A stretch of 44,541 nt of DNA from a virus, in the IMG/VR virus record IMGVR_UViG_3300010399_000015, positions 1-44,541 of that record. The stretch is one strand, 5' to 3'. Under the pieces are notes generated by a model. That model was not told where the DNA came from, searched no databases, and saw nothing but the letters and a program-made list of their open reading frames with translations. The position numbers were made by a program, and so were the translations under genes. Positions 1-44,541 of the stretch are shown in pieces. Numbering within the stretch: position 1 is the first letter of the stretch; each line of letters opens with the position of its first letter.

Positions 1-123
1 ATCGGGCGCACCGGCAAGACCCACAAAACTGCGGAGATGATCCTCGAGTGGTTCCGCGGGGATCCCAATCGCCTCAAGTGGACCGCGGCCTCGATCGCCA
101 AGGAGTTCCATTGCTCCGTCGGG
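1..123. repeat. Terminal direct repeat, left copy (circular assembly overlap or DTR)
   Basis: Bases 1-123 are identical to 44419-44541, the last bases of the window. Reading across the joint keeps the terminase small-subunit frame open, so the molecule closes into a circle of 44,418 bp. The repeat lies inside the 5' part of that gene. It can be an assembler overlap of a circularly permuted genome or a genuine short terminal repeat; the sequence alone does not decide. Confidence 0.97.
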
Positions 124-588
124 CTCGTCCACAAGGTCAAACGCATCTACGACCCCAACCTTCCGACCCGTTCCTACACCTCGCGCAAGCCCCTCGTCCG
201 GCGTGGGAAAGCCGCAAAGTTCTCCCCTCCTCCCTCGGCCGAGCCAACTGTCCCTGAAGTCGCAGCCATCGTCGAAGACCAGACGATGACCATCGACGAC
301 AAGCGCACCTTTCTAAAGAAACTCGCCGAGAATCCCGAGGTGCGAGACGAAGCTAAGATCTCCGCCATCCGCACCCTTCACATGATCGACGAGTCGGCCG
401 GCAAGTCGAAGGAACTGGGGCCGGGGAAGCCCCTGACCTTCGAGGATACCGTCCACCGTCTCTACCTTCTGATAACCGCGTGTGGTCCCGATGTGGCGAG
501 AGAAGCCGTCCGTCTAGCCAAGAAGGAGTGGGAAATTGCCGGCAGCCTTAAAGCTCCCAAAGCCGAAGAGCCCCCCGCAACCGTTTGA
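1..588 (+). CDS. terS: Terminase small subunit, probable (5' end lies across the circular joint)
   Basis: About 198 residues when read from TTG 44410 across the joint; an internal ATG lies at 37. The N-terminal third contains a helix-turn-helix-like stretch (TAASIAKEFHCSVGLVHKVK, from codon 25 after the joint), as expected for DNA recognition by a small terminase. The rest is charged and helical. It lies three genes upstream of the large terminase in the same direction. The TTG start overlaps the stop of the preceding 63-residue gene (TTGA), which suggests coupled translation; the ATG at 37 has a GGAG only one base away, so it is a poor start. The assignment rests on position plus the HTH, not on a recognised family signature. 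Confidence 0.6.
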   Translation: MGRTGKTHKTAEMILEWFRGDPNRLKWTAASIAKEFHCSVGLVHKVKRIYDPNLPTRSYTSRKPLVRRGKAAKFSPPPSAEPTVPEVAAIVEDQTMTIDDKRTFLKKLAENPEVRDEAKISAIRTLHMIDESAGKSKELGPGKPLTFEDTVHRLYLLITACGPDVAREAVRLAKKEWEIAGSLKAPKAEEPPATV

Positions 589-814
589 GGTCGAGTGGAT
601 CGACGCGGCGGTCTACACGGGCGACATTCCCCAATCGGGCATGGCGACCATGCGAACAGTCGGTTATTACTTCGCCGCGGACCGGAAGCTTGTCTGGCTG
701 GCGAGCGATTACGACCCCCTTGACCGCGAGCTCCGGACTAAGCACGTCATCCCCAAGGTCCATATCGTCCGCATGACTCCACTCTCGTCCGAGCCCACTG
801 GAGATTCCAAATGA
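536..814 (+). CDS. Hypothetical protein, 92 aa
   Basis: TTG start with a well-placed AAGGAG about 8 nt upstream; the first 53 nt overlap the 3' end of the terminase small-subunit gene in another frame. The stop overlaps the next ATG as ATGA. The protein has a strand-rich core (VEWIDAA, RTVGYYFAADRKLVWLASDYD, IPKVHIVRM) without catalytic motifs I recognise. It resembles short soluble proteins of phage packaging operons, but no function can be assigned. Confidence 0.7.
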   Translation: MPAALKLPKPKSPPQPFEVEWIDAAVYTGDIPQSGMATMRTVGYYFAADRKLVWLASDYDPLDRELRTKHVIPKVHIVRMTPLSSEPTGDSK

Positions 815-1026
815 CCATCAAACCGAAACTGTCAGAAGAACTCGACGAACCGACCATGAAGGTCATCATCTGCAAGTCTAAGGGAGCTTCCATGCAGGGG
901 AACTGTTCTCGGTGTATGGCCCCTCTAGACGGCACCCACTACGACCACCTGCGGGACAACGACCGAATTTGCCAAGTCTGTAAACTTCTCCACATCCCTC
1001 GCCAATGGCGCGAGAGCAATCCTTAA
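811..1026 (+). CDS. Small zinc-ribbon protein, 71 aa
   Basis: The start ATG overlaps the previous stop by 4 nt (ATGA). The C-terminal half has two CxxC pairs, CSRC and CQVC, about 25 residues apart, a likely structural zinc site. It lies directly before the large terminase gene with a 3-nt gap. It may be a DNA- or protein-binding accessory of packaging, but its role is unknown. Confidence 0.72.
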   Translation: MTIKPKLSEELDEPTMKVIICKSKGASMQGNCSRCMAPLDGTHYDHLRDNDRICQVCKLLHIPRQWRESNP

Positions 1027-1029
1027 GCC

Positions 1030-2751
1030 TTGGCCGAGCAAAGTGTGGAATGGAACCTCGACGCCGAGCGCGAGCTCTGGCGAGACATCTGTGCCAAGAA
1101 CTTCTGGTGGTTTCTCCGAATCGGCTGGGGGGTGGAATGGTACATGAAGGAGCATCCCAATGACGCGTGGCTCACCAATCGTCTCCACAAGCCCATCGCC
1201 GACTGGCTCCAGGGCAGGGTCGAGGAATGGGAGGGGCGGCGAGCCCAAGGGATTAAGAAACGAACTAAGGTTGCCCTCATTATTCCCCGTTCCTTTGGAA
1301 AAACTGTTATTGGCACCAAGGCTCTTTCGCTGTGGGCGCAACTTCGGAATCCCAATATCGCATCCTTTATTGGCTCTGAGACTGCTACTAAGGCCATCGA
1401 TTTCCTTCACCCGATCAAACTCGTCATGGATGCTACAGATCCCAATGCCTGGTTCTCCTGGCTCTATGGGAGCTGGTATGACCCTACACGTCCTTGGACC
1501 GCCACCAAACTCGTTCACGGCGCGAGACGAAGCATGGCGCGTTCAGAAGCGAGCTTCGACACCTGGGCCGTTGAAGGAGGCATAACTGGTGACCATCCCG
1601 ATTGGGGAGTCTTCGACGATCCTCTCTCCGAGGAAAAGATCAAAGAGTCGGGCAGCTGGATCTTCGCCGTCAACCTGTCCCTTGCTGCCCTCCGCCCTGC
1701 GTTTAGGACCGACTCTTTCTTCATGCTTTCCCTTACACGATACCGAGATGGTGATGTTGTTGGCACCTACCTACCACTGGAGGGTGTACGGACTTGGACT
1801 GGAATGCCTTCGCCGAACGGTCAGTTCGATTGCAAGCCGGATGGAGAGTGGGATGTTTACTTCCTACAGGCTCTTGATGTCGATGGGCAGTCGATCTTCC
1901 CCGAGATCTGGCCGACGGAGGAGTTAAAGAAGTACGAAGAGACCCGTCCGGTCGAATTCTCGGCGCAGATGATGAATGAACCCGGGAGTGGCGAGCACAT
2001 GGCGTTGACGAGCGAGCAAGTTGCCCAGATGTGGGTCGAGCCCGAGGACGTTCAGAGAAACCTCATTCTGACCATCCACCTCGATACCGCATTCAAAACG
2101 CCCGAGCGAAAAGGAAAGGGGGACGAATCTGTCATCCAATGCTGGGGGCATGACGCCAAAGGCAGCGGGGATGTCTATTACCTCGAGGGGTACGGAAGCG
2201 ATCGCTGGCGAATCGAGGATTTCACCGATGAGCTCATCAAGCTCGTCCAGCGCAGGAAGCGGGAGCTATACCGGATCCGGTGCATTACCGACGAACGTGA
2301 GATGGGTGGGAAATCCGGTGCCTGGCTTAACTGGCTTCAATCCGCGTTTCACGGGGCGGGCCTTGTTCTGCCGCCAATCATACAACTCAATCGTACCCGC
2401 TCCCGTAAACATATCCGAATTCAGGAGGCTGCTGGCTTCTGGGTTGATGGACATGTACGCCTGGTTAGGGGGGCACCCGGCGTTCAAAAGCTCATTGCTC
2501 AAATGGTGCGGGCTGGAATCAGCTCCCATGACGACTGGAGCGATGCGGCTGCTGATGTCTTTGCCCCAGATGTATACCAACCCATGCTTAACCCCTCTCT
2601 CAGTCGAGAAGACGAAGGCGGCTGGCCTGCCCAGCCTGGAGACGAAATCCTAGGAAGGAGACTGTCTGACAATGCCGCTCGAGAACTCTACGACCTCTCC
2701 CTTGGTGAATGGGTTACCTCTTGGGAGCTCGACGACAATCACTCCAGTTAG
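1030..2751 (+). CDS. terL: Terminase large subunit (ATPase/nuclease)
   Basis: The packaging motor ATPase and headful nuclease, 573 residues from a TTG start. The Walker A-type loop PRSFGKT is at residues 86-92 and a Walker B-like VFDD near 195. The C-terminal RNase H-like nuclease shows acidic residues in TIHLDTAFK (about 354), the region near TDERE, and the DDWSDAAADVF stretch (about 502). Length and motif order are normal for large terminases. The start has only a weak upstream purine stretch; GTG at 1045 is an alternative. The last 80 nt overlap the following exonuclease gene in a different frame. It docks on the portal encoded at 3930. Confidence 0.95.
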   Translation: MAEQSVEWNLDAERELWRDICAKNFWWFLRIGWGVEWYMKEHPNDAWLTNRLHKPIADWLQGRVEEWEGRRAQGIKKRTKVALIIPRSFGKTVIGTKALSLWAQLRNPNIASFIGSETATKAIDFLHPIKLVMDATDPNAWFSWLYGSWYDPTRPWTATKLVHGARRSMARSEASFDTWAVEGGITGDHPDWGVFDDPLSEEKIKESGSWIFAVNLSLAALRPAFRTDSFFMLSLTRYRDGDVVGTYLPLEGVRTWTGMPSPNGQFDCKPDGEWDVYFLQALDVDGQSIFPEIWPTEELKKYEETRPVEFSAQMMNEPGSGEHMALTSEQVAQMWVEPEDVQRNLILTIHLDTAFKTPERKGKGDESVIQCWGHDAKGSGDVYYLEGYGSDRWRIEDFTDELIKLVQRRKRELYRIRCITDEREMGGKSGAWLNWLQSAFHGAGLVLPPIIQLNRTRSRKHIRIQEAAGFWVDGHVRLVRGAPGVQKLIAQMVRAGISSHDDWSDAAADVFAPDVYQPMLNPSLSREDEGGWPAQPGDEILGRRLSDNAARELYDLSLGEWVTSWELDDNHSS

Positions 2752-3424
2752 CCACGCAAGATTCTGGACCGATATCTACGACGATCATGGTAATCTCGTC
2801 CCAGCGGTCCCCGAGACGAAAGACAACCAACCACTGTCTGCCCTCCACCCGAAGGCGTCAGAGGGACCGCATACCCTCTATTTCGACCTAGAAATCTCCA
2901 AGAGCCTCGACGAATGCGGGGGGTCTTGGGACCGCGTTCGGCGCGAAGGAGGGGTTAGTGTCCTCTGCATCTGGGATGAACGAGAAAATCGTCCCTATTT
3001 CTATGATTCCTCTACCCTCGACCGCGCTGCCGAACACCTCTGCATGGCCGATCTGGTGGTTAGTTTCAATGGGCGATGGTTCGATGTACCTCTTATCGAG
3101 AACCATCTCGCACGAAGCCTGCCCATTAAAGAGCATCTGGATCTATTCGTCCTCGTTAAATCGGCTCTCGCCCGAGAAAATAAATCTTGGAAAGGTCATG
3201 GTCTCGACGCTCTGGCGAGTGGGACTATCGGCCGAGGAAAGATCGGCAGCGGGGCGGGTGCCCCAGGGCTGGCAAAGGATGGACGATGGGCCGAGCTCTT
3301 CTCCTATTGTCTAGAAGACGTTTTGTTGACTCGTTCGTTAGGGCATTTTATCCAAGAGAACAGTTTTGTCATAGACCGAGATGGCGATAAGCTTGCTTTA
3401 GATGTCCCAGAATGGTTCAAATAA
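2672..3424 (+). CDS. DnaQ-like (DEDDy) 3'-5' exonuclease / RNase H-like nuclease
   Basis: 250 residues. The exonuclease motifs are in order: FDLEIS with Asp72/Glu74 (Exo I), SFNGRWFD with Asp138 (Exo II) and YCLEDV with Tyr212/Asp216 (Exo III, DEDDy type). It resembles stand-alone YprB-type RNase H-like domains rather than a polymerase proofreading domain. The ATG is preceded by GGAG 11 nt upstream and lies 80 nt inside the end of terL; the first ~65 residues are low-complexity and may be non-catalytic. Its place between terL and portal is unusual and suggests a role at packaging or DNA-end trimming, which is inference. Confidence 0.8.
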   Translation: MPLENSTTSPLVNGLPLGSSTTITPVSHARFWTDIYDDHGNLVPAVPETKDNQPLSALHPKASEGPHTLYFDLEISKSLDECGGSWDRVRREGGVSVLCIWDERENRPYFYDSSTLDRAAEHLCMADLVVSFNGRWFDVPLIENHLARSLPIKEHLDLFVLVKSALARENKSWKGHGLDALASGTIGRGKIGSGAGAPGLAKDGRWAELFSYCLEDVLLTRSLGHFIQENSFVIDRDGDKLALDVPEWFK

Positions 3425-3427
3425 CCC

Positions 3428-3970
3428 ATGAAGACGCCCGAACAAAAGCGTCTTTATATGAAAAAATGGTGGGAGAAGAATGGAGAACGAATAAAGAGAC
3501 AACAAAAGCTTGATCGTAAGAAAAACCCCGAAAAATGGCGCGCAGTCTACCAAAGTCGGAAGAAATACTTCCAAGAATGGTTCAAGAAGAAGTACAAAGA
3601 TCCTGAGTGGCGGAAAAAGCGGTTTGCTTGCGCTGTAAAATGGGGGAGGGAGAACAAAAATCCAGAAAAAACTAAGCACTATACCCTAAAAAGTCGCTAT
3701 AATATAACTCTAGAAGAACATACGGCGATGTGGAACGCCCAAAAGGGAAAATGCGCAATTTGTGGCAAAAATTCTCCCAGAATGGGCTTGGATCATGACC
3801 ATGCGACCGGAAAGGCACGAGAAATCCTGTGCCACTTTTGTAATGTTGGGTTGGGGTTCTTCAAGGATCGCCCAGAATTGCTAAAAAGGGCGATTTCATA
3901 CCTAGCGAAACACGCAAAGAGGGCCAAGGATGGCTCAAATCGAAACAGTTGTCAAAGAAAAGCCTCCTGA
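3428..3970 (+). CDS. Recombination endonuclease VII-like HNH nuclease (likely mobile)
   Basis: 180 residues. The N-terminal ~90 residues are Lys/Arg/Trp-rich and helical, typical of DNA-binding tails. Then comes the Endonuclease VII signature: CAICGK, LDHDHATGKARE and LCHFCNVGLGFFKD, with two CxxC pairs holding zinc and the DHDH metal site. Base composition is visibly more A-rich than neighbouring genes. The last 41 nt overlap the portal gene, whose ATG is at 3930. EndoVII-fold proteins resolve branched DNA in T4, but members sitting among packaging genes in many phages look like free-standing homing endonucleases; both readings are possible. Confidence 0.9.
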   Translation: MKTPEQKRLYMKKWWEKNGERIKRQQKLDRKKNPEKWRAVYQSRKKYFQEWFKKKYKDPEWRKKRFACAVKWGRENKNPEKTKHYTLKSRYNITLEEHTAMWNAQKGKCAICGKNSPRMGLDHDHATGKAREILCHFCNVGLGFFKDRPELLKRAISYLAKHAKRAKDGSNRNSCQRKAS

Positions 3971-5834
3971 AGCCTTCCGGTTGCAGATCATTCAGCTCGT
4001 CAACGAGCGGAAGACCCTTTCTGAGCGTTATCACGAGGGCTATCGCCGGCAGATGCCCGAGCTTTATGGGCTCTACCGCGGCACGCAGCTCGGCAAAAAG
4101 ACACCGTTCAAGAACTCGGTCCACATCCCCCTCATTATCTCCGTCATCCAGTCGGATGTCGCCCGCAAAACCCAAACCTCCTTCGGCGCATGGCCCATTG
4201 TCAATTTCGTAGGCTACGGCCCCGACGACGCGCCGATCGCTCGCAAGCGCGAGGCGCTCATCCATGCCCAGATGAAGGATTGCGACTCCTTCCAGAAAGC
4301 CTATCGCTTCTTCCTGTGCGCGGATCTCTACGGAACGGCCATCGCCCGCTGGGGCTGGACCCACCGCGAGCAAGAAATGATGATCTCGCAGCAGGTGCAA
4401 CTGCCTGTGTCGGGCGCGAGCACAACTATCAATCAACGACAGAATATCGTCACCTTCGATGGCCCCGATTGGGAAGTTATCGATGGGCTCGACTTCTTCC
4501 CGCAGCCGGGGTGCCGAGATATTCCCTCGATGAGTTGGGTGATCGAGCGGGAGTACATGGATTTGGACGAGGTTCGAGCCCTTGCTCAGCCGGACGAGGA
4601 TGGTCGGGTTGTCTTCGATCCGGACGAGGTTGCCCGCATGGAACGCGAAGGCATCGGAGCTGCCAAGGTCATGGACGACTGGAAAACTTGGCGTTCCCAA
4701 GGGTATGACCTCCTCGAAGACGGGGCCAGGTGGTCTGAGAAATATGCCCGTCCCATTGAGCTCCTCCATATGTGGGGACGCATTCCTTCAGAGCTTGCTT
4801 CCGATGGGGTGGTCGATCGAGTCATTACCGTTGCTAACGGCCAATTCAAACTTCGTAACCGTCCGATACCTTTCTGGTCCGGGCTCAAGCCATATGGCTC
4901 CTATAGTCCGATGCCCGATCCTCATTACTTCTTTGCTGCCGGAAAAGCTGAGATCTCCGCAAAACTTCAGGTCATTGCGAATCGCTTCACCAACCAGCAA
5001 CTTGACGCCCTGGACATTTTCATCGACCCTGCGTTCTTCTACAACTCCAACGCCCAGATCAACACCCGAAACCTCCTAATCCGCCCCGGCAAGTTCATCC
5101 CGCTTCAAGGCAACCCTGCGGATGCCGTCCAGCCCATCGTCCCGAATCTCCAGGGCGTGCAGATGGGCGGGCAGATGACCCAGATGATCTGGAACTGGAT
5201 GCAGCAGGGCACGGGCATCATCGAGGACACCGTTCAAGGCGGCCCTGGCTCGCGCCAGACTGCGCGGGAGTACATCGGCCGAGCCGAAGCAGTTGCCACT
5301 CGGTTGATGCTTGAGAGTCGGCTGTTTGAGGAGGGCTTCCTCGAGCCCCTTGCCAACCAGTTCGTCGATCTCAACCGTCAGTTCTTGACCGAGGGCAGGG
5401 AAGTTTTCGTCCTCGGCCCTAACGCAACCACAGATCCGGTTACCGGCCTGCCCGTTCCCGAATCCTCGAGGCAAACGATCACGGGATGGGACCTAGTTCC
5501 CAACTACGAAGCGCGAGCGGTCGGAGCCACGACACGGCTCGGGCGGGCCGCCAGGCAGCAGAACCTCACGTTCCTTCTCCAAGCGGCGGGCGCGAACCCC
5601 ATATCGGCCGCGGCGGTGAATTGGATCAACTTCTTCCGCCAGGTCTTCCGCGAGTTTGAGATCGACAACGTGAACGAGCTCATCCAAACCCAGCCCGAGA
5701 TGGAGAAGACCCTTCAACAGTCGGGCGCAAAGGGCGGGCGAGCAGACCAAGTTCCCGAAGTGAGTGGAACGCCGAACGGGATGAACGAGCTCGCAAACTT
5801 CTTGGGCCAAGGAACGGGGGCAGGGATTGGATAA
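3930..5834 (+). CDS. Portal protein
   Basis: 634 residues. The dodecameric head vertex channel through which DNA is packaged and ejected. Recognised from position directly after the terminase block, length, and the portal-like wing/stem organisation: an early helical part, long aromatic-rich middle (DGLDFFPQPGCRDIPSMSWV), then the QGGPGSRQTAREY and ATRLMLESRLFEEGF helices that form the stem/crown in podoviral portals. The ATG follows AAGG and overlaps the upstream nuclease gene. The next gene starts inside its last codons (TTGGATAA). Confidence 0.88.
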   Translation: MAQIETVVKEKPPEAFRLQIIQLVNERKTLSERYHEGYRRQMPELYGLYRGTQLGKKTPFKNSVHIPLIISVIQSDVARKTQTSFGAWPIVNFVGYGPDDAPIARKREALIHAQMKDCDSFQKAYRFFLCADLYGTAIARWGWTHREQEMMISQQVQLPVSGASTTINQRQNIVTFDGPDWEVIDGLDFFPQPGCRDIPSMSWVIEREYMDLDEVRALAQPDEDGRVVFDPDEVARMEREGIGAAKVMDDWKTWRSQGYDLLEDGARWSEKYARPIELLHMWGRIPSELASDGVVDRVITVANGQFKLRNRPIPFWSGLKPYGSYSPMPDPHYFFAAGKAEISAKLQVIANRFTNQQLDALDIFIDPAFFYNSNAQINTRNLLIRPGKFIPLQGNPADAVQPIVPNLQGVQMGGQMTQMIWNWMQQGTGIIEDTVQGGPGSRQTAREYIGRAEAVATRLMLESRLFEEGFLEPLANQFVDLNRQFLTEGREVFVLGPNATTDPVTGLPVPESSRQTITGWDLVPNYEARAVGATTRLGRAARQQNLTFLLQAAGANPISAAAVNWINFFRQVFREFEIDNVNELIQTQPEMEKTLQQSGAKGGRADQVPEVSGTPNGMNELANFLGQGTGAGIG

Positions 5835-6177
5835 AGCCCACAGTCTTCTCGCCAGCATAGTCGCACATCCGGGGTGGGAAGAACTTATGAAGCCTGTTAT
5901 CTCTGCGCGAGCTAAGGTATACTACGAGCAATTGCTTGACCCTTCTCAAACTCGGCAGTCGCAAATGTCAGACGACTTTATTCGGGGACAGATCCAAGCC
6001 CTTAAATGGGTAATCACGTACCCCGAGGAAGAGTTGAAGGCATACAGGGCTGCCGAGCAAGAGGAGGAAGCCGCTGTCAGGGAGATGGCGGAGGTAATTC
6101 CCCTATTCGGAGACGGACGACCCGACTCCGGAAACGGAGATACGCATGGACGCGGAACAGAAGGCGGAACTAGCTAA
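5827..6177 (+). CDS. Hypothetical protein between portal and scaffold, 116 aa
   Basis: TTG start overlapping the portal stop by 8 nt, with a purine-rich GGGGGCAGGGA upstream. Predicted mostly helical (WEELMKPVISARAKVYYEQLL, LKAYRAAEQEEEAAVREM), with an acidic coil and a Gly-rich disordered tail. The last 32 nt overlap the scaffold gene. The position matches small head-assembly or head-completion proteins, but no family was recognised. Confidence 0.68.
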   Translation: MDKAHSLLASIVAHPGWEELMKPVISARAKVYYEQLLDPSQTRQSQMSDDFIRGQIQALKWVITYPEEELKAYRAAEQEEEAAVREMAEVIPLFGDGRPDSGNGDTHGRGTEGGTS

Positions 6178-7072
6178 GACCAACGAAGTTTTCAGTCGGA
6201 TCGCCGCAGAGGCGTTCGAGAAGACTGGAGGCGACGTTTGGGGCACTGAGCCGCCGCCGGCAGAGCCCGAGAGCAGCCCACCTGCTCCGGAAGAAGCAGC
6301 CCCCGAAGCTGCAACCCCCACCGACCCCACTCCGACCGAGCCTACCTCGTCGAAGTCCCCGGTCTTTGGGAAGTATGGGTCCATCGAGGAAGCTGAGCGC
6401 GGCTACTTCGAGGCAGTTCGCATGGGCAACTTGGCGAAAGCCGAGGCTGACGCTGCCAAGATGCGACTCCAGATCATCGAGAAGACCGTCGGTGGCGGGC
6501 CTACCCCGCAGGCCGAAGAGGATCCTCTCGAGCAGATCGAGTCGTATGGCGTGCCGAAGGAGCTCATCGCAAAGGTGGTCGATTCCCGGTTCGAAGCCAA
6601 ATTCAACCAGAAATTCGGCCCCGCAATCCAGCGCATGGATGCTGACCAGAAGATCGTCGCCAAGTACCCCGAGTATCAGGCGGAGTTCAAGGCGATCGAT
6701 TCCTTCGTCGAAGCAACTCCCGACGTGCGCGAGCAAGTCGAGGAGCTGAATGCGGCGGGGAACTATCTGGCGGCCCGGCAGATTGCCTACCTCAATTGGA
6801 AGCTCGCGTCTGCACAGTCGGAGGCCGTGAAAGCGGCCGAGACGACTGCTGTTCGGAAAGAGGAAGCCAAGGAGGCTCGCATGGATGCGGGCGTCGGGAA
6901 GCCTCGCCGAGCAGATTCTCACACAACGCCCACAAAGGATCCTATGGACGCAGCCGAGAAAGCTCGGCTCATCAAGCTATACAAAGAGGGCCATACGACT
7001 CCTTATCTGCGGGCGATGTTGGACAGTCAGCTTCCTGCCAATTTCGACGACGTTTCAGCCCAACTGGGCTAG
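6146..7072 (+). CDS. Capsid scaffolding protein
   Basis: 308 residues, very acidic and Ala/Pro/Glu-rich in the first 75 residues, followed by long charged helices suited to coiled coils and a basic C-terminal end. It lies immediately before the major capsid gene, the normal scaffold place. GGAG 6 nt before ATG gives a good start. The protein would fill the procapsid and leave or be degraded on maturation; it carries no visible protease motif, so a separate prohead protease is not evident. Confidence 0.82.
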   Translation: MDAEQKAELAKTNEVFSRIAAEAFEKTGGDVWGTEPPPAEPESSPPAPEEAAPEAATPTDPTPTEPTSSKSPVFGKYGSIEEAERGYFEAVRMGNLAKAEADAAKMRLQIIEKTVGGGPTPQAEEDPLEQIESYGVPKELIAKVVDSRFEAKFNQKFGPAIQRMDADQKIVAKYPEYQAEFKAIDSFVEATPDVREQVEELNAAGNYLAARQIAYLNWKLASAQSEAVKAAETTAVRKEEAKEARMDAGVGKPRRADSHTTPTKDPMDAAEKARLIKLYKEGHTTPYLRAMLDSQLPANFDDVSAQLG

Positions 7073-7085
7073 GAGCCTTTCTTAG

Positions 7086-8742
7086 ATGGCGATGCCGTTT
7101 GACGGTACTACCTATGGCTTTGGCGTAGCTGCCGGCGTAGGGGCGAACCGTGAGGATCTGTTGGATCTTATTTCCAACATTGATCCCTACGATACCCCGT
7201 TTGTCACGTCCGCGCCGAAGGTCAAGGCCAACGCAGTTCTTCACCAGTGGCTCACCGACACGCTGCCAGCCACGAGCACGGCCGGCCTGAACGACGGTGA
7301 CGATTTCGGAGTCGGCACGGCGACCACCCGTCCGGCGCGTCTTACGAACCAATGCCAGATCTTCCGTAAGGACATCATTGTTTCGGAGACGCAGCGTGCG
7401 GTGGACGCAGCGGGCTTCAGAGACGCTTTCGAATTGGTGGGCGTCTAAAAAGATGGCCATGTGCGGGAACTCCGAGCATACTAGGGTACTCGACAAGGTC
7501 GAGTTAAAATCCCGAGTTGCGGACAATCCGCAGGAAAGGCCCGAATTGGGAATCCTCAGAGACTTAACGCCATCCCCTAAGCGTAAGAGAATTGGTAACA
7601 CTAAGTTAGCCTATGTGGCTGGAATCCTGGACGGTGAGGGGCACTTCGTTGCGATGTGGTGCGCGAAGCGGCCTAATGGAGTTCGGTATCCAAATATTCG
7701 GGTAGCGATCACCAACACCAATACAATTCTTCTAAAACATTTGAAGAAATTGTTTGGTGGAACTGTCCAGAAGGCGGGGAAGAATGACCTTAGTAGGCTC
7801 CAATGCTATTACTGGCGTCCGGAGAATACTAAGGAGTTCCTCAAACTGATGAAGCCCTATGTGATGCTGAAGAGACGCCAACTTGAAGTTGCGTTGGCTT
7901 TCTACAGTCTTCCATATGGTTCCACAGAGAAAAAGAACCGCCTAGCCGCCAAAATCAGTGTTATCAATCGATCTCGCTCAGGAGAAGATAAAGTCCAAGT
8001 AGCGTAGCGATACGCTAGCGTACTGTACCAGTACGAGCTCATGAAGGCCATGCGTGCCATTGCCCGAAACATCGAAGTCACGATTTTCGTGGGCAACGGT
8101 AACGCGACGGCGGGTCCGACGACCTCGACGGGTGCCTCGGCGACGGTCCGGCAGATGGCGAACCTTCAAAACTTCCTGAATGTTACCGCCAATGCTGGCA
8201 CGTATCCGGCGATGCCCACCTCGACGGCGAACCCGAAGACGGACGCCTTCACGGAGCTTTTCGCCGTGGCTTCTTCGTCTGCCGGCATCTTGACCGTCAC
8301 GATGTTCAATGACGCGCTCGAGCAGGCTTACGACAACGGCGGAAACCCGGAGCAGGTGTTTGTCTCGCCGAAGATCAAGCGCCAGGTCTCTCTCTTCACC
8401 GCGACGGGCCAGAACCGGAACATCGCGGCGGTCGAGAAGAAGCTGGTGGCGGCCATGGATCTGTACTTCAGCGACTTCGGCCTCATCGAGGTCGTGCTGG
8501 ATCGGTGGCTTCCGGAAGCGACGAACACGGTCACCACGACGGCCGCCTCGGACTGCCGCGGAAATATGTTCTTCCTCGAGCGGGCCAAGAACCGCCTTGC
8601 GTGGCTTCGGCCGATGCAGCACACGCTCATCGGGAAGCGCGGCGACTCGGTTGGCGGGATCGTCCTGGGCGAATTGACCCTGGAGTGTCTCGCGCCGGCT
8701 GCGAACGTGCGACTCGCTGGCGTGCAGAACAAGACCAGCTAG
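7086..8742 (+). CDS. Major capsid protein, DUF5309/HK97-like, split by a group I intron: join(7086..7427, 8026..8742)
   Basis: Exon 1 (114 codons) has the family start pattern REDLLDLISNIDPYDTPF, the QIFRKDIIVSETQRAVDAAG segment and ends ...FRDA. Exon 2 continues YQYELMKAMRAIARNIEV and runs to TAG 8740-8742. Joined, the protein is 352 residues and recreates the conserved A-Y-Q site. Unspliced message would stop at TAA 7446-7448 after 120 residues, so splicing is needed for a full shell protein. Exon 2 contains the MFNDALEQAYDNGGNPEQVFVSP region typical of the A-domain. AGGAG lies 11 nt before the ATG. The scaffold gene is just upstream and a strong hairpin follows the stop. Confidence 0.92.
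7428..8025 (+). ncRNA. Group I self-splicing intron in the major capsid gene
   Basis: 598 nt. P1: exon AGACGCT (7421-7427) pairs with internal guide GGCGTCT (7440-7446), with the last exon U paired to G7440. P10: 3' exon TACCAGT (8026-8032) pairs with ATTGGTG (7433-7439), directly next to the guide. P3: GATGGC 7452-7457 with GCCATC 7569-7574. P4: TGCGG 7462-7466 with CCGCA 7528-7532 (P and Q elements). P7: GACTT 7561-7565 (R element) with AAGTC 7991-7995 (S element AAGATAAAGTCC). A 7-bp hairpin with GCGA tetraloop (8000-8017) is a P9 element; a 7-bp hairpin at 7489-7505 belongs to P5/P6. The intron ends in G8025 as required. The coding insert lies mainly in the P8 region. Confidence 0.95.
7453..8007 (+). 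CDS. Intron-encoded LAGLIDADG homing endonuclease
   Basis: A single LAGLIDADG-type motif, AGILDGEGHF, follows KLAYV, with the acidic Asp/Glu of the active site, then a beta-rich saddle (YPNIRVAITNTNTILLKHLKKLFGG) and helices. It probably acts as a homodimer and cleaves the intronless capsid gene. The open frame has ATG at 7453; a TTG at 7546 has a better ribosome site (AGGAAAGG) and would give a 153-residue protein closer to usual single-motif size. Either start makes the coding region overlap the ribozyme core, and the stop TAG (8005-8007) sits in the P9 hairpin. Confidence 0.88.
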   Translation: MAMCGNSEHTRVLDKVELKSRVADNPQERPELGILRDLTPSPKRKRIGNTKLAYVAGILDGEGHFVAMWCAKRPNGVRYPNIRVAITNTNTILLKHLKKLFGGTVQKAGKNDLSRLQCYYWRPENTKEFLKLMKPYVMLKRRQLEVALAFYSLPYGSTEKKNRLAAKISVINRSRSGEDKVQVA

Positions 8743-8757
8743 TAACTGTCCTGAGTA

Positions 8758-8799
8758 GGGGGCTTGGCTACGTAGGGGTGGCCGAGCCCCCGAAAGGGG
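8758..8799 (+). terminator. Two overlapping hairpins after the capsid gene (attenuator-like)
   Basis: GGGGGCTTGGC (8758-8768) pairs with GCCGAGCCCCC (8781-8791), 11 bp with one G.T, loop of 12. CCCC (8788-8791) can instead pair with GGGG (8796-8799) around a GAAA tetraloop, followed by TTT. The two structures compete for the same C run. They lie between the capsid stop and the ribosome site of the next gene, so they may limit transcription or protect the 3' end of the capsid message. The T run is short, so strict intrinsic termination is doubtful. Confidence 0.55.
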
Positions 8800-8813
8800 T
8801 TTAAGGAGGATGA

Positions 8814-9167
8814 ATGGCGAGACCAGTCAGAAAGAATCCGAATGCTGGCGGGAGTACCAGCAGCAGCACGAAGGGTTACCAACATTTCAAGGGCGGCAGC
8901 CAACTTGCAAACGACTCGAAGGCGCTTAACGGGGCCGAATGCTTCGGTGCGGACGAGAATCTTCTGTTCGACGAGCCCTACAAGGCAGATCCGGCTGATC
9001 GTCAGTATGGGATGCCTTACGACATTCTCTCATCCCCGGGCAATGTAAGCCCCGCTACCCAGGGAAATGAGGGATGGACGAAGGCGGCCCCAGGTCCGGG
9101 CGTCGAGAATCGGGGCGCAAAGAAGGTCTCCGGAAGCCGTGATCCCGAGCCGGGTGGGGGCTGGTAA
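8814..9167 (+). CDS. Hypothetical head-region protein, 117 aa
   Basis: First gene after the capsid hairpin, with AAGGAGG 7 nt before ATG, a very strong site. Gly/Ser/Asn/Pro-rich and probably largely disordered, with a short ordered centre (ADRQYGMPYDIL). Such a protein could be a minor head decoration or head completion factor. No known motif. Confidence 0.72.
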   Translation: MARPVRKNPNAGGSTSSSTKGYQHFKGGSQLANDSKALNGAECFGADENLLFDEPYKADPADRQYGMPYDILSSPGNVSPATQGNEGWTKAAPGPGVENRGAKKVSGSRDPEPGGGW

Positions 9168-9476
9168 ATGCCCCGCAAATCTCCTAAGAGTGCTGCCGAA
9201 GAGCGGGACTCGATGAAGAGACGCCACTCGGCCGAGCCCACGGATTACCTCCAGCACGCAATCGTCGGAGGCGAGGGCGGGTACAAGCCCGATGCCTTCT
9301 CTAAGAAGCTGCGGGAGGAAGAGGGCAAGTTCGTCAAGCGCGGCTCGCAGCGTGGTCCGGGGAAGTACACGGCCGAGCAGACTGGTGCGAAGCAATTGGC
9401 GGTTCGCCACTTCGAGGAGTTTGTTCGGAAGGTGAAGACGGCGAGTGCGGCCCGACGGGCCAAAAGGATGGTCTAG
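9168..9476 (+). CDS. Basic small protein with QTGAKQLA motif, 102 aa
   Basis: Starts right after the previous stop (TAAATG). Lys/Arg-rich throughout, with a central GKYTAEQTGAKQLA segment that recurs in the gene at 9950 (NFTASQTGAKQLA), so the two are likely paralogues. Basic composition suggests nucleic-acid or capsid-interior contact. Its stop TAG overlaps the next GTG start (TAGTG). Confidence 0.7.
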   Translation: MPRKSPKSAAEERDSMKRRHSAEPTDYLQHAIVGGEGGYKPDAFSKKLREEEGKFVKRGSQRGPGKYTAEQTGAKQLAVRHFEEFVRKVKTASAARRAKRMV

Positions 9477-9793
9477 TGTTCGGGTGGGACAGGGAAGTCC
9501 TCAGAGAGCTGCGGAAGATCCGTTGGCGACTGGACTTTCTCATTACATCAACCAGCATCATCGTCCAACAGGAGAACAAAGAAATGGCGGCTCTCGACGA
9601 TCTCAAGGCTCAGGTGGCGGCGAACACGGCTTTGGAGGCTTCTGCGATCACGCTCATCCAGGGGCTCGCGCAGCAGCTGAAGGATGCGATTGCGGCGGGC
9701 GATCCGGCCGCACTGACGGCGCTGGCGAACGAACTGTCGGCTTCGGCGGCCAGCCTGGCCGATGCGATTACGGAAAACACGCCGGCTGGCTAA
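9476..9793 (+). CDS. Coiled/helical phage protein, 105 aa, with an internal start
   Basis: Frame opens at GTG 9476 overlapping the previous TAG. A second in-frame ATG at 9584 has AGGAG 8 nt upstream, so a 69-residue short form may be the main or an additional product. The N-terminal ~35 residues (REVLRELRKIRWRLDFL) look like an amphipathic helix; the rest is an Ala-rich helix pair (LDDLKAQVAANTALEASAI, LANELSASAASLADAI) typical of small phage structural or lysis-associated coils. Function unknown. Confidence 0.7.
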   Translation: MFGWDREVLRELRKIRWRLDFLITSTSIIVQQENKEMAALDDLKAQVAANTALEASAITLIQGLAQQLKDAIAAGDPAALTALANELSASAASLADAITENTPAG

Positions 9794-9966
9794 TGGAACT
9801 GGTTTGTCCGATATGCGGAACTCCGCTCATGGAGAGCAGGGGTAAGCTAATTTGCCCTTCCAGAGACCACGCACCTTACGCCGAATCGTGCTCCGATGGC
9901 GGCTGTGGGTGCGGTGGATCTCTGGAGGGCGATGACTGGGAGGAGCCTGATGGCGAAGGGAAGTGA
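9793..9966 (+). CDS. Zinc-ribbon small protein, 57 aa
   Basis: ATG overlaps the previous TAA (TAATG). The sequence begins with CPICGTPL, then LICP, then a Cys/Gly-rich part (SDGGCGCGG) and an acidic tail. The pattern fits a small zinc ribbon. It is embedded in the virion operon with neighbours on both sides in the same direction; role unknown. Confidence 0.68.
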   Translation: MELVCPICGTPLMESRGKLICPSRDHAPYAESCSDGGCGCGGSLEGDDWEEPDGEGK

Positions 9967-10180
9967 CGATTACGTCGCCCAGGAGTTCGCGAAGAAGGCT
10001 GCCAAGAAGTACAAGAAGGGCAACTTCACGGCGAGCCAAACTGGGGCGAAGCAACTAGCAGCCGATCGCTATGCCTTCGCGCAGAACCGAGAGGTTTTGA
10101 ACGCGGCAGGAGAGGGCGAGAAGGCTTTCGAGGAGCGTGCGATTCGGCGAAGCCCGCGCCCTACGCGCACGAAAAAGTAA
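9950..10180 (+). CDS. Basic small protein with QTGAKQLA motif, second copy, 76 aa
   Basis: ATG 9950 has GGAGGAG 4-5 nt upstream; an earlier in-frame ATG at 9896 lacks such a site and would overlap the zinc-ribbon gene more. The segment FTASQTGAKQLAADRYAF matches YTAEQTGAKQLAVRHFEEF of the gene at 9168, indicating duplication and divergence around the zinc-ribbon and coil genes. The N terminus is Lys-rich and the C terminus Arg/Pro-rich. Confidence 0.68.
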   Translation: MAKGSDDYVAQEFAKKAAKKYKKGNFTASQTGAKQLAADRYAFAQNREVLNAAGEGEKAFEERAIRRSPRPTRTKK

Positions 10181-10512
10181 TGGCCATCTACAACCTCAAC
10201 ATGGCAGACGAGAACCTGATCGAAGAGATCACGGACGTGGACACCCTCACCAAGCGGGTTCCGCGGCTGAATGACTTCTTTGATGGGATCGAAGACGTGG
10301 CGAGCTGGCAGATCGCAAACGGAAAGCTTGGCAAGTACACAGGCAAGACGGGCTTTTCGGTGAACGGCAATCTTCAGCGGATTGCCACCATCCCCTTCTC
10401 GGTGGCTCAGGCGGTCAGGGAGATCGACCCAGAGTTCTGGCGGAATCCCGAGAAGGTGGGCAAGTTCCTCAAAAAGCACCCGGAGTATTGCACCGTTAGA
10501 ACCGTTCGCTAA
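10180..10512 (+). CDS. Hypothetical virion-operon protein, 110 aa
   Basis: Start overlaps the previous TAA by one base (TAATG). Soluble alpha/beta protein with conserved-looking blocks: VPRLNDFFDGIEDVASWQ, GNLQRIATIPFSVAQAVREIDPEFW. Similar small proteins occur beside head and connector genes of podoviruses as far as I recall; function unknown. Confidence 0.68.
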   Translation: MAIYNLNMADENLIEEITDVDTLTKRVPRLNDFFDGIEDVASWQIANGKLGKYTGKTGFSVNGNLQRIATIPFSVAQAVREIDPEFWRNPEKVGKFLKKHPEYCTVRTVR

Positions 10513-10527
10513 CTGAAAGGGGCAAGG

Positions 10528-11781
10528 ATGCCGCGAGCATTAGAGGGAGTGAATTTTGGGGTCTATGGGATCGAGCACCAGAAGCCTTCGGCCTGTACCT
10601 ACTACCGGACGAAGGTGCCGTTCCGCTCGTTCTACGACCTCGGCCTGGCCAACTACATCATCGGCGAGCGAGAGGATGTAACTGAAGAGAAGCACCTGGC
10701 CATGCTTTCGGCGGATATCGTCCAGCTCTTTTCGCTCGGCGGGTCGGGCACGGCTGCGACCATCGAATCCATCAAGCAGATGCGGCCAGGTTGGAACAAC
10801 GACCACACCGAGCGCATCTACCCCCCGACGCTGATCTTCGACGTTGATGACAACATCGATTTTGTCCACCCCTTTAACGAAGCCTTTGTTCGGCTCGGCA
10901 CGCGGGATTATGCCGGCAGAATTATGAAGAAGGGCGATGTCCTCACCACGACCTTCGAGAAGGATGGCACGATCATCCCCCTCTGGGAAGACCAGAAGAC
11001 CATCCGCAACAATGAGATGTTCGATATCGAGCGCAATCTAAAGTCCAACGCCGAACTGCACCGTATCGCTCGAAGGTGCGATGGGGTTACTGTCCCGAGC
11101 CCGGCGTTGGCTAGGTATTACCGCGAGGAGCTCAAGTGCTCCAACGTCTATATCTACCCCAATTCGATCATCCCGCAGGACTACCCCCAGCCGCGGCTCC
11201 AGCCGCATGAGGGAGTAAGGATTCTCTGGCAGGGCGGTGGGAGCCACATGATCGATTGGTTCCCGCTTCGGGATGCCGTTCGGGCCGTGGCCTTGAAGTA
11301 TCCCCAGGCCAAGTTCGTCATCTGGGGCACGGCCTTTAAGTGGATTCACGACAACATCCCCGAGGACCAGTTCGAGTTCATCGATTGGCTGCCTTACGAC
11401 GCCTATAAGACCATGCGGACGATCGTGGACTGCGACATCAATCTCTGCCCGCTCGCGAGCAACATCTTCAACCAGTGCAAGTCGGGCATCAAGTGGTACG
11501 AATCGACCATGCCCGAGAAGCCCGAGGCGACCCTGGCAGCAAACGTCGCACCCTATTCGGACGAGATTGTGGATGGGGAGACGGGACTGCTTTACAACAA
11601 TCCCCAGGAGTTCGCCGAGAAGCTTGGGGCTCTGATCGAGGATGTCTCCCTTCGCAAGAGTCTCGCCGCCGAAGCCTATCGGTGGGTGCGAGACAACAGG
11701 CACTACAAGGTTACTGGCCCCGGACTGTTAGATTTCTACAAGGAGACTCGCGCTGCGAAGCACGCGGCGCTGGAGGCTTAG
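10528..11781 (+). CDS. Glycosyltransferase, GT-B fold (GT4-like)
   Basis: 417 residues, start behind GGGGCAAGG. The C-terminal Rossmann half carries the retaining GT4-type pattern: RILWQGGGSHMIDWFPL (donor-domain start), FVIWGTAFKWI, the INLCPLASNIFNQCKSGIKWYE block with the Glu expected at the EX7E position, and PYSDEIVDGETGLLYNN near the end. The N-terminal half (FGVYGIEHQKPSACTYYR, LIFDVDDNIDF) fits the acceptor domain. It sits among head-tail genes, so virion glycosylation is a plausible role; modification of DNA or host surface is possible too. Confidence 0.83.
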   Translation: MPRALEGVNFGVYGIEHQKPSACTYYRTKVPFRSFYDLGLANYIIGEREDVTEEKHLAMLSADIVQLFSLGGSGTAATIESIKQMRPGWNNDHTERIYPPTLIFDVDDNIDFVHPFNEAFVRLGTRDYAGRIMKKGDVLTTTFEKDGTIIPLWEDQKTIRNNEMFDIERNLKSNAELHRIARRCDGVTVPSPALARYYREELKCSNVYIYPNSIIPQDYPQPRLQPHEGVRILWQGGGSHMIDWFPLRDAVRAVALKYPQAKFVIWGTAFKWIHDNIPEDQFEFIDWLPYDAYKTMRTIVDCDINLCPLASNIFNQCKSGIKWYESTMPEKPEATLAANVAPYSDEIVDGETGLLYNNPQEFAEKLGALIEDVSLRKSLAAEAYRWVRDNRHYKVTGPGLLDFYKETRAAKHAALEA

Positions 11782-12704
11782 TGGCGAAACTCTATTCAGA
11801 TTCCAAGATCTACGTGGCGAGGATCCTGGGGGCGTCTAACGATACTACCCAGCTCGCCGCGGCAGGGGAGGCGATCTCGGCCGCCATTCAGGAATGGAAT
11901 CTGAGGCACGATTTCAGCTACTTGCTCATGGACACGAGCGGGGGGTTCTCTGTGGCCGCGTGCGCCAATACGGGTGGTGCGGTCACGACTTCCACCGCCA
12001 ATGGGTTCGCGGGGGTCAATGTCGGCCAAACCTTCACGATCTCTGACGGATCTCCTGCGGGGACGTATACCGTCTCGGCCATCACCTCGACTACGGCCAT
12101 CACCGTGACTGGAGGTGGGGGAAACTTCTCTGCCGAAACCCTCGTCTTCTCGGCAGATATTCCGGTCGTCGCTGCTACGGATACCTACAACCTGCCGAGC
12201 CCCATTGGCCGGCCGTATTCGGCTCGCATCCTGTCCAATCCGCGCACTCTTCTCTTCAAGGAGCAGCGAGAAATTGACCGAATCTTCTACTCCCAAACCT
12301 CCAACACGACGCCGTTCTGGTACAACCTCTACAACTCGACCAGCTTCACGACGGGGCGGCAGAACGGCAAGATCAGGCTCTTTCCGACTCCGAGCACGGG
12401 CGATACCCTGCGAGTCCGATACTACCGACCGATCGCAGAGCCCGCATCGGATTCCGACAATCTTGATGTCCCTGACACGTATGTTTACGCTCTCTTGGAA
12501 TTGGCTCGCTACTACTTCCTCAAAGACCACGATTCGGAAACGACCCGCCTCCAAGAAACAAAGGAGCGGGCGGAGCTCCAGTTCCGGCAGGTAATCGCGC
12601 GAGACGAGCAGGGGACTGAGGACAAGGATATGTGCCTCATCCCGCAGATGGAATCGGGGGGAAGTGCGATCCTAGACCCGACGGATCCGGCCTACTTCCT
12701 TTAA
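11781..12704 (+). CDS. Tail adaptor / head-tail connector with a Ser/Thr-rich insertion
   Basis: GTG overlaps the glycosyltransferase stop (TAGTG); about 307 residues. The frame (SDSKIYVARILGASNDTTQLAAAGEAISAAIQEWN; late LDVPDTYVYALLELARYYFLKD) matches the gp4/gp11-type podoviral adaptor arrangement: helical bundle with an inserted beta domain. Residues roughly 55-125 are a Gly/Ser/Thr-rich beta insertion resembling an Ig-like or jelly-roll module. Located just upstream of the nozzle gene, as expected for the ring that joins portal to tail. Confidence 0.7.
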   Translation: MAKLYSDSKIYVARILGASNDTTQLAAAGEAISAAIQEWNLRHDFSYLLMDTSGGFSVAACANTGGAVTTSTANGFAGVNVGQTFTISDGSPAGTYTVSAITSTTAITVTGGGGNFSAETLVFSADIPVVAATDTYNLPSPIGRPYSARILSNPRTLLFKEQREIDRIFYSQTSNTTPFWYNLYNSTSFTTGRQNGKIRLFPTPSTGDTLRVRYYRPIAEPASDSDNLDVPDTYVYALLELARYYFLKDHDSETTRLQETKERAELQFRQVIARDEQGTEDKDMCLIPQMESGGSAILDPTDPAYFL

Positions 12705-15184
12705 TGGCCACCACGCCTTTCCCTGAGCCGCTTAACGGTGGGCTGGTCACGGCGCGAGACCCAGCTTTGCTCGAGCCCGGCGAGCTCGCGCAGGCGGACG
12801 ATGCTGTCTATTACCCCAACGATCCTGCCATCCACAAGGTCAAAGCTCGAACTAAATATAATTCCGCAGCGATCACGGGCGCGGGAACGGTCAAGGGGCT
12901 TCGGTATCTGGAGTTCGATGACACTCTGAATGGGTTCCTGCTCGCCCATACCGACAACGACCTCTACCTTTCTTCGTTTGCTGACGAGACCGGGACGTTT
13001 GGCTCGGTCACGCCCATCTCGAATATCGGGACGGGCAACAGCCTGGATGCGGTCCAGTTCAACAACCGCTACGTCGCCCTGATTGGGGATACCCAGAACG
13101 AGGTCATCTCCTCGAACGGGGTGGGCCGGAGGCACGGCGCGAACCCCGTGACCAATCTGGCTGCGCCGACGCTGGTGGCTGGAACATTTAACCCCCAGCT
13201 CGGCCCTGGGTACTACCATTTCCTGACTACTGAGGTCATCAACGACGGCACCAACCCGCCGATCGAATCGACCTTCATCGGAACCCCAGCCACGACTACG
13301 ACCGCGTTCACTGTTGCGACGTTATCGACCCTCGCCGTTCAAGTCGTGCAGCCTACAGTTGTCAACTCGAACGCGACCAAGTGGCGTATTTATATGGCTG
13401 GGCCAACTGACAACCCCACGCCCATTCCGAGCATTGCTCTCTTTAAGCTGGTGGCCGAGAAGGATATTGCCGAGACGACTGCGATCATTGGCAACTCTGG
13501 CTCGGTCGGCAGATTCCCAACTGTCTCAGGCACTGGCGCGTGGACGAACCCCAATAACGTCTTCACCGACAACAACACCGGCGCAACCTCCACGACGCTC
13601 AACCAGAGCCAGATCTACAACACCTTTGGGTTCTCGGTCTCGGGCACGGTGAAGGGGTTTGAGGTGCGGGTGAAGGTCAAGGTTCCGGACTACAGCCCCA
13701 TTAAGAACAAGCCCATGATTAAGCTCGAGCTCTCGGCGGACGGGACGAACTTCGTGCCGACGAGCCCACGGTATATCCGGTTGATGGACATTCCGGGGAT
13801 CGTGGGGAATTACGTCGAGAATATCCAGGGCAACCCCAATGATCTATGGGGGCGAAGCTGGACCTCGGGCGAGGTCAACGCGGCGACCTTCTCGTTGCGG
13901 CTCACCTACGCCCTTCAGACCAGCGGCGGGTTTGGCGGCAACGCTACGGTCAACATCGACTATATCATCGTCAATTGCTACACAACTGGGGGCACGATCA
14001 CCCAGATCGTCAACCTCTCGGGGAAGCCCTTCCGGACGGTCAACGTAAGTGTGGCAGGCATAACGAGTTCCTTCGGAGCTGACGGCCCTCCGCCCGTGGC
14101 CACGACGGGGGATGTGTTCGAGGGGCAGCTCGTCCTGAATGACATTGCGGATGCCAGCCTGATCCGCTACTCTCTGCCCGAGTACATCGAATCCTTCCCC
14201 GAGGTCTACTTCCTAAATTTCGAGTCGAAGACCCAGGACAAGGTGACATGTATTCGGCGGCTGGGGAACAAGCTCATTGTGGGGCTCGCCCAGCAAATCC
14301 ACCGCATCAACTACCTGCCGAGGGAGACGGATGCTGAGTTCGATCGAGGCCGGGCGTATGAGTCGATTTCTGAAACCGAGGGAATTGTTGGTACCCAAGC
14401 CTCTACGCTGTTTTCGCCCGATGGCGGGGCCTTACTCCTTGCCTATATATCACATGCCGGCCCCAGATATACTGACGGTTTTCAATCGTTTAGCCTCTCT
14501 GACGACTTGGACTGGCCGAATACGGTTAGACTACCTGTTGCTGGAACTGCCACCAATTACCTCCAGAACTGCGTCTTCGTAAACTATGCCGTCCTCCAAC
14601 AGCTCTGGCTCTACTACACCCCGCCGGGGCAGACGACCAACACCAAGGCGCTTGTCTTCCACTACAACAAGTCCCACCGAAAGCCTGGTGGAACCTATAA
14701 GGTTACCGGACCCATTAATGTTGCGGCTGGAGCAGCCACTACGGGACGCATCGGCGGCAACGAGCTACTTCTCAGTGGACAGTCTGGAGGATTTGTCTAT
14801 GTGGAGGATCGAGGATATACGGATGCTGCTGGTGGGACACTTGCATTTGCAGTCAAGTCTCGTGAAATCTACGCGGGCGGCGTGGGACGAACGACGACGC
14901 TGGAGAATCTTTTCGTCCGGCATAATCAAGATGCTACGAGCACCGTCACCGTAACCGCCTACACCCGCTTCTCGAACGCCGCCCAAACTGCGGGAACTGC
15001 TCCCGCGGGCGTGAAGACCTTCACCACCGCTCAGGCTGGCGTTCCCAAGATTCCTTTCCATCTCAATAACGAATCGATCCAGTTCAAGCTCTCCGAAGAG
15101 GCCGTCGTGGGCTCGGCCGGGATTCGGATTTCTGGGCTCATGCTGGATATCACCGGAACGGGTCTGCCCGAGCCGAGGCCCTAA
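12704..15184 (+). CDS. Tail nozzle / tail tubular protein B-like, 826 aa
   Basis: Start ATG directly at the adaptor stop (TTTAATG). The N terminus (FPEPLNGGLVTARDPALLEPGELAQADDAVYY) is a pattern I associate with podoviral nozzle/stabilisation proteins that open with a beta-propeller. The rest is almost entirely beta: repeated Gly/Thr-rich strands and the later TCIRRLGNKLIVGLAQQIHRINY and LFSPDGGALLLAY blades. Role: continuation of the tail tube below the adaptor. Placement before the fibre supports this. Confidence 0.75.
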   Translation: MATTPFPEPLNGGLVTARDPALLEPGELAQADDAVYYPNDPAIHKVKARTKYNSAAITGAGTVKGLRYLEFDDTLNGFLLAHTDNDLYLSSFADETGTFGSVTPISNIGTGNSLDAVQFNNRYVALIGDTQNEVISSNGVGRRHGANPVTNLAAPTLVAGTFNPQLGPGYYHFLTTEVINDGTNPPIESTFIGTPATTTTAFTVATLSTLAVQVVQPTVVNSNATKWRIYMAGPTDNPTPIPSIALFKLVAEKDIAETTAIIGNSGSVGRFPTVSGTGAWTNPNNVFTDNNTGATSTTLNQSQIYNTFGFSVSGTVKGFEVRVKVKVPDYSPIKNKPMIKLELSADGTNFVPTSPRYIRLMDIPGIVGNYVENIQGNPNDLWGRSWTSGEVNAATFSLRLTYALQTSGGFGGNATVNIDYIIVNCYTTGGTITQIVNLSGKPFRTVNVSVAGITSSFGADGPPPVATTGDVFEGQLVLNDIADASLIRYSLPEYIESFPEVYFLNFESKTQDKVTCIRRLGNKLIVGLAQQIHRINYLPRETDAEFDRGRAYESISETEGIVGTQASTLFSPDGGALLLAYISHAGPRYTDGFQSFSLSDDLDWPNTVRLPVAGTATNYLQNCVFVNYAVLQQLWLYYTPPGQTTNTKALVFHYNKSHRKPGGTYKVTGPINVAAGAATTGRIGGNELLLSGQSGGFVYVEDRGYTDAAGGTLAFAVKSREIYAGGVGRTTTLENLFVRHNQDATSTVTVTAYTRFSNAAQTAGTAPAGVKTFTTAQAGVPKIPFHLNNESIQFKLSEEAVVGSAGIRISGLMLDITGTGLPEPRP

Positions 15185-17932
15185 GTGGCCATCCAAAACT
15201 ACACGCCCATCCGGCTCCCGCCCACGCTGGATCCGGTTTTGCGGCATGAGCTCCTGAAGGTCGATGTCTTCCTTCGGCAGCTAACCCCGTTCACTGCTCG
15301 AGTCCCTTCAGCTCCCCAAGGCACCCCACCGTCTTCCGGTACCTTCGACCTGCTCAATTTCCTCTATCTGCCTGGCCGAGCCGGAGGTCAGGTGTCCCGC
15401 GGGCGGGTTACTTTCGAGACCAAGCTAATTGGGGCCGACGGTACCACTCCGAATCCCGCGCAGACTGGGGTGGGGTTCACGGGGTACAGCCCGAATGATT
15501 CCCCCACGACCGTTAATCTGAGCATGGAAGAAGCCGCCGTGGGGCGAACGAAGTCTCCCACGCGCGAGTGGATCTTCCCTGCATTCAACCGACTCGACAC
15601 CGGGCCGACAAATGGGTATCACTACTTTGTTGATGTGAGCGACTACCAGCAGATCACGAACAAGCTGCTGGACGCCGGCAATTATATCGCTCTCGAGGAT
15701 ACCAGTTCTCTCGCCGGGCTCTACAACGCCACCTGGGACAAACATCTGTCAATCGCCTGGGGCGGATCCTACCCTGCGGGTGGGTTTAACTCCGCTGCCG
15801 GTACTCTGACCACCCCAACCGGCACCCAACCTAGCCTTCAGATTCCGTCACTAGACTATAAGGTCCAGGGCGCGGCCAGCACTCGAGACCGATCCCACGT
15901 GTGGTGTGTGATGAAGAAGGCCCATACCGCCGCACCTTTCGAGCCCAATTCCTTCCTCTATGGTGGGGCCACCGGGAAGGAGCTCTACGCCATGCTGGCC
16001 ACAGCCTCAGGAACTATTGCGGCGGCGAGCAACGGGTTCATTCCGTACTTCAACAACACCCTCGCCCTAACGGTTACCTTCAGCATTGGGAGCGCGCTCG
16101 TCACTCTCGATGCCGGAACAACGACCGGAATGCGGGTGGGAATGCGGGTGCGGCAGACCGCGAACAATTACACCCTGCCGGAAGACGTGTTTGTCCAGCA
16201 GGTCAACAATGCCACCCAGTTCACCATGACCACCACTTGGCCGGGCTCCACGGTCGGCGGGCAGACCATTCAGGTCTTTGGCCCCACCTGGGAGAACGTC
16301 TCGGCCATCTCGGGCAGCATTACCGATGTGCTCGATAGTCTTTTCCGGATTGTGGACAACGGGGATATAACCAAGAAGCTTGCATTCGAGGCTAGCGGGA
16401 TTACAACGGCCACCACTCGTACATGGACTGTACCAGACTTTGATGGGACGCCCGCGCTCTTCCGGAGCGGCAAGCTAAGGATTGGGGATACTGCTGCCCC
16501 AACGCATAACCTAGAGATCATTGCTGGGACGACCACTGTTGCTCCGATCAGGCTGACTAGTGGGACAAGTCTGACGGTCACGGCTGTCGGTGCTCTGGAA
16601 TTTACTACCAACGACCTATTCTTTACCATCACGACCGGGGGCAGAAAGCGGCTTTTGATGGCCGACCCTACCGCCGGCCTGACCTCCGGGAGAGTCCCAT
16701 TCAGCACCACAAACGGACGCCTCACGGACGACGCAACGTTTTTGTTCGGAGCTGGAACCCTCACGGCCTCAAATCTCACAGCCACGGGGAATATAACCGG
16801 CTTCCTTATCACGGCAATGAGCCAACTGGACGTTGCGTCATTCATGTCCGCGAGGGGCACCGGGCTCAGGATTGGCGACACAAGCGCCGCAACCTACCCT
16901 CTGGAAATTGTGGCTTCTGATACCGCAATTGGTGCTCAGATAGATGTTGCTAATATCACTGAAAACAGTTTCGGCCTTGGTCTGAATTTCCTATATACGG
17001 ACAACAATGCGGGTGTGCAGACTGGAGATCGAATCGGCCTTAGTATGTCGCTTGCGGCTGCTGTGAACGCTGCTGCCACCACGACGCTTGGCACCTTGGC
17101 AGGACTTCAGTTCACCAACTATTCGCAACTCAATAACGTAATCACCATCACCAAGTGCTCCGCCATCGATGTCATCAACGCGCCTTTCGTCGGTGCTGGT
17201 GGGGCGACTAGTACAATCCTGGGCACCTATGGCATTAGCGCCAATGTGGATATTTCGGGAAATGGTGCCACAGGAACGGAAATTGTTGGGGCTTATCTTG
17301 GGGTTGGATCGTCCGCCGGGACTGTATCCAAAATGGCAGGGGTTGTTGTTGACGGCTACAATGGGCCGTTTGTCACGGCAGTTACATCGGCGGTCGCGTA
17401 TGACATTACGTCTAACTTTGCGCCACACGCCAATGTCACCACGTGGTATGGGTTGCGCATTCCCTCCATCAGCGGTCCCGGCACGATTTGGGGTATCTAC
17501 CAGTCGGGGACAATGGATTCGGCCATTGCTGGAGAGGTGAAGTTTGGTGCCACCACCGCCCCTACAGCGTGGGTAGATATCGCTGCGGGGTCTACCGCTA
17601 GGGTTCCCCTACTGTTGGCTTCGGGCACACTCAAGACTACGGCAGTTGCGGGCGGCATTGAGTTTCTTACGGATGACTTCTACGCCACTATTACCACCGG
17701 GGCCGCGAGAAAAGCGTTCATCCTCGACAATGGCTCGCGCCTTACTTCGGGGAAGATCCCTATTGCCACGACCAACGGCCGGCTCATTGACCTAACCGCA
17801 AGCTCAGCCTACACGCCTACCAATGTCACGACCGATCGTTCCTACGACGCAAACGCAACCACAACCGACGAACTGGCCGACGTACTCGGTACTCTGATTG
17901 CCGACCTCCAAGCCAAGGGAATTCTAGGCTAA
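15185..17932 (+). CDS. Tail fibre / tail spike protein, 915 aa
   Basis: GTG start one base after the nozzle stop. Residues 1-~75 may be the virion-binding domain. The remainder is Thr/Ser/Gly/Asn-rich and beta-repetitive, as in receptor-binding fibres. Internal duplications are clear: LRIGDTAAPTHNLEI near 430 and LRIGDTSAATYPLEI near 560, and the module EFTTNDLFFTITTGG...LTSGRVPFSTTNGRL (about 470-520) returns as EFLTDDFYATITTGA...LTSGKIPIATTNGRL (about 820-870). No C-terminal chaperone domain or catalytic sugar-hydrolase motif was recognised. Confidence 0.82.
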   Translation: MAIQNYTPIRLPPTLDPVLRHELLKVDVFLRQLTPFTARVPSAPQGTPPSSGTFDLLNFLYLPGRAGGQVSRGRVTFETKLIGADGTTPNPAQTGVGFTGYSPNDSPTTVNLSMEEAAVGRTKSPTREWIFPAFNRLDTGPTNGYHYFVDVSDYQQITNKLLDAGNYIALEDTSSLAGLYNATWDKHLSIAWGGSYPAGGFNSAAGTLTTPTGTQPSLQIPSLDYKVQGAASTRDRSHVWCVMKKAHTAAPFEPNSFLYGGATGKELYAMLATASGTIAAASNGFIPYFNNTLALTVTFSIGSALVTLDAGTTTGMRVGMRVRQTANNYTLPEDVFVQQVNNATQFTMTTTWPGSTVGGQTIQVFGPTWENVSAISGSITDVLDSLFRIVDNGDITKKLAFEASGITTATTRTWTVPDFDGTPALFRSGKLRIGDTAAPTHNLEIIAGTTTVAPIRLTSGTSLTVTAVGALEFTTNDLFFTITTGGRKRLLMADPTAGLTSGRVPFSTTNGRLTDDATFLFGAGTLTASNLTATGNITGFLITAMSQLDVASFMSARGTGLRIGDTSAATYPLEIVASDTAIGAQIDVANITENSFGLGLNFLYTDNNAGVQTGDRIGLSMSLAAAVNAAATTTLGTLAGLQFTNYSQLNNVITITKCSAIDVINAPFVGAGGATSTILGTYGISANVDISGNGATGTEIVGAYLGVGSSAGTVSKMAGVVVDGYNGPFVTAVTSAVAYDITSNFAPHANVTTWYGLRIPSISGPGTIWGIYQSGTMDSAIAGEVKFGATTAPTAWVDIAAGSTARVPLLLASGTLKTTAVAGGIEFLTDDFYATITTGAARKAFILDNGSRLTSGKIPIATTNGRLIDLTASSAYTPTNVTTDRSYDANATTTDELADVLGTLIADLQAKGILG

Positions 17933-18270
17933 TGGCTACCAGAACTCAGGCAAAGGCAGCGATTGATAACGTAGTCGTATCTGTTAAGGCAGACATCGAC
18001 CTTCTACCTTCCACCGCTAATATTCAGTGGGGGCAGATTCGATTCAACCCAAATGGGTGGGAAATCTATCTCTTGGAGGCGGATTTAACGGCGGCAATCA
18101 CTCTTAAAGATGCCATCGTCACAGCACTGACTGCGGCGGCACGCGCCTCTACGATAGCTTTCAAATTTGCTGCGATCAGGGAAACGAGTGTTTGGCCGCC
18201 AGCCAATGCTACCGTGCGGACCATAACCGTCACGAGTGGTAACAGCAAGTTCATCATCACGATGCCGTAA
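17932..18270 (+). CDS. Hypothetical fibre-associated protein, 112 aa
   Basis: ATG overlaps the fibre stop (TAATG). Helical N-terminal part (TRTQAKAAIDNVVVSVKADI), an IQWGQIRFNPNGWEIYL beta segment, then Ala-rich helix and a beta C-terminal end. Position right after the fibre suggests a fibre accessory, chaperone or small tail subunit. Not recognised. Confidence 0.65.
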   Translation: MATRTQAKAAIDNVVVSVKADIDLLPSTANIQWGQIRFNPNGWEIYLLEADLTAAITLKDAIVTALTAAARASTIAFKFAAIRETSVWPPANATVRTITVTSGNSKFIITMP

Positions 18271-18307
18271 GGTTTTGGGGTATACTTGACTTCTCCAGGG
18301 AGGGAGA

Positions 18308-18874
18308 ATGGCACTTCCAATCGCAGCGATCGGTGCAGGGATTGGCGCACTTGGGTCCATCTTGGGTGGCGGGCAGAAGGGTCCCACAGGGCTCGACGCC
18401 CAGACACTCCAGCGACTCTTTGGCTCGGGCGCATTATCTGGGGACATCAGCCAGCTCTATAAGCTCCTCCAGGCGAGTCCCCAGTTCCAGCAGATGCTTC
18501 TTCAGAACTCCATCCAGGGATCCCAGTTTCAGGGAGACCTTGCCAGTGGGCTCGCCAGCCGGGGGTTGAATACCTCGGGGATTGGGACGATCGCCAATGC
18601 CGCAGGACAGTCGGCTATCTCGAGCGGGGAGCTCGGGCTTCGTGGGGGGCTATTCGGGACTGCCGGTTCGCTTGCCCAGCAGAATCTTCTGGCGCGTCTC
18701 CAGTCCTATACTCAGGGACGCCTTAACCAGCCCAATCAACAGAGCACGATTGGAGGGATTGGAACCAGTCTCCTCGGTGCTAGCATTCCTAGTCTTTTCT
18801 CGATGGGCCAACAGAAGGCACCCAGCCTTTCGGAGATGAACAGCCCCAGCTATGGCTGGGCAGGGATGGGCTAA
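18308..18874 (+). CDS. Internal virion / ejection-type protein, 188 aa
   Basis: GGGAGGGAGA directly before ATG. A hydrophobic, Gly/Ala-rich N terminus (LPIAAIGAGIGALGSILGGG) could insert in membrane, then a Gln/Ser/Leu-rich helical region. This composition is typical of the smallest podoviral ejection protein. It is the first of three consecutive genes of this style, which supports an ejection apparatus. Confidence 0.65.
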   Translation: MALPIAAIGAGIGALGSILGGGQKGPTGLDAQTLQRLFGSGALSGDISQLYKLLQASPQFQQMLLQNSIQGSQFQGDLASGLASRGLNTSGIGTIANAAGQSAISSGELGLRGGLFGTAGSLAQQNLLARLQSYTQGRLNQPNQQSTIGGIGTSLLGASIPSLFSMGQQKAPSLSEMNSPSYGWAGMG

Positions 18875-19884
18875 TGGCCGACTTCGTGGGGCAGCCTTCC
18901 GAGACCATCAAGCGTAAGTTCTCCGTCTCGGGCTCGACCACGGGCGGGGATACGACTGCTCCCCCAATTCCGCCTATCTCGACCGCGGACTTAGGGCAGC
19001 AGCCGGTCCCACAGTCTGGGCCGAGCCAAGAGCAGATTGCCGCCTTCTACCAGCCCCTTCTGGATCAGATCCAGAATGAGGCTCAACCCCTGTCTCGCCC
19101 CGTACCAGCGCAGGTAGCTCCACTCGGCACGTTCCTGGGCTTGCTTGCTGGCAATCTTGCGACGACCTTCTCGCAAAACCCTGCATTCCAGCAGCAGGCC
19201 CAGAACTACCTGGCCGAGCAAACTCAGAAGCGTGAGGCGATTCAGGAACAGAACTATGCCCAGAATCTGACCTTCGACCAGGCCAAGAAGAACAAGCTCA
19301 TCACGATTCGCGGGCAGATCCTCGAGAAGCAGCTGGACGAGGCCATCAAGAAGGGCGATCTCGCCGCGGCGAATGCTGCGAGCCAGAACCTCTACAAGTT
19401 CCAAGAAGGCATCAAGCGCGAGAGTGATAAGCAGGAAGCCGATCGCCGGAAGGCCCTCATTCAAGTCCAGGGAGCCGAAGATCGCAAAACGGCCGGCGTG
19501 AAGGCGAAGCTATCGGCCGAGGAAGAGGCTGCCAAGGCCAACCCGGTTCTGACTACCAAAGACTATCTGGGTGCCCGCAATGCGGTTGCTCGGAACAAAA
19601 ATCTAGACGAGAAGACCCACAGCAAGTGGAAGCTCTTTGGAATCACGCTGCCCATCGGTCCTCGAGACGCCACGCCTACTGAGCGCGAGGAAGAGGCCGA
19701 GGGGATCGATGTTGCTACGATCAAGAACGGCGAACCGACTGCTCAGCGAGCGGCGAAGGCCAATCTCAAGCGGTCCATATTGAAGAGGCTAGATTTGCTC
19801 GGCAAGGCTCCCAGTGCCGAGGCCATGGCGCAGGTGAAAGCCGAGGTCGAGAAGTACGGGCTTACGCTGGGGGATCTTCGATAA
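18874..19884 (+). CDS. Internal virion protein candidate, 336 aa
   Basis: ATG overlaps the previous TAA (TAATG). Disordered Pro/Gln/Ser N terminus, then long charged Gln/Lys/Ala helices (residues ~100-220) of coiled-coil type, then a mixed C-terminal domain. Resembles second internal/ejection proteins in composition and position. No catalytic signature. Confidence 0.62.
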   Translation: MADFVGQPSETIKRKFSVSGSTTGGDTTAPPIPPISTADLGQQPVPQSGPSQEQIAAFYQPLLDQIQNEAQPLSRPVPAQVAPLGTFLGLLAGNLATTFSQNPAFQQQAQNYLAEQTQKREAIQEQNYAQNLTFDQAKKNKLITIRGQILEKQLDEAIKKGDLAAANAASQNLYKFQEGIKRESDKQEADRRKALIQVQGAEDRKTAGVKAKLSAEEEAAKANPVLTTKDYLGARNAVARNKNLDEKTHSKWKLFGITLPIGPRDATPTEREEEAEGIDVATIKNGEPTAQRAAKANLKRSILKRLDLLGKAPSAEAMAQVKAEVEKYGLTLGDLR

Positions 19885-22764
19885 GTGCCGGGTATCGACG
19901 ATTTCTTTAAGGAAGAGTCTACCCAGGCCTCTGCGGCTACACCTGTTTCGCCCGCTCCTGCCGAGACAACTAAGACCTCGATAGACGATTACTTTACCGA
20001 AGGCACCACTCCTACCGCGGGCGAGCTAAAGCCCACTCCCACCAATCCGATTGCGGACATGGCTGGCGATCTGTTCGAGGGCGCAACGGCTCCGTTTACG
20101 GGGGCGTGGGAGGCGGCGCAAGGAGTTTTAGCAGACCCTGCCATCGGATTGCTTCCCGTAGCCGAAGCTGATTCCCACCTAAAACGTGCCGAGGAACTCG
20201 GATGGAAAGGAGCGGCATTCTGGGGAGGAATGCTGGCTGGGGGCGGTGCCGCGAATCTAGCGAGAGGATTCCTAGCCAAATCCATTCTCGGTGGAGCGGC
20301 TGGGGCCGGAGCATTTGAATTAGCGAAACGTTCTCCGGACGTGCTTCATCAGGAGATGTCCCCCATTGATGCGGCGAAGGAAGTGGGGACGGCAGCCGCT
20401 TACGGTGCATTATTTGGGGCGGCCGTGGGCGCAATCCCTGGCGCTGCCAAGATAGCAGCGAATACAGCGGCAGGGACGGGGAGATTCTCGGCTAGTCTGG
20501 CGAACAAAATATTGGATATAACTCCCGGGGGTCCACAACTTCGTGAGGGGAGTCAGCAGTTCTTCAGACAGCACTTCATGGTCAATTGGGACAAAGCCTT
20601 CACAAGTGGCCAGGAGCTGCTGCGAAAGAGTGGGCTTAAGGATCTGGCAACGCAACTTCGTATGGCCTCCTCTACTTCCGCGCTTATCGGCGGGAAGTGG
20701 AATGCGGATTTTGCAAGGAATGTAGGCTGGGTAGGGAAATCCCGACTACCCGCCGCCATGAAGGACGATGAAATAAAACAAATGGCATTCCTGATGATCG
20801 GGCGCAATATGCACGAACTTGAGAAAGGGACTGCCATTGCAGGCTTTCCCCAGCGTGTAGTTGATGGTGCCATTGCCGAAGCCCGTCGGCTGCGGGCCAT
20901 CGGATTACGCCTACAACGGGCTGGGGTACAGGTATTCGACCCCGAGTCGGGGAACTCACACACATTCATCCTTCGCAAAGATTATGGCATTCCAATCCGC
21001 TACAACAATCCGGATGCCTACCGTGCTGGAGGAGAGTTCCGAGACGCCGCGAAGGCCAAGGTAGCGGCGAAGCTCGAGCTGCGTCCTGATAAAGCTGAGG
21101 AGTGGCTTGACGCTTTTGCGGATCGGCTGGCAGCTGAACAAGAGGGCATCGTAACGGGTGCGCCCATATCCGCTGGGACGAATCACTTCATGATGGGTCG
21201 TAGCCTTGAGCTTCCGGGCTATGAGACTGATCTGCGGGACATTCTTCCGCAATACTACGAGTACGCTGCGCGGCGGCTTGCCAATCATACCTTCTTCGGC
21301 CCCATTTCGGATGTCGAGACTGCGACGAGAAAAGCAGTCCAAGAGCAGCTATTCGCGCCCGAGGAGATCGCCAACCAGTCGGCGCGGGCACAGACGGCAG
21401 ACCCCGCGGCCGAGCAGATGTTCATTGAGGAATTCAAAAACGTCCGCGGCCGTGGTGTCGCTCGAGAGCCAGTGGAACGGCGGCTAACTGCTCAGCAGAT
21501 TGTGCGAGCAAGACAGGAACAAGCCACGAAAGACATTCGTCGGGAATTTGGGATCGAACAACGCTACCCACGGGCCTTTTCCCAACTCGAACAGGTCGAA
21601 GACCCAGCCTACAAGAATCTGGCCACAAAGATTGTGAGACGGCAATTGGGTTCCATTGACCGCCCCACAGTAGGTGAGGGGCTATGGAAAAAGATGGCCC
21701 AGGCTGAAGTAGTGACCAAGCTTGCTCTAGGTGCGATCGCTCAGCCATCTCAGATCCTTTCTGCGGTCGTCCGCACCCAGCATCAGGGGATGTTCAAGAA
21801 TCTCTTCCGCACCCTGGGCAACGATCCCGAGGCCCTAGACTTTGCCCTGCGGTCGGGAGTCATCCTGCGCGGAGTTGTGCGCCACGCCGAGCAAAGCCTA
21901 ACGGGCGGTTCGACCGACTTTCTTGAGAAGGTGTTCTTTACTCAAGCCGACATGAAAAGCCGTGTATTCGGAGCCATTCAGGGTGCGTCGTTTGCGGAGA
22001 ACCAAGCCAGGAAATTGTATTCGTTATCCAAATTGGGAACTCGTGGAGCCCAGAACCAGATGGCCCGAATTGAAGGCCGTCTCGCCAACCTGGGACTGGA
22101 CACTTCAGCCATCGTATCAAGAGGTGGCCATCTAACAGAAAATGAACTTCTAAAGGCAGCTCAGAAGGTAAGCTCAGACGTAAACTTCTGGGGAGACGCC
22201 CTTTCGCTACCCGAATTCTACCGCTCGCCGGCTGGACGCTATCTGACAATGTTCAAGTCCTTCGGCTTCCAACAGGGGAAGTTGTTCAAGGATACCATCG
22301 CCAAGCCCGCGGCCCTCTGGATCTCGACAGACGGCAAGCAGGGGGATATCGCCCCATTTCTGCGCTTCGCAACTCTAACCCCTCTGGGCGGGGAAGTCAT
22401 TGCGGATGTGAAGAAATTTGCCCGCGGGAAGGATCCTCGGCGAACGGATCGGAACGTAGCCGAGCGGGTTTTGGAGAATATCTCGAACGGAGCTGGTTTT
22501 GGGCTCGCCGCAGACGCCCTGGAGGCTACCAAGTATGGGGTATCTGGGGTGTTGGGCTGGGGCGTTGGGCCGATCGGATCGGAGCTCGGTAAGGGTATGG
22601 CGAATGTAGGGGCGGCGAGCAGAGGCAATCCTCGAGCCCTGGCGAAGCAGACGATCGAATTTGGCGTCCCCGCGGCCGTAAACCTAATTAACCCTCGGCT
22701 CGCACCCGTCGTGGCGGCAGCTGCCCCGGCTATCTCGAACACCGTCCTACCCCCGGAGAAATGA
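19885..22764 (+). CDS. Large internal virion / DNA ejection protein, 959 aa
   Basis: GTG start directly after the previous stop. Two copies of a short motif stand at the N terminus, IDDFFKEE (4-11) and IDDYFTEG (33-40). Residues ~90-200 are Gly/Ala-rich and amphipathic or membrane-active; the remainder is mostly helical, with many Arg/Glu helices. Large proteins of this type at the end of podoviral tail operons form the periplasm-spanning ejection channel. No transglycosylase Glu motif was recognised. The stop overlaps the next ATG (ATGATGG). Confidence 0.7.
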   Translation: MPGIDDFFKEESTQASAATPVSPAPAETTKTSIDDYFTEGTTPTAGELKPTPTNPIADMAGDLFEGATAPFTGAWEAAQGVLADPAIGLLPVAEADSHLKRAEELGWKGAAFWGGMLAGGGAANLARGFLAKSILGGAAGAGAFELAKRSPDVLHQEMSPIDAAKEVGTAAAYGALFGAAVGAIPGAAKIAANTAAGTGRFSASLANKILDITPGGPQLREGSQQFFRQHFMVNWDKAFTSGQELLRKSGLKDLATQLRMASSTSALIGGKWNADFARNVGWVGKSRLPAAMKDDEIKQMAFLMIGRNMHELEKGTAIAGFPQRVVDGAIAEARRLRAIGLRLQRAGVQVFDPESGNSHTFILRKDYGIPIRYNNPDAYRAGGEFRDAAKAKVAAKLELRPDKAEEWLDAFADRLAAEQEGIVTGAPISAGTNHFMMGRSLELPGYETDLRDILPQYYEYAARRLANHTFFGPISDVETATRKAVQEQLFAPEEIANQSARAQTADPAAEQMFIEEFKNVRGRGVAREPVERRLTAQQIVRARQEQATKDIRREFGIEQRYPRAFSQLEQVEDPAYKNLATKIVRRQLGSIDRPTVGEGLWKKMAQAEVVTKLALGAIAQPSQILSAVVRTQHQGMFKNLFRTLGNDPEALDFALRSGVILRGVVRHAEQSLTGGSTDFLEKVFFTQADMKSRVFGAIQGASFAENQARKLYSLSKLGTRGAQNQMARIEGRLANLGLDTSAIVSRGGHLTENELLKAAQKVSSDVNFWGDALSLPEFYRSPAGRYLTMFKSFGFQQGKLFKDTIAKPAALWISTDGKQGDIAPFLRFATLTPLGGEVIADVKKFARGKDPRRTDRNVAERVLENISNGAGFGLAADALEATKYGVSGVLGWGVGPIGSELGKGMANVGAASRGNPRALAKQTIEFGVPAAVNLINPRLAPVVAAAAPAISNTVLPPEK

Positions 22765-22991
22765 TGGAATTCGATCTGGCCAAGGCTATCGACATTGCTA
22801 TCAACATCTTCACGATTGTGGTGTCCGCGCTGGTCATCTATAATCGGATGTCCAACAGACTCTCCCTGCTCGAGCAGAAGTTCGACATACTCACGGGGAA
22901 CGGGTTTGTGAAGAAAGAAGTGGTGGAAGAGATTCAACGGCGGCTCGACCAACGGATTGACGATCTTCGGACCGCCGTAATTAAACTCTGA
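22761..22991 (+). CDS. Small membrane protein with coiled coil (lysis cassette candidate), 76 aa
   Basis: ATG overlaps the end of the ejection gene (ATGA). One N-terminal membrane segment (IDIAINIFTIVVSALVIY, about 10-27) followed by a charged coiled coil (RLSLLEQKFDIL, EVVEEIQRRLDQRIDDL). The topology fits an inner-membrane spanin-like or holin-partner protein. It starts a block of three tiny genes ending the rightward operon. Confidence 0.65.
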   Translation: MMEFDLAKAIDIAINIFTIVVSALVIYNRMSNRLSLLEQKFDILTGNGFVKKEVVEEIQRRLDQRIDDLRTAVIKL

Positions 22992-23003
22992 CATGGAGGT
23001 CAG

Positions 23004-23171
23004 ATGAAGAACCCGTATACGACCATTCTTGGTTACGGCTCGATTGCGATTGCGGTTATCCAGTATCTTGTGGGGTTTGCTGGATCTCACGTGTGGCCCC
23101 CGAGTGTTTCGGAGATTCTGTTTCTCATCGTGGGCCTCCTTGGCGTCGTTGCAAAGGATGGTGGCCACTGA
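23004..23171 (+). CDS. Holin-like small membrane protein, 55 aa
   Basis: ATG with GGAGGT 5 nt upstream. Two hydrophobic segments, TTILGYGSIAIAVIQYLVGF and EILFLIVGLLGVVA, separated by a short polar turn, and a C-terminal AKDGGH. Size and topology match short two-helix phage holins. It is next to the previous coil protein and faces the M15 peptidase gene on the other strand. Confidence 0.72.
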   Translation: MKNPYTTILGYGSIAIAVIQYLVGFAGSHVWPPSVSEILFLIVGLLGVVAKDGGH

Positions 23172-23326
23172 GCATTTGGAAAAAGGTGCGCGGGGCGGTT
23201 AGAATCCTAGCCGCCCTAGCACCCCTCCTAAGAGTCCTCGGCGTGAAGAAGAAGACTGTAGCTGGGAAGGCAGGAGAAGTTGCGAAGGTGCTTGATGAAA
23301 CGCTCCCGCGTAACTCGAAGCCATGA
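23168..23326 (+). CDS. Small basic amphipathic protein, ~52 aa, start uncertain
   Basis: Frame follows the holin-like gene. Candidate starts are CTG 23168, overlapping the holin stop as CTGA, or GTG 23186. The peptide KKVRGAVRILAALAPLLRVLGVKKK is a hydrophobic helix flanked by Lys/Arg, followed by an AGKAGEVAKVLDETL helix. It ends the rightward arm. Function unknown; association with lysis is inferred only from position. Confidence 0.5.
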   Translation: MSIWKKVRGAVRILAALAPLLRVLGVKKKTVAGKAGEVAKVLDETLPRNSKP

Positions 23327-23411
23327 ACTGATTATAGAATAACCTTCTCAACTCACGTCGTTCTGCAGCAGTAAGTGGTTCGGGAAATTTTCTTTTGATC
23401 CAGACGCGCAC
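23199..23411 (-). CDS. Doubtful ORF at the convergent end, 70 aa
   Basis: GTG 23411 lies 4 nt after the M15 peptidase stop. Residues ~8-27 (FPEPLTAAERRELRRLFYNQ) look protein-like, but the 3' half runs antisense through the rightward small basic gene and is low complexity. No convincing ribosome site. It also covers the short convergent gap 23327-23415, where I see no strong bidirectional terminator hairpin. Confidence 0.2.
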   Translation of the reverse strand: MRVWIKRKFPEPLTAAERRELRRLFYNQFMASSYAGAFHQAPSQLLLPSQLQSSSSRRGLLGGVLGRLGF

Positions 23412-23415
23412 GGGG

Positions 23416-23793
23416 CTAGTAGAGCCACGCAACCTCTTGAGGTTTACTGGGATCGCAGTCCAGATGTATGAAGGTCCGGGCGATGCCAACACGCGCGATT
23501 CCCACGTCTCGAGCCGCTTGTAGGATAGCGAATCGTAGTCCAGATGTTCGGCAGGCAATATCGACTGCGAAGCCATCTGTATGAGCTGAACTGTCAACCC
23601 CACCGACTTCGGCATTATGCTCCTCCGTTCTAAACCCGCTCGTTACCACCAGGGGCATCCCAATCAAAGAGCGGATCCGATCCAGTTTCCCGACTATCTC
23701 CAACCTCATCTGCTTGCCCGACCCCGGGCTCGTCGGGTCGTCGAATTCCTTCGGCTTGAACCACTTGATGGTCTTCCATTCGGTTGCTGTCAT
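23416..23793 (-). CDS. Endolysin: peptidase M15A family
   Basis: 125 residues, ATG behind a perfect AAGGAGG with 7-nt spacing. Zinc ligands of the M15A fold are visible: SSAHTDGFAVDI (His71, Asp78) and FIHLDC (His110), plus the VTSGFRTEEHNAEVGG block. Such enzymes cut D-Ala- or L-Ala-D-Glu-containing peptide stems of peptidoglycan and serve as phage endolysins. No signal peptide, so it would need the holin-like protein encoded just across the convergent junction. The gene start overlaps the upstream zinc-motif gene by 164 nt. Confidence 0.9.
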   Translation of the reverse strand: MTATEWKTIKWFKPKEFDDPTSPGSGKQMRLEIVGKLDRIRSLIGMPLVVTSGFRTEEHNAEVGGVDSSAHTDGFAVDIACRTSGLRFAILQAARDVGIARVGIARTFIHLDCDPSKPQEVAWLY

Positions 23794-24364
23794 TTTGCGC
23801 CTCCTTGCGCCTGAGACCGTTGGTCTTATCCCCAACCCAGTCTCGGTGGTGCCACCCGTGCTTGGCGATATAGTCCTGCCGGCTGATGAACGAGACGAAC
23901 TTGGCAATCCGCTCGGGGTGAGGGATTCGGCGATTAAGCCTGGCGAAGTTCCAGAGCTCGTCCAGCACCGCATAGGCTTGGGAGAAATCGGTAACTGGCT
24001 CGACCGACCCCTCTCGGATCGCCCTAAGCCTGCCCGAGAAGAAGGCGACTATTGCATCCCGTTCCTTAACGTAGGTTTGGATCTCTCGCTTGGCGCGCCA
24101 GTCGGATCGCGCACATTTGCGTAGAAGTCCCGCCAAAAACAGCCCGTGGCGAATATAGTGATTGAGGCAGTATTGCCCCTCCCAGACCGGGAGTCCGCAT
24201 TGCAGCTCTCGCTTACGGTCTAGGTGGAAGACACAAGGCTTGGGGACAGTTTCTCCATCTGGCCCCAGTTGGACCCGATCTTCATATCGACGGGCACTCG
24301 GAACCCCGGAGCGATCTGCGGAAATTCTGTCTCGAGTACCTCGCGTAAGCCTCCAAGTAGGCAC
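23630..24364 (-). CDS. Cys/His zinc-motif protein, up to 244 aa
   Basis: GTG 24364 follows AAGGAGG by 10 nt but lies inside the 3' end of the polymerase gene (145-nt overlap). A conserved-looking zinc pattern opens the protein core: PCVFHLD, LQCGLP, QYCLNHYIRHG. Then come helices (WRAKREIQTYVKERDAIVAFF, YAVLDELWNFARLNRR) and a HGWHHRDWVG stretch. The last ~55 codons overlap the endolysin in another frame and read like disordered sequence. The start nearer to the Cys motif may be the real one. Function unknown. Confidence 0.6.
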   Translation of the reverse strand: MPTWRLTRGTRDRISADRSGVPSARRYEDRVQLGPDGETVPKPCVFHLDRKRELQCGLPVWEGQYCLNHYIRHGLFLAGLLRKCARSDWRAKREIQTYVKERDAIVAFFSGRLRAIREGSVEPVTDFSQAYAVLDELWNFARLNRRIPHPERIAKFVSFISRQDYIAKHGWHHRDWVGDKTNGLRRKEAQNDSNRMEDHQVVQAEGIRRPDEPGVGQADEVGDSRETGSDPLFDWDAPGGNERV

Positions 24365-26550
24365 GGCTGGATGGCCTCCTTTGGGAATTCCATCAAGAAG
24401 CTGTCATGGACGGTGGCGAGCAAAGCACCCCCATTGGCCTCGCAGAATGCGTCGATTGCTGGCAGACGGTCCCAGACGATATCCGCGGCGGAAGACTGGG
24501 GGAGGTAATCGATCATCTGTGGTGCAGACGATTCACCCCCGTAGAAATAACGTCTTCGACCGAACGGATTCGTGAGAAAGCGGCGTCCCACGCCAGTACT
24601 AACAACTTCCATTCGCCAGGCCCAGAGACGGGGGTACGCGCGGGCCAGGGATGCCTGAAGTTCCTTACATTCAGCTTCAGACGTTTGTATTCCACGAGTT
24701 CGAAGAAGGATTGACAGTTTCCTCGGCCCAGCGCCGTAGAGGCTGCCATAGATGACGTTCTTAGCACGGACCCGATCACAATTGAGCAAGGCTTGGGTAT
24801 GGGCATGAACGTCGCCTTTTAGGGCTTCGAGAAGCGCCCGGTCGTCAGCCAGTGCGGCAGCAATTCGTAGCTCAATCTGGGAAAAATCAAGTTCGAGTAG
24901 AGACATTCCAGCATCATGGGGAACGTAGAGGAATCGAGCTTCGTTTGGTTGATTCTGGATGTTAGGCTCCGAGGAAGCGAGCCGGCCCGTAGCAGCCGCG
25001 CCATCGTCTGATTCCTTTCCCGCTGGGAGGTAGTTCGGGTGAACACAGCCGTCCCCACCAATCTCGGTGGAAGCATACGTCCCTATCAGCTTATTAACGC
25101 GCCGAAGGTTTATGAGCAGATCAAGGATCGGCGCATGTTCGGGGCTGCTGTGACGCAGGCTTTTTATAATTGGTTCTTCTACCGATCGGGATACCTTTCC
25201 CGCAGCTCCCCTCTTGTATCCCAATCCTTTGTTCGAGAGCTTCAGTTTGTCATACAGCAAACCGGCAATCTGGCTAGGACTCATTGGATTCACGTCCGGA
25301 ACCAGACCAGACCAGTCATCGAATAGCTTTCTTCGCCGAGCCCCCAGCTCCTCCTGCCAAACTGCCAGCCGCTCCCTATCTACGCGGATCCCCCTCCTAG
25401 ACATCCGAATGAGAGTCGGGAGGGCTGGCATTAGGGTTTTGTGGAAGAGGTTATGCTGCCCGGTTTCCTTTAGGTGGATCTCTTCCGCTTCAGCCAGCTT
25501 CCAAGTGTAGAACGCATCCTTCGCGTTATACTCCTCGGGCTTGTCTTCCGAGAGGTGCTTCCACGATTGGATGTCGAGGTAAAGCGAGGCTGAGCGCGCG
25601 AGTCCCTTGTATAGATCAGGTTGGAGAAGGTGCGCTGCGACCATGGTGTCGAAGATAGGGAACGAGCCCAGCCAGTCTCCCACGGGTCTATGCTGGCGAT
25701 CCAATCCAGAGCTTCTTGTCTGTTCATCAAGTTCACGCGATAGAAACCGTAGGTCAAATGCCAGATTGTGTCCCACGATTGTTCTACCGGAAACAAAGAT
25801 CTCACGAAGGCGAGTTGCTGCTCGCCAATCCCATGGAGCGGTCCACGTACATCGGCCGTCACTAACACCGACGCGCGTAATTGACTCCCCAACGGTTTCA
25901 ATATCAATTGAGACTGGGCCATCAGAGGTTCCTAGTCCGACCGGAAGGTTGATGAAATGGCACGATGTAGGGCTAAAAATACCTCCCATGCTGGATCGTG
26001 CAACTCGGGCGAGGTCCGACTTAAGTGCGACAACAGTCCGAAGTCCGGACTTTTGGACGGAGACAGGATCCAATGTGGGTAGAATCCACCTAACGCTCGG
26101 GGGAAATTCGGTTTTACTATCACTGGTTACCCACCCCCATTTTGGGTCGCCTGGGTTAACCACCGAACCATCTTTTTGAACACGCTTGGTTTTGTAGGTT
26201 CCAACAACCCCCTTGGTCCTGACTCTAGTGGTCGTACATTCCCCAGGCGCGAATATATAACCCCGGCAATCCTCGATCGAACGCCCAAGACCTGTCGTCG
26301 CCCGGAAAGCATTTCCTCCCACACAGCAGACGACCGTGGGTGCAATTGGATTATCCATCCCATCGGGGGTGTGTGGAATTCCCGAATGAACATCCCCAAG
26401 CGGAGAACCTGCTCGTAAGACATGACAGGTGGCGCGCATGAGACCGGCTTCGGCAGCAACCGCCCAGAAGAGTTTCGACCCAGGGAAAGAGCCATCAGGT
26501 TTGAGCTCCTCGACTATGACTAAGACTGAAGGCCCAGTTGGCGCAGAAAT
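24220..26550 (-). CDS. DNA polymerase family A with N-terminal UDG-like domain and 3'-5' exonuclease
   Basis: Replicative polymerase, about 776 residues if it starts at ATT 26550. Domain 1 (~1-160) resembles the uracil-DNA glycosylase fold: SVLVIVEELKPDGSFPGSKL, VVCCVGGNAFRATTG, and ILPTLDPVSVQKSGLR, where the usual His is Asp. Domain 2 is a proofreading exonuclease: SIDIET, GHNLAFDLRFL, YNAKDAFYTW. Domain 3 is polymerase: motif A LLELDFSQIELRIAAA, motif B RVRAKNVIYGSLYG (Tyr601 at the Phe762 position of E. coli Pol I), motif C TVHDSFLMEF. First ATG is only at 26439, inside the UDG-like domain. ATT has AAGGAGG with 7-nt spacing. Confidence 0.93.
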   Translation of the reverse strand: MSAPTGPSVLVIVEELKPDGSFPGSKLFWAVAAEAGLMRATCHVLRAGSPLGDVHSGIPHTPDGMDNPIAPTVVCCVGGNAFRATTGLGRSIEDCRGYIFAPGECTTTRVRTKGVVGTYKTKRVQKDGSVVNPGDPKWGWVTSDSKTEFPPSVRWILPTLDPVSVQKSGLRTVVALKSDLARVARSSMGGIFSPTSCHFINLPVGLGTSDGPVSIDIETVGESITRVGVSDGRCTWTAPWDWRAATRLREIFVSGRTIVGHNLAFDLRFLSRELDEQTRSSGLDRQHRPVGDWLGSFPIFDTMVAAHLLQPDLYKGLARSASLYLDIQSWKHLSEDKPEEYNAKDAFYTWKLAEAEEIHLKETGQHNLFHKTLMPALPTLIRMSRRGIRVDRERLAVWQEELGARRRKLFDDWSGLVPDVNPMSPSQIAGLLYDKLKLSNKGLGYKRGAAGKVSRSVEEPIIKSLRHSSPEHAPILDLLINLRRVNKLIGTYASTEIGGDGCVHPNYLPAGKESDDGAAATGRLASSEPNIQNQPNEARFLYVPHDAGMSLLELDFSQIELRIAAALADDRALLEALKGDVHAHTQALLNCDRVRAKNVIYGSLYGAGPRKLSILLRTRGIQTSEAECKELQASLARAYPRLWAWRMEVVSTGVGRRFLTNPFGRRRYFYGGESSAPQMIDYLPQSSAADIVWDRLPAIDAFCEANGGALLATVHDSFLMEFPKEAIQPCLLGGLREVLETEFPQIAPGFRVPVDMKIGSNWGQMEKLSPSLVSST

Positions 26551-26813
26551 GAATCCACCTCCTTGCGGGCTTCATCGTGGGACATGGGTTTCGGCGCGAT
26601 CTTAGCAATCTTGCGAAGTCGTTGGATCTCGTCTGCGAACGCCTTAATCGCTCTTGTCGCTCCATGCGACAGCATCCGGGCGCAGTCTGCGCACATCGCC
26701 CCCGAGGTGAAGACAACCGAAGGCGTGGTTGCTCGGAAGACGATTTCGGTAGTGGGCTCGGCCGAGCGAACGCCCTTGCGCCGGCAGTAGACGCAGTTAA
26801 TCTGCTCGGCCAT
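26520..26813 (-). CDS. Zinc-finger protein upstream of the polymerase, 97 aa
   Basis: Two CxxC pairs, INCVYCRRKG near the start and MCADCARML near 42-48, then a helical Lys-rich C terminus ending QLGLQS. The ATG lies 17 nt inside the end of the preceding gene. The polymerase ribosome site and ATT start lie inside its last codons, so the two are translationally coupled. Possibly a replication accessory; not recognised. Confidence 0.72.
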   Translation of the reverse strand: MAEQINCVYCRRKGVRSAEPTTEIVFRATTPSVVFTSGAMCADCARMLSHGATRAIKAFADEIQRLRKIAKIAPKPMSHDEARKEVDSFLRQLGLQS

Positions 26814-27198
26814 TCGGGAACTCGATCTCTAGCTGAGCCGGATCCGTGGTGCGTCCATGGTTCTCAGATACAATAGCGAGAGTACGTGACATATGTGCCC
26901 GTAGTTCCCCGAGAAGGATGGCCACGATCTCAGAATGAGCCTCGGGCCTAACCGGGATTCCAGCATTGCCCGACATGACGGCGATACTGTTTTGGAGATC
27001 AACACCGAGGAATCTAGGGGGACCGGGATCCGCAACTTCCGGCGTGGGCTGTGCCGGTGAGCTAGCCTCGGCTGGATTAGCTGCGGGCGGTCCCCCAGGC
27101 TCTCGTTCATGGCGCTTGTATCCACTCTGTTTGTTGACCTGATCTAGCTCGGCCCGCATCGCGGCGAGCTCCGTGCCGCTAAGGTTCCCACCAGCCAT
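26797..27198 (-). CDS. Hypothetical replication-module protein, 133 aa
   Basis: AAGGAGG 6 nt before ATG. N-terminal helix (SGTELAAMRAELDQVNKQ), a Pro/Ala/Glu disordered linker, then an ordered C-terminal part (FLGVDLQNSIAVMSGN, HSEIVAILLGELRAHMSRTL). Its end overlaps the zinc-finger gene. No family recognised; the layout resembles small recombination or primase partners. Confidence 0.68.
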   Translation of the reverse strand: MAGGNLSGTELAAMRAELDQVNKQSGYKRHEREPGGPPAANPAEASSPAQPTPEVADPGPPRFLGVDLQNSIAVMSGNAGIPVRPEAHSEIVAILLGELRAHMSRTLAIVSENHGRTTDPAQLEIEFPNGRAD

Positions 27199-27210
27199 CC
27201 TTGGCCTCCT

Positions 27211-27798
27211 TTAGTTTGACGGCAGAACATTCTGGATATCGTAGTTCGTGTAGCTCTTGCCGTCTTTATTGGATTCGCGCTGCTTGACCTCGTGCCAGAA
27301 GGATTGCCCGATCAGGGGGCTCGGCACGGCACCAAAGGTGTTCACATCGGGGAAACACTCGGCGAGAAGAGCCTGGGTGTATGTGCCTTCTTCGCCATCC
27401 GGGGGGAAGCCGCAGGCAGAGAGAACTGCCTTCATCTTGGCGATCGACAAAAGGCTCATGGTCTTCTGCCCCGCCATTGGGGTGCCCTTGGGGGCTCCGC
27501 GACCGTTCTCGAGCGCCCAGCGGTTTAGGCGGAAGTTGGTCTTGTACGTCTTACCCTCGTTGAGCCCAGAACCATCCTTCGCAAGTTCGATCTGGAGGTG
27601 CAGGACGAGAATGTCGCACTCGCGCCCCTCGACCGTAGACTTGGAGACTTCCGATGAGGCTTCAGTGATTCTGCCCAGTTCGGTCCAGCTTGCGCCATCC
27701 TTGAAAACCTTCGCCGTCGGCGGAATCACGAGGCGAAAGCTGCTCGCTGCTTCGGCTGCTTTGACCGTATCCCCACTGATGTCGAAAAACCCAGGCAC
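27211..27798 (-). CDS. Probable ssDNA-binding protein (DUF669/SSB-like)
   Basis: 195 residues; GTG start behind AAAAGGAGG with 6-nt spacing. Beta-rich with the pattern I associate with OB-type phage single-strand binding proteins: ECDILVLHLQIELAKDG, KTYKTNFRLNRWA, a LSIAKMKAVLSACG helix, and IGQSFWHEVKQRE followed by SYTNYDIQNVLPSN. It directly follows the Sak4-like recombinase gene, a usual partner of an SSB. Binding to ssDNA is inferred. Confidence 0.6.
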   Translation of the reverse strand: MPGFFDISGDTVKAAEAASSFRLVIPPTAKVFKDGASWTELGRITEASSEVSKSTVEGRECDILVLHLQIELAKDGSGLNEGKTYKTNFRLNRWALENGRGAPKGTPMAGQKTMSLLSIAKMKAVLSACGFPPDGEEGTYTQALLAECFPDVNTFGAVPSPLIGQSFWHEVKQRESNKDGKSYTNYDIQNVLPSN

Positions 27799-27852
27799 TC
27801 TTCTCCTCCTTTTGAAATGTGCTGCGTTGACGAGCCCGACGCCCGTTAATCC

Positions 27853-28740
27853 CTATGCTCCTACGGCTTCCTTGCTCGCAGTTAGGAATTTCTCGTCATA
27901 CTGCTTCCAGAAATTGATTGGATCCGATTCAAGATCCAGCTTCGGCAGAGGGTTGGTAGTGTGCCCCGATCGAATGCCCGCAGACCAAATTCCGTGGCGC
28001 TCGGTCCATGCGGTAACACTTGGGCTCGGCGCAGTTCCAGGTCCGACACCTCCACTCGTAGTGGCCCGACGTGTAAGGTGTATGACTGTATCGAAGCGGC
28101 CCGGAAAACTCCTAACGGTGGCCTTACCCGTTGTAGCAGGTCCACCCTCAACCGATCCCCCCTCACGCGGTTCGTCATAGGTCGCATGACAGATCACTAT
28201 AAGGTGGAGAGGCTGTTTGAACAAGAAGTCTACGAGGCGGCTGATGATATTGTGCGCCGCCATGTAGTCCCCCTGCATGGGGAGCTTCTGGTGCTCGACC
28301 GAGCCGGGGGCTCCGAGCCCGACATGAGCTGATTGCGAGAACTGGCCAGAAGTTGCGACGTAGGCGAGGATATCTTGGGCGGTCGCAGTCATGGTGTCCC
28401 AGATCAGAGTTTTGATGGGGGGTTTGCCAGCCCACTCCGCAGGTACTCCAGAGCCGATCCAGTCGTTGCATGCGATATGAAAACTGTCTCGATGAGGGTT
28501 GTCAGTCGCCGTAAGAGGCTTCCCCTTGGGAAACTCCATTGATACAGGGCGTATACGGGGACGGTAAGCATTGAGGACGGAGGAGAGGGAATCAGAGCCC
28601 GGGTCTGAAGCCACGTAGAGAGCATCTCCGAATCTTGGTGTAAGACTGGTGGCCAGACGGGTTTTGCCAGTTTTGGGATCGCCATAGATCAAGATCCTCT
28701 CGAGCCGCTCGGTAGTGGGCGAGCCAAGTTTAAGAGCCAA
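27853..28740 (-). CDS. Sak4-like AAA/RecA-type recombinase (AAA_24)
   Basis: 295 residues; TTG start with GGAGG 6 nt upstream. Walker A GDPKTGKT at 20-27, Walker B TLIWDTM with Asp115, and LHLIVICHATYDEP as the sensor strand. Single-domain RecA-like ATPases of this kind act as phage single-strand annealing/recombination proteins together with an SSB. The order primase, Sak4, SSB-like, polymerase supports a recombination-linked replication module. A stretch around residues 205-260 is Gly/Pro-rich. Confidence 0.85.
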   Translation of the reverse strand: MALKLGSPTTERLERILIYGDPKTGKTRLATSLTPRFGDALYVASDPGSDSLSSVLNAYRPRIRPVSMEFPKGKPLTATDNPHRDSFHIACNDWIGSGVPAEWAGKPPIKTLIWDTMTATAQDILAYVATSGQFSQSAHVGLGAPGSVEHQKLPMQGDYMAAHNIISRLVDFLFKQPLHLIVICHATYDEPREGGSVEGGPATTGKATVRSFPGRFDTVIHLTRRATTSGGVGPGTAPSPSVTAWTERHGIWSAGIRSGHTTNPLPKLDLESDPINFWKQYDEKFLTASKEAVGA

Positions 28741-29749
28741 TCAGATCCTCCTTGAAAGCATTGCGGGTACACCTACGGGCTTCGTGCGGGTCAAGCGGGG
28801 GCGAGCACTTCATTGCGCCGAGCAAAACCATCCTCTCTGTGATGTCGTACCCAGCCCCCACATCGTTCTTCATGCTGGCGGCGGCTGCGAAGGCTGCTGA
28901 GTGGCGTCCTGGCTCGGCCCAGCCGTCGGCGAAGAACCGCTTGGCTCGGGCGCTGAGGAGGTGATAGGAACGACGCCAATCTCCCCCACTGGGACGGGGC
29001 TTGGGTGCGGGTGGTACCCCGAAACGCTCGAGTAGTGCTTCTCCAAATCCTTGGTGAACTTGGCCGGGCTCCCCGTAAAAACCTGCGCGGTTCCCGGTCT
29101 TGGAGTTGATGGTTCCTGGCAGCCGCACGAGCCGGGGAAGGTCTGAGCAACTGGTATCCACGCGGAAACCTCCGAGGTCTCCACAGTCTTGGTCAAGTCG
29201 ATAGAGAAAAGCTCCAATAGCAGTCCGCCAGAGGGACTTCTCTTCTTGCGAAACAACTGGGGTCGGTTCAAAGCGAAGCCATAGCTGGCGGCCTCTGCCT
29301 GAGTCAATTCGATCCGGATGGAGTTCGAGTCCAAGGAGATTTTGGGCATAGGAGATTACCCTTTCTTCGATCCCGGTCCAAAGAAGTCGGGATACAGCAT
29401 CTCTCGGGTTTGTCGGCGAGATATCTCTGCCCACAATCGATCCTGAATTTCGTCTCTGTGCTTCTGCTCCTCCGATTTGTATCGTCTCAACACACGGGTC
29501 GAGATCGATAAGCAGACAGCGGACATATGCGACATGAGCCGATGAAGGGCGACGGCCGAATCCGGGGACAACTGGATTGGGTGTGAAATAACAGTCGGTT
29601 TTGTACCGATCCGCAAACGCACGCATCTGTGCCAGGGAGGAGAGTCCTCCCCCCATGATTTCGGGCTGACGGACCATCCATGCAATCTGGCTAGCTTGTG
29701 GGGGTTGAAATAGTCCCCAGACAGTCTCGATGGGATCATTTGGATTCAT
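28730..29749 (-). CDS. AEP-type primase-polymerase (Prim-Pol)
   Basis: 339 residues. Archaeo-eukaryotic primase motifs: LLIDLDP with Asp82/Asp84 (motif I), DSGRGRQLWLRF at 149-160 (motif II, with Gln where His is common), and SDLPRLVRLPGTINSKTG at 202-219 (motif III). The C terminus is a helical PriCT-like region (HSAAFAAAASMKNDVG, EARRCTRN). It would make primers or carry out translesion-type synthesis for the family A polymerase. It overlaps the Sak4 gene by 11 nt and the methyltransferase gene by 14 nt. Confidence 0.85.
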   Translation of the reverse strand: MNPNDPIETVWGLFQPPQASQIAWMVRQPEIMGGGLSSLAQMRAFADRYKTDCYFTPNPVVPGFGRRPSSAHVAYVRCLLIDLDPCVETIQIGGAEAQRRNSGSIVGRDISPTNPRDAVSRLLWTGIEERVISYAQNLLGLELHPDRIDSGRGRQLWLRFEPTPVVSQEEKSLWRTAIGAFLYRLDQDCGDLGGFRVDTSCSDLPRLVRLPGTINSKTGNRAGFYGEPGQVHQGFGEALLERFGVPPAPKPRPSGGDWRRSYHLLSARAKRFFADGWAEPGRHSAAFAAAASMKNDVGAGYDITERMVLLGAMKCSPPLDPHEARRCTRNAFKEDLIGS

Positions 29750-30488
29750 CTTTCTTCTCCGCTTTCTTCATGGCGTATACCCGATCGGAGAAAAGTTTGA
29801 AATACTCGCGGATCCATTCGCCCTGCCAAGTCTTATCTTGCTCGCCCATCTTGTAGAGAATCTCCGGTGCATCGTTCCCAACGAGCAAAACTCCCAGACC
29901 GTTGGAATGGTAGAACTCGAAATGGGGATACTCTCGCCTCAGCTCGCCCCACTTCTGCCAGACGCCGAAAGTGGGGTCGGAGATAACCGAGGTATCGTGC
30001 ATCAGGAGCACGCCGCGGGAAGACATTTTGGGAAGCCACATCTCCAGATCCCGACTTACTGCCTCGTAGGTATGCAGTCCGTCCAAGTGAAGCAGGTCGA
30101 TAGACCCGACTTCAAAGTCCGAGACTGCCTCCTCGAATCGCCGGGGCACCAGGGTTGAGAACTTCCCGTAAAGTGGATCGTGAACGTCGGAGACCATTTG
30201 GTACATATTCTCTTCATACGGTCCCGAGTGTTCATCGCCTTTGAAGGTGTCGATGCCAAATGCCTTTTTGAGCAGCATTCCATCTGGTTGGTCGAGGCCC
30301 TGGCAGAAAGCCATATACGAATCGCCGGCATGTACGCCCAGCTCGACGAAGAGGCTCGGGCGAACCACTTGGGTAACGAAGAACGCGAACGGAATGTGCC
30401 CATGCCAGGCGGTGATGTCCGAGAGATACCGCGGGGGCATGGCGGCGTTGGAATAGTCCGTCAGTTCCCAGAGAAAGTGGTGTTTCAT
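29736..30488 (-). CDS. Class I SAM-dependent methyltransferase (Methyltransf_24-like)
   Basis: 250 residues. SAM-binding loop LFVELGVHAGDS (47-57), acidic residue in FGIDTFKGDE (80), and IDLLHLDGLHTYEAVSRDLEMW (130-151) followed by GVLLMHDT, the pattern of small-molecule/sugar methyltransferases from glycan clusters rather than of DNA methyltransferases. Its ATG overlaps the stop of the GT2-GNAT gene (ATGA), so the two are coupled. Likely acts on a sugar or lipid-linked glycan made with its neighbour; substrate unknown. Confidence 0.82.
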   Translation of the reverse strand: MKHHFLWELTDYSNAAMPPRYLSDITAWHGHIPFAFFVTQVVRPSLFVELGVHAGDSYMAFCQGLDQPDGMLLKKAFGIDTFKGDEHSGPYEENMYQMVSDVHDPLYGKFSTLVPRRFEEAVSDFEVGSIDLLHLDGLHTYEAVSRDLEMWLPKMSSRGVLLMHDTSVISDPTFGVWQKWGELRREYPHFEFYHSNGLGVLLVGNDAPEILYKMGEQDKTWQGEWIREYFKLFSDRVYAMKKAEKKDESK

Positions 30489-31450
30489 ACTGGGGGGTAC
30501 TCATGCCAGAGGTGGATGATCCCATCCTTCCGCTCCTTCTCGACGAATCCCATCTCGCGATGGATGTGGAGCGATTTGCGCTCGGTCTCGGGCAGCTCCA
30601 CCCAGATGTCTCCCATCCCTGCGTCGATCATGTGCCCGAGCAAAGGGGCGGCGTAGCCCTTGTTCTGGAATTCCTCGCCAAGGCCGTGTTTGAGGGTCAT
30701 ACGACCACCTTTCTCGGTCAGCTCGGCCCAGCCTATGTAGGCAAATGGAACCTCATCTCTCGCCGAGAAAAGGCATCTCCAACCTGTGCCCTCAGAACCT
30801 TTGAGCCGTACAAAAGCTTCGCGCTGCTCAGGGTTGCGGATAGCCCAAGTAGCCAAATCTCGCTGGGGGCGTTGTCTGGAAAGGATCTCCGGACGCCAAA
30901 TCCAATCTCGTCTTGGGTAGGAGTCCAGTACCGCACGAACCCAGTCAAGATCCCCACGATATCGCTCCGTCCAACCTCCCTCACCGCGTCGTTCAGGATC
31001 ATTAGGGATAACGAGATTATGGGATCCGATGAGTGTTTCGTCGATATGGTGGTGGTCTGACGAGCGCCAAACCAAATGCTTGTCGTTGGTGAAGAATCGA
31101 AATAGATGTGGCCGCCCAGGATTTTGCACAATGGCTCGGCGCACGACCTCAAATGCTCGCGGAAGATATGCGTCGTCGTCGTCGGTAACCATGATCCAGT
31201 CGGCGCGGGCGAGCCCAAGGCCGAGGTTGATCTGGGTGTGGCCCCAGTCGTTGGTGTGGGGGCCTTCGATGTACCGGAACGGCTTGCCGATCGCTTCAAT
31301 CTGGGCCTCCACATCTTTCTGGGCCCCATCGCCGATGATGAGAACCTCATCTCCGTCCACCAACTCCTGCTGGGCGATGGTCTGGAGAGAGTAGGCCAGG
31401 GTATCTCTGCCCGCGGTTGGGATCAGGACTGTGATGGTTGGTTGGTTCAA
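30485..31450 (-). CDS. Fusion: GT2-family glycosyltransferase + GNAT acetyltransferase
   Basis: 321 residues from a TTG start overlapping the upstream stop (TTGA). Residues 1-~195 form a GT-A domain: TVLIPTAGRDTLAYSLQTI, EVLIIGDGA, and the DxD-type metal site TDDDDAY (89-95). Residues ~201-321 are a GNAT domain: AYIGWAELTE, the acetyl-CoA loop EEFQNKGYA (258-266) and ERKSLHIHREMGF (289-301). One chain could transfer a sugar and acetylate it. The fusion is unusual for a phage and sits next to a sugar-type methyltransferase in the replication arm. Confidence 0.85.
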   Translation of the reverse strand: MNQPTITVLIPTAGRDTLAYSLQTIAQQELVDGDEVLIIGDGAQKDVEAQIEAIGKPFRYIEGPHTNDWGHTQINLGLGLARADWIMVTDDDDAYLPRAFEVVRRAIVQNPGRPHLFRFFTNDKHLVWRSSDHHHIDETLIGSHNLVIPNDPERRGEGGWTERYRGDLDWVRAVLDSYPRRDWIWRPEILSRQRPQRDLATWAIRNPEQREAFVRLKGSEGTGWRCLFSARDEVPFAYIGWAELTEKGGRMTLKHGLGEEFQNKGYAAPLLGHMIDAGMGDIWVELPETERKSLHIHREMGFVEKERKDGIIHLWHEYPPV

Positions 31451-31614
31451 AGCCGGCCCTTTCTGACCACAACCCCCGTGCGGAACTTGCGGTCTTTCTC
31501 GGCATCATCTGGTGTGCGGTAACGTGGTTTGGTGATCGAACGCTTCTGCTTCTTGAGCCCGGGCTTTTTGACCCAGCCAGTTGGCTCGGCCAGGAGAATG
31601 GCGAACCCGCTCAT
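31447..31614 (-). CDS. Small basic protein, 55 aa
   Basis: ATG overlaps the stop of the 63-residue gene upstream (ATGA), and its own stop overlaps the TTG of the glycosyltransferase fusion (TTGA). Sequence is Lys/Arg-rich (WVKKPGLKKQKRSITKPRY) with a hydrophobic start. Both overlaps and the shared frame spacing support real translation. Function unknown. Confidence 0.6.
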   Translation of the reverse strand: MSGFAILLAEPTGWVKKPGLKKQKRSITKPRYRTPDDAEKDRKFRTGVVVRKGRL

Positions 31615-31802
31615 TTGCCGTCCCTTTCGTAGAGCATCTTTCGCAGGTAGACGCAGAGGTCGAGGCTTTCTTCGTAGGCGTCTAGGAGAGAATCCCGGCC
31701 GTCATGGGAGATTAATTCTTGCCCATAGGTCTGCTTCCCCTTGTCGTCCCTCGCGCGGAGGTCGATGTGGACCAATGGAAATATCAACGAACGATCTGTC
31801 AT
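31611..31802 (-). CDS. Conserved small phage protein, 63 aa
   Basis: Compact acidic sequence with the blocks FPLVHIDLRARDDKGK and SLLDAYEESLDLCVYLRKML. I recall closely similar small proteins in many phage early regions, without known function. Start overlaps the nuclease stop by 4 nt (ATGA). Confidence 0.65.
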   Translation of the reverse strand: MTDRSLIFPLVHIDLRARDDKGKQTYGQELISHDGRDSLLDAYEESLDLCVYLRKMLYERDGK

Positions 31803-32689
31803 TCGAGAACCACCGCGGGCTCAGATTCATACCGTGAAACCGAAGTCTGAAAAAGATGGTCGTCATAAATAGACGCACGGCCGAGTTTGACCTCGAAATA
31901 AGCCGACAGTCGATTGCCGAAGCGTCCTTTATCCGTGTCGCGGTTTTGAAGTGCGCGGCGAGCCCCCCGACTGATTGCATCCATATCATCTGCGATCTGG
32001 GAGATATCCTCGAGAGCCTCGGCAACTTGTTTGGGGTCGATGGGGATGAACTCTTGGATGAATGCGGCATGGGGATCCTCCGCCAGCTTCTTCTTGCTGA
32101 CCTTGCGGCAGATGTTCATTAGGGTGCCGCCGTAGCGAATGAGGGGCTCGCCGTACTTGTGGCAGATCATGGCAGCGTAACCAAGCTCATGGATGTCTCG
32201 TTCGGCCGCGGCTAGGTAGACGGGCATGACGGTGCGGTCGGATAGGGTGCGGTTTTGTACATGCCAGAATTTCTTCTGGTAGAGCACTACGCGGTCGGGG
32301 CGTCCGATGAGAGTGTGGGGGCCACCCAAAATCGGCATTTCGATTGCGCCCTCGACCGCTAGTGTTTCGTCAAACTTGTGGCGTTCTTCGTAGGCGTCGA
32401 AGAGGTTGAAGAGATGCTCAGAATCATCGAGGAATTCTTCGACAAAAGAACTGTTGGAGGCGGGATCGATGGAGAGAAACTGGGTAGTCTGCTCGATCGA
32501 TTGTCTCGCCACCTCCTTAGCCGCATCCTTCGAGCCTGACTTGGCGAATTCCTCAAGGAGGGTATGCCAAAGGGTGCCGAGATGAAGAGCCATCTCCGGC
32601 CGGCGCGGGACCCGCTTTAGGACGTAGGCGTAGTACCAATCCATCTGGTCGTATTGGAAGGTTTTGATTGCCGAGATGTTAACCTTCAC
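31799..32689 (-). CDS. PD-(D/E)XK-type nuclease (RecB/Cas4-like fold), phage variant
   Basis: 296 residues from GTG 32689, which overlaps the HTH gene by 11 nt. RecB-like layout: SAIKTFQYDQMDWYYAYVLKRVPRRP (helical start), HLGTLWHTLLEEF, AVEGAIEMPI, LIGRPDRVVLYQKKFWHVQNRTLS, and late LAAAERDIHELGYAAMI. The Asp of GRPDRV is present, but the usual (D/E)xK reads VQNRT, so the catalytic Lys is absent or moved. It probably processes DNA ends during recombination together with the Sak4 module; activity is uncertain. Confidence 0.75.
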   Translation of the reverse strand: MKVNISAIKTFQYDQMDWYYAYVLKRVPRRPEMALHLGTLWHTLLEEFAKSGSKDAAKEVARQSIEQTTQFLSIDPASNSSFVEEFLDDSEHLFNLFDAYEERHKFDETLAVEGAIEMPILGGPHTLIGRPDRVVLYQKKFWHVQNRTLSDRTVMPVYLAAAERDIHELGYAAMICHKYGEPLIRYGGTLMNICRKVSKKKLAEDPHAAFIQEFIPIDPKQVAEALEDISQIADDMDAISRGARRALQNRDTDKGRFGNRLSAYFEVKLGRASIYDDHLFQTSVSRYESEPAVVLE

Positions 32690-32978
32690 GGATGAGCTCG
32701 ATTCGGACTTTGTAGCCCAAGAGTTTGCCGATGGTGGCGAGACGATAGGCCGAGATGGGCTGGTCGCCGCTGAAGATCTGCTCGACATACTGTTTGCTCA
32801 CCCCGAGCAGGCGGGCGATGGCGACCAGGGGCACGCCCCGATCCTTGATTTCCTGGCCTAGCTGGATGCTTCGGGCCGCAACCTCAGCGCGGAATTCTGG
32901 AGAGATGATCTCCGACCGCTCTGCGCGAGGGCTGCCATTCGTATTGGCACGTTTCCGAGGGGCAGCGGAAGTCAACAA
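32679..32978 (-). CDS. XRE-like helix-turn-helix protein, ~99 aa
   Basis: TTG 32978 has AAGGAG 6 nt upstream; it overlaps the preceding zinc-ribbon gene by 95 nt. Residues ~45-75 form a helix-turn-helix: VAIARLLGVSKQYVEQIFSG, followed by AYRLATIGKLLGYKVRIELI, a Cro/C1-type fold similar to antitoxin or HigA-type regulators. It is the only obvious transcription-regulator candidate in the genome and may bind the palindromes at 43.9-44.1 kb; that link is speculative. Confidence 0.75.
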   Translation of the reverse strand: MLTSAAPRKRANTNGSPRAERSEIISPEFRAEVAARSIQLGQEIKDRGVPLVAIARLLGVSKQYVEQIFSGDQPISAYRLATIGKLLGYKVRIELIREG

Positions 32979-33114
32979 CGCGCTCTCCTTCCTCATCGTA
33001 GATGACGATGCAGATGTTCGTGGCGGTCTGGAAATCCATCTGCCCCTGGAGGTGCTTGGGTACCCGAACCCAAAACTCCATACCACAGGCAGGGCAACGA
33101 TCAGGTGGCAGCAT
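32884..33114 (-). CDS. Zinc-ribbon protein, 76 aa
   Basis: CPACGMEFWVRVPKHL at the start and RCPSETCQYEW near the end supply four Cys, a treble-clef or ribbon fold. The middle is beta-rich (NICIVIYDEEGERVVDF). No clear ribosome site before ATG 33114. Its 3' end overlaps the HTH gene. Function unknown. Confidence 0.66.
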   Translation of the reverse strand: MLPPDRCPACGMEFWVRVPKHLQGQMDFQTATNICIVIYDEEGERVVDFRCPSETCQYEWQPSRRAVGDHLSRIPR

Positions 33115-33121
33115 TTTGATG

Positions 33122-33364
33122 CTAGTGGGAGTTAACTCGTTTCAGGAAATCTCGCGCAGCCAGGAGCGCAGGATCAAAAACTTCTTTGGGATTCTCACGG
33201 ATCCGTGCTTCGTAGGTGGGATCGTAGTCTGGATTGGAATGCCCGCTGGGGAGCTGGGGGAGGAGCGCAGACCAGTCGGTTTGGTATTCGATCATCAGGT
33301 TAACCACCTTTTCGAGATGGAGGATGGCTTCTACGAATTGGGTAGTTTTCTTCGCCGCCACCAT
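33122..33364 (-). CDS. Hypothetical protein, 80 aa
   Basis: GGAGGGGAC just before ATG. Helical N terminus (KTTQFVEAILHLEKVVNLMIEY), then a polar loop and a C-terminal helix (ALLAARDFLKRV). Soluble; not recognised. It lies between zinc-motif genes in the same direction. Confidence 0.62.
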   Translation of the reverse strand: MVAAKKTTQFVEAILHLEKVVNLMIEYQTDWSALLPQLPSGHSNPDYDPTYEARIRENPKEVFDPALLAARDFLKRVNSH

Positions 33365-33380
33365 GTCCCCTCCGTGGGGA

Positions 33381-33560
33381 TCATTTTATCATAGCCGCCT
33401 CTGCATAGCGATGCTTCAGATCACATCGATGGCTGCAAAAACGTCCAACCCCCCTAGCCTCCTCGGTAGGGTAAACACGACGGCGGAACCAACCCCCGCA
33501 GAATTGGCACCGCCGCCGCGGTAGGTTCTTCTTCTTGAGACTTCCATTGCCGTTCACCAT
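33381..33560 (-). CDS. Zinc-finger small protein, 59 aa
   Basis: Short basic protein with CQFCGGWFRRRVY and RFCSHRCDLKHRY, a CxxC...CxxxC pattern like FCS/MYND-style mini-ribbons. ATG 33560; weak AGGA about 11 nt upstream. An extension to 33662 is open but runs antisense-like through the end of the FN3 gene. Function unknown. Confidence 0.58.
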   Translation of the reverse strand: MVNGNGSLKKKNLPRRRCQFCGGWFRRRVYPTEEARGVGRFCSHRCDLKHRYAEAAMIK

Positions 33561-33577
33561 CGGCGGCAATCCTGGGA

Positions 33578-34012
33578 TCACCGCGTTCTCAAATCGATAA
33601 TGCGGGAAGGCGGCATGGCGTCGGGTATGAATTTGCTCGCCACATTGGAGTATGGGGAGCAATTCGGAACCTCATCACATGCCCGGATTACGAAGTAATA
33701 GGTCTGCCCAGTTGTGAAGGGGCCGGCAACAGCCTTGGACTGCGCCGAGCCAGAGGGAAGTGGTGTGGGCATGGAGGTTACAGTTGTGGCAAGATTCCAC
33801 CAGTTGTCCATGTTGGGAACAGTGGTGGTATCTGGGCGAGTGGTAGACCAACGCATTTCGTAAGTGGTAGCGGTCCCTACATTCCCATCATCTCCCGGAG
33901 CTGTCCAGTCTAGGGTAATGGTGGCAACCTGAGAGTGAACAGGAATTGGCAGAAAAAACAGCACGACAACCAGCGCAACCACTCCGATTAAAGCCCAGAT
34001 CCATGTCTTCAA
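33578..34012 (-). CDS. Signal-anchored fibronectin type III-like protein, 144 aa
   Basis: TTG start with GGAGG 5-6 nt upstream. Residues ~4-27 are a signal anchor (WIWALIGVVALVVVLFFL then PIPVHSQ). The remainder is one FN3-like beta sandwich: ITLDWTAPGDDG, TYEMRWST, TGQTYYFVIRACDEV, SPYSNVASKF. It would face the periplasm or cell exterior of the infected host. Phage-encoded exported FN3 proteins are uncommon as separate early genes; superinfection exclusion or cell-envelope interaction is a guess. Confidence 0.75.
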   Translation of the reverse strand: MKTWIWALIGVVALVVVLFFLPIPVHSQVATITLDWTAPGDDGNVGTATTYEMRWSTTRPDTTTVPNMDNWWNLATTVTSMPTPLPSGSAQSKAVAGPFTTGQTYYFVIRACDEVPNCSPYSNVASKFIPDAMPPSRIIDLRTR

Positions 34013-34073
34013 TTTTTCCTCCGGTTTGTGTGGGGGAGCTTGGTAAGTTTACCATATTCTGCCCACGCGCGGG

Positions 34074-34430
34074 TCATGGACGGGGGCCGAGGGATGCGGC
34101 CCATAGTCCGAGCCAGAGAGCCTTACAGCCTAAGTGGATCACCTGATCTTGCCCTGGATTCGTCATGTTGCGACATTTCGCCAAGTCGATGAAGAAGTGG
34201 GCAACGGTTTCGAGCGCCCCGAGCATAACAGACCCGGTAGCCAGCGCGACCGCCCCTCCGTGCATGAAGCAATGTGCTCCCATTATCCATCCCCACACTG
34301 GCTGAACTGATTGCCCTGGCGGGGCTGGTGATGGCGTGTTCGGATTCTTGTACTTGGCGATCCACTCCGTTTGCAACCCGAAGTCGGCGACTGCGTGGCC
34401 AACGAGCAAGAAGAACGCGACCTCCAACAC
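34074..34430 (-). CDS. DUF3307-like membrane protein, 118 aa
   Basis: GTG 34430 directly follows the stop of the upstream gene. Membrane segments: FFLLVGHAVADFGLQTEW, WIMGAHCFMHGGAVALATG, AHFFIDLAKC and ALWLGLWAASLG. The GHAVADFGLQT start and HFFIDLAKC motif fit DUF3307, a family of unknown function often in phages and plasmids, sometimes near metal-dependent hydrolase-like histidines. Located in the inner membrane. Confidence 0.75.
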   Translation of the reverse strand: MLEVAFFLLVGHAVADFGLQTEWIAKYKNPNTPSPAPPGQSVQPVWGWIMGAHCFMHGGAVALATGSVMLGALETVAHFFIDLAKCRNMTNPGQDQVIHLGCKALWLGLWAASLGPRP

Positions 34431-34431
34431 C

Positions 34432-34641
34432 CTACGCCCCCTCTCGCTTGGGTGGCTTGTACGGCCAGACCTTCTTCGGGCGCACCAGCATCCCCATGAG
34501 CGCCGAGACTTGCGCCACAAGATCGGCGCGGGCCTTCTTGTTGATCCCGACGCAGAACGCCGCGTAATCGAGTCCGAGGTACACGGTGTCAGACTCCTTG
34601 ACCATTTCGTTATGCAGCAGCACGGCATCTGACCTGCTCAC
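34432..34641 (-). CDS. Small hypothetical protein, 69 aa
   Basis: GTG start overlaps the upstream stop (GTGA). N-terminal VSRSDAVLLHNEMVKESDTVYLGLDYAAFCVGINKKARADLV is mixed alpha/beta, then a basic tail VRPKKVWPYKPPKREGA. First of a string of very small overlapping genes seen from 34.4 to 37.3 kb. Function unknown. Confidence 0.6.
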   Translation of the reverse strand: MSRSDAVLLHNEMVKESDTVYLGLDYAAFCVGINKKARADLVAQVSALMGMLVRPKKVWPYKPPKREGA

Positions 34642-35057
34642 GCCCCCGCCCCCTCTCCTGTGCGGCCTTCGAGGAGCGCGAGCGCGCGGGAAAGTTTTCT
34701 GCTGATTGCCCCACTGTTGGCGGGCTCCGGCTTCTCTCCGGTGCGTTCGCACCATTTAAGGAACTCTATCACGTCCCGTATCAACTCCTCCGCATCCCCC
34801 TCCGGCTTGTGGGGCGTCGTGGGGACCGCCCCCGTATTTGGATTCGTGCGGAGGTCACGCGCGAAAGGGCACTGTGTCCCAGGCGGGTGCTGGTACTCGC
34901 AATGCGGGCAGTTCGCGGGGTCGCCAGGATCGGCAACGGGTTCTGGTTCCGCGAGCACGGCGTGGGCTTTGAGAGAAGGGAACTCCCACAATGCTTCGGC
35001 CAGCGCCCGCAGGAAATCCCGCTCGGCCTGGGTGATGTGGAGGTCGGGGGCCGTCAT
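34638..35057 (-). CDS. Hypothetical protein with Cys motif, 139 aa
   Basis: ATG overlaps the preceding stop (ATGA). N-terminal helix (ITQAERDFLRALAEALWEF), then NCPHCEYQHPPGTQCPF, a possible zinc site, an acidic/Pro linker and a C-terminal helix (AEELIRDVIEFLKWCERTG, SRKLSRALALLEG). Not recognised. Confidence 0.6.
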   Translation of the reverse strand: MTAPDLHITQAERDFLRALAEALWEFPSLKAHAVLAEPEPVADPGDPANCPHCEYQHPPGTQCPFARDLRTNPNTGAVPTTPHKPEGDAEELIRDVIEFLKWCERTGEKPEPANSGAISRKLSRALALLEGRTGEGAGA

Positions 35058-35320
35058 TTTGCACCGCGCAGTGGAGGGACTACGCCCGGTAACGAAGATT
35101 TGCGCCCCGCCTTGCCTTCGTATAGCAAAGCCTCTCCGCACAGTTCATCGCAGGCCGATTCGATCTCGCCAGCAACCTTGCGAATCATCTTTTTGACTTT
35201 CTCCAAGTCGGGGTTCTGGATGAGCGAATACAGGCGAAGGGTCAACACCTGCTCGTAGAGTTGCCTCATTGGGCCGCTCGGCATGTTGTTCACGGCATCG
35301 CGCAACGTAGGGTCACTCAT
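35054..35320 (-). CDS. Hypothetical helical protein, 88 aa
   Basis: ATG overlaps the Lar-like gene stop by 8 nt. Amphipathic helices (MRQLYEQVLTLRLYSLI, LEKVKKMIRKVAGEIESACDEL) and a basic Gly/Pro tail. Next gene overlaps by 4 nt. No recognised family. Confidence 0.58.
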   Translation of the reverse strand: MSDPTLRDAVNNMPSGPMRQLYEQVLTLRLYSLIQNPDLEKVKKMIRKVAGEIESACDELCGEALLYEGKAGRKSSLPGVVPPLRGAK

Positions 35321-35630
35321 GCTTGAACGCTCCTTCCAGCTCAGCGAGCCATCGGCAGTAGCGTTCTGCCTCGATGGTAGTCGGCAACCCGTTCTCGTCC
35401 CGTTCAATCTGCTCCTCGATCTCCTCACACACGCGGCGCACTTCGGGGGGCGGCGTGCGGCGGTTCCAGGCCGCGATCAGCATTGGCCCCGGATCATCCT
35501 TTACCGACAGAGCGCACATGGACGAGGCGGCGCAGTCGTTACACTCAACGAACATGCGGCCGTCATCTCCACCGTTGACCGATGCCTCACCACCACAGAA
35601 CGGACACGGCAGCTCCCGCTCCTCGCTCAT
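35313..35630 (-). CDS. Lar-like restriction alleviation family protein, 105 aa
   Basis: Zinc-binding Lar pattern: LPCPFCGGEASV, FVECNDCAASS and the ending IAAWNRR. In Rac prophage, Lar modulates type I restriction-modification; most phage members are uncharacterised. A C-terminal helical extension (RRVCEEIEEQIERDENG) is additional. ATG 35630 overlaps the upstream stop by 4 nt (ATGA). Confidence 0.72.
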   Translation of the reverse strand: MSEERELPCPFCGGEASVNGGDDGRMFVECNDCAASSMCALSVKDDPGPMLIAAWNRRTPPPEVRRVCEEIEEQIERDENGLPTTIEAERYCRWLAELEGAFKHE

Positions 35631-35860
35631 TCGCTGCCCTCCAGGCGGCGACCCGCACGAAAGAAATTGTCTCGCTTTATGGCGGCTGTTGATCCGACTT
35701 CTAAATCGACAAACGACTTGTAATAGAGCATCGCCGCCTCCACAAACCCGCTGTCGATCAGGCGCCTGAGGATGGCGGCACGATGGTAGTCGTCGTGCTC
35801 CCTCAACCAATCGTGGCCTTCCTGTAGCGCCTCCTCGATCTCCTTCGCCGTGAGGGTCAT
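35627..35860 (-). CDS. Hypothetical helical protein, 77 aa
   Basis: ATG overlaps the preceding stop (ATGA). Helices LTAKEIEEALQEGHDWLREH and HRAAILRRLIDSGFVEAAMLYYKSF. Probably a small all-alpha protein; function unknown. Confidence 0.58.
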   Translation of the reverse strand: MTLTAKEIEEALQEGHDWLREHDDYHRAAILRRLIDSGFVEAAMLYYKSFVDLEVGSTAAIKRDNFFRAGRRLEGSE

Positions 35861-36087
35861 AGCGTGCGGACCTCCTGCTTCAGTTCCCATGCCGGGCCTT
35901 CACCGAAACGCTGCTCATACTCCTTCACGAAACAGACCGGGCAAAGGATTTCCGGTAGTGGATTGGCCTTATCGCGCACCGTCTTGTTCCAGAGCGCGGA
36001 GTCCACGAACCAAGTGATATTCGGTCGCCCGCACATTTCGCAGAATGCCTCCGGATGGTCGCTCCTGCGCCCCTCACTCGCCCGCAT
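35857..36087 (-). CDS. Zinc-ribbon protein, 76 aa
   Basis: Two CxxC pairs, AFCEMCGRPNITWF and ILCPVCFVKEYEQRF, separated by about 30 residues. ATG 36087 lies 14 nt inside the end of the upstream gene. Similar paired-Cys small proteins are common in this arm. Function unknown. Confidence 0.62.
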   Translation of the reverse strand: MRASEGRRSDHPEAFCEMCGRPNITWFVDSALWNKTVRDKANPLPEILCPVCFVKEYEQRFGEGPAWELKQEVRTL

Positions 36088-36394
36088 CGGTGCCTCCGGT
36101 ACGTCTGAGCCGAGCACGCTCCTGCTCGTAGATGTAACTCCAGTAGTCCTCAGCGTTCGTCTCGTTGGCCCACAGAAAGACACGCCAGGCCGCGCTCCCG
36201 ATCCAGCCTTTGATTCGGAACAAAAGCGAATCACCCATCGCCGCCTTCGACTGGCGCGTCTCCTCCCGCGCATCCAGTTCCGCCTCGATGGCTGCGGCCC
36301 ATCGCGTCAGGTCAGTCGGTAAGGCGCAGTTTTGGTGACTATGGGATGCCGTGGCAATCATCTCGGCAATCGCCTCGCGTGCGGTCAGTATCAT
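36074..36394 (-). CDS. Hypothetical protein, 106 aa
   Basis: Start at the ATG that overlaps the upstream stop as ATGA, with GGAGGGA close before it. Helical, with AREAIAEMIATASHSH, TRWAAAIEAELDAREE and a Trp/aromatic segment (KGWIGSAAWRVFLWANE). Not recognised. Confidence 0.58.
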   Translation of the reverse strand: MILTAREAIAEMIATASHSHQNCALPTDLTRWAAAIEAELDAREETRQSKAAMGDSLLFRIKGWIGSAAWRVFLWANETNAEDYWSYIYEQERARLRRTGGTDAGE

Positions 36395-36600
36395 GGCTCC
36401 CTCCACCGCACAATCGGCTGGCCGCTGTGGTCTATTTCAATGTCGGCCTCACGTTGCCCGAGCCGCATCCAATAGACGCGCCTGTCCATACGTTCTATGT
36501 GGAGCCAATCGCCCACCACGATTTCATCGAAGCCGCCCTTTCCCTCGTGAGAAACGTCTGGGCCAGCCTCAACTCTCCATCGGTCCTGCTTGCGCTTCAC
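36391..36600 (-). CDS. Small beta-rich protein, 69 aa
   Basis: GTG start overlaps the upstream stop (GTGA). Sequence ends EADIEIDHSGQPIVRWREP and contains GDWLHIERMDRRVYWMRLG, suggesting a small beta-barrel such as an SH3/KOW-like fold. Function unknown. Confidence 0.58.
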   Translation of the reverse strand: MKRKQDRWRVEAGPDVSHEGKGGFDEIVVGDWLHIERMDRRVYWMRLGQREADIEIDHSGQPIVRWREP

Positions 36601-36887
36601 ACCCCCTCCTTCGGCCCCGGCGCGAGCCGGGCGGCGAGGGGTTCGGACTTCGCACCACAATCGACCATGAGATATCCGCAACCGAGGCATTTCTCCTCGT
36701 AGCCTGATGCGCCACACTTAGTGCAGGCGAACACATGCCGCCGCAACTCCCCCGCGACGGCCTCGATCTCGGCCCGGATGGCTGCAAGTTCGTTTGCCGC
36801 TTCGTGGCGCTCCTTTCCAGACCACGGCCCTCGAATCATCGCCTCACACGCCGCCAGCCTCTCACTCACCGTCATGGGCGCAGGCAT
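36597..36887 (-). CDS. Zinc-ribbon protein with helical N terminus, 96 aa
   Basis: ATG overlaps the upstream TGA (TGATG). N-terminal helix (SERLAACEAMIRG, ANELAAIRAEIEAVAGELRRH) followed by CTKCGASGYEEKCLGCGYL and VDC, a clear zinc-ribbon arrangement. Function unknown. Confidence 0.62.
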   Translation of the reverse strand: MPAPMTVSERLAACEAMIRGPWSGKERHEAANELAAIRAEIEAVAGELRRHVFACTKCGASGYEEKCLGCGYLMVDCGAKSEPLAARLAPGPKEGV

Positions 36888-37117
36888 CACTCCTCCTCGA
36901 TCACCAGCCGCACGGTGCGGGTTTCGCCGGGCTTGAGGCGCTTGAGTCCGGCCTTGCTTAGGCTTGCGTAGCACGCGGAAACGCACTGACCATAGATGAG
37001 ACTTCGGCCTAGGCATACGTCGGCCCAAACACCAGAAATCCGACGACTGACCGTCACGACCACCCCGCGCTTCTTCTTGGGCGGGCGGGTCACTTGCTCG
37101 CCGCCGGCTTTGTCCAT
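36887..37117 (-). CDS. Small basic protein, 76 aa
   Basis: ATG 37117 has only a weak purine stretch upstream, and an in-frame extension to 37186 is open. Basic (RPPKKKRGVVVTVSRR), then SLIYGQCVSACYASLSKAG and a beta end TRTVRLVIEEE. Overlaps the upstream gene by 28 nt. Function unknown. Confidence 0.56.
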   Translation of the reverse strand: MDKAGGEQVTRPPKKKRGVVVTVSRRISGVWADVCLGRSLIYGQCVSACYASLSKAGLKRLKPGETRTVRLVIEEE

Positions 37118-37311
37118 GCGGATCCGGAATACCGCTTGCCTAGAGCTTGGGGAGATGCGGTTGCATCCTCTGCAAAGACCTGACACAGCCTCTCAGCTTG
37201 CTCGCGCCCTCCCGCGCAGAAACACTGGATGGGCCATTTGTTCGCCCGCCCCGGGGGAAGAGCTCGGAAGCCGGAATCGGTTTTGATGACGGCCCAAAGG
37301 ATCTCGGGCAT
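37090..37311 (-). CDS. Hypothetical protein, 73 aa
   Basis: AGGAGAG 4 nt before ATG is a good site. First gene of the 12-gene string after a hairpin (37332-37357), so it may begin a separately regulated unit. Mixed sequence (EILWAVIKTDSGFRAL, QAERLCQVFAEDATAS). Not recognised. Confidence 0.6.
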   Translation of the reverse strand: MPEILWAVIKTDSGFRALPPGRANKWPIQCFCAGGREQAERLCQVFAEDATASPQALGKRYSGSAWTKPAASK

Positions 37312-37331
37312 AAACTCTCCTGTTTAGGTAA

Positions 37332-37357
37332 AGGGGCCATCATGGAGACTGGCCCCT
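37332..37357 (-). terminator. Hairpin before the small-gene string (terminator/attenuator candidate)
   Basis: AGGGGCCA (37332-37339) and TGGCCCCT (37350-37357) form a perfect 8-bp stem with a 10-nt loop. On the minus strand the stem is followed by TTTACC and then, 19 nt on, the ribosome site of the 73-residue gene. Short T run, so it could attenuate rather than stop transcription. Confidence 0.5.
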
Positions 37358-37427
37358 GTCCCAGATCTAGTGCGAAAGGTTTCGCAGCCAGATCGCGGCT
37401 AGCTCCCACAGCCACATTGCCACGCGA

Positions 37428-37622
37428 CTACTTCTTCGGACCGCTTACGATCGGTCCCCGGCTCGTGTCTCCGGTGCTCACGATCGGCCCTCGAGCCGAT
37501 GCAAGCGACGGCAGGAGAGCGGCGACAACGGCAAGCGCGAAAATCCACGCGCGTCCGTTTCGCCAGACGATCCCACTGACCGTGTTAAGGAGACTGCCGT
37601 TCGGCAACTTCACCCACTTCAT
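37428..37622 (-). CDS. Small single-span membrane or exported protein, 64 aa
   Basis: AGGAGG 8 nt before ATG. N-terminal basic stretch, then a hydrophobic segment IFALAVVAALLPSLASA (about 28-44) ending in an ASA-ARG signal-cleavage-like site, then a short tail with a repeated GPIVS motif. Could be exported or anchored with the tail outside. Function unknown. Confidence 0.62.
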   Translation of the reverse strand: MKWVKLPNGSLLNTVSGIVWRNGRAWIFALAVVAALLPSLASARGPIVSTGDTSRGPIVSGPKK

Positions 37623-37704
37623 GGGGAGTTCCTCCTATTGCCACGTGCGCCGTGGCCGCGTTGGGGAAGGGAGCCTCCCCAAAAATCCTCCCATTAAGTA
37701 TGGA

Positions 37705-37794
37705 CTAGAGGCGGGCGAGAAAGATAACCAAGAACACGAGGCTCGCCACGGCCAAGATGCAGACGCAGGCGTAGGCATACCACCGAACGCTCAT
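37705..37794 (-). CDS. Possible 29-aa membrane peptide
   Basis: ATG 37794 opens a peptide that is nearly all one membrane helix (YAYACVCILAVASLVFLVIFLA). No clear ribosome site and no other support than composition; phage micro-membrane proteins are often this size. A different frame from 37832 gives an unrelated 45-residue reading. Confidence 0.35.
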   Translation of the reverse strand: MSVRWYAYACVCILAVASLVFLVIFLARL

Positions 37795-37922
37795 GTTTGA
37801 ACCACTGGCGGCCGGTATTCTCGAACACCATGCAGTCGGAGATCATAGGCAATCATACCCTTCTTCCCCCCACGTCTATTACAAACCGAACGAAACATCG
37901 TGCGAATAGCGGCCCGAAGAAA

Positions 37923-38228
37923 TTAATCTTGTTTTTCTTCTCCAAGAAATCGCCAGAGCCTTCTGGAGAGTTTGAAGGCATTATCGCCGTAGGCACGATA
38001 GAAAGAGATGGGCTTATTCCCCTTATCATAAGGTCTTGACACCACACCCACCCCAACCGCGGCTTGGAATCGAAAGAGATTTGTTCGGTTAACTTGTCCT
38101 ATTGATGCCGATAAATAACGCTGGCCACCAAAACACCCTTCACCATCAAAGAATCCCGCGGCCCACGCAAGCTCTAGGTCTGCACACTGACGTTCTTGTA
38201 TTCCTCCGGCGTCTGCTCGAATGTCCAT
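37923..38228 (-). CDS. Free-standing LAGLIDADG endonuclease-like protein, 101 aa
   Basis: ATG 38228 has GGAGG 7 nt upstream, both lying inside the 3' end of the DUF6745 gene (55-nt overlap). One LAGLIDADG motif, AWAAGFFDGEGCF, then a short beta-saddle (LSASIGQVNRTNLFRFQAAVG, ISFYRAYG). At 101 residues it is short for the family and may be truncated or minimal. No group I intron core pairings were found around it, and the DUF6745 frame is intact. Lower GC than neighbours suggests acquisition. Confidence 0.78.
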   Translation of the reverse strand: MDIRADAGGIQERQCADLELAWAAGFFDGEGCFGGQRYLSASIGQVNRTNLFRFQAAVGVGVVSRPYDKGNKPISFYRAYGDNAFKLSRRLWRFLGEEKQD

Positions 38229-39190
38229 GCGACAGCCTCCAATGCGGTTTGACAATTCGGGCTGACACGAATGAAATAATCCTTAAACGACCCGTCCGGT
38301 TCGGGGGTGGAGTTAACCACCTTAACCATGCGGATGGGCTCGTCATCGGGGACATCCTTGTGGTAGAGAGTGCCCCAGTCGTCTTTCTGGATCTCCGCGG
38401 CTCCCGAGTCTAGGAGGTATCGAGATTGGCCGTATTTCTCGATCATCACCCGCCGAACTTCGACATTTTGCTCGCCCTCTATCTCCTTGACGGTGATCTT
38501 GCTCGAGTCCAAGACAACGTGCTCGGGCACCTCAACGCCATGGACGAGGGTGTAGCCGAAGCCGTCGGGGTAGAGGATGCTCCAGTCCGAATCCGAATGG
38601 AGCCGCGCCCGATCGTCGAGCGACAGTTTTCTCGGGCGCTCGGTTAGCACAGCTACCGAGTCGTATGCCCACCACCAGCCGCAGGACTTGGCGACGTTGT
38701 TCAAACCCTCGAGCTTCTTGCACTCCTCCACCCCACAGACCTGGGCGAAGAAATCATAGAAGCAAAGGATCGAGGCGTCATGCTGACCGTAGGCCGCGTT
38801 GTGGAGCTGGAGATCCGAGAGACAATCGACAAGGAAGTTGGGGTCGATACGTGCGGGGATGTTATGGGTGGAGAGGATGGTATCCAAGATGGGGCGAACC
38901 GAGTCTACGACTGCGAAGATGCGGGGAGGATAGACAGTTGTTTCGCGCGCCTTCGCGGGGGGCGGTTCGGTTGCGGAGAGTTTGGCCATGGCCGTGTCGA
39001 GAAGTGCCCCCGCCAGCGGCGAGCCCAGCCAGAAGAAATGCCGAGGGGGCTCGAGCCCGGCGACTTTATAAGCTTCGATGACCCCCTGCTCGGCCATCGG
39101 ACGGTTGGCGAGCTCGGTGGCCAGACCGACCTTCATCCAGGCGTTAAGGAACGAAGGGAATTGGGCTTTCTGGTCGGGAGTTAGTTCCAA
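38174..39190 (-). CDS. DUF6745-family protein, 338 aa
   Basis: TTG start with GGAGG 6-7 nt upstream. C-terminal half has the family pattern: SILYPDGFGYTLVHGVEVPEHVV, NVEVRRVMIEKYG, GAAEIQKDDWGTLYHKDVPDDEPIRMVKVVNSTPEPDG and QTALEAVAWTFEQ. N-terminal half is helical and Ala-rich with several Cys/Trp. The family has no known function to me. The gene encoded at 39660 is, from memory, its frequent neighbour; here an HNH gene lies between them. Confidence 0.8.
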   Translation of the reverse strand: MELTPDQKAQFPSFLNAWMKVGLATELANRPMAEQGVIEAYKVAGLEPPRHFFWLGSPLAGALLDTAMAKLSATEPPPAKARETTVYPPRIFAVVDSVRPILDTILSTHNIPARIDPNFLVDCLSDLQLHNAAYGQHDASILCFYDFFAQVCGVEECKKLEGLNNVAKSCGWWWAYDSVAVLTERPRKLSLDDRARLHSDSDWSILYPDGFGYTLVHGVEVPEHVVLDSSKITVKEIEGEQNVEVRRVMIEKYGQSRYLLDSGAAEIQKDDWGTLYHKDVPDDEPIRMVKVVNSTPEPDGSFKDYFIRVSPNCQTALEAVAWTFEQTPEEYKNVSVQT

Positions 39191-39209
39191 GGGGATCCTC
39201 CAGAGGAAA

Positions 39210-39245
39210 CTCGGCGAGGCCCCATCGACGAAAGGCCCCGCCGAG
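39210..39245 (-). terminator. Hairpin between the HNH and DUF6745 genes
   Basis: CTCGGCGAGGCC (39210-39221) pairs with GGCCCCGCCGAG (39234-39245), 12 bp including one wobble, loop of 12. On the minus strand it is followed by TTTCCTC and then the DUF6745 ribosome site. It may end the transcript of the HNH gene or stabilise it. Confidence 0.55.
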
Positions 39246-39250
39246 CGGAT

Positions 39251-39667
39251 TTAGGATTTGCGCTGACGTTCTCTATTGCAGATTCGACAAGACCGCCCAC
39301 CAGTTGGACGATACCGCGTGTTCTCCTTATCGAACGGATGCCCGTGCTTACAGTGGGTTTTCTTGCTATTCAGTTCGCCCAGTTTCTTGGGGCCGTCCCC
39401 GCGCATGATGTTCTCTCGCCGAGTAACGGCTTCAAGATGATCTGGGTTTACACACCATCTATTGCGGCATAGATGGTCGATTTCCAATCCCTCGGGGATT
39501 TCTCCTTTGTGGAGCTCGTAGGAAAGACGGTGGGCATAAACCATCTTGCCCTTCCTTCCGCCAATCTTTTGAACTCCATAGCCGTTGGGAAGTGCTCGTG
39601 CAGCCCAATGCCAGCATCCGTCTCCACGAACTACGTGGCGCTCGAATAGGTCTTTGGGACTAGTCAA
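39251..39667 (-). CDS. HNH endonuclease (homing-type), 138 aa
   Basis: TTG 39667 overlaps the last codons of the upstream gene (CTTGACTAG). Typical phage HNH layout: DLFERHVVRGDGCWHW, YAHRLSYELHKGEIPEGLEIDHLCRNRWCVNPDHLEAV (HNH ββα-metal core), then an extra zinc site THCKHGHPF...SCRICNRE. These are generally mobile, nicking or cutting next to their own gene. It separates two genes normally found together. Confidence 0.9.
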   Translation of the reverse strand: MTSPKDLFERHVVRGDGCWHWAARALPNGYGVQKIGGRKGKMVYAHRLSYELHKGEIPEGLEIDHLCRNRWCVNPDHLEAVTRRENIMRGDGPKKLGELNSKKTHCKHGHPFDKENTRYRPTGGRSCRICNRERQRKS

Positions 39668-40001
39668 GCACCTGGCGAGGCGCTTCTGGAAAATATTCTC
39701 TTTGCCTTTGCACCTTGTAGGTGCCGGGCTCCAGGGTGATCGTCGCATGCTCGGCATGCTTGAGGGGAAGGGGCTCGGCGATCCGGAGGTACATGGTCCC
39801 ATCCTTCTCGGCCACCTCGAGCGGGAACTCGGTTCCATCCGTCTTGCCGCCCAGCTTTTGCTCGCCGCAGGTCACGACATGGAAATGCCCCGTGACCTCG
39901 CCTTCGGCCAAGATCGCCGAGCGCTGCGGCTTGAACTCCAGACCCTCGGGGAGCTCGGCGATCTCAACAACTCCTACATCACCCTGGCGATACTTGAGCA
40001 T
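39660..40001 (-). CDS. Conserved partner protein of DUF6745, 113 aa
   Basis: AAGGAG 6 nt before ATG. Beta-rich: YRQGDVGVVEIAELPEGLE, ILAEGEVTGHFHVV, LRIAEPLPLKHAEHATITL, EPGTYKVQRQREYFPEAPRQV. The GEVTGHFH and HAEHATI His residues look like a metal or ligand site. I recognise this pattern as a recurring neighbour of DUF6745 genes, function unknown. Followed by the HNH gene overlapping its last 8 nt. Confidence 0.75.
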   Translation of the reverse strand: MLKYRQGDVGVVEIAELPEGLEFKPQRSAILAEGEVTGHFHVVTCGEQKLGGKTDGTEFPLEVAEKDGTMYLRIAEPLPLKHAEHATITLEPGTYKVQRQREYFPEAPRQVLD

Positions 40002-40054
40002 GCGGATCTCCTTTCGTGTGGAACTGCGTGAACCGAACTTACTCCTCTTCGATT

Positions 40055-40282
40055 CTATGTGGCAAGAGGGGATTCACCGTTTTGGAGAGATTCGATGGGG
40101 GTTCGGCGAAGCATGCTCTGGACGATAGCCGAATCGATATCGACGGCCAGATTTTTGGCATCGGCGAGGTCGAGGATGAAAGCGACATCTTCCCCGACCT
40201 TGATTCTGATTCGGCTCGGCGCGGTCAGGGCGACTTCGGGACGGGCTTTGGTGAATGTTATGTGGGAAACGGTCATGCTCAT
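40055..40282 (-). CDS. Hypothetical protein, 75 aa
   Basis: AGGAGG about 8 nt before ATG. Beta-rich start (TVSHITFTKARPEVALTAPSRIRIKVGEDVAFIL), a helix (DSAIVQSMLRRTP). Not recognised; between the helicase and the DUF6745 partner gene. Confidence 0.6.
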   Translation of the reverse strand: MSMTVSHITFTKARPEVALTAPSRIRIKVGEDVAFILDLADAKNLAVDIDSAIVQSMLRRTPIESLQNGESPLAT

Positions 40283-40333
40283 GGTGCTGCCTCCTATTCT
40301 CCTAAACACCGCGCATGGGGCCTTAGATGCGGA

Positions 40334-41404
40334 CTAGGCGGGAGGAGATTCAGGGAGGGAATAAAGCCCGCGCTCCAGCTTGGTAATCATTTTGCGCGAT
40401 AGAAGGTATTTGAGGGTGTTCGAGGTGCGGTATTGGGCATCCTCTTCGGTCCAATCCGGGTGGGCTCGGGCCAGCGCGAGATAGATTTCCTTGCGGGGGG
40501 CTGGGCCGGACGTAAGAAGCTGTTCGACAAGGGCTTGGCGTGCTTTATAAGGGCTTTCTCCGTATTCGATTCGGAGGGCCGGCTCGCCGTTGATAACTGA
40601 TGGATGGAAAAGGGCATAGGCGGCTTCTTTCTTCTTATCCCCGCCCCGCCCCTTGGGGATCTTGAAGCGGAAGCCTCCCTCGGAATGGGGGGAGATAACT
40701 ACGTGCTGGTCTACCGATCCCGAGATGTTGACTGCGCCTCGAGCCCGATAGTTGGCGGATCGCCCGTCATTTGATTTGCCGAGATGGGTGGTGAAGAGGA
40801 TCGAGACCCCGTGTTTATCGCGTAAGTGCTTCAAAACCCCCATGATGCGCTTCATTTCGGTATTGGAGTTTTCCTCCATGGAATGGAATTCCAAGAGGGT
40901 GTCCAAGACCAAGACGTTGAAGCCATAAAGGTCTATCCCGCGCTCGATAATAGAGATAGTGGAAGGATTGCCCAGATCCATGCCCGTATTGAGGAGAAAA
41001 CCCGCTGATGGATGCTTGAAAACCTCTAATCCCATGCCGCGGGCGATCTTCTGATACTGGCCGAGATAGTCCCATGTGGGGGCATCCTGGCCCATGAACA
41101 AAACCGACTGATAGGGGGCTGGGGCAAATGCCCCAAAGAGGGGCTCGCCGCAGTCTAGGGATGCGAGTAAGGCCATGAGGAACATGGTTTTACCGGCAAA
41201 GGGCTCGCCCGAGACCATGGTTAGAGAATGGGACAAAAGAAAGCCGTCAAAGAGCCAGGGGGGCCGGCGGGTTTTCTGGGATAGGATGTCGCGAGCCCAG
41301 GTGGCCCCTGATTCGGCTTCCCAGATCTCCCGCCCAAGTTCCACATGGGGGGATAGGCCGATCTCTGGTGCGTCGATCGGAAGATCGTCAAGGGGCTCGG
41401 CCAT
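40334..41404 (-). CDS. RepA-like hexameric helicase / AAA_25 ATPase
   Basis: 356 residues. RecA-fold ATPase: SGEPFAGKTMFL with Walker A G66-T73, Walker B FNVLVLDTLLEF with Asp168, motif H3 SILFTTHLGKS (201-211), and an RARGAVNISGSVDQHVVI Arg/polar block. C-terminal winged-helix-like domain (KEIYLALARAHPDWTEEDAQYRTSNTLKYLL). Resembles RepA/DnaB-type replicative helicases and phage helicase-loader ATPases. No primase domain; the separate AEP at 28730 supplies this. Confidence 0.85.
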   Translation of the reverse strand: MAEPLDDLPIDAPEIGLSPHVELGREIWEAESGATWARDILSQKTRRPPWLFDGFLLSHSLTMVSGEPFAGKTMFLMALLASLDCGEPLFGAFAPAPYQSVLFMGQDAPTWDYLGQYQKIARGMGLEVFKHPSAGFLLNTGMDLGNPSTISIIERGIDLYGFNVLVLDTLLEFHSMEENSNTEMKRIMGVLKHLRDKHGVSILFTTHLGKSNDGRSANYRARGAVNISGSVDQHVVISPHSEGGFRFKIPKGRGGDKKKEAAYALFHPSVINGEPALRIEYGESPYKARQALVEQLLTSGPAPRKEIYLALARAHPDWTEEDAQYRTSNTLKYLLSRKMITKLERGLYSLPESPPA

Positions 41405-41464
41405 GGGGGTTAGATGCGGTCAAAGGGAGGGGGGGTTCTTGATGGTTGGTAAAAACTCCCTAAA

Positions 41465-41514
41465 GACTAGAGACATACCAAACCCCCTAGCGGGGGGTTT
41501 GGATGCTTCTAGTC
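41465..41514. promoter_or_regulatory. Long nested inverted repeat upstream of the helicase gene
   Basis: Inner arms CCAAACCCCC (41478-41487) and GGGGGTTTGG (41493-41502), 10 bp with a 5-nt loop. Outer arms GACTAGA (41465-41471) and TCTAGTC (41508-41514). Between them CAT/ATG pairs with small bulges, giving a near-continuous ~21-bp hairpin of 50 nt. It stands between the helicase ATG (41404) and the gene ending at 41533, in both-strand readable form. It may be a terminator/attenuator or an origin-type cruciform; there is no T run on either side. Confidence 0.6.
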
Positions 41515-41532
41515 GTTTAGGTCTGAGCGGTA

Positions 41533-41724
41533 TTATTGGACGGCCGGAAGGTCGCCCGAGGGGTCGAGGAAACGGATGGATAGACCCTCGACCGAAGGAG
41601 GGGCAGACGGGAGAACCTCGTTGGTCTGGATCCATAGACCGGTCTCGCCCAGGTGCCACCAGACGGAGGGGGGCAGGGTCGCGAGCCAGTTTAGGAGGGC
41701 GATAATGTCGGGAGATGAACGCAT
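41533..41724 (-). CDS. Hypothetical protein, 63 aa
   Basis: ATG overlaps the upstream TAA (TAAATG). Hydrophobic/aromatic start (IIALLNWLATLPPSVWWHLGE). Compact; not recognised. Confidence 0.55.
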   Translation of the reverse strand: MRSSPDIIALLNWLATLPPSVWWHLGETGLWIQTNEVLPSAPPSVEGLSIRFLDPSGDLPAVQ

Positions 41725-41910
41725 TTAGACGGTCCTCCAGAATGTTGTGTCTCCGGTGTGTTCCTGGTAGGCATAGATTCGCGGGGTCAATTTGACCCAA
41801 TAGCCGGGGTGATCGTGCCCGAGTCTGGACATCCATGCTTGGGCTCGCGCCCTAAGCGATTGGCTGGGCTCGATTTGGGCGCAAATGTGGCCGTCTATGG
41901 TGCGATTCAT
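41725..41910 (-). CDS. Hypothetical protein, 61 aa
   Basis: ATG 41910; GGGAGAG lies about 13 nt upstream, only fair. Sequence GHICAQIEPSQSLRARAQAWMS, GYWVKLTPRIYAYQ, beta-rich end. Unknown. Confidence 0.52.
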   Translation of the reverse strand: MNRTIDGHICAQIEPSQSLRARAQAWMSRLGHDHPGYWVKLTPRIYAYQEHTGDTTFWRTV

Positions 41911-41989
41911 AAGATACCCAACTCTCCCCGAAGGGGTTAAAGTGTCTCCTAGAGGCTCCTAGGCGGTTCTGGGGGCATTGTGGCGCTGG

Positions 41990-42223
41990 TCACCAATACC
42001 GGGCGCGGACTGTCCAGCCTTTGGAGGAAAGCCATTTGGATAATTCCTCCCAAGTGCCTACGCCGTCAGGGGTTTCGCGGAAGTAGTGCTTGTAAAGATC
42101 GTCGAGGCTGCAGTTGTTGGCGTATGTCGGCAGTTGCGCCAACCCGCCAACGTTTAGTGTTCCATCCGGGTTTTGGGGCTCGACAATAAGCCGTTCCGAA
42201 CCTTTATAGGGTTGAATTGACAT
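41990..42223 (-). CDS. Hypothetical protein, 77 aa
   Basis: GGGAG 6 nt before ATG. Ends in SLDDLYKHYFRETPDGVGTWEELSKWLSSKGWTVRARYW, a helical, aromatic C terminus. Unknown. The 79-nt gap downstream to 41911 contains small repeats around CTCCTAG but no clear site. Confidence 0.55.
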   Translation of the reverse strand: MSIQPYKGSERLIVEPQNPDGTLNVGGLAQLPTYANNCSLDDLYKHYFRETPDGVGTWEELSKWLSSKGWTVRARYW

Positions 42224-42226
42224 AGG

Positions 42227-42373
42227 TTACTCCCAGGGGTAGCGGCCGAACTGAATGGAGTCGGGACGTTCGCGGATGCGGGCGGTCCAATAGCGGTCGC
42301 ATTGCCTCCAACCCATCCAAAAGCCGAGACAATAGAGGGCGAAACCGATGATAAAGCCAAGGAGGAATTGCAT
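42227..42373 (-). CDS. Small membrane protein, 48 aa
   Basis: GGGAGAGTAAATG: ribosome site inside the upstream stop, TAAATG overlap. Single membrane span (FLLGFIIGFALYCLGFWMGW) and a charged cytoplasmic tail. Typical of phage membrane micro-proteins; function unknown. Confidence 0.6.
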   Translation of the reverse strand: MQFLLGFIIGFALYCLGFWMGWRQCDRYWTARIRERPDSIQFGRYPWE

Positions 42374-42577
42374 TTACTCTCCCTTTAGGCGAATGTACAT
42401 GGGATTGAAGGTGCCGTCCAGCTCGAGCTCGCCGATGACGGCCGGCGCGAGACTCTCGACCCGATCGACTGCCGCGGACCATGCCGTGGCGAAGGTGGTG
42501 TGACGGGATTGAAAGAGGATCTTCGAGTCGAAGAGGGTATCCCCTCGATGGAAACGGCGGATTTGGATGCGGGTCAT
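42374..42577 (-). CDS. Hypothetical protein, 67 aa
   Basis: AAAGGAGC 7 nt before ATG, a strong site. Alternating strands and helices (RIQIRRFHRGDTLFD, AWSAAVDRVESLAPAVIGELEL, FNPMYIRLK). Unknown. Confidence 0.58.
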   Translation of the reverse strand: MTRIQIRRFHRGDTLFDSKILFQSRHTTFATAWSAAVDRVESLAPAVIGELELDGTFNPMYIRLKGE

Positions 42578-42581
42578 GGGG

Positions 42582-42695
42582 TTAGCTCCTTTCTAGTTCA
42601 AGGGACCACCATAACCAAACAAGAAGCACGGTAGAGACGCCGGGCATGCCGGGATAGATGCGCGGGAATAGGTGGAAGCCGCGACAGGTTCGCAT
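42582..42695 (-). CDS. Small hydrophobic protein, 37 aa
   Basis: ATG overlaps the upstream TAA (TAATG). C-terminal hydrophobic aromatic segment VSTVLLVWLWWSLELE. Its stop lies within the ribosome site of the 67-residue gene, a typical phage coupling arrangement. Confidence 0.48.
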   Translation of the reverse strand: MRTCRGFHLFPRIYPGMPGVSTVLLVWLWWSLELERS

Positions 42696-43105
42696 TAGTG
42701 CGGGCATACGGCAACCCCACGGCTATCGTAATTGCTCGAATCCTCGGCCGCTGGGCCGGATTCCTCGGGGATGAGGTAAAGGGGCCAGCCGCGCGGATCG
42801 CCTTGCACGTACACGCGGAGGTGATAGGGTTTGAGAGTCGCGCGAAGACGGGCAATAGCTCGCTCTTCTCGCGCAAGCGTAGGATACCCCGTACCGATGC
42901 AGGCTTTGCAGTCCCAGCCGTCGCCGTGGCATTTGGGGCACTCGGTTAGTTCGCCGTTGCACATGCGCTCGGCGTTTCGGTGCGACACTCGGGCTAGCTT
43001 CTGGATTCTCTCGATGACGTAGGCCGTAGCATCGGCCCCGTTCGGTTTGCGGCTCTCAATCATTTGAGCTAGGTGGATGGCGTTTTCTAGGCGGATTTTC
43101 GACAT
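42695..43105 (-). CDS. DnaJ-type zinc-finger-like protein, 136 aa
   Basis: GGAGG about 9 nt before ATG. Helical start (LENAIHLAQMIES, AYVIERIQKLARVSHRNAE), then CPKCHGDGWDCKACIGTGY, a CxxCxGxG-type double motif as in DnaJ/central zinc domains, and a C-terminal beta part. Possibly protein-binding; no J domain, so not a co-chaperone as such. Confidence 0.66.
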   Translation of the reverse strand: MSKIRLENAIHLAQMIESRKPNGADATAYVIERIQKLARVSHRNAERMCNGELTECPKCHGDGWDCKACIGTGYPTLAREERAIARLRATLKPYHLRVYVQGDPRGWPLYLIPEESGPAAEDSSNYDSRGVAVCPH

Positions 43106-43109
43106 GGGG

Positions 43110-43193
43110 CTAAGCCTCCGATCCGGTCTCGGCCTTGAAATGGTCTAAGGCTATCCGTGACGCATGCTCGAATTCTGAGGGCGTGAATGTCAT
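43110..43193 (-). CDS. Small peptide, 27 aa
   Basis: AAGGAGG 8-9 nt before ATG supports translation. Sequence is a single helix (TPSEFEHASRIALDHFKAE). Function unknown; could also be a leader peptide. Confidence 0.45.
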   Translation of the reverse strand: MTFTPSEFEHASRIALDHFKAETGSEA

Positions 43194-43239
43194 GGCTCAA
43201 TCCTCCTTGTGGGAATCATCGGCACGATGGCCGAGAAGT

Positions 43240-43482
43240 TTAGCGGGATTCGCTCGCCTGCCGCGCTTCGTGGTACTCGGCGCATGCGGCGCATGGGGGG
43301 ATGTGGGCAGTTTTGGCTACCGGCGCGTCAAACGCCTTGAACCGTTCGCCCGCAGCTACAGGCTCCCGCACCGTCACGAGACGGACGGCATCCTGGGCGC
43401 ACCGCTTGTCCATTGAGAGCCCGTCATGCTCTGAAGCTCCACAGCTCTCATCCCGACACTCGCACCGCGTTCCTGGCTTCAT
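43240..43482 (-). CDS. Cys-rich small protein, 80 aa
   Basis: ATG overlaps the upstream stop (ATGA). CECRDESCG early and PPCAACAEYHEA late supply four Cys plus His for zinc. Probably a small early protein; unknown. Confidence 0.56.
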   Translation of the reverse strand: MKPGTRCECRDESCGASEHDGLSMDKRCAQDAVRLVTVREPVAAGERFKAFDAPVAKTAHIPPCAACAEYHEARQASESR

Positions 43483-43817
43483 GACTGCACCTCTAGCCAA
43501 TTGACGTGAACCGAGCGGATGCCGAACGGGAAGCGCACGAGGTAGATGTAGTGCGCCGGGTCGTTGTCGTCGGGATTGATAGCACTATCCGCCGGCTTGA
43601 TTACCGTGCCGATGCGCCCGTCATTCTGATACATTAGGCGAACGCGCGTTCCTGACTTTAGTTGTTCCATGACTAGACCACCTTGTGTTAGGGTTGGACT
43701 CGAGTCGTGATGCATACGCTCTGCTAGATCGGCCGCTTTGCGGTAAGGATTAGCGGATTCTGCTAACCCCAACTTGCGAGCCGCTCGCCCCTCGTCTCTG
43801 ATACGTGAATCGTACAT
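43479..43817 (-). CDS. First gene of the leftward operon, 112 aa, two possible starts
   Basis: ATG 43817 has GGAGG 4 nt upstream; internal ATG 43670 has AAGGTGG 7 nt upstream and would give a 63-residue protein. The C-terminal half (SGTRVRLMYQNDGRIGTVI, HYIYLVRFPFGIRSVHVNWLEV) looks like a KOW/SH3-type small beta-barrel. The N-terminal half is charged. Leader gene of the early arm; function unknown. Confidence 0.62.
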   Translation of the reverse strand: MYDSRIRDEGRAARKLGLAESANPYRKAADLAERMHHDSSPTLTQGGLVMEQLKSGTRVRLMYQNDGRIGTVIKPADSAINPDDNDPAHYIYLVRFPFGIRSVHVNWLEVQS

Positions 43818-44221
43818 ATGTCCTCCGATTCGTTGCGATGCCGCTTGTCGTGAAGCGATTCGGGCTATCGCAAGGGACGGGCCAGGCTCGTAAACCGTTC
43901 CAAAATTGATAGACTGTTTCAAAATGGAACAGTTAAGGTGCCTTAACTTGGGGCGATTCGCCCGACTCGCAATGGCATATTGCCCACCCCCTCGGCGAGC
44001 CAATCAACACACACCTTGAGCTATGTCACTATGATGTATACACATAGCCTTGACATGTCGCATAATAACCATTATGTCAACTAGGCTAAGTTGTTGTGGG
44101 ACAATGGGGGCGAGCCAGGCAATGACGGGTAGGGACACCCAGGCGCGGGAAATGGAACGTTCTCTAAGAGATTCCCAGTGCGTGCGCAGTTTCGATTTTC
44201 ACGCTAGGAGGCTGGTAAATA
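43818..44221. promoter_or_regulatory. Divergent control region (~400 bp, no genes)
   Basis: The only long non-coding stretch, from which both arms diverge. It is lower in GC than genes and contains many dyads: GTTCCAAAATTGA (43897-43909) and GTTTCAAAATGGA (43916-43928), an 11-of-13 direct repeat; palindrome CTGTTTCA AAA TGGAACAG (43914-43932); GTTAAGG TG CCTTAAC (43932-43947); GGGCGATTCGCCC (43951-43963); GCAAT/ATTGC (43969-43983); GCTATGT/ACATAGC (44020-44048) around TGTATACA (44035-44042); and the promoter-like block below. Likely operators for early/late control and possibly the replication origin. From 44081 to 44204 I see no further strong site. Confidence 0.7.
44050..44080 (+). promoter_or_regulatory. 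Candidate promoter-operator for the rightward arm
   Basis: TTGACA (44050-44055) as -35 with TATGTC (44073-44078) 17 bp further as a weak -10. The same block is a dyad: TTGACAT at the left, ATGTCAA at the right, and inside CATAAT AACC ATTATG (44061-44076). A bound regulator would cover the promoter. On the minus strand the same TTGACA has no good -10 at 17 bp. Confidence 0.45.
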
Positions 44222-44413
44222 ATGACTTACACGCCTAGCTACACAGGCCGTAGATGGCGAGGCATCTCAATGAAGTCTGCCCGCAAGCGCCTTCGCCGGC
44301 ATGCAATCGTAGGTGGCATCGCGGAAAGACTGAACAGTACCCAACTGACGGTCGAGCATCGCAAATCCCTTAAGGCTCGCGCCCTCCACCTTCTACGGTG
44401 TCTAATCCCTTGA
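44222..44413 (+). CDS. Small basic protein opening the rightward operon, 63 aa
   Basis: AGGAGG 10 nt before ATG. Arg/Lys-rich throughout (GRRWRGISMKSARKRLRRHA), then LTVEHRKSLKARALHLLRCLIP. Its stop TGA overlaps the TTG start of the small-terminase gene (TTGA). Could be a DNA-binding early-late protein; not recognised. Confidence 0.66.
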   Translation: MTYTPSYTGRRWRGISMKSARKRLRRHAIVGGIAERLNSTQLTVEHRKSLKARALHLLRCLIP

Positions 44414-44541
44414 GGATTATCGGGCGCACCGGCAAGACCCACAAAACTGCGGAGATGATCCTCGAGTGGTTCCGCGGGGATCCCAATCGCCTCAAGTGGA
44501 CCGCGGCCTCGATCGCCAAGGAGTTCCATTGCTCCGTCGGG
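44410..44541 (+). CDS. terS: Terminase small subunit, 5' portion (continues at base 1)
   Basis: Proposed TTG start at 44410, overlapping the previous stop; the frame runs to the end of the window and continues at base 1+123 in the circular molecule (bases 44419-44541 duplicate 1-123). N-terminal sequence LRIIGRTGKTHKTAEM precedes the internal ATG at position 37. A GTG at 44398 in frame is another possible start. Confidence 0.55.
   Translation, partial: MRIIGRTGKTHKTAEMILEWFRGDPNRLKWTAASIAKEFHCSVG
44419..44541. repeat. Terminal direct repeat, right copy
   Basis: Exact copy of bases 1-123. One of the two copies should be removed when the genome is circularised. It contains the beginning of the terminase small-subunit gene. 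Confidence 0.97.

Follow-up and report, generated by a model that had tools for sequence, protein, structure and literature searches.

Several viruses are known to carry introns in their capsid genes. Closest to the case described here is the mycobacteriophage LittleE, whose major capsid gene contains an intron, the splicing of which has been shown by RT-PCR and protein sequencing (PMC3706429). The same paper cites the lactococcal phage Tuc2009 for an intron in a capsid gene. Among viruses of eukaryotes, many introns are present in the capsid genes of Faustovirus (PMC7290515) and of mirusviruses (PMC12768974). Introns in phage capsid genes are thus already known. Concerning SU10/DUF5309 capsid genes, no report of an intron was found in the literature that we searched, which covered few subscription journals, and a single phage capsid gene with three or four group I introns may not have been described before.

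The stretch of DNA that we analysed (the window) is a 44,541-base IMG/VR virus record with SU10-like portal, terminase and capsid genes; all features of the window given below lie on the + strand. The capsid open reading frame (ORF) starts at 7086, runs into a stop at 7448 and resumes from 8026. Joining 7086-7427 to 8026-8742, with the junction at 7427/8026, gave a single frame of 352 amino acids that matched SU10_MCP (PF17236, formerly DUF5309) with an E-value of 1.7e-69 and 235 bits, against a curated cut-off of 24.1, in agreement with the capsid type and length proposed in an earlier sequence-only reading. Exon 1 (7086..7427, 114 codons from an ATG, with AGGAG upstream at about 7071) and exon 2 (8026..8742, stop TAG at 8740-8742) also matched PF17236 separately (5.2e-23 and 2.2e-38, respectively). 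Two relatives with uninterrupted capsid genes, L003 and L004, encode proteins 74-77% identical to that of the window. Across the intron site L004 reads GATGCT^TACCAG, which is the joined reading of the window except for one third-position change. This precise empty site, together with the restored frame, bears out the boundaries 7428-8025 and the A/YQ restored at the junction, both of which had been predicted. The differences between the window and L004 fell on third codon positions in 62 of 108 cases in exon 1 and 107 of 170 in exon 2; the comparison set for this bias comprised L003, L004 and L008. As both exons differ from their relatives mainly at third positions, the capsid gene is not decaying. 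Among the matches listed from isolates, the capsid gene was nearly always in one uninterrupted place, and the few remaining matches were partial or in two pieces, in divergent genes. A search of genome contigs revealed no capsid relatives. An estimate of the prevalence of intron-split genes from the best 80 matches was set aside, as best matches favour intact genes.

The 598-nt insertion (7428..8025) was recognized as a group I intron in a covariance search, as had been claimed. Rfam RF00028 matched 7418-8017 over its full length (model 1-253 of 253) with 39.9 bits and an E-value of 1.5e-8 (901 nt searched); in a search of the whole window the E-value was 7.2e-7, and this was the sole RNA-family match there. 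The score falls below the curated gathering score of 50, and a default Rfam scan therefore shows nothing. P1 (7422..7445) is formed by exon bases 7422-7427 (GACGCU) and the guide at 7440-7445 (GGCGUC), with U.G at the splice site, and the P10 strand UGGUG (7435..7439) pairs with UACCA at 8026-8030 in exon 2. The 5′ part of the catalytic core (7452..7574), comprising P3-P6 and the 5′ strand of P7, was obtained as an RNAalifold consensus: P3 (7452-7457/7569-7574, GAUGGC/GCCAUC), P4 (7463-7467/7527-7531), P5 with side helices, and P6 (7532-7535/7553-7556). P7 pairs GACUU at 7561-7565 with AAGUC at 7991-7995, the latter within the S element (7987..7996) of the RF00028 alignment, and P9 (8000..8017) is a 7-bp stem (UAGCGUA/UACGCUA) with a GCGA (GNRA) loop. 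P1, P10, P3, P7 and P9, all of them anticipated in the sequence-only reading, pair directly without a mismatch, and the last intron base, 8025, is G. In a splice-site search, 7427/8026 scored highest among the in-frame joins that leave a U ahead of the intron and a G as its last base. An in-frame stop, TAA at 7446-7448, directly follows P1, consistent with the earlier view that the shell protein would depend on splicing. We noticed similar in-frame stops about 20 nt or less past the 5′ splice site in L016 (1907-1909) and L023, and likewise in some introns of L048 and L089; such stops would exclude ribosomes from the ribozyme core.

Homologous introns in related capsid genes had been missed in the first reading. 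A capsid-protein alignment scan gave 29 loci, three of which were interrupted. L016 and L034, on separate contigs, carry the same 594-nt intron after capsid codon 36 (codons 36/37), which scored only 19 bits against RF00028 in L016, and L023 carries a 608-nt intron in capsid codon 12 (RF00028 E-value 2.7e-6). The L016 and L023 introns share about 75% identity with the window core over 114-136 nt and contain, in the same loop as in the window, LAGLIDADG ORFs 32-33% identical to its own. Two further homologous introns are present in L166. Relatives of the window intron have become established at different positions of related capsid genes. In L166, a 34-nt frame-breaking insert (2795-2828, +) separates NVD from PWDTP in the capsid gene, directly upstream of a full intron, with P1-like (GUGGAU/GUCCAC) and P10-like (AAGG/CCUU) pairings; it is perhaps the remnant of a deleted intron. 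We also observed an intron of the same lineage at L084 (2990-3130, −; 88 bits to model R1), upstream of a phrog_283 ORF, a major head protein of non-SU10 type. The lineage may have jumped between unrelated capsid genes. As to the claim that the intron occupies a conserved site, the surrounding coding sequence is indeed conserved, but none of the other introns found shares the exact window position. Identity with an intron site in L089 is not claimed, as the profile alignment places the two about two codons apart.

The fold was further examined for compensatory changes, with a covariance model built from three introns and pairs counted on six. In P3-P6, two-sided changes were found in 19 of 31 pairs among the six introns, a count reached in none of 500 shuffles; this alignment was fitted to the model, to the advantage of the modelled structure. 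No such fitting was applied to the P9 alignment, in which two-sided changes were present in 6 of 7 pairs among four introns, with the GCGA loop invariant. Sliding-partner controls destroyed both signals, leaving values far below the real ones.

The earlier reading of the intron had also overlooked an ORF in the P8 loop (7546..8007), which carries a single motif, AGILDGEG, and matches phrog_5046 (1.7e-18). This LAGLIDADG homing endonuclease ORF lies between the P8 strands, overlaps the 3′ core and has its TAG stop inside P9. Its start is probably the TTG at 7546, preceded by AGGAAAGG at 7532-7539. Pfam LAGLIDADG_1 gave a weak match (18.7 bits, below the cut-off of 23.1). On the other hand, a profile made from 35 relatives matched I-MsoI and I-CreI with E-values of 1e-23 to 1e-10 (1.3e-23 for I-MsoI). 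An AlphaFold model from the alignment of the 35 relatives reached a pLDDT of 89.9, and Foldseek matched it to I-CreI structures with a probability of 1.00 and a TM-score of about 0.7; a single-sequence model (pLDDT 41) was discarded. The window ORF thus encodes a single-motif LAGLIDADG endonuclease with the I-CreI fold. As such an enzyme is encoded in its P8 loop, the intron is probably mobile. The PHROG label of phrog_5046 is ‘HNH endonuclease’, although the family matches this and other single-motif LAGLIDADG endonucleases, and the profile and fold matches to I-MsoI and I-CreI make the label misleading. No close relatives of the endonuclease were found in viral contigs, and a search of INPHARED gave one distant match. 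Most of the related LAGLIDADG ORFs (L155-L203) had no recognizable adjacent core of the window intron type. The window, L016 and L023 all have AGGAAAG followed downstream by a GTG or TTG start that lies between P6 and P7. The ribosome site of the endonuclease may thus overlap P6, in which case translation of the enzyme and splicing would be mutually exclusive. A palindromic homing site was looked for at the window junction but not found, with only 4 of 11 positions in agreement. At the L016 insertion site (1887-1906 joined to 2501-2520), a pseudo-palindrome matched at 9 of 11, within the top 0.2% of positions. Its centre coincides exactly with the splice junction, as that of a target of a dimeric LAGLIDADG enzyme should.

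Taking these results together, we consider it highly probable (roughly 0.94) that the 598-nt insertion between codons 114 and 115 is a mobile group I intron, that it splices and restores the capsid, and that its endonuclease drives homing. In the folded transcript, the 3′ end of exon 1 would pair with the internal guide (P1, with U.G), and guanosine attack followed by exon ligation would release the intron and restore the 352-residue frame. Without splicing, translation from exon 1 would end at the stop codon that lies 18 nt beyond the splice site and yield no more than a 120-residue fragment. Since hundreds of copies of the shell protein are needed, any failure in splicing would have a direct cost in virions. 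The endonuclease, presumed to act as a dimer of the I-CreI/I-MsoI kind, would cleave capsid genes that lack the intron, close to the insertion site, and during co-infection the intron would be copied into the cut gene. The RNA almost certainly removes itself; splicing in vivo, DNA cleavage and homing we infer from sequence features.

Among other explanations, the least improbable, though still a slight chance, is that the insertion is dead and does not splice, so that this contig carries a broken capsid gene, or one whose two pieces serve as separate proteins. Exon 1 alone does form a 120-residue ORF, and an ATG is present within exon 2 at 8041; yet the core helices are intact and covarying, the frame is restored exactly with both exons under coding constraint, and similar insertions recur in unrelated samples with intact flanking frames. 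The window is a metagenomic contig, and an assembler might have joined a foreign intron into the capsid gene. This is very improbable, as the boundaries are exactly spliceable, the intron pairs with just these exons in P1 and P10, and similar insertions occur in other samples, the L016 intron itself in two contigs (L016 and L034). An intein, a group II intron or translational bypassing could each restore a reading frame, but we give them hardly any credence, since the 598-nt insert shifts the frame and contains an in-frame stop at 7446, which is incompatible with an intein, no RNA family other than group I matches within it, and known bypass gaps are much shorter.

More distant SU10 capsid genes, found with a capsid HMM, a splice-site search and Rfam, were interrupted several times, with two to four Rfam-confirmed introns of about 240-260 nt each: four in L048, three in L089 and L143, and two in L054, L124 and L142. 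In L048 (328-2500, +), five exons are separated by group I introns of 247, 252, 257 and 247 nt (60-88 bits each), whose total of 1003 nt exceeds the coding sequence (325 codons). The joined exons encode complete SU10_MCP proteins of 325 amino acids in L048 and 322 in L089. Several sites are shared, given here by window residue: T^D at 57/58 (L048, L089), A^K at 120 (L048, L054, L136), V^S at 261, phase 2 (L048, L089, L054), and D^F at 264 (L124, L143). The 261-site intron of L054 is absent from L136, and a 256-nt intron of L143 is absent from L124, each with a precise empty site, in pairs whose DNA is about 92-96% identical; presence and absence of the window intron were compared only with relatives whose proteins are 74-77% identical. 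These patterns indicate that the SU10-type phage capsid family is recurrently invaded by multiple introns. A core pattern derived from two capsid introns retrieved 120 contig stretches with 75 non-redundant cores. The commonest flanking ORFs were DNA polymerase (phrog_1252, 16) and major head proteins (SU10_MCP, 8; Phage_capsid, 5), a ratio biased by the origin of the pattern in capsid introns.

A wider interpretation can be put forward tentatively, with the odds rather against it: SU10-type capsid genes of environmental phages may be a standing target of group I introns, up to four per gene, gained and lost between near-identical phages, with endonucleases that, in co-infection, cut the shell gene of rivals and bias which allele survives, thereby repaying the intron. 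Capsid genes are widely used phage markers, and split ones may escape ordinary gene callers. In a capsid family whose members have from none to four introns, and in which some close relatives differ by a single intron, one can test what phage introns cost and what benefit they bring.

The comparison with known systems places the window as follows. I-CreI, I-MsoI and I-CvuI share the single-motif fold with the window endonuclease at about 20% sequence identity, and I-CreI is itself encoded in a group I intron. Gp210 of phage PhiPA3 (PMC11620839) is, as here, an intron-encoded endonuclease in a phage gene; in that system, interference with a co-infecting phage has been shown. In Faustovirus and mirusviruses, the major capsid gene is also a recurrent target of introns, with gain and loss and with endonuclease ORFs, but these are eukaryotic viruses, the mirusvirus introns are spliceosomal, and Faustovirus has 13-18 introns with GIY-YIG ORFs. 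LittleE differs in its intron of about 820 nt, called ‘most likely’ group I by its authors, with the ORF on the opposite strand, whereas the window has a sense-strand ORF in the P8 loop, an SU10-type capsid and inferred splicing. In both, the capsid gene of a tailed phage is interrupted by several hundred nucleotides that follow a U and end in G, related phages are uninterrupted, and the intron carries an I-CreI-related LAGLIDADG ORF (PMC3706429).
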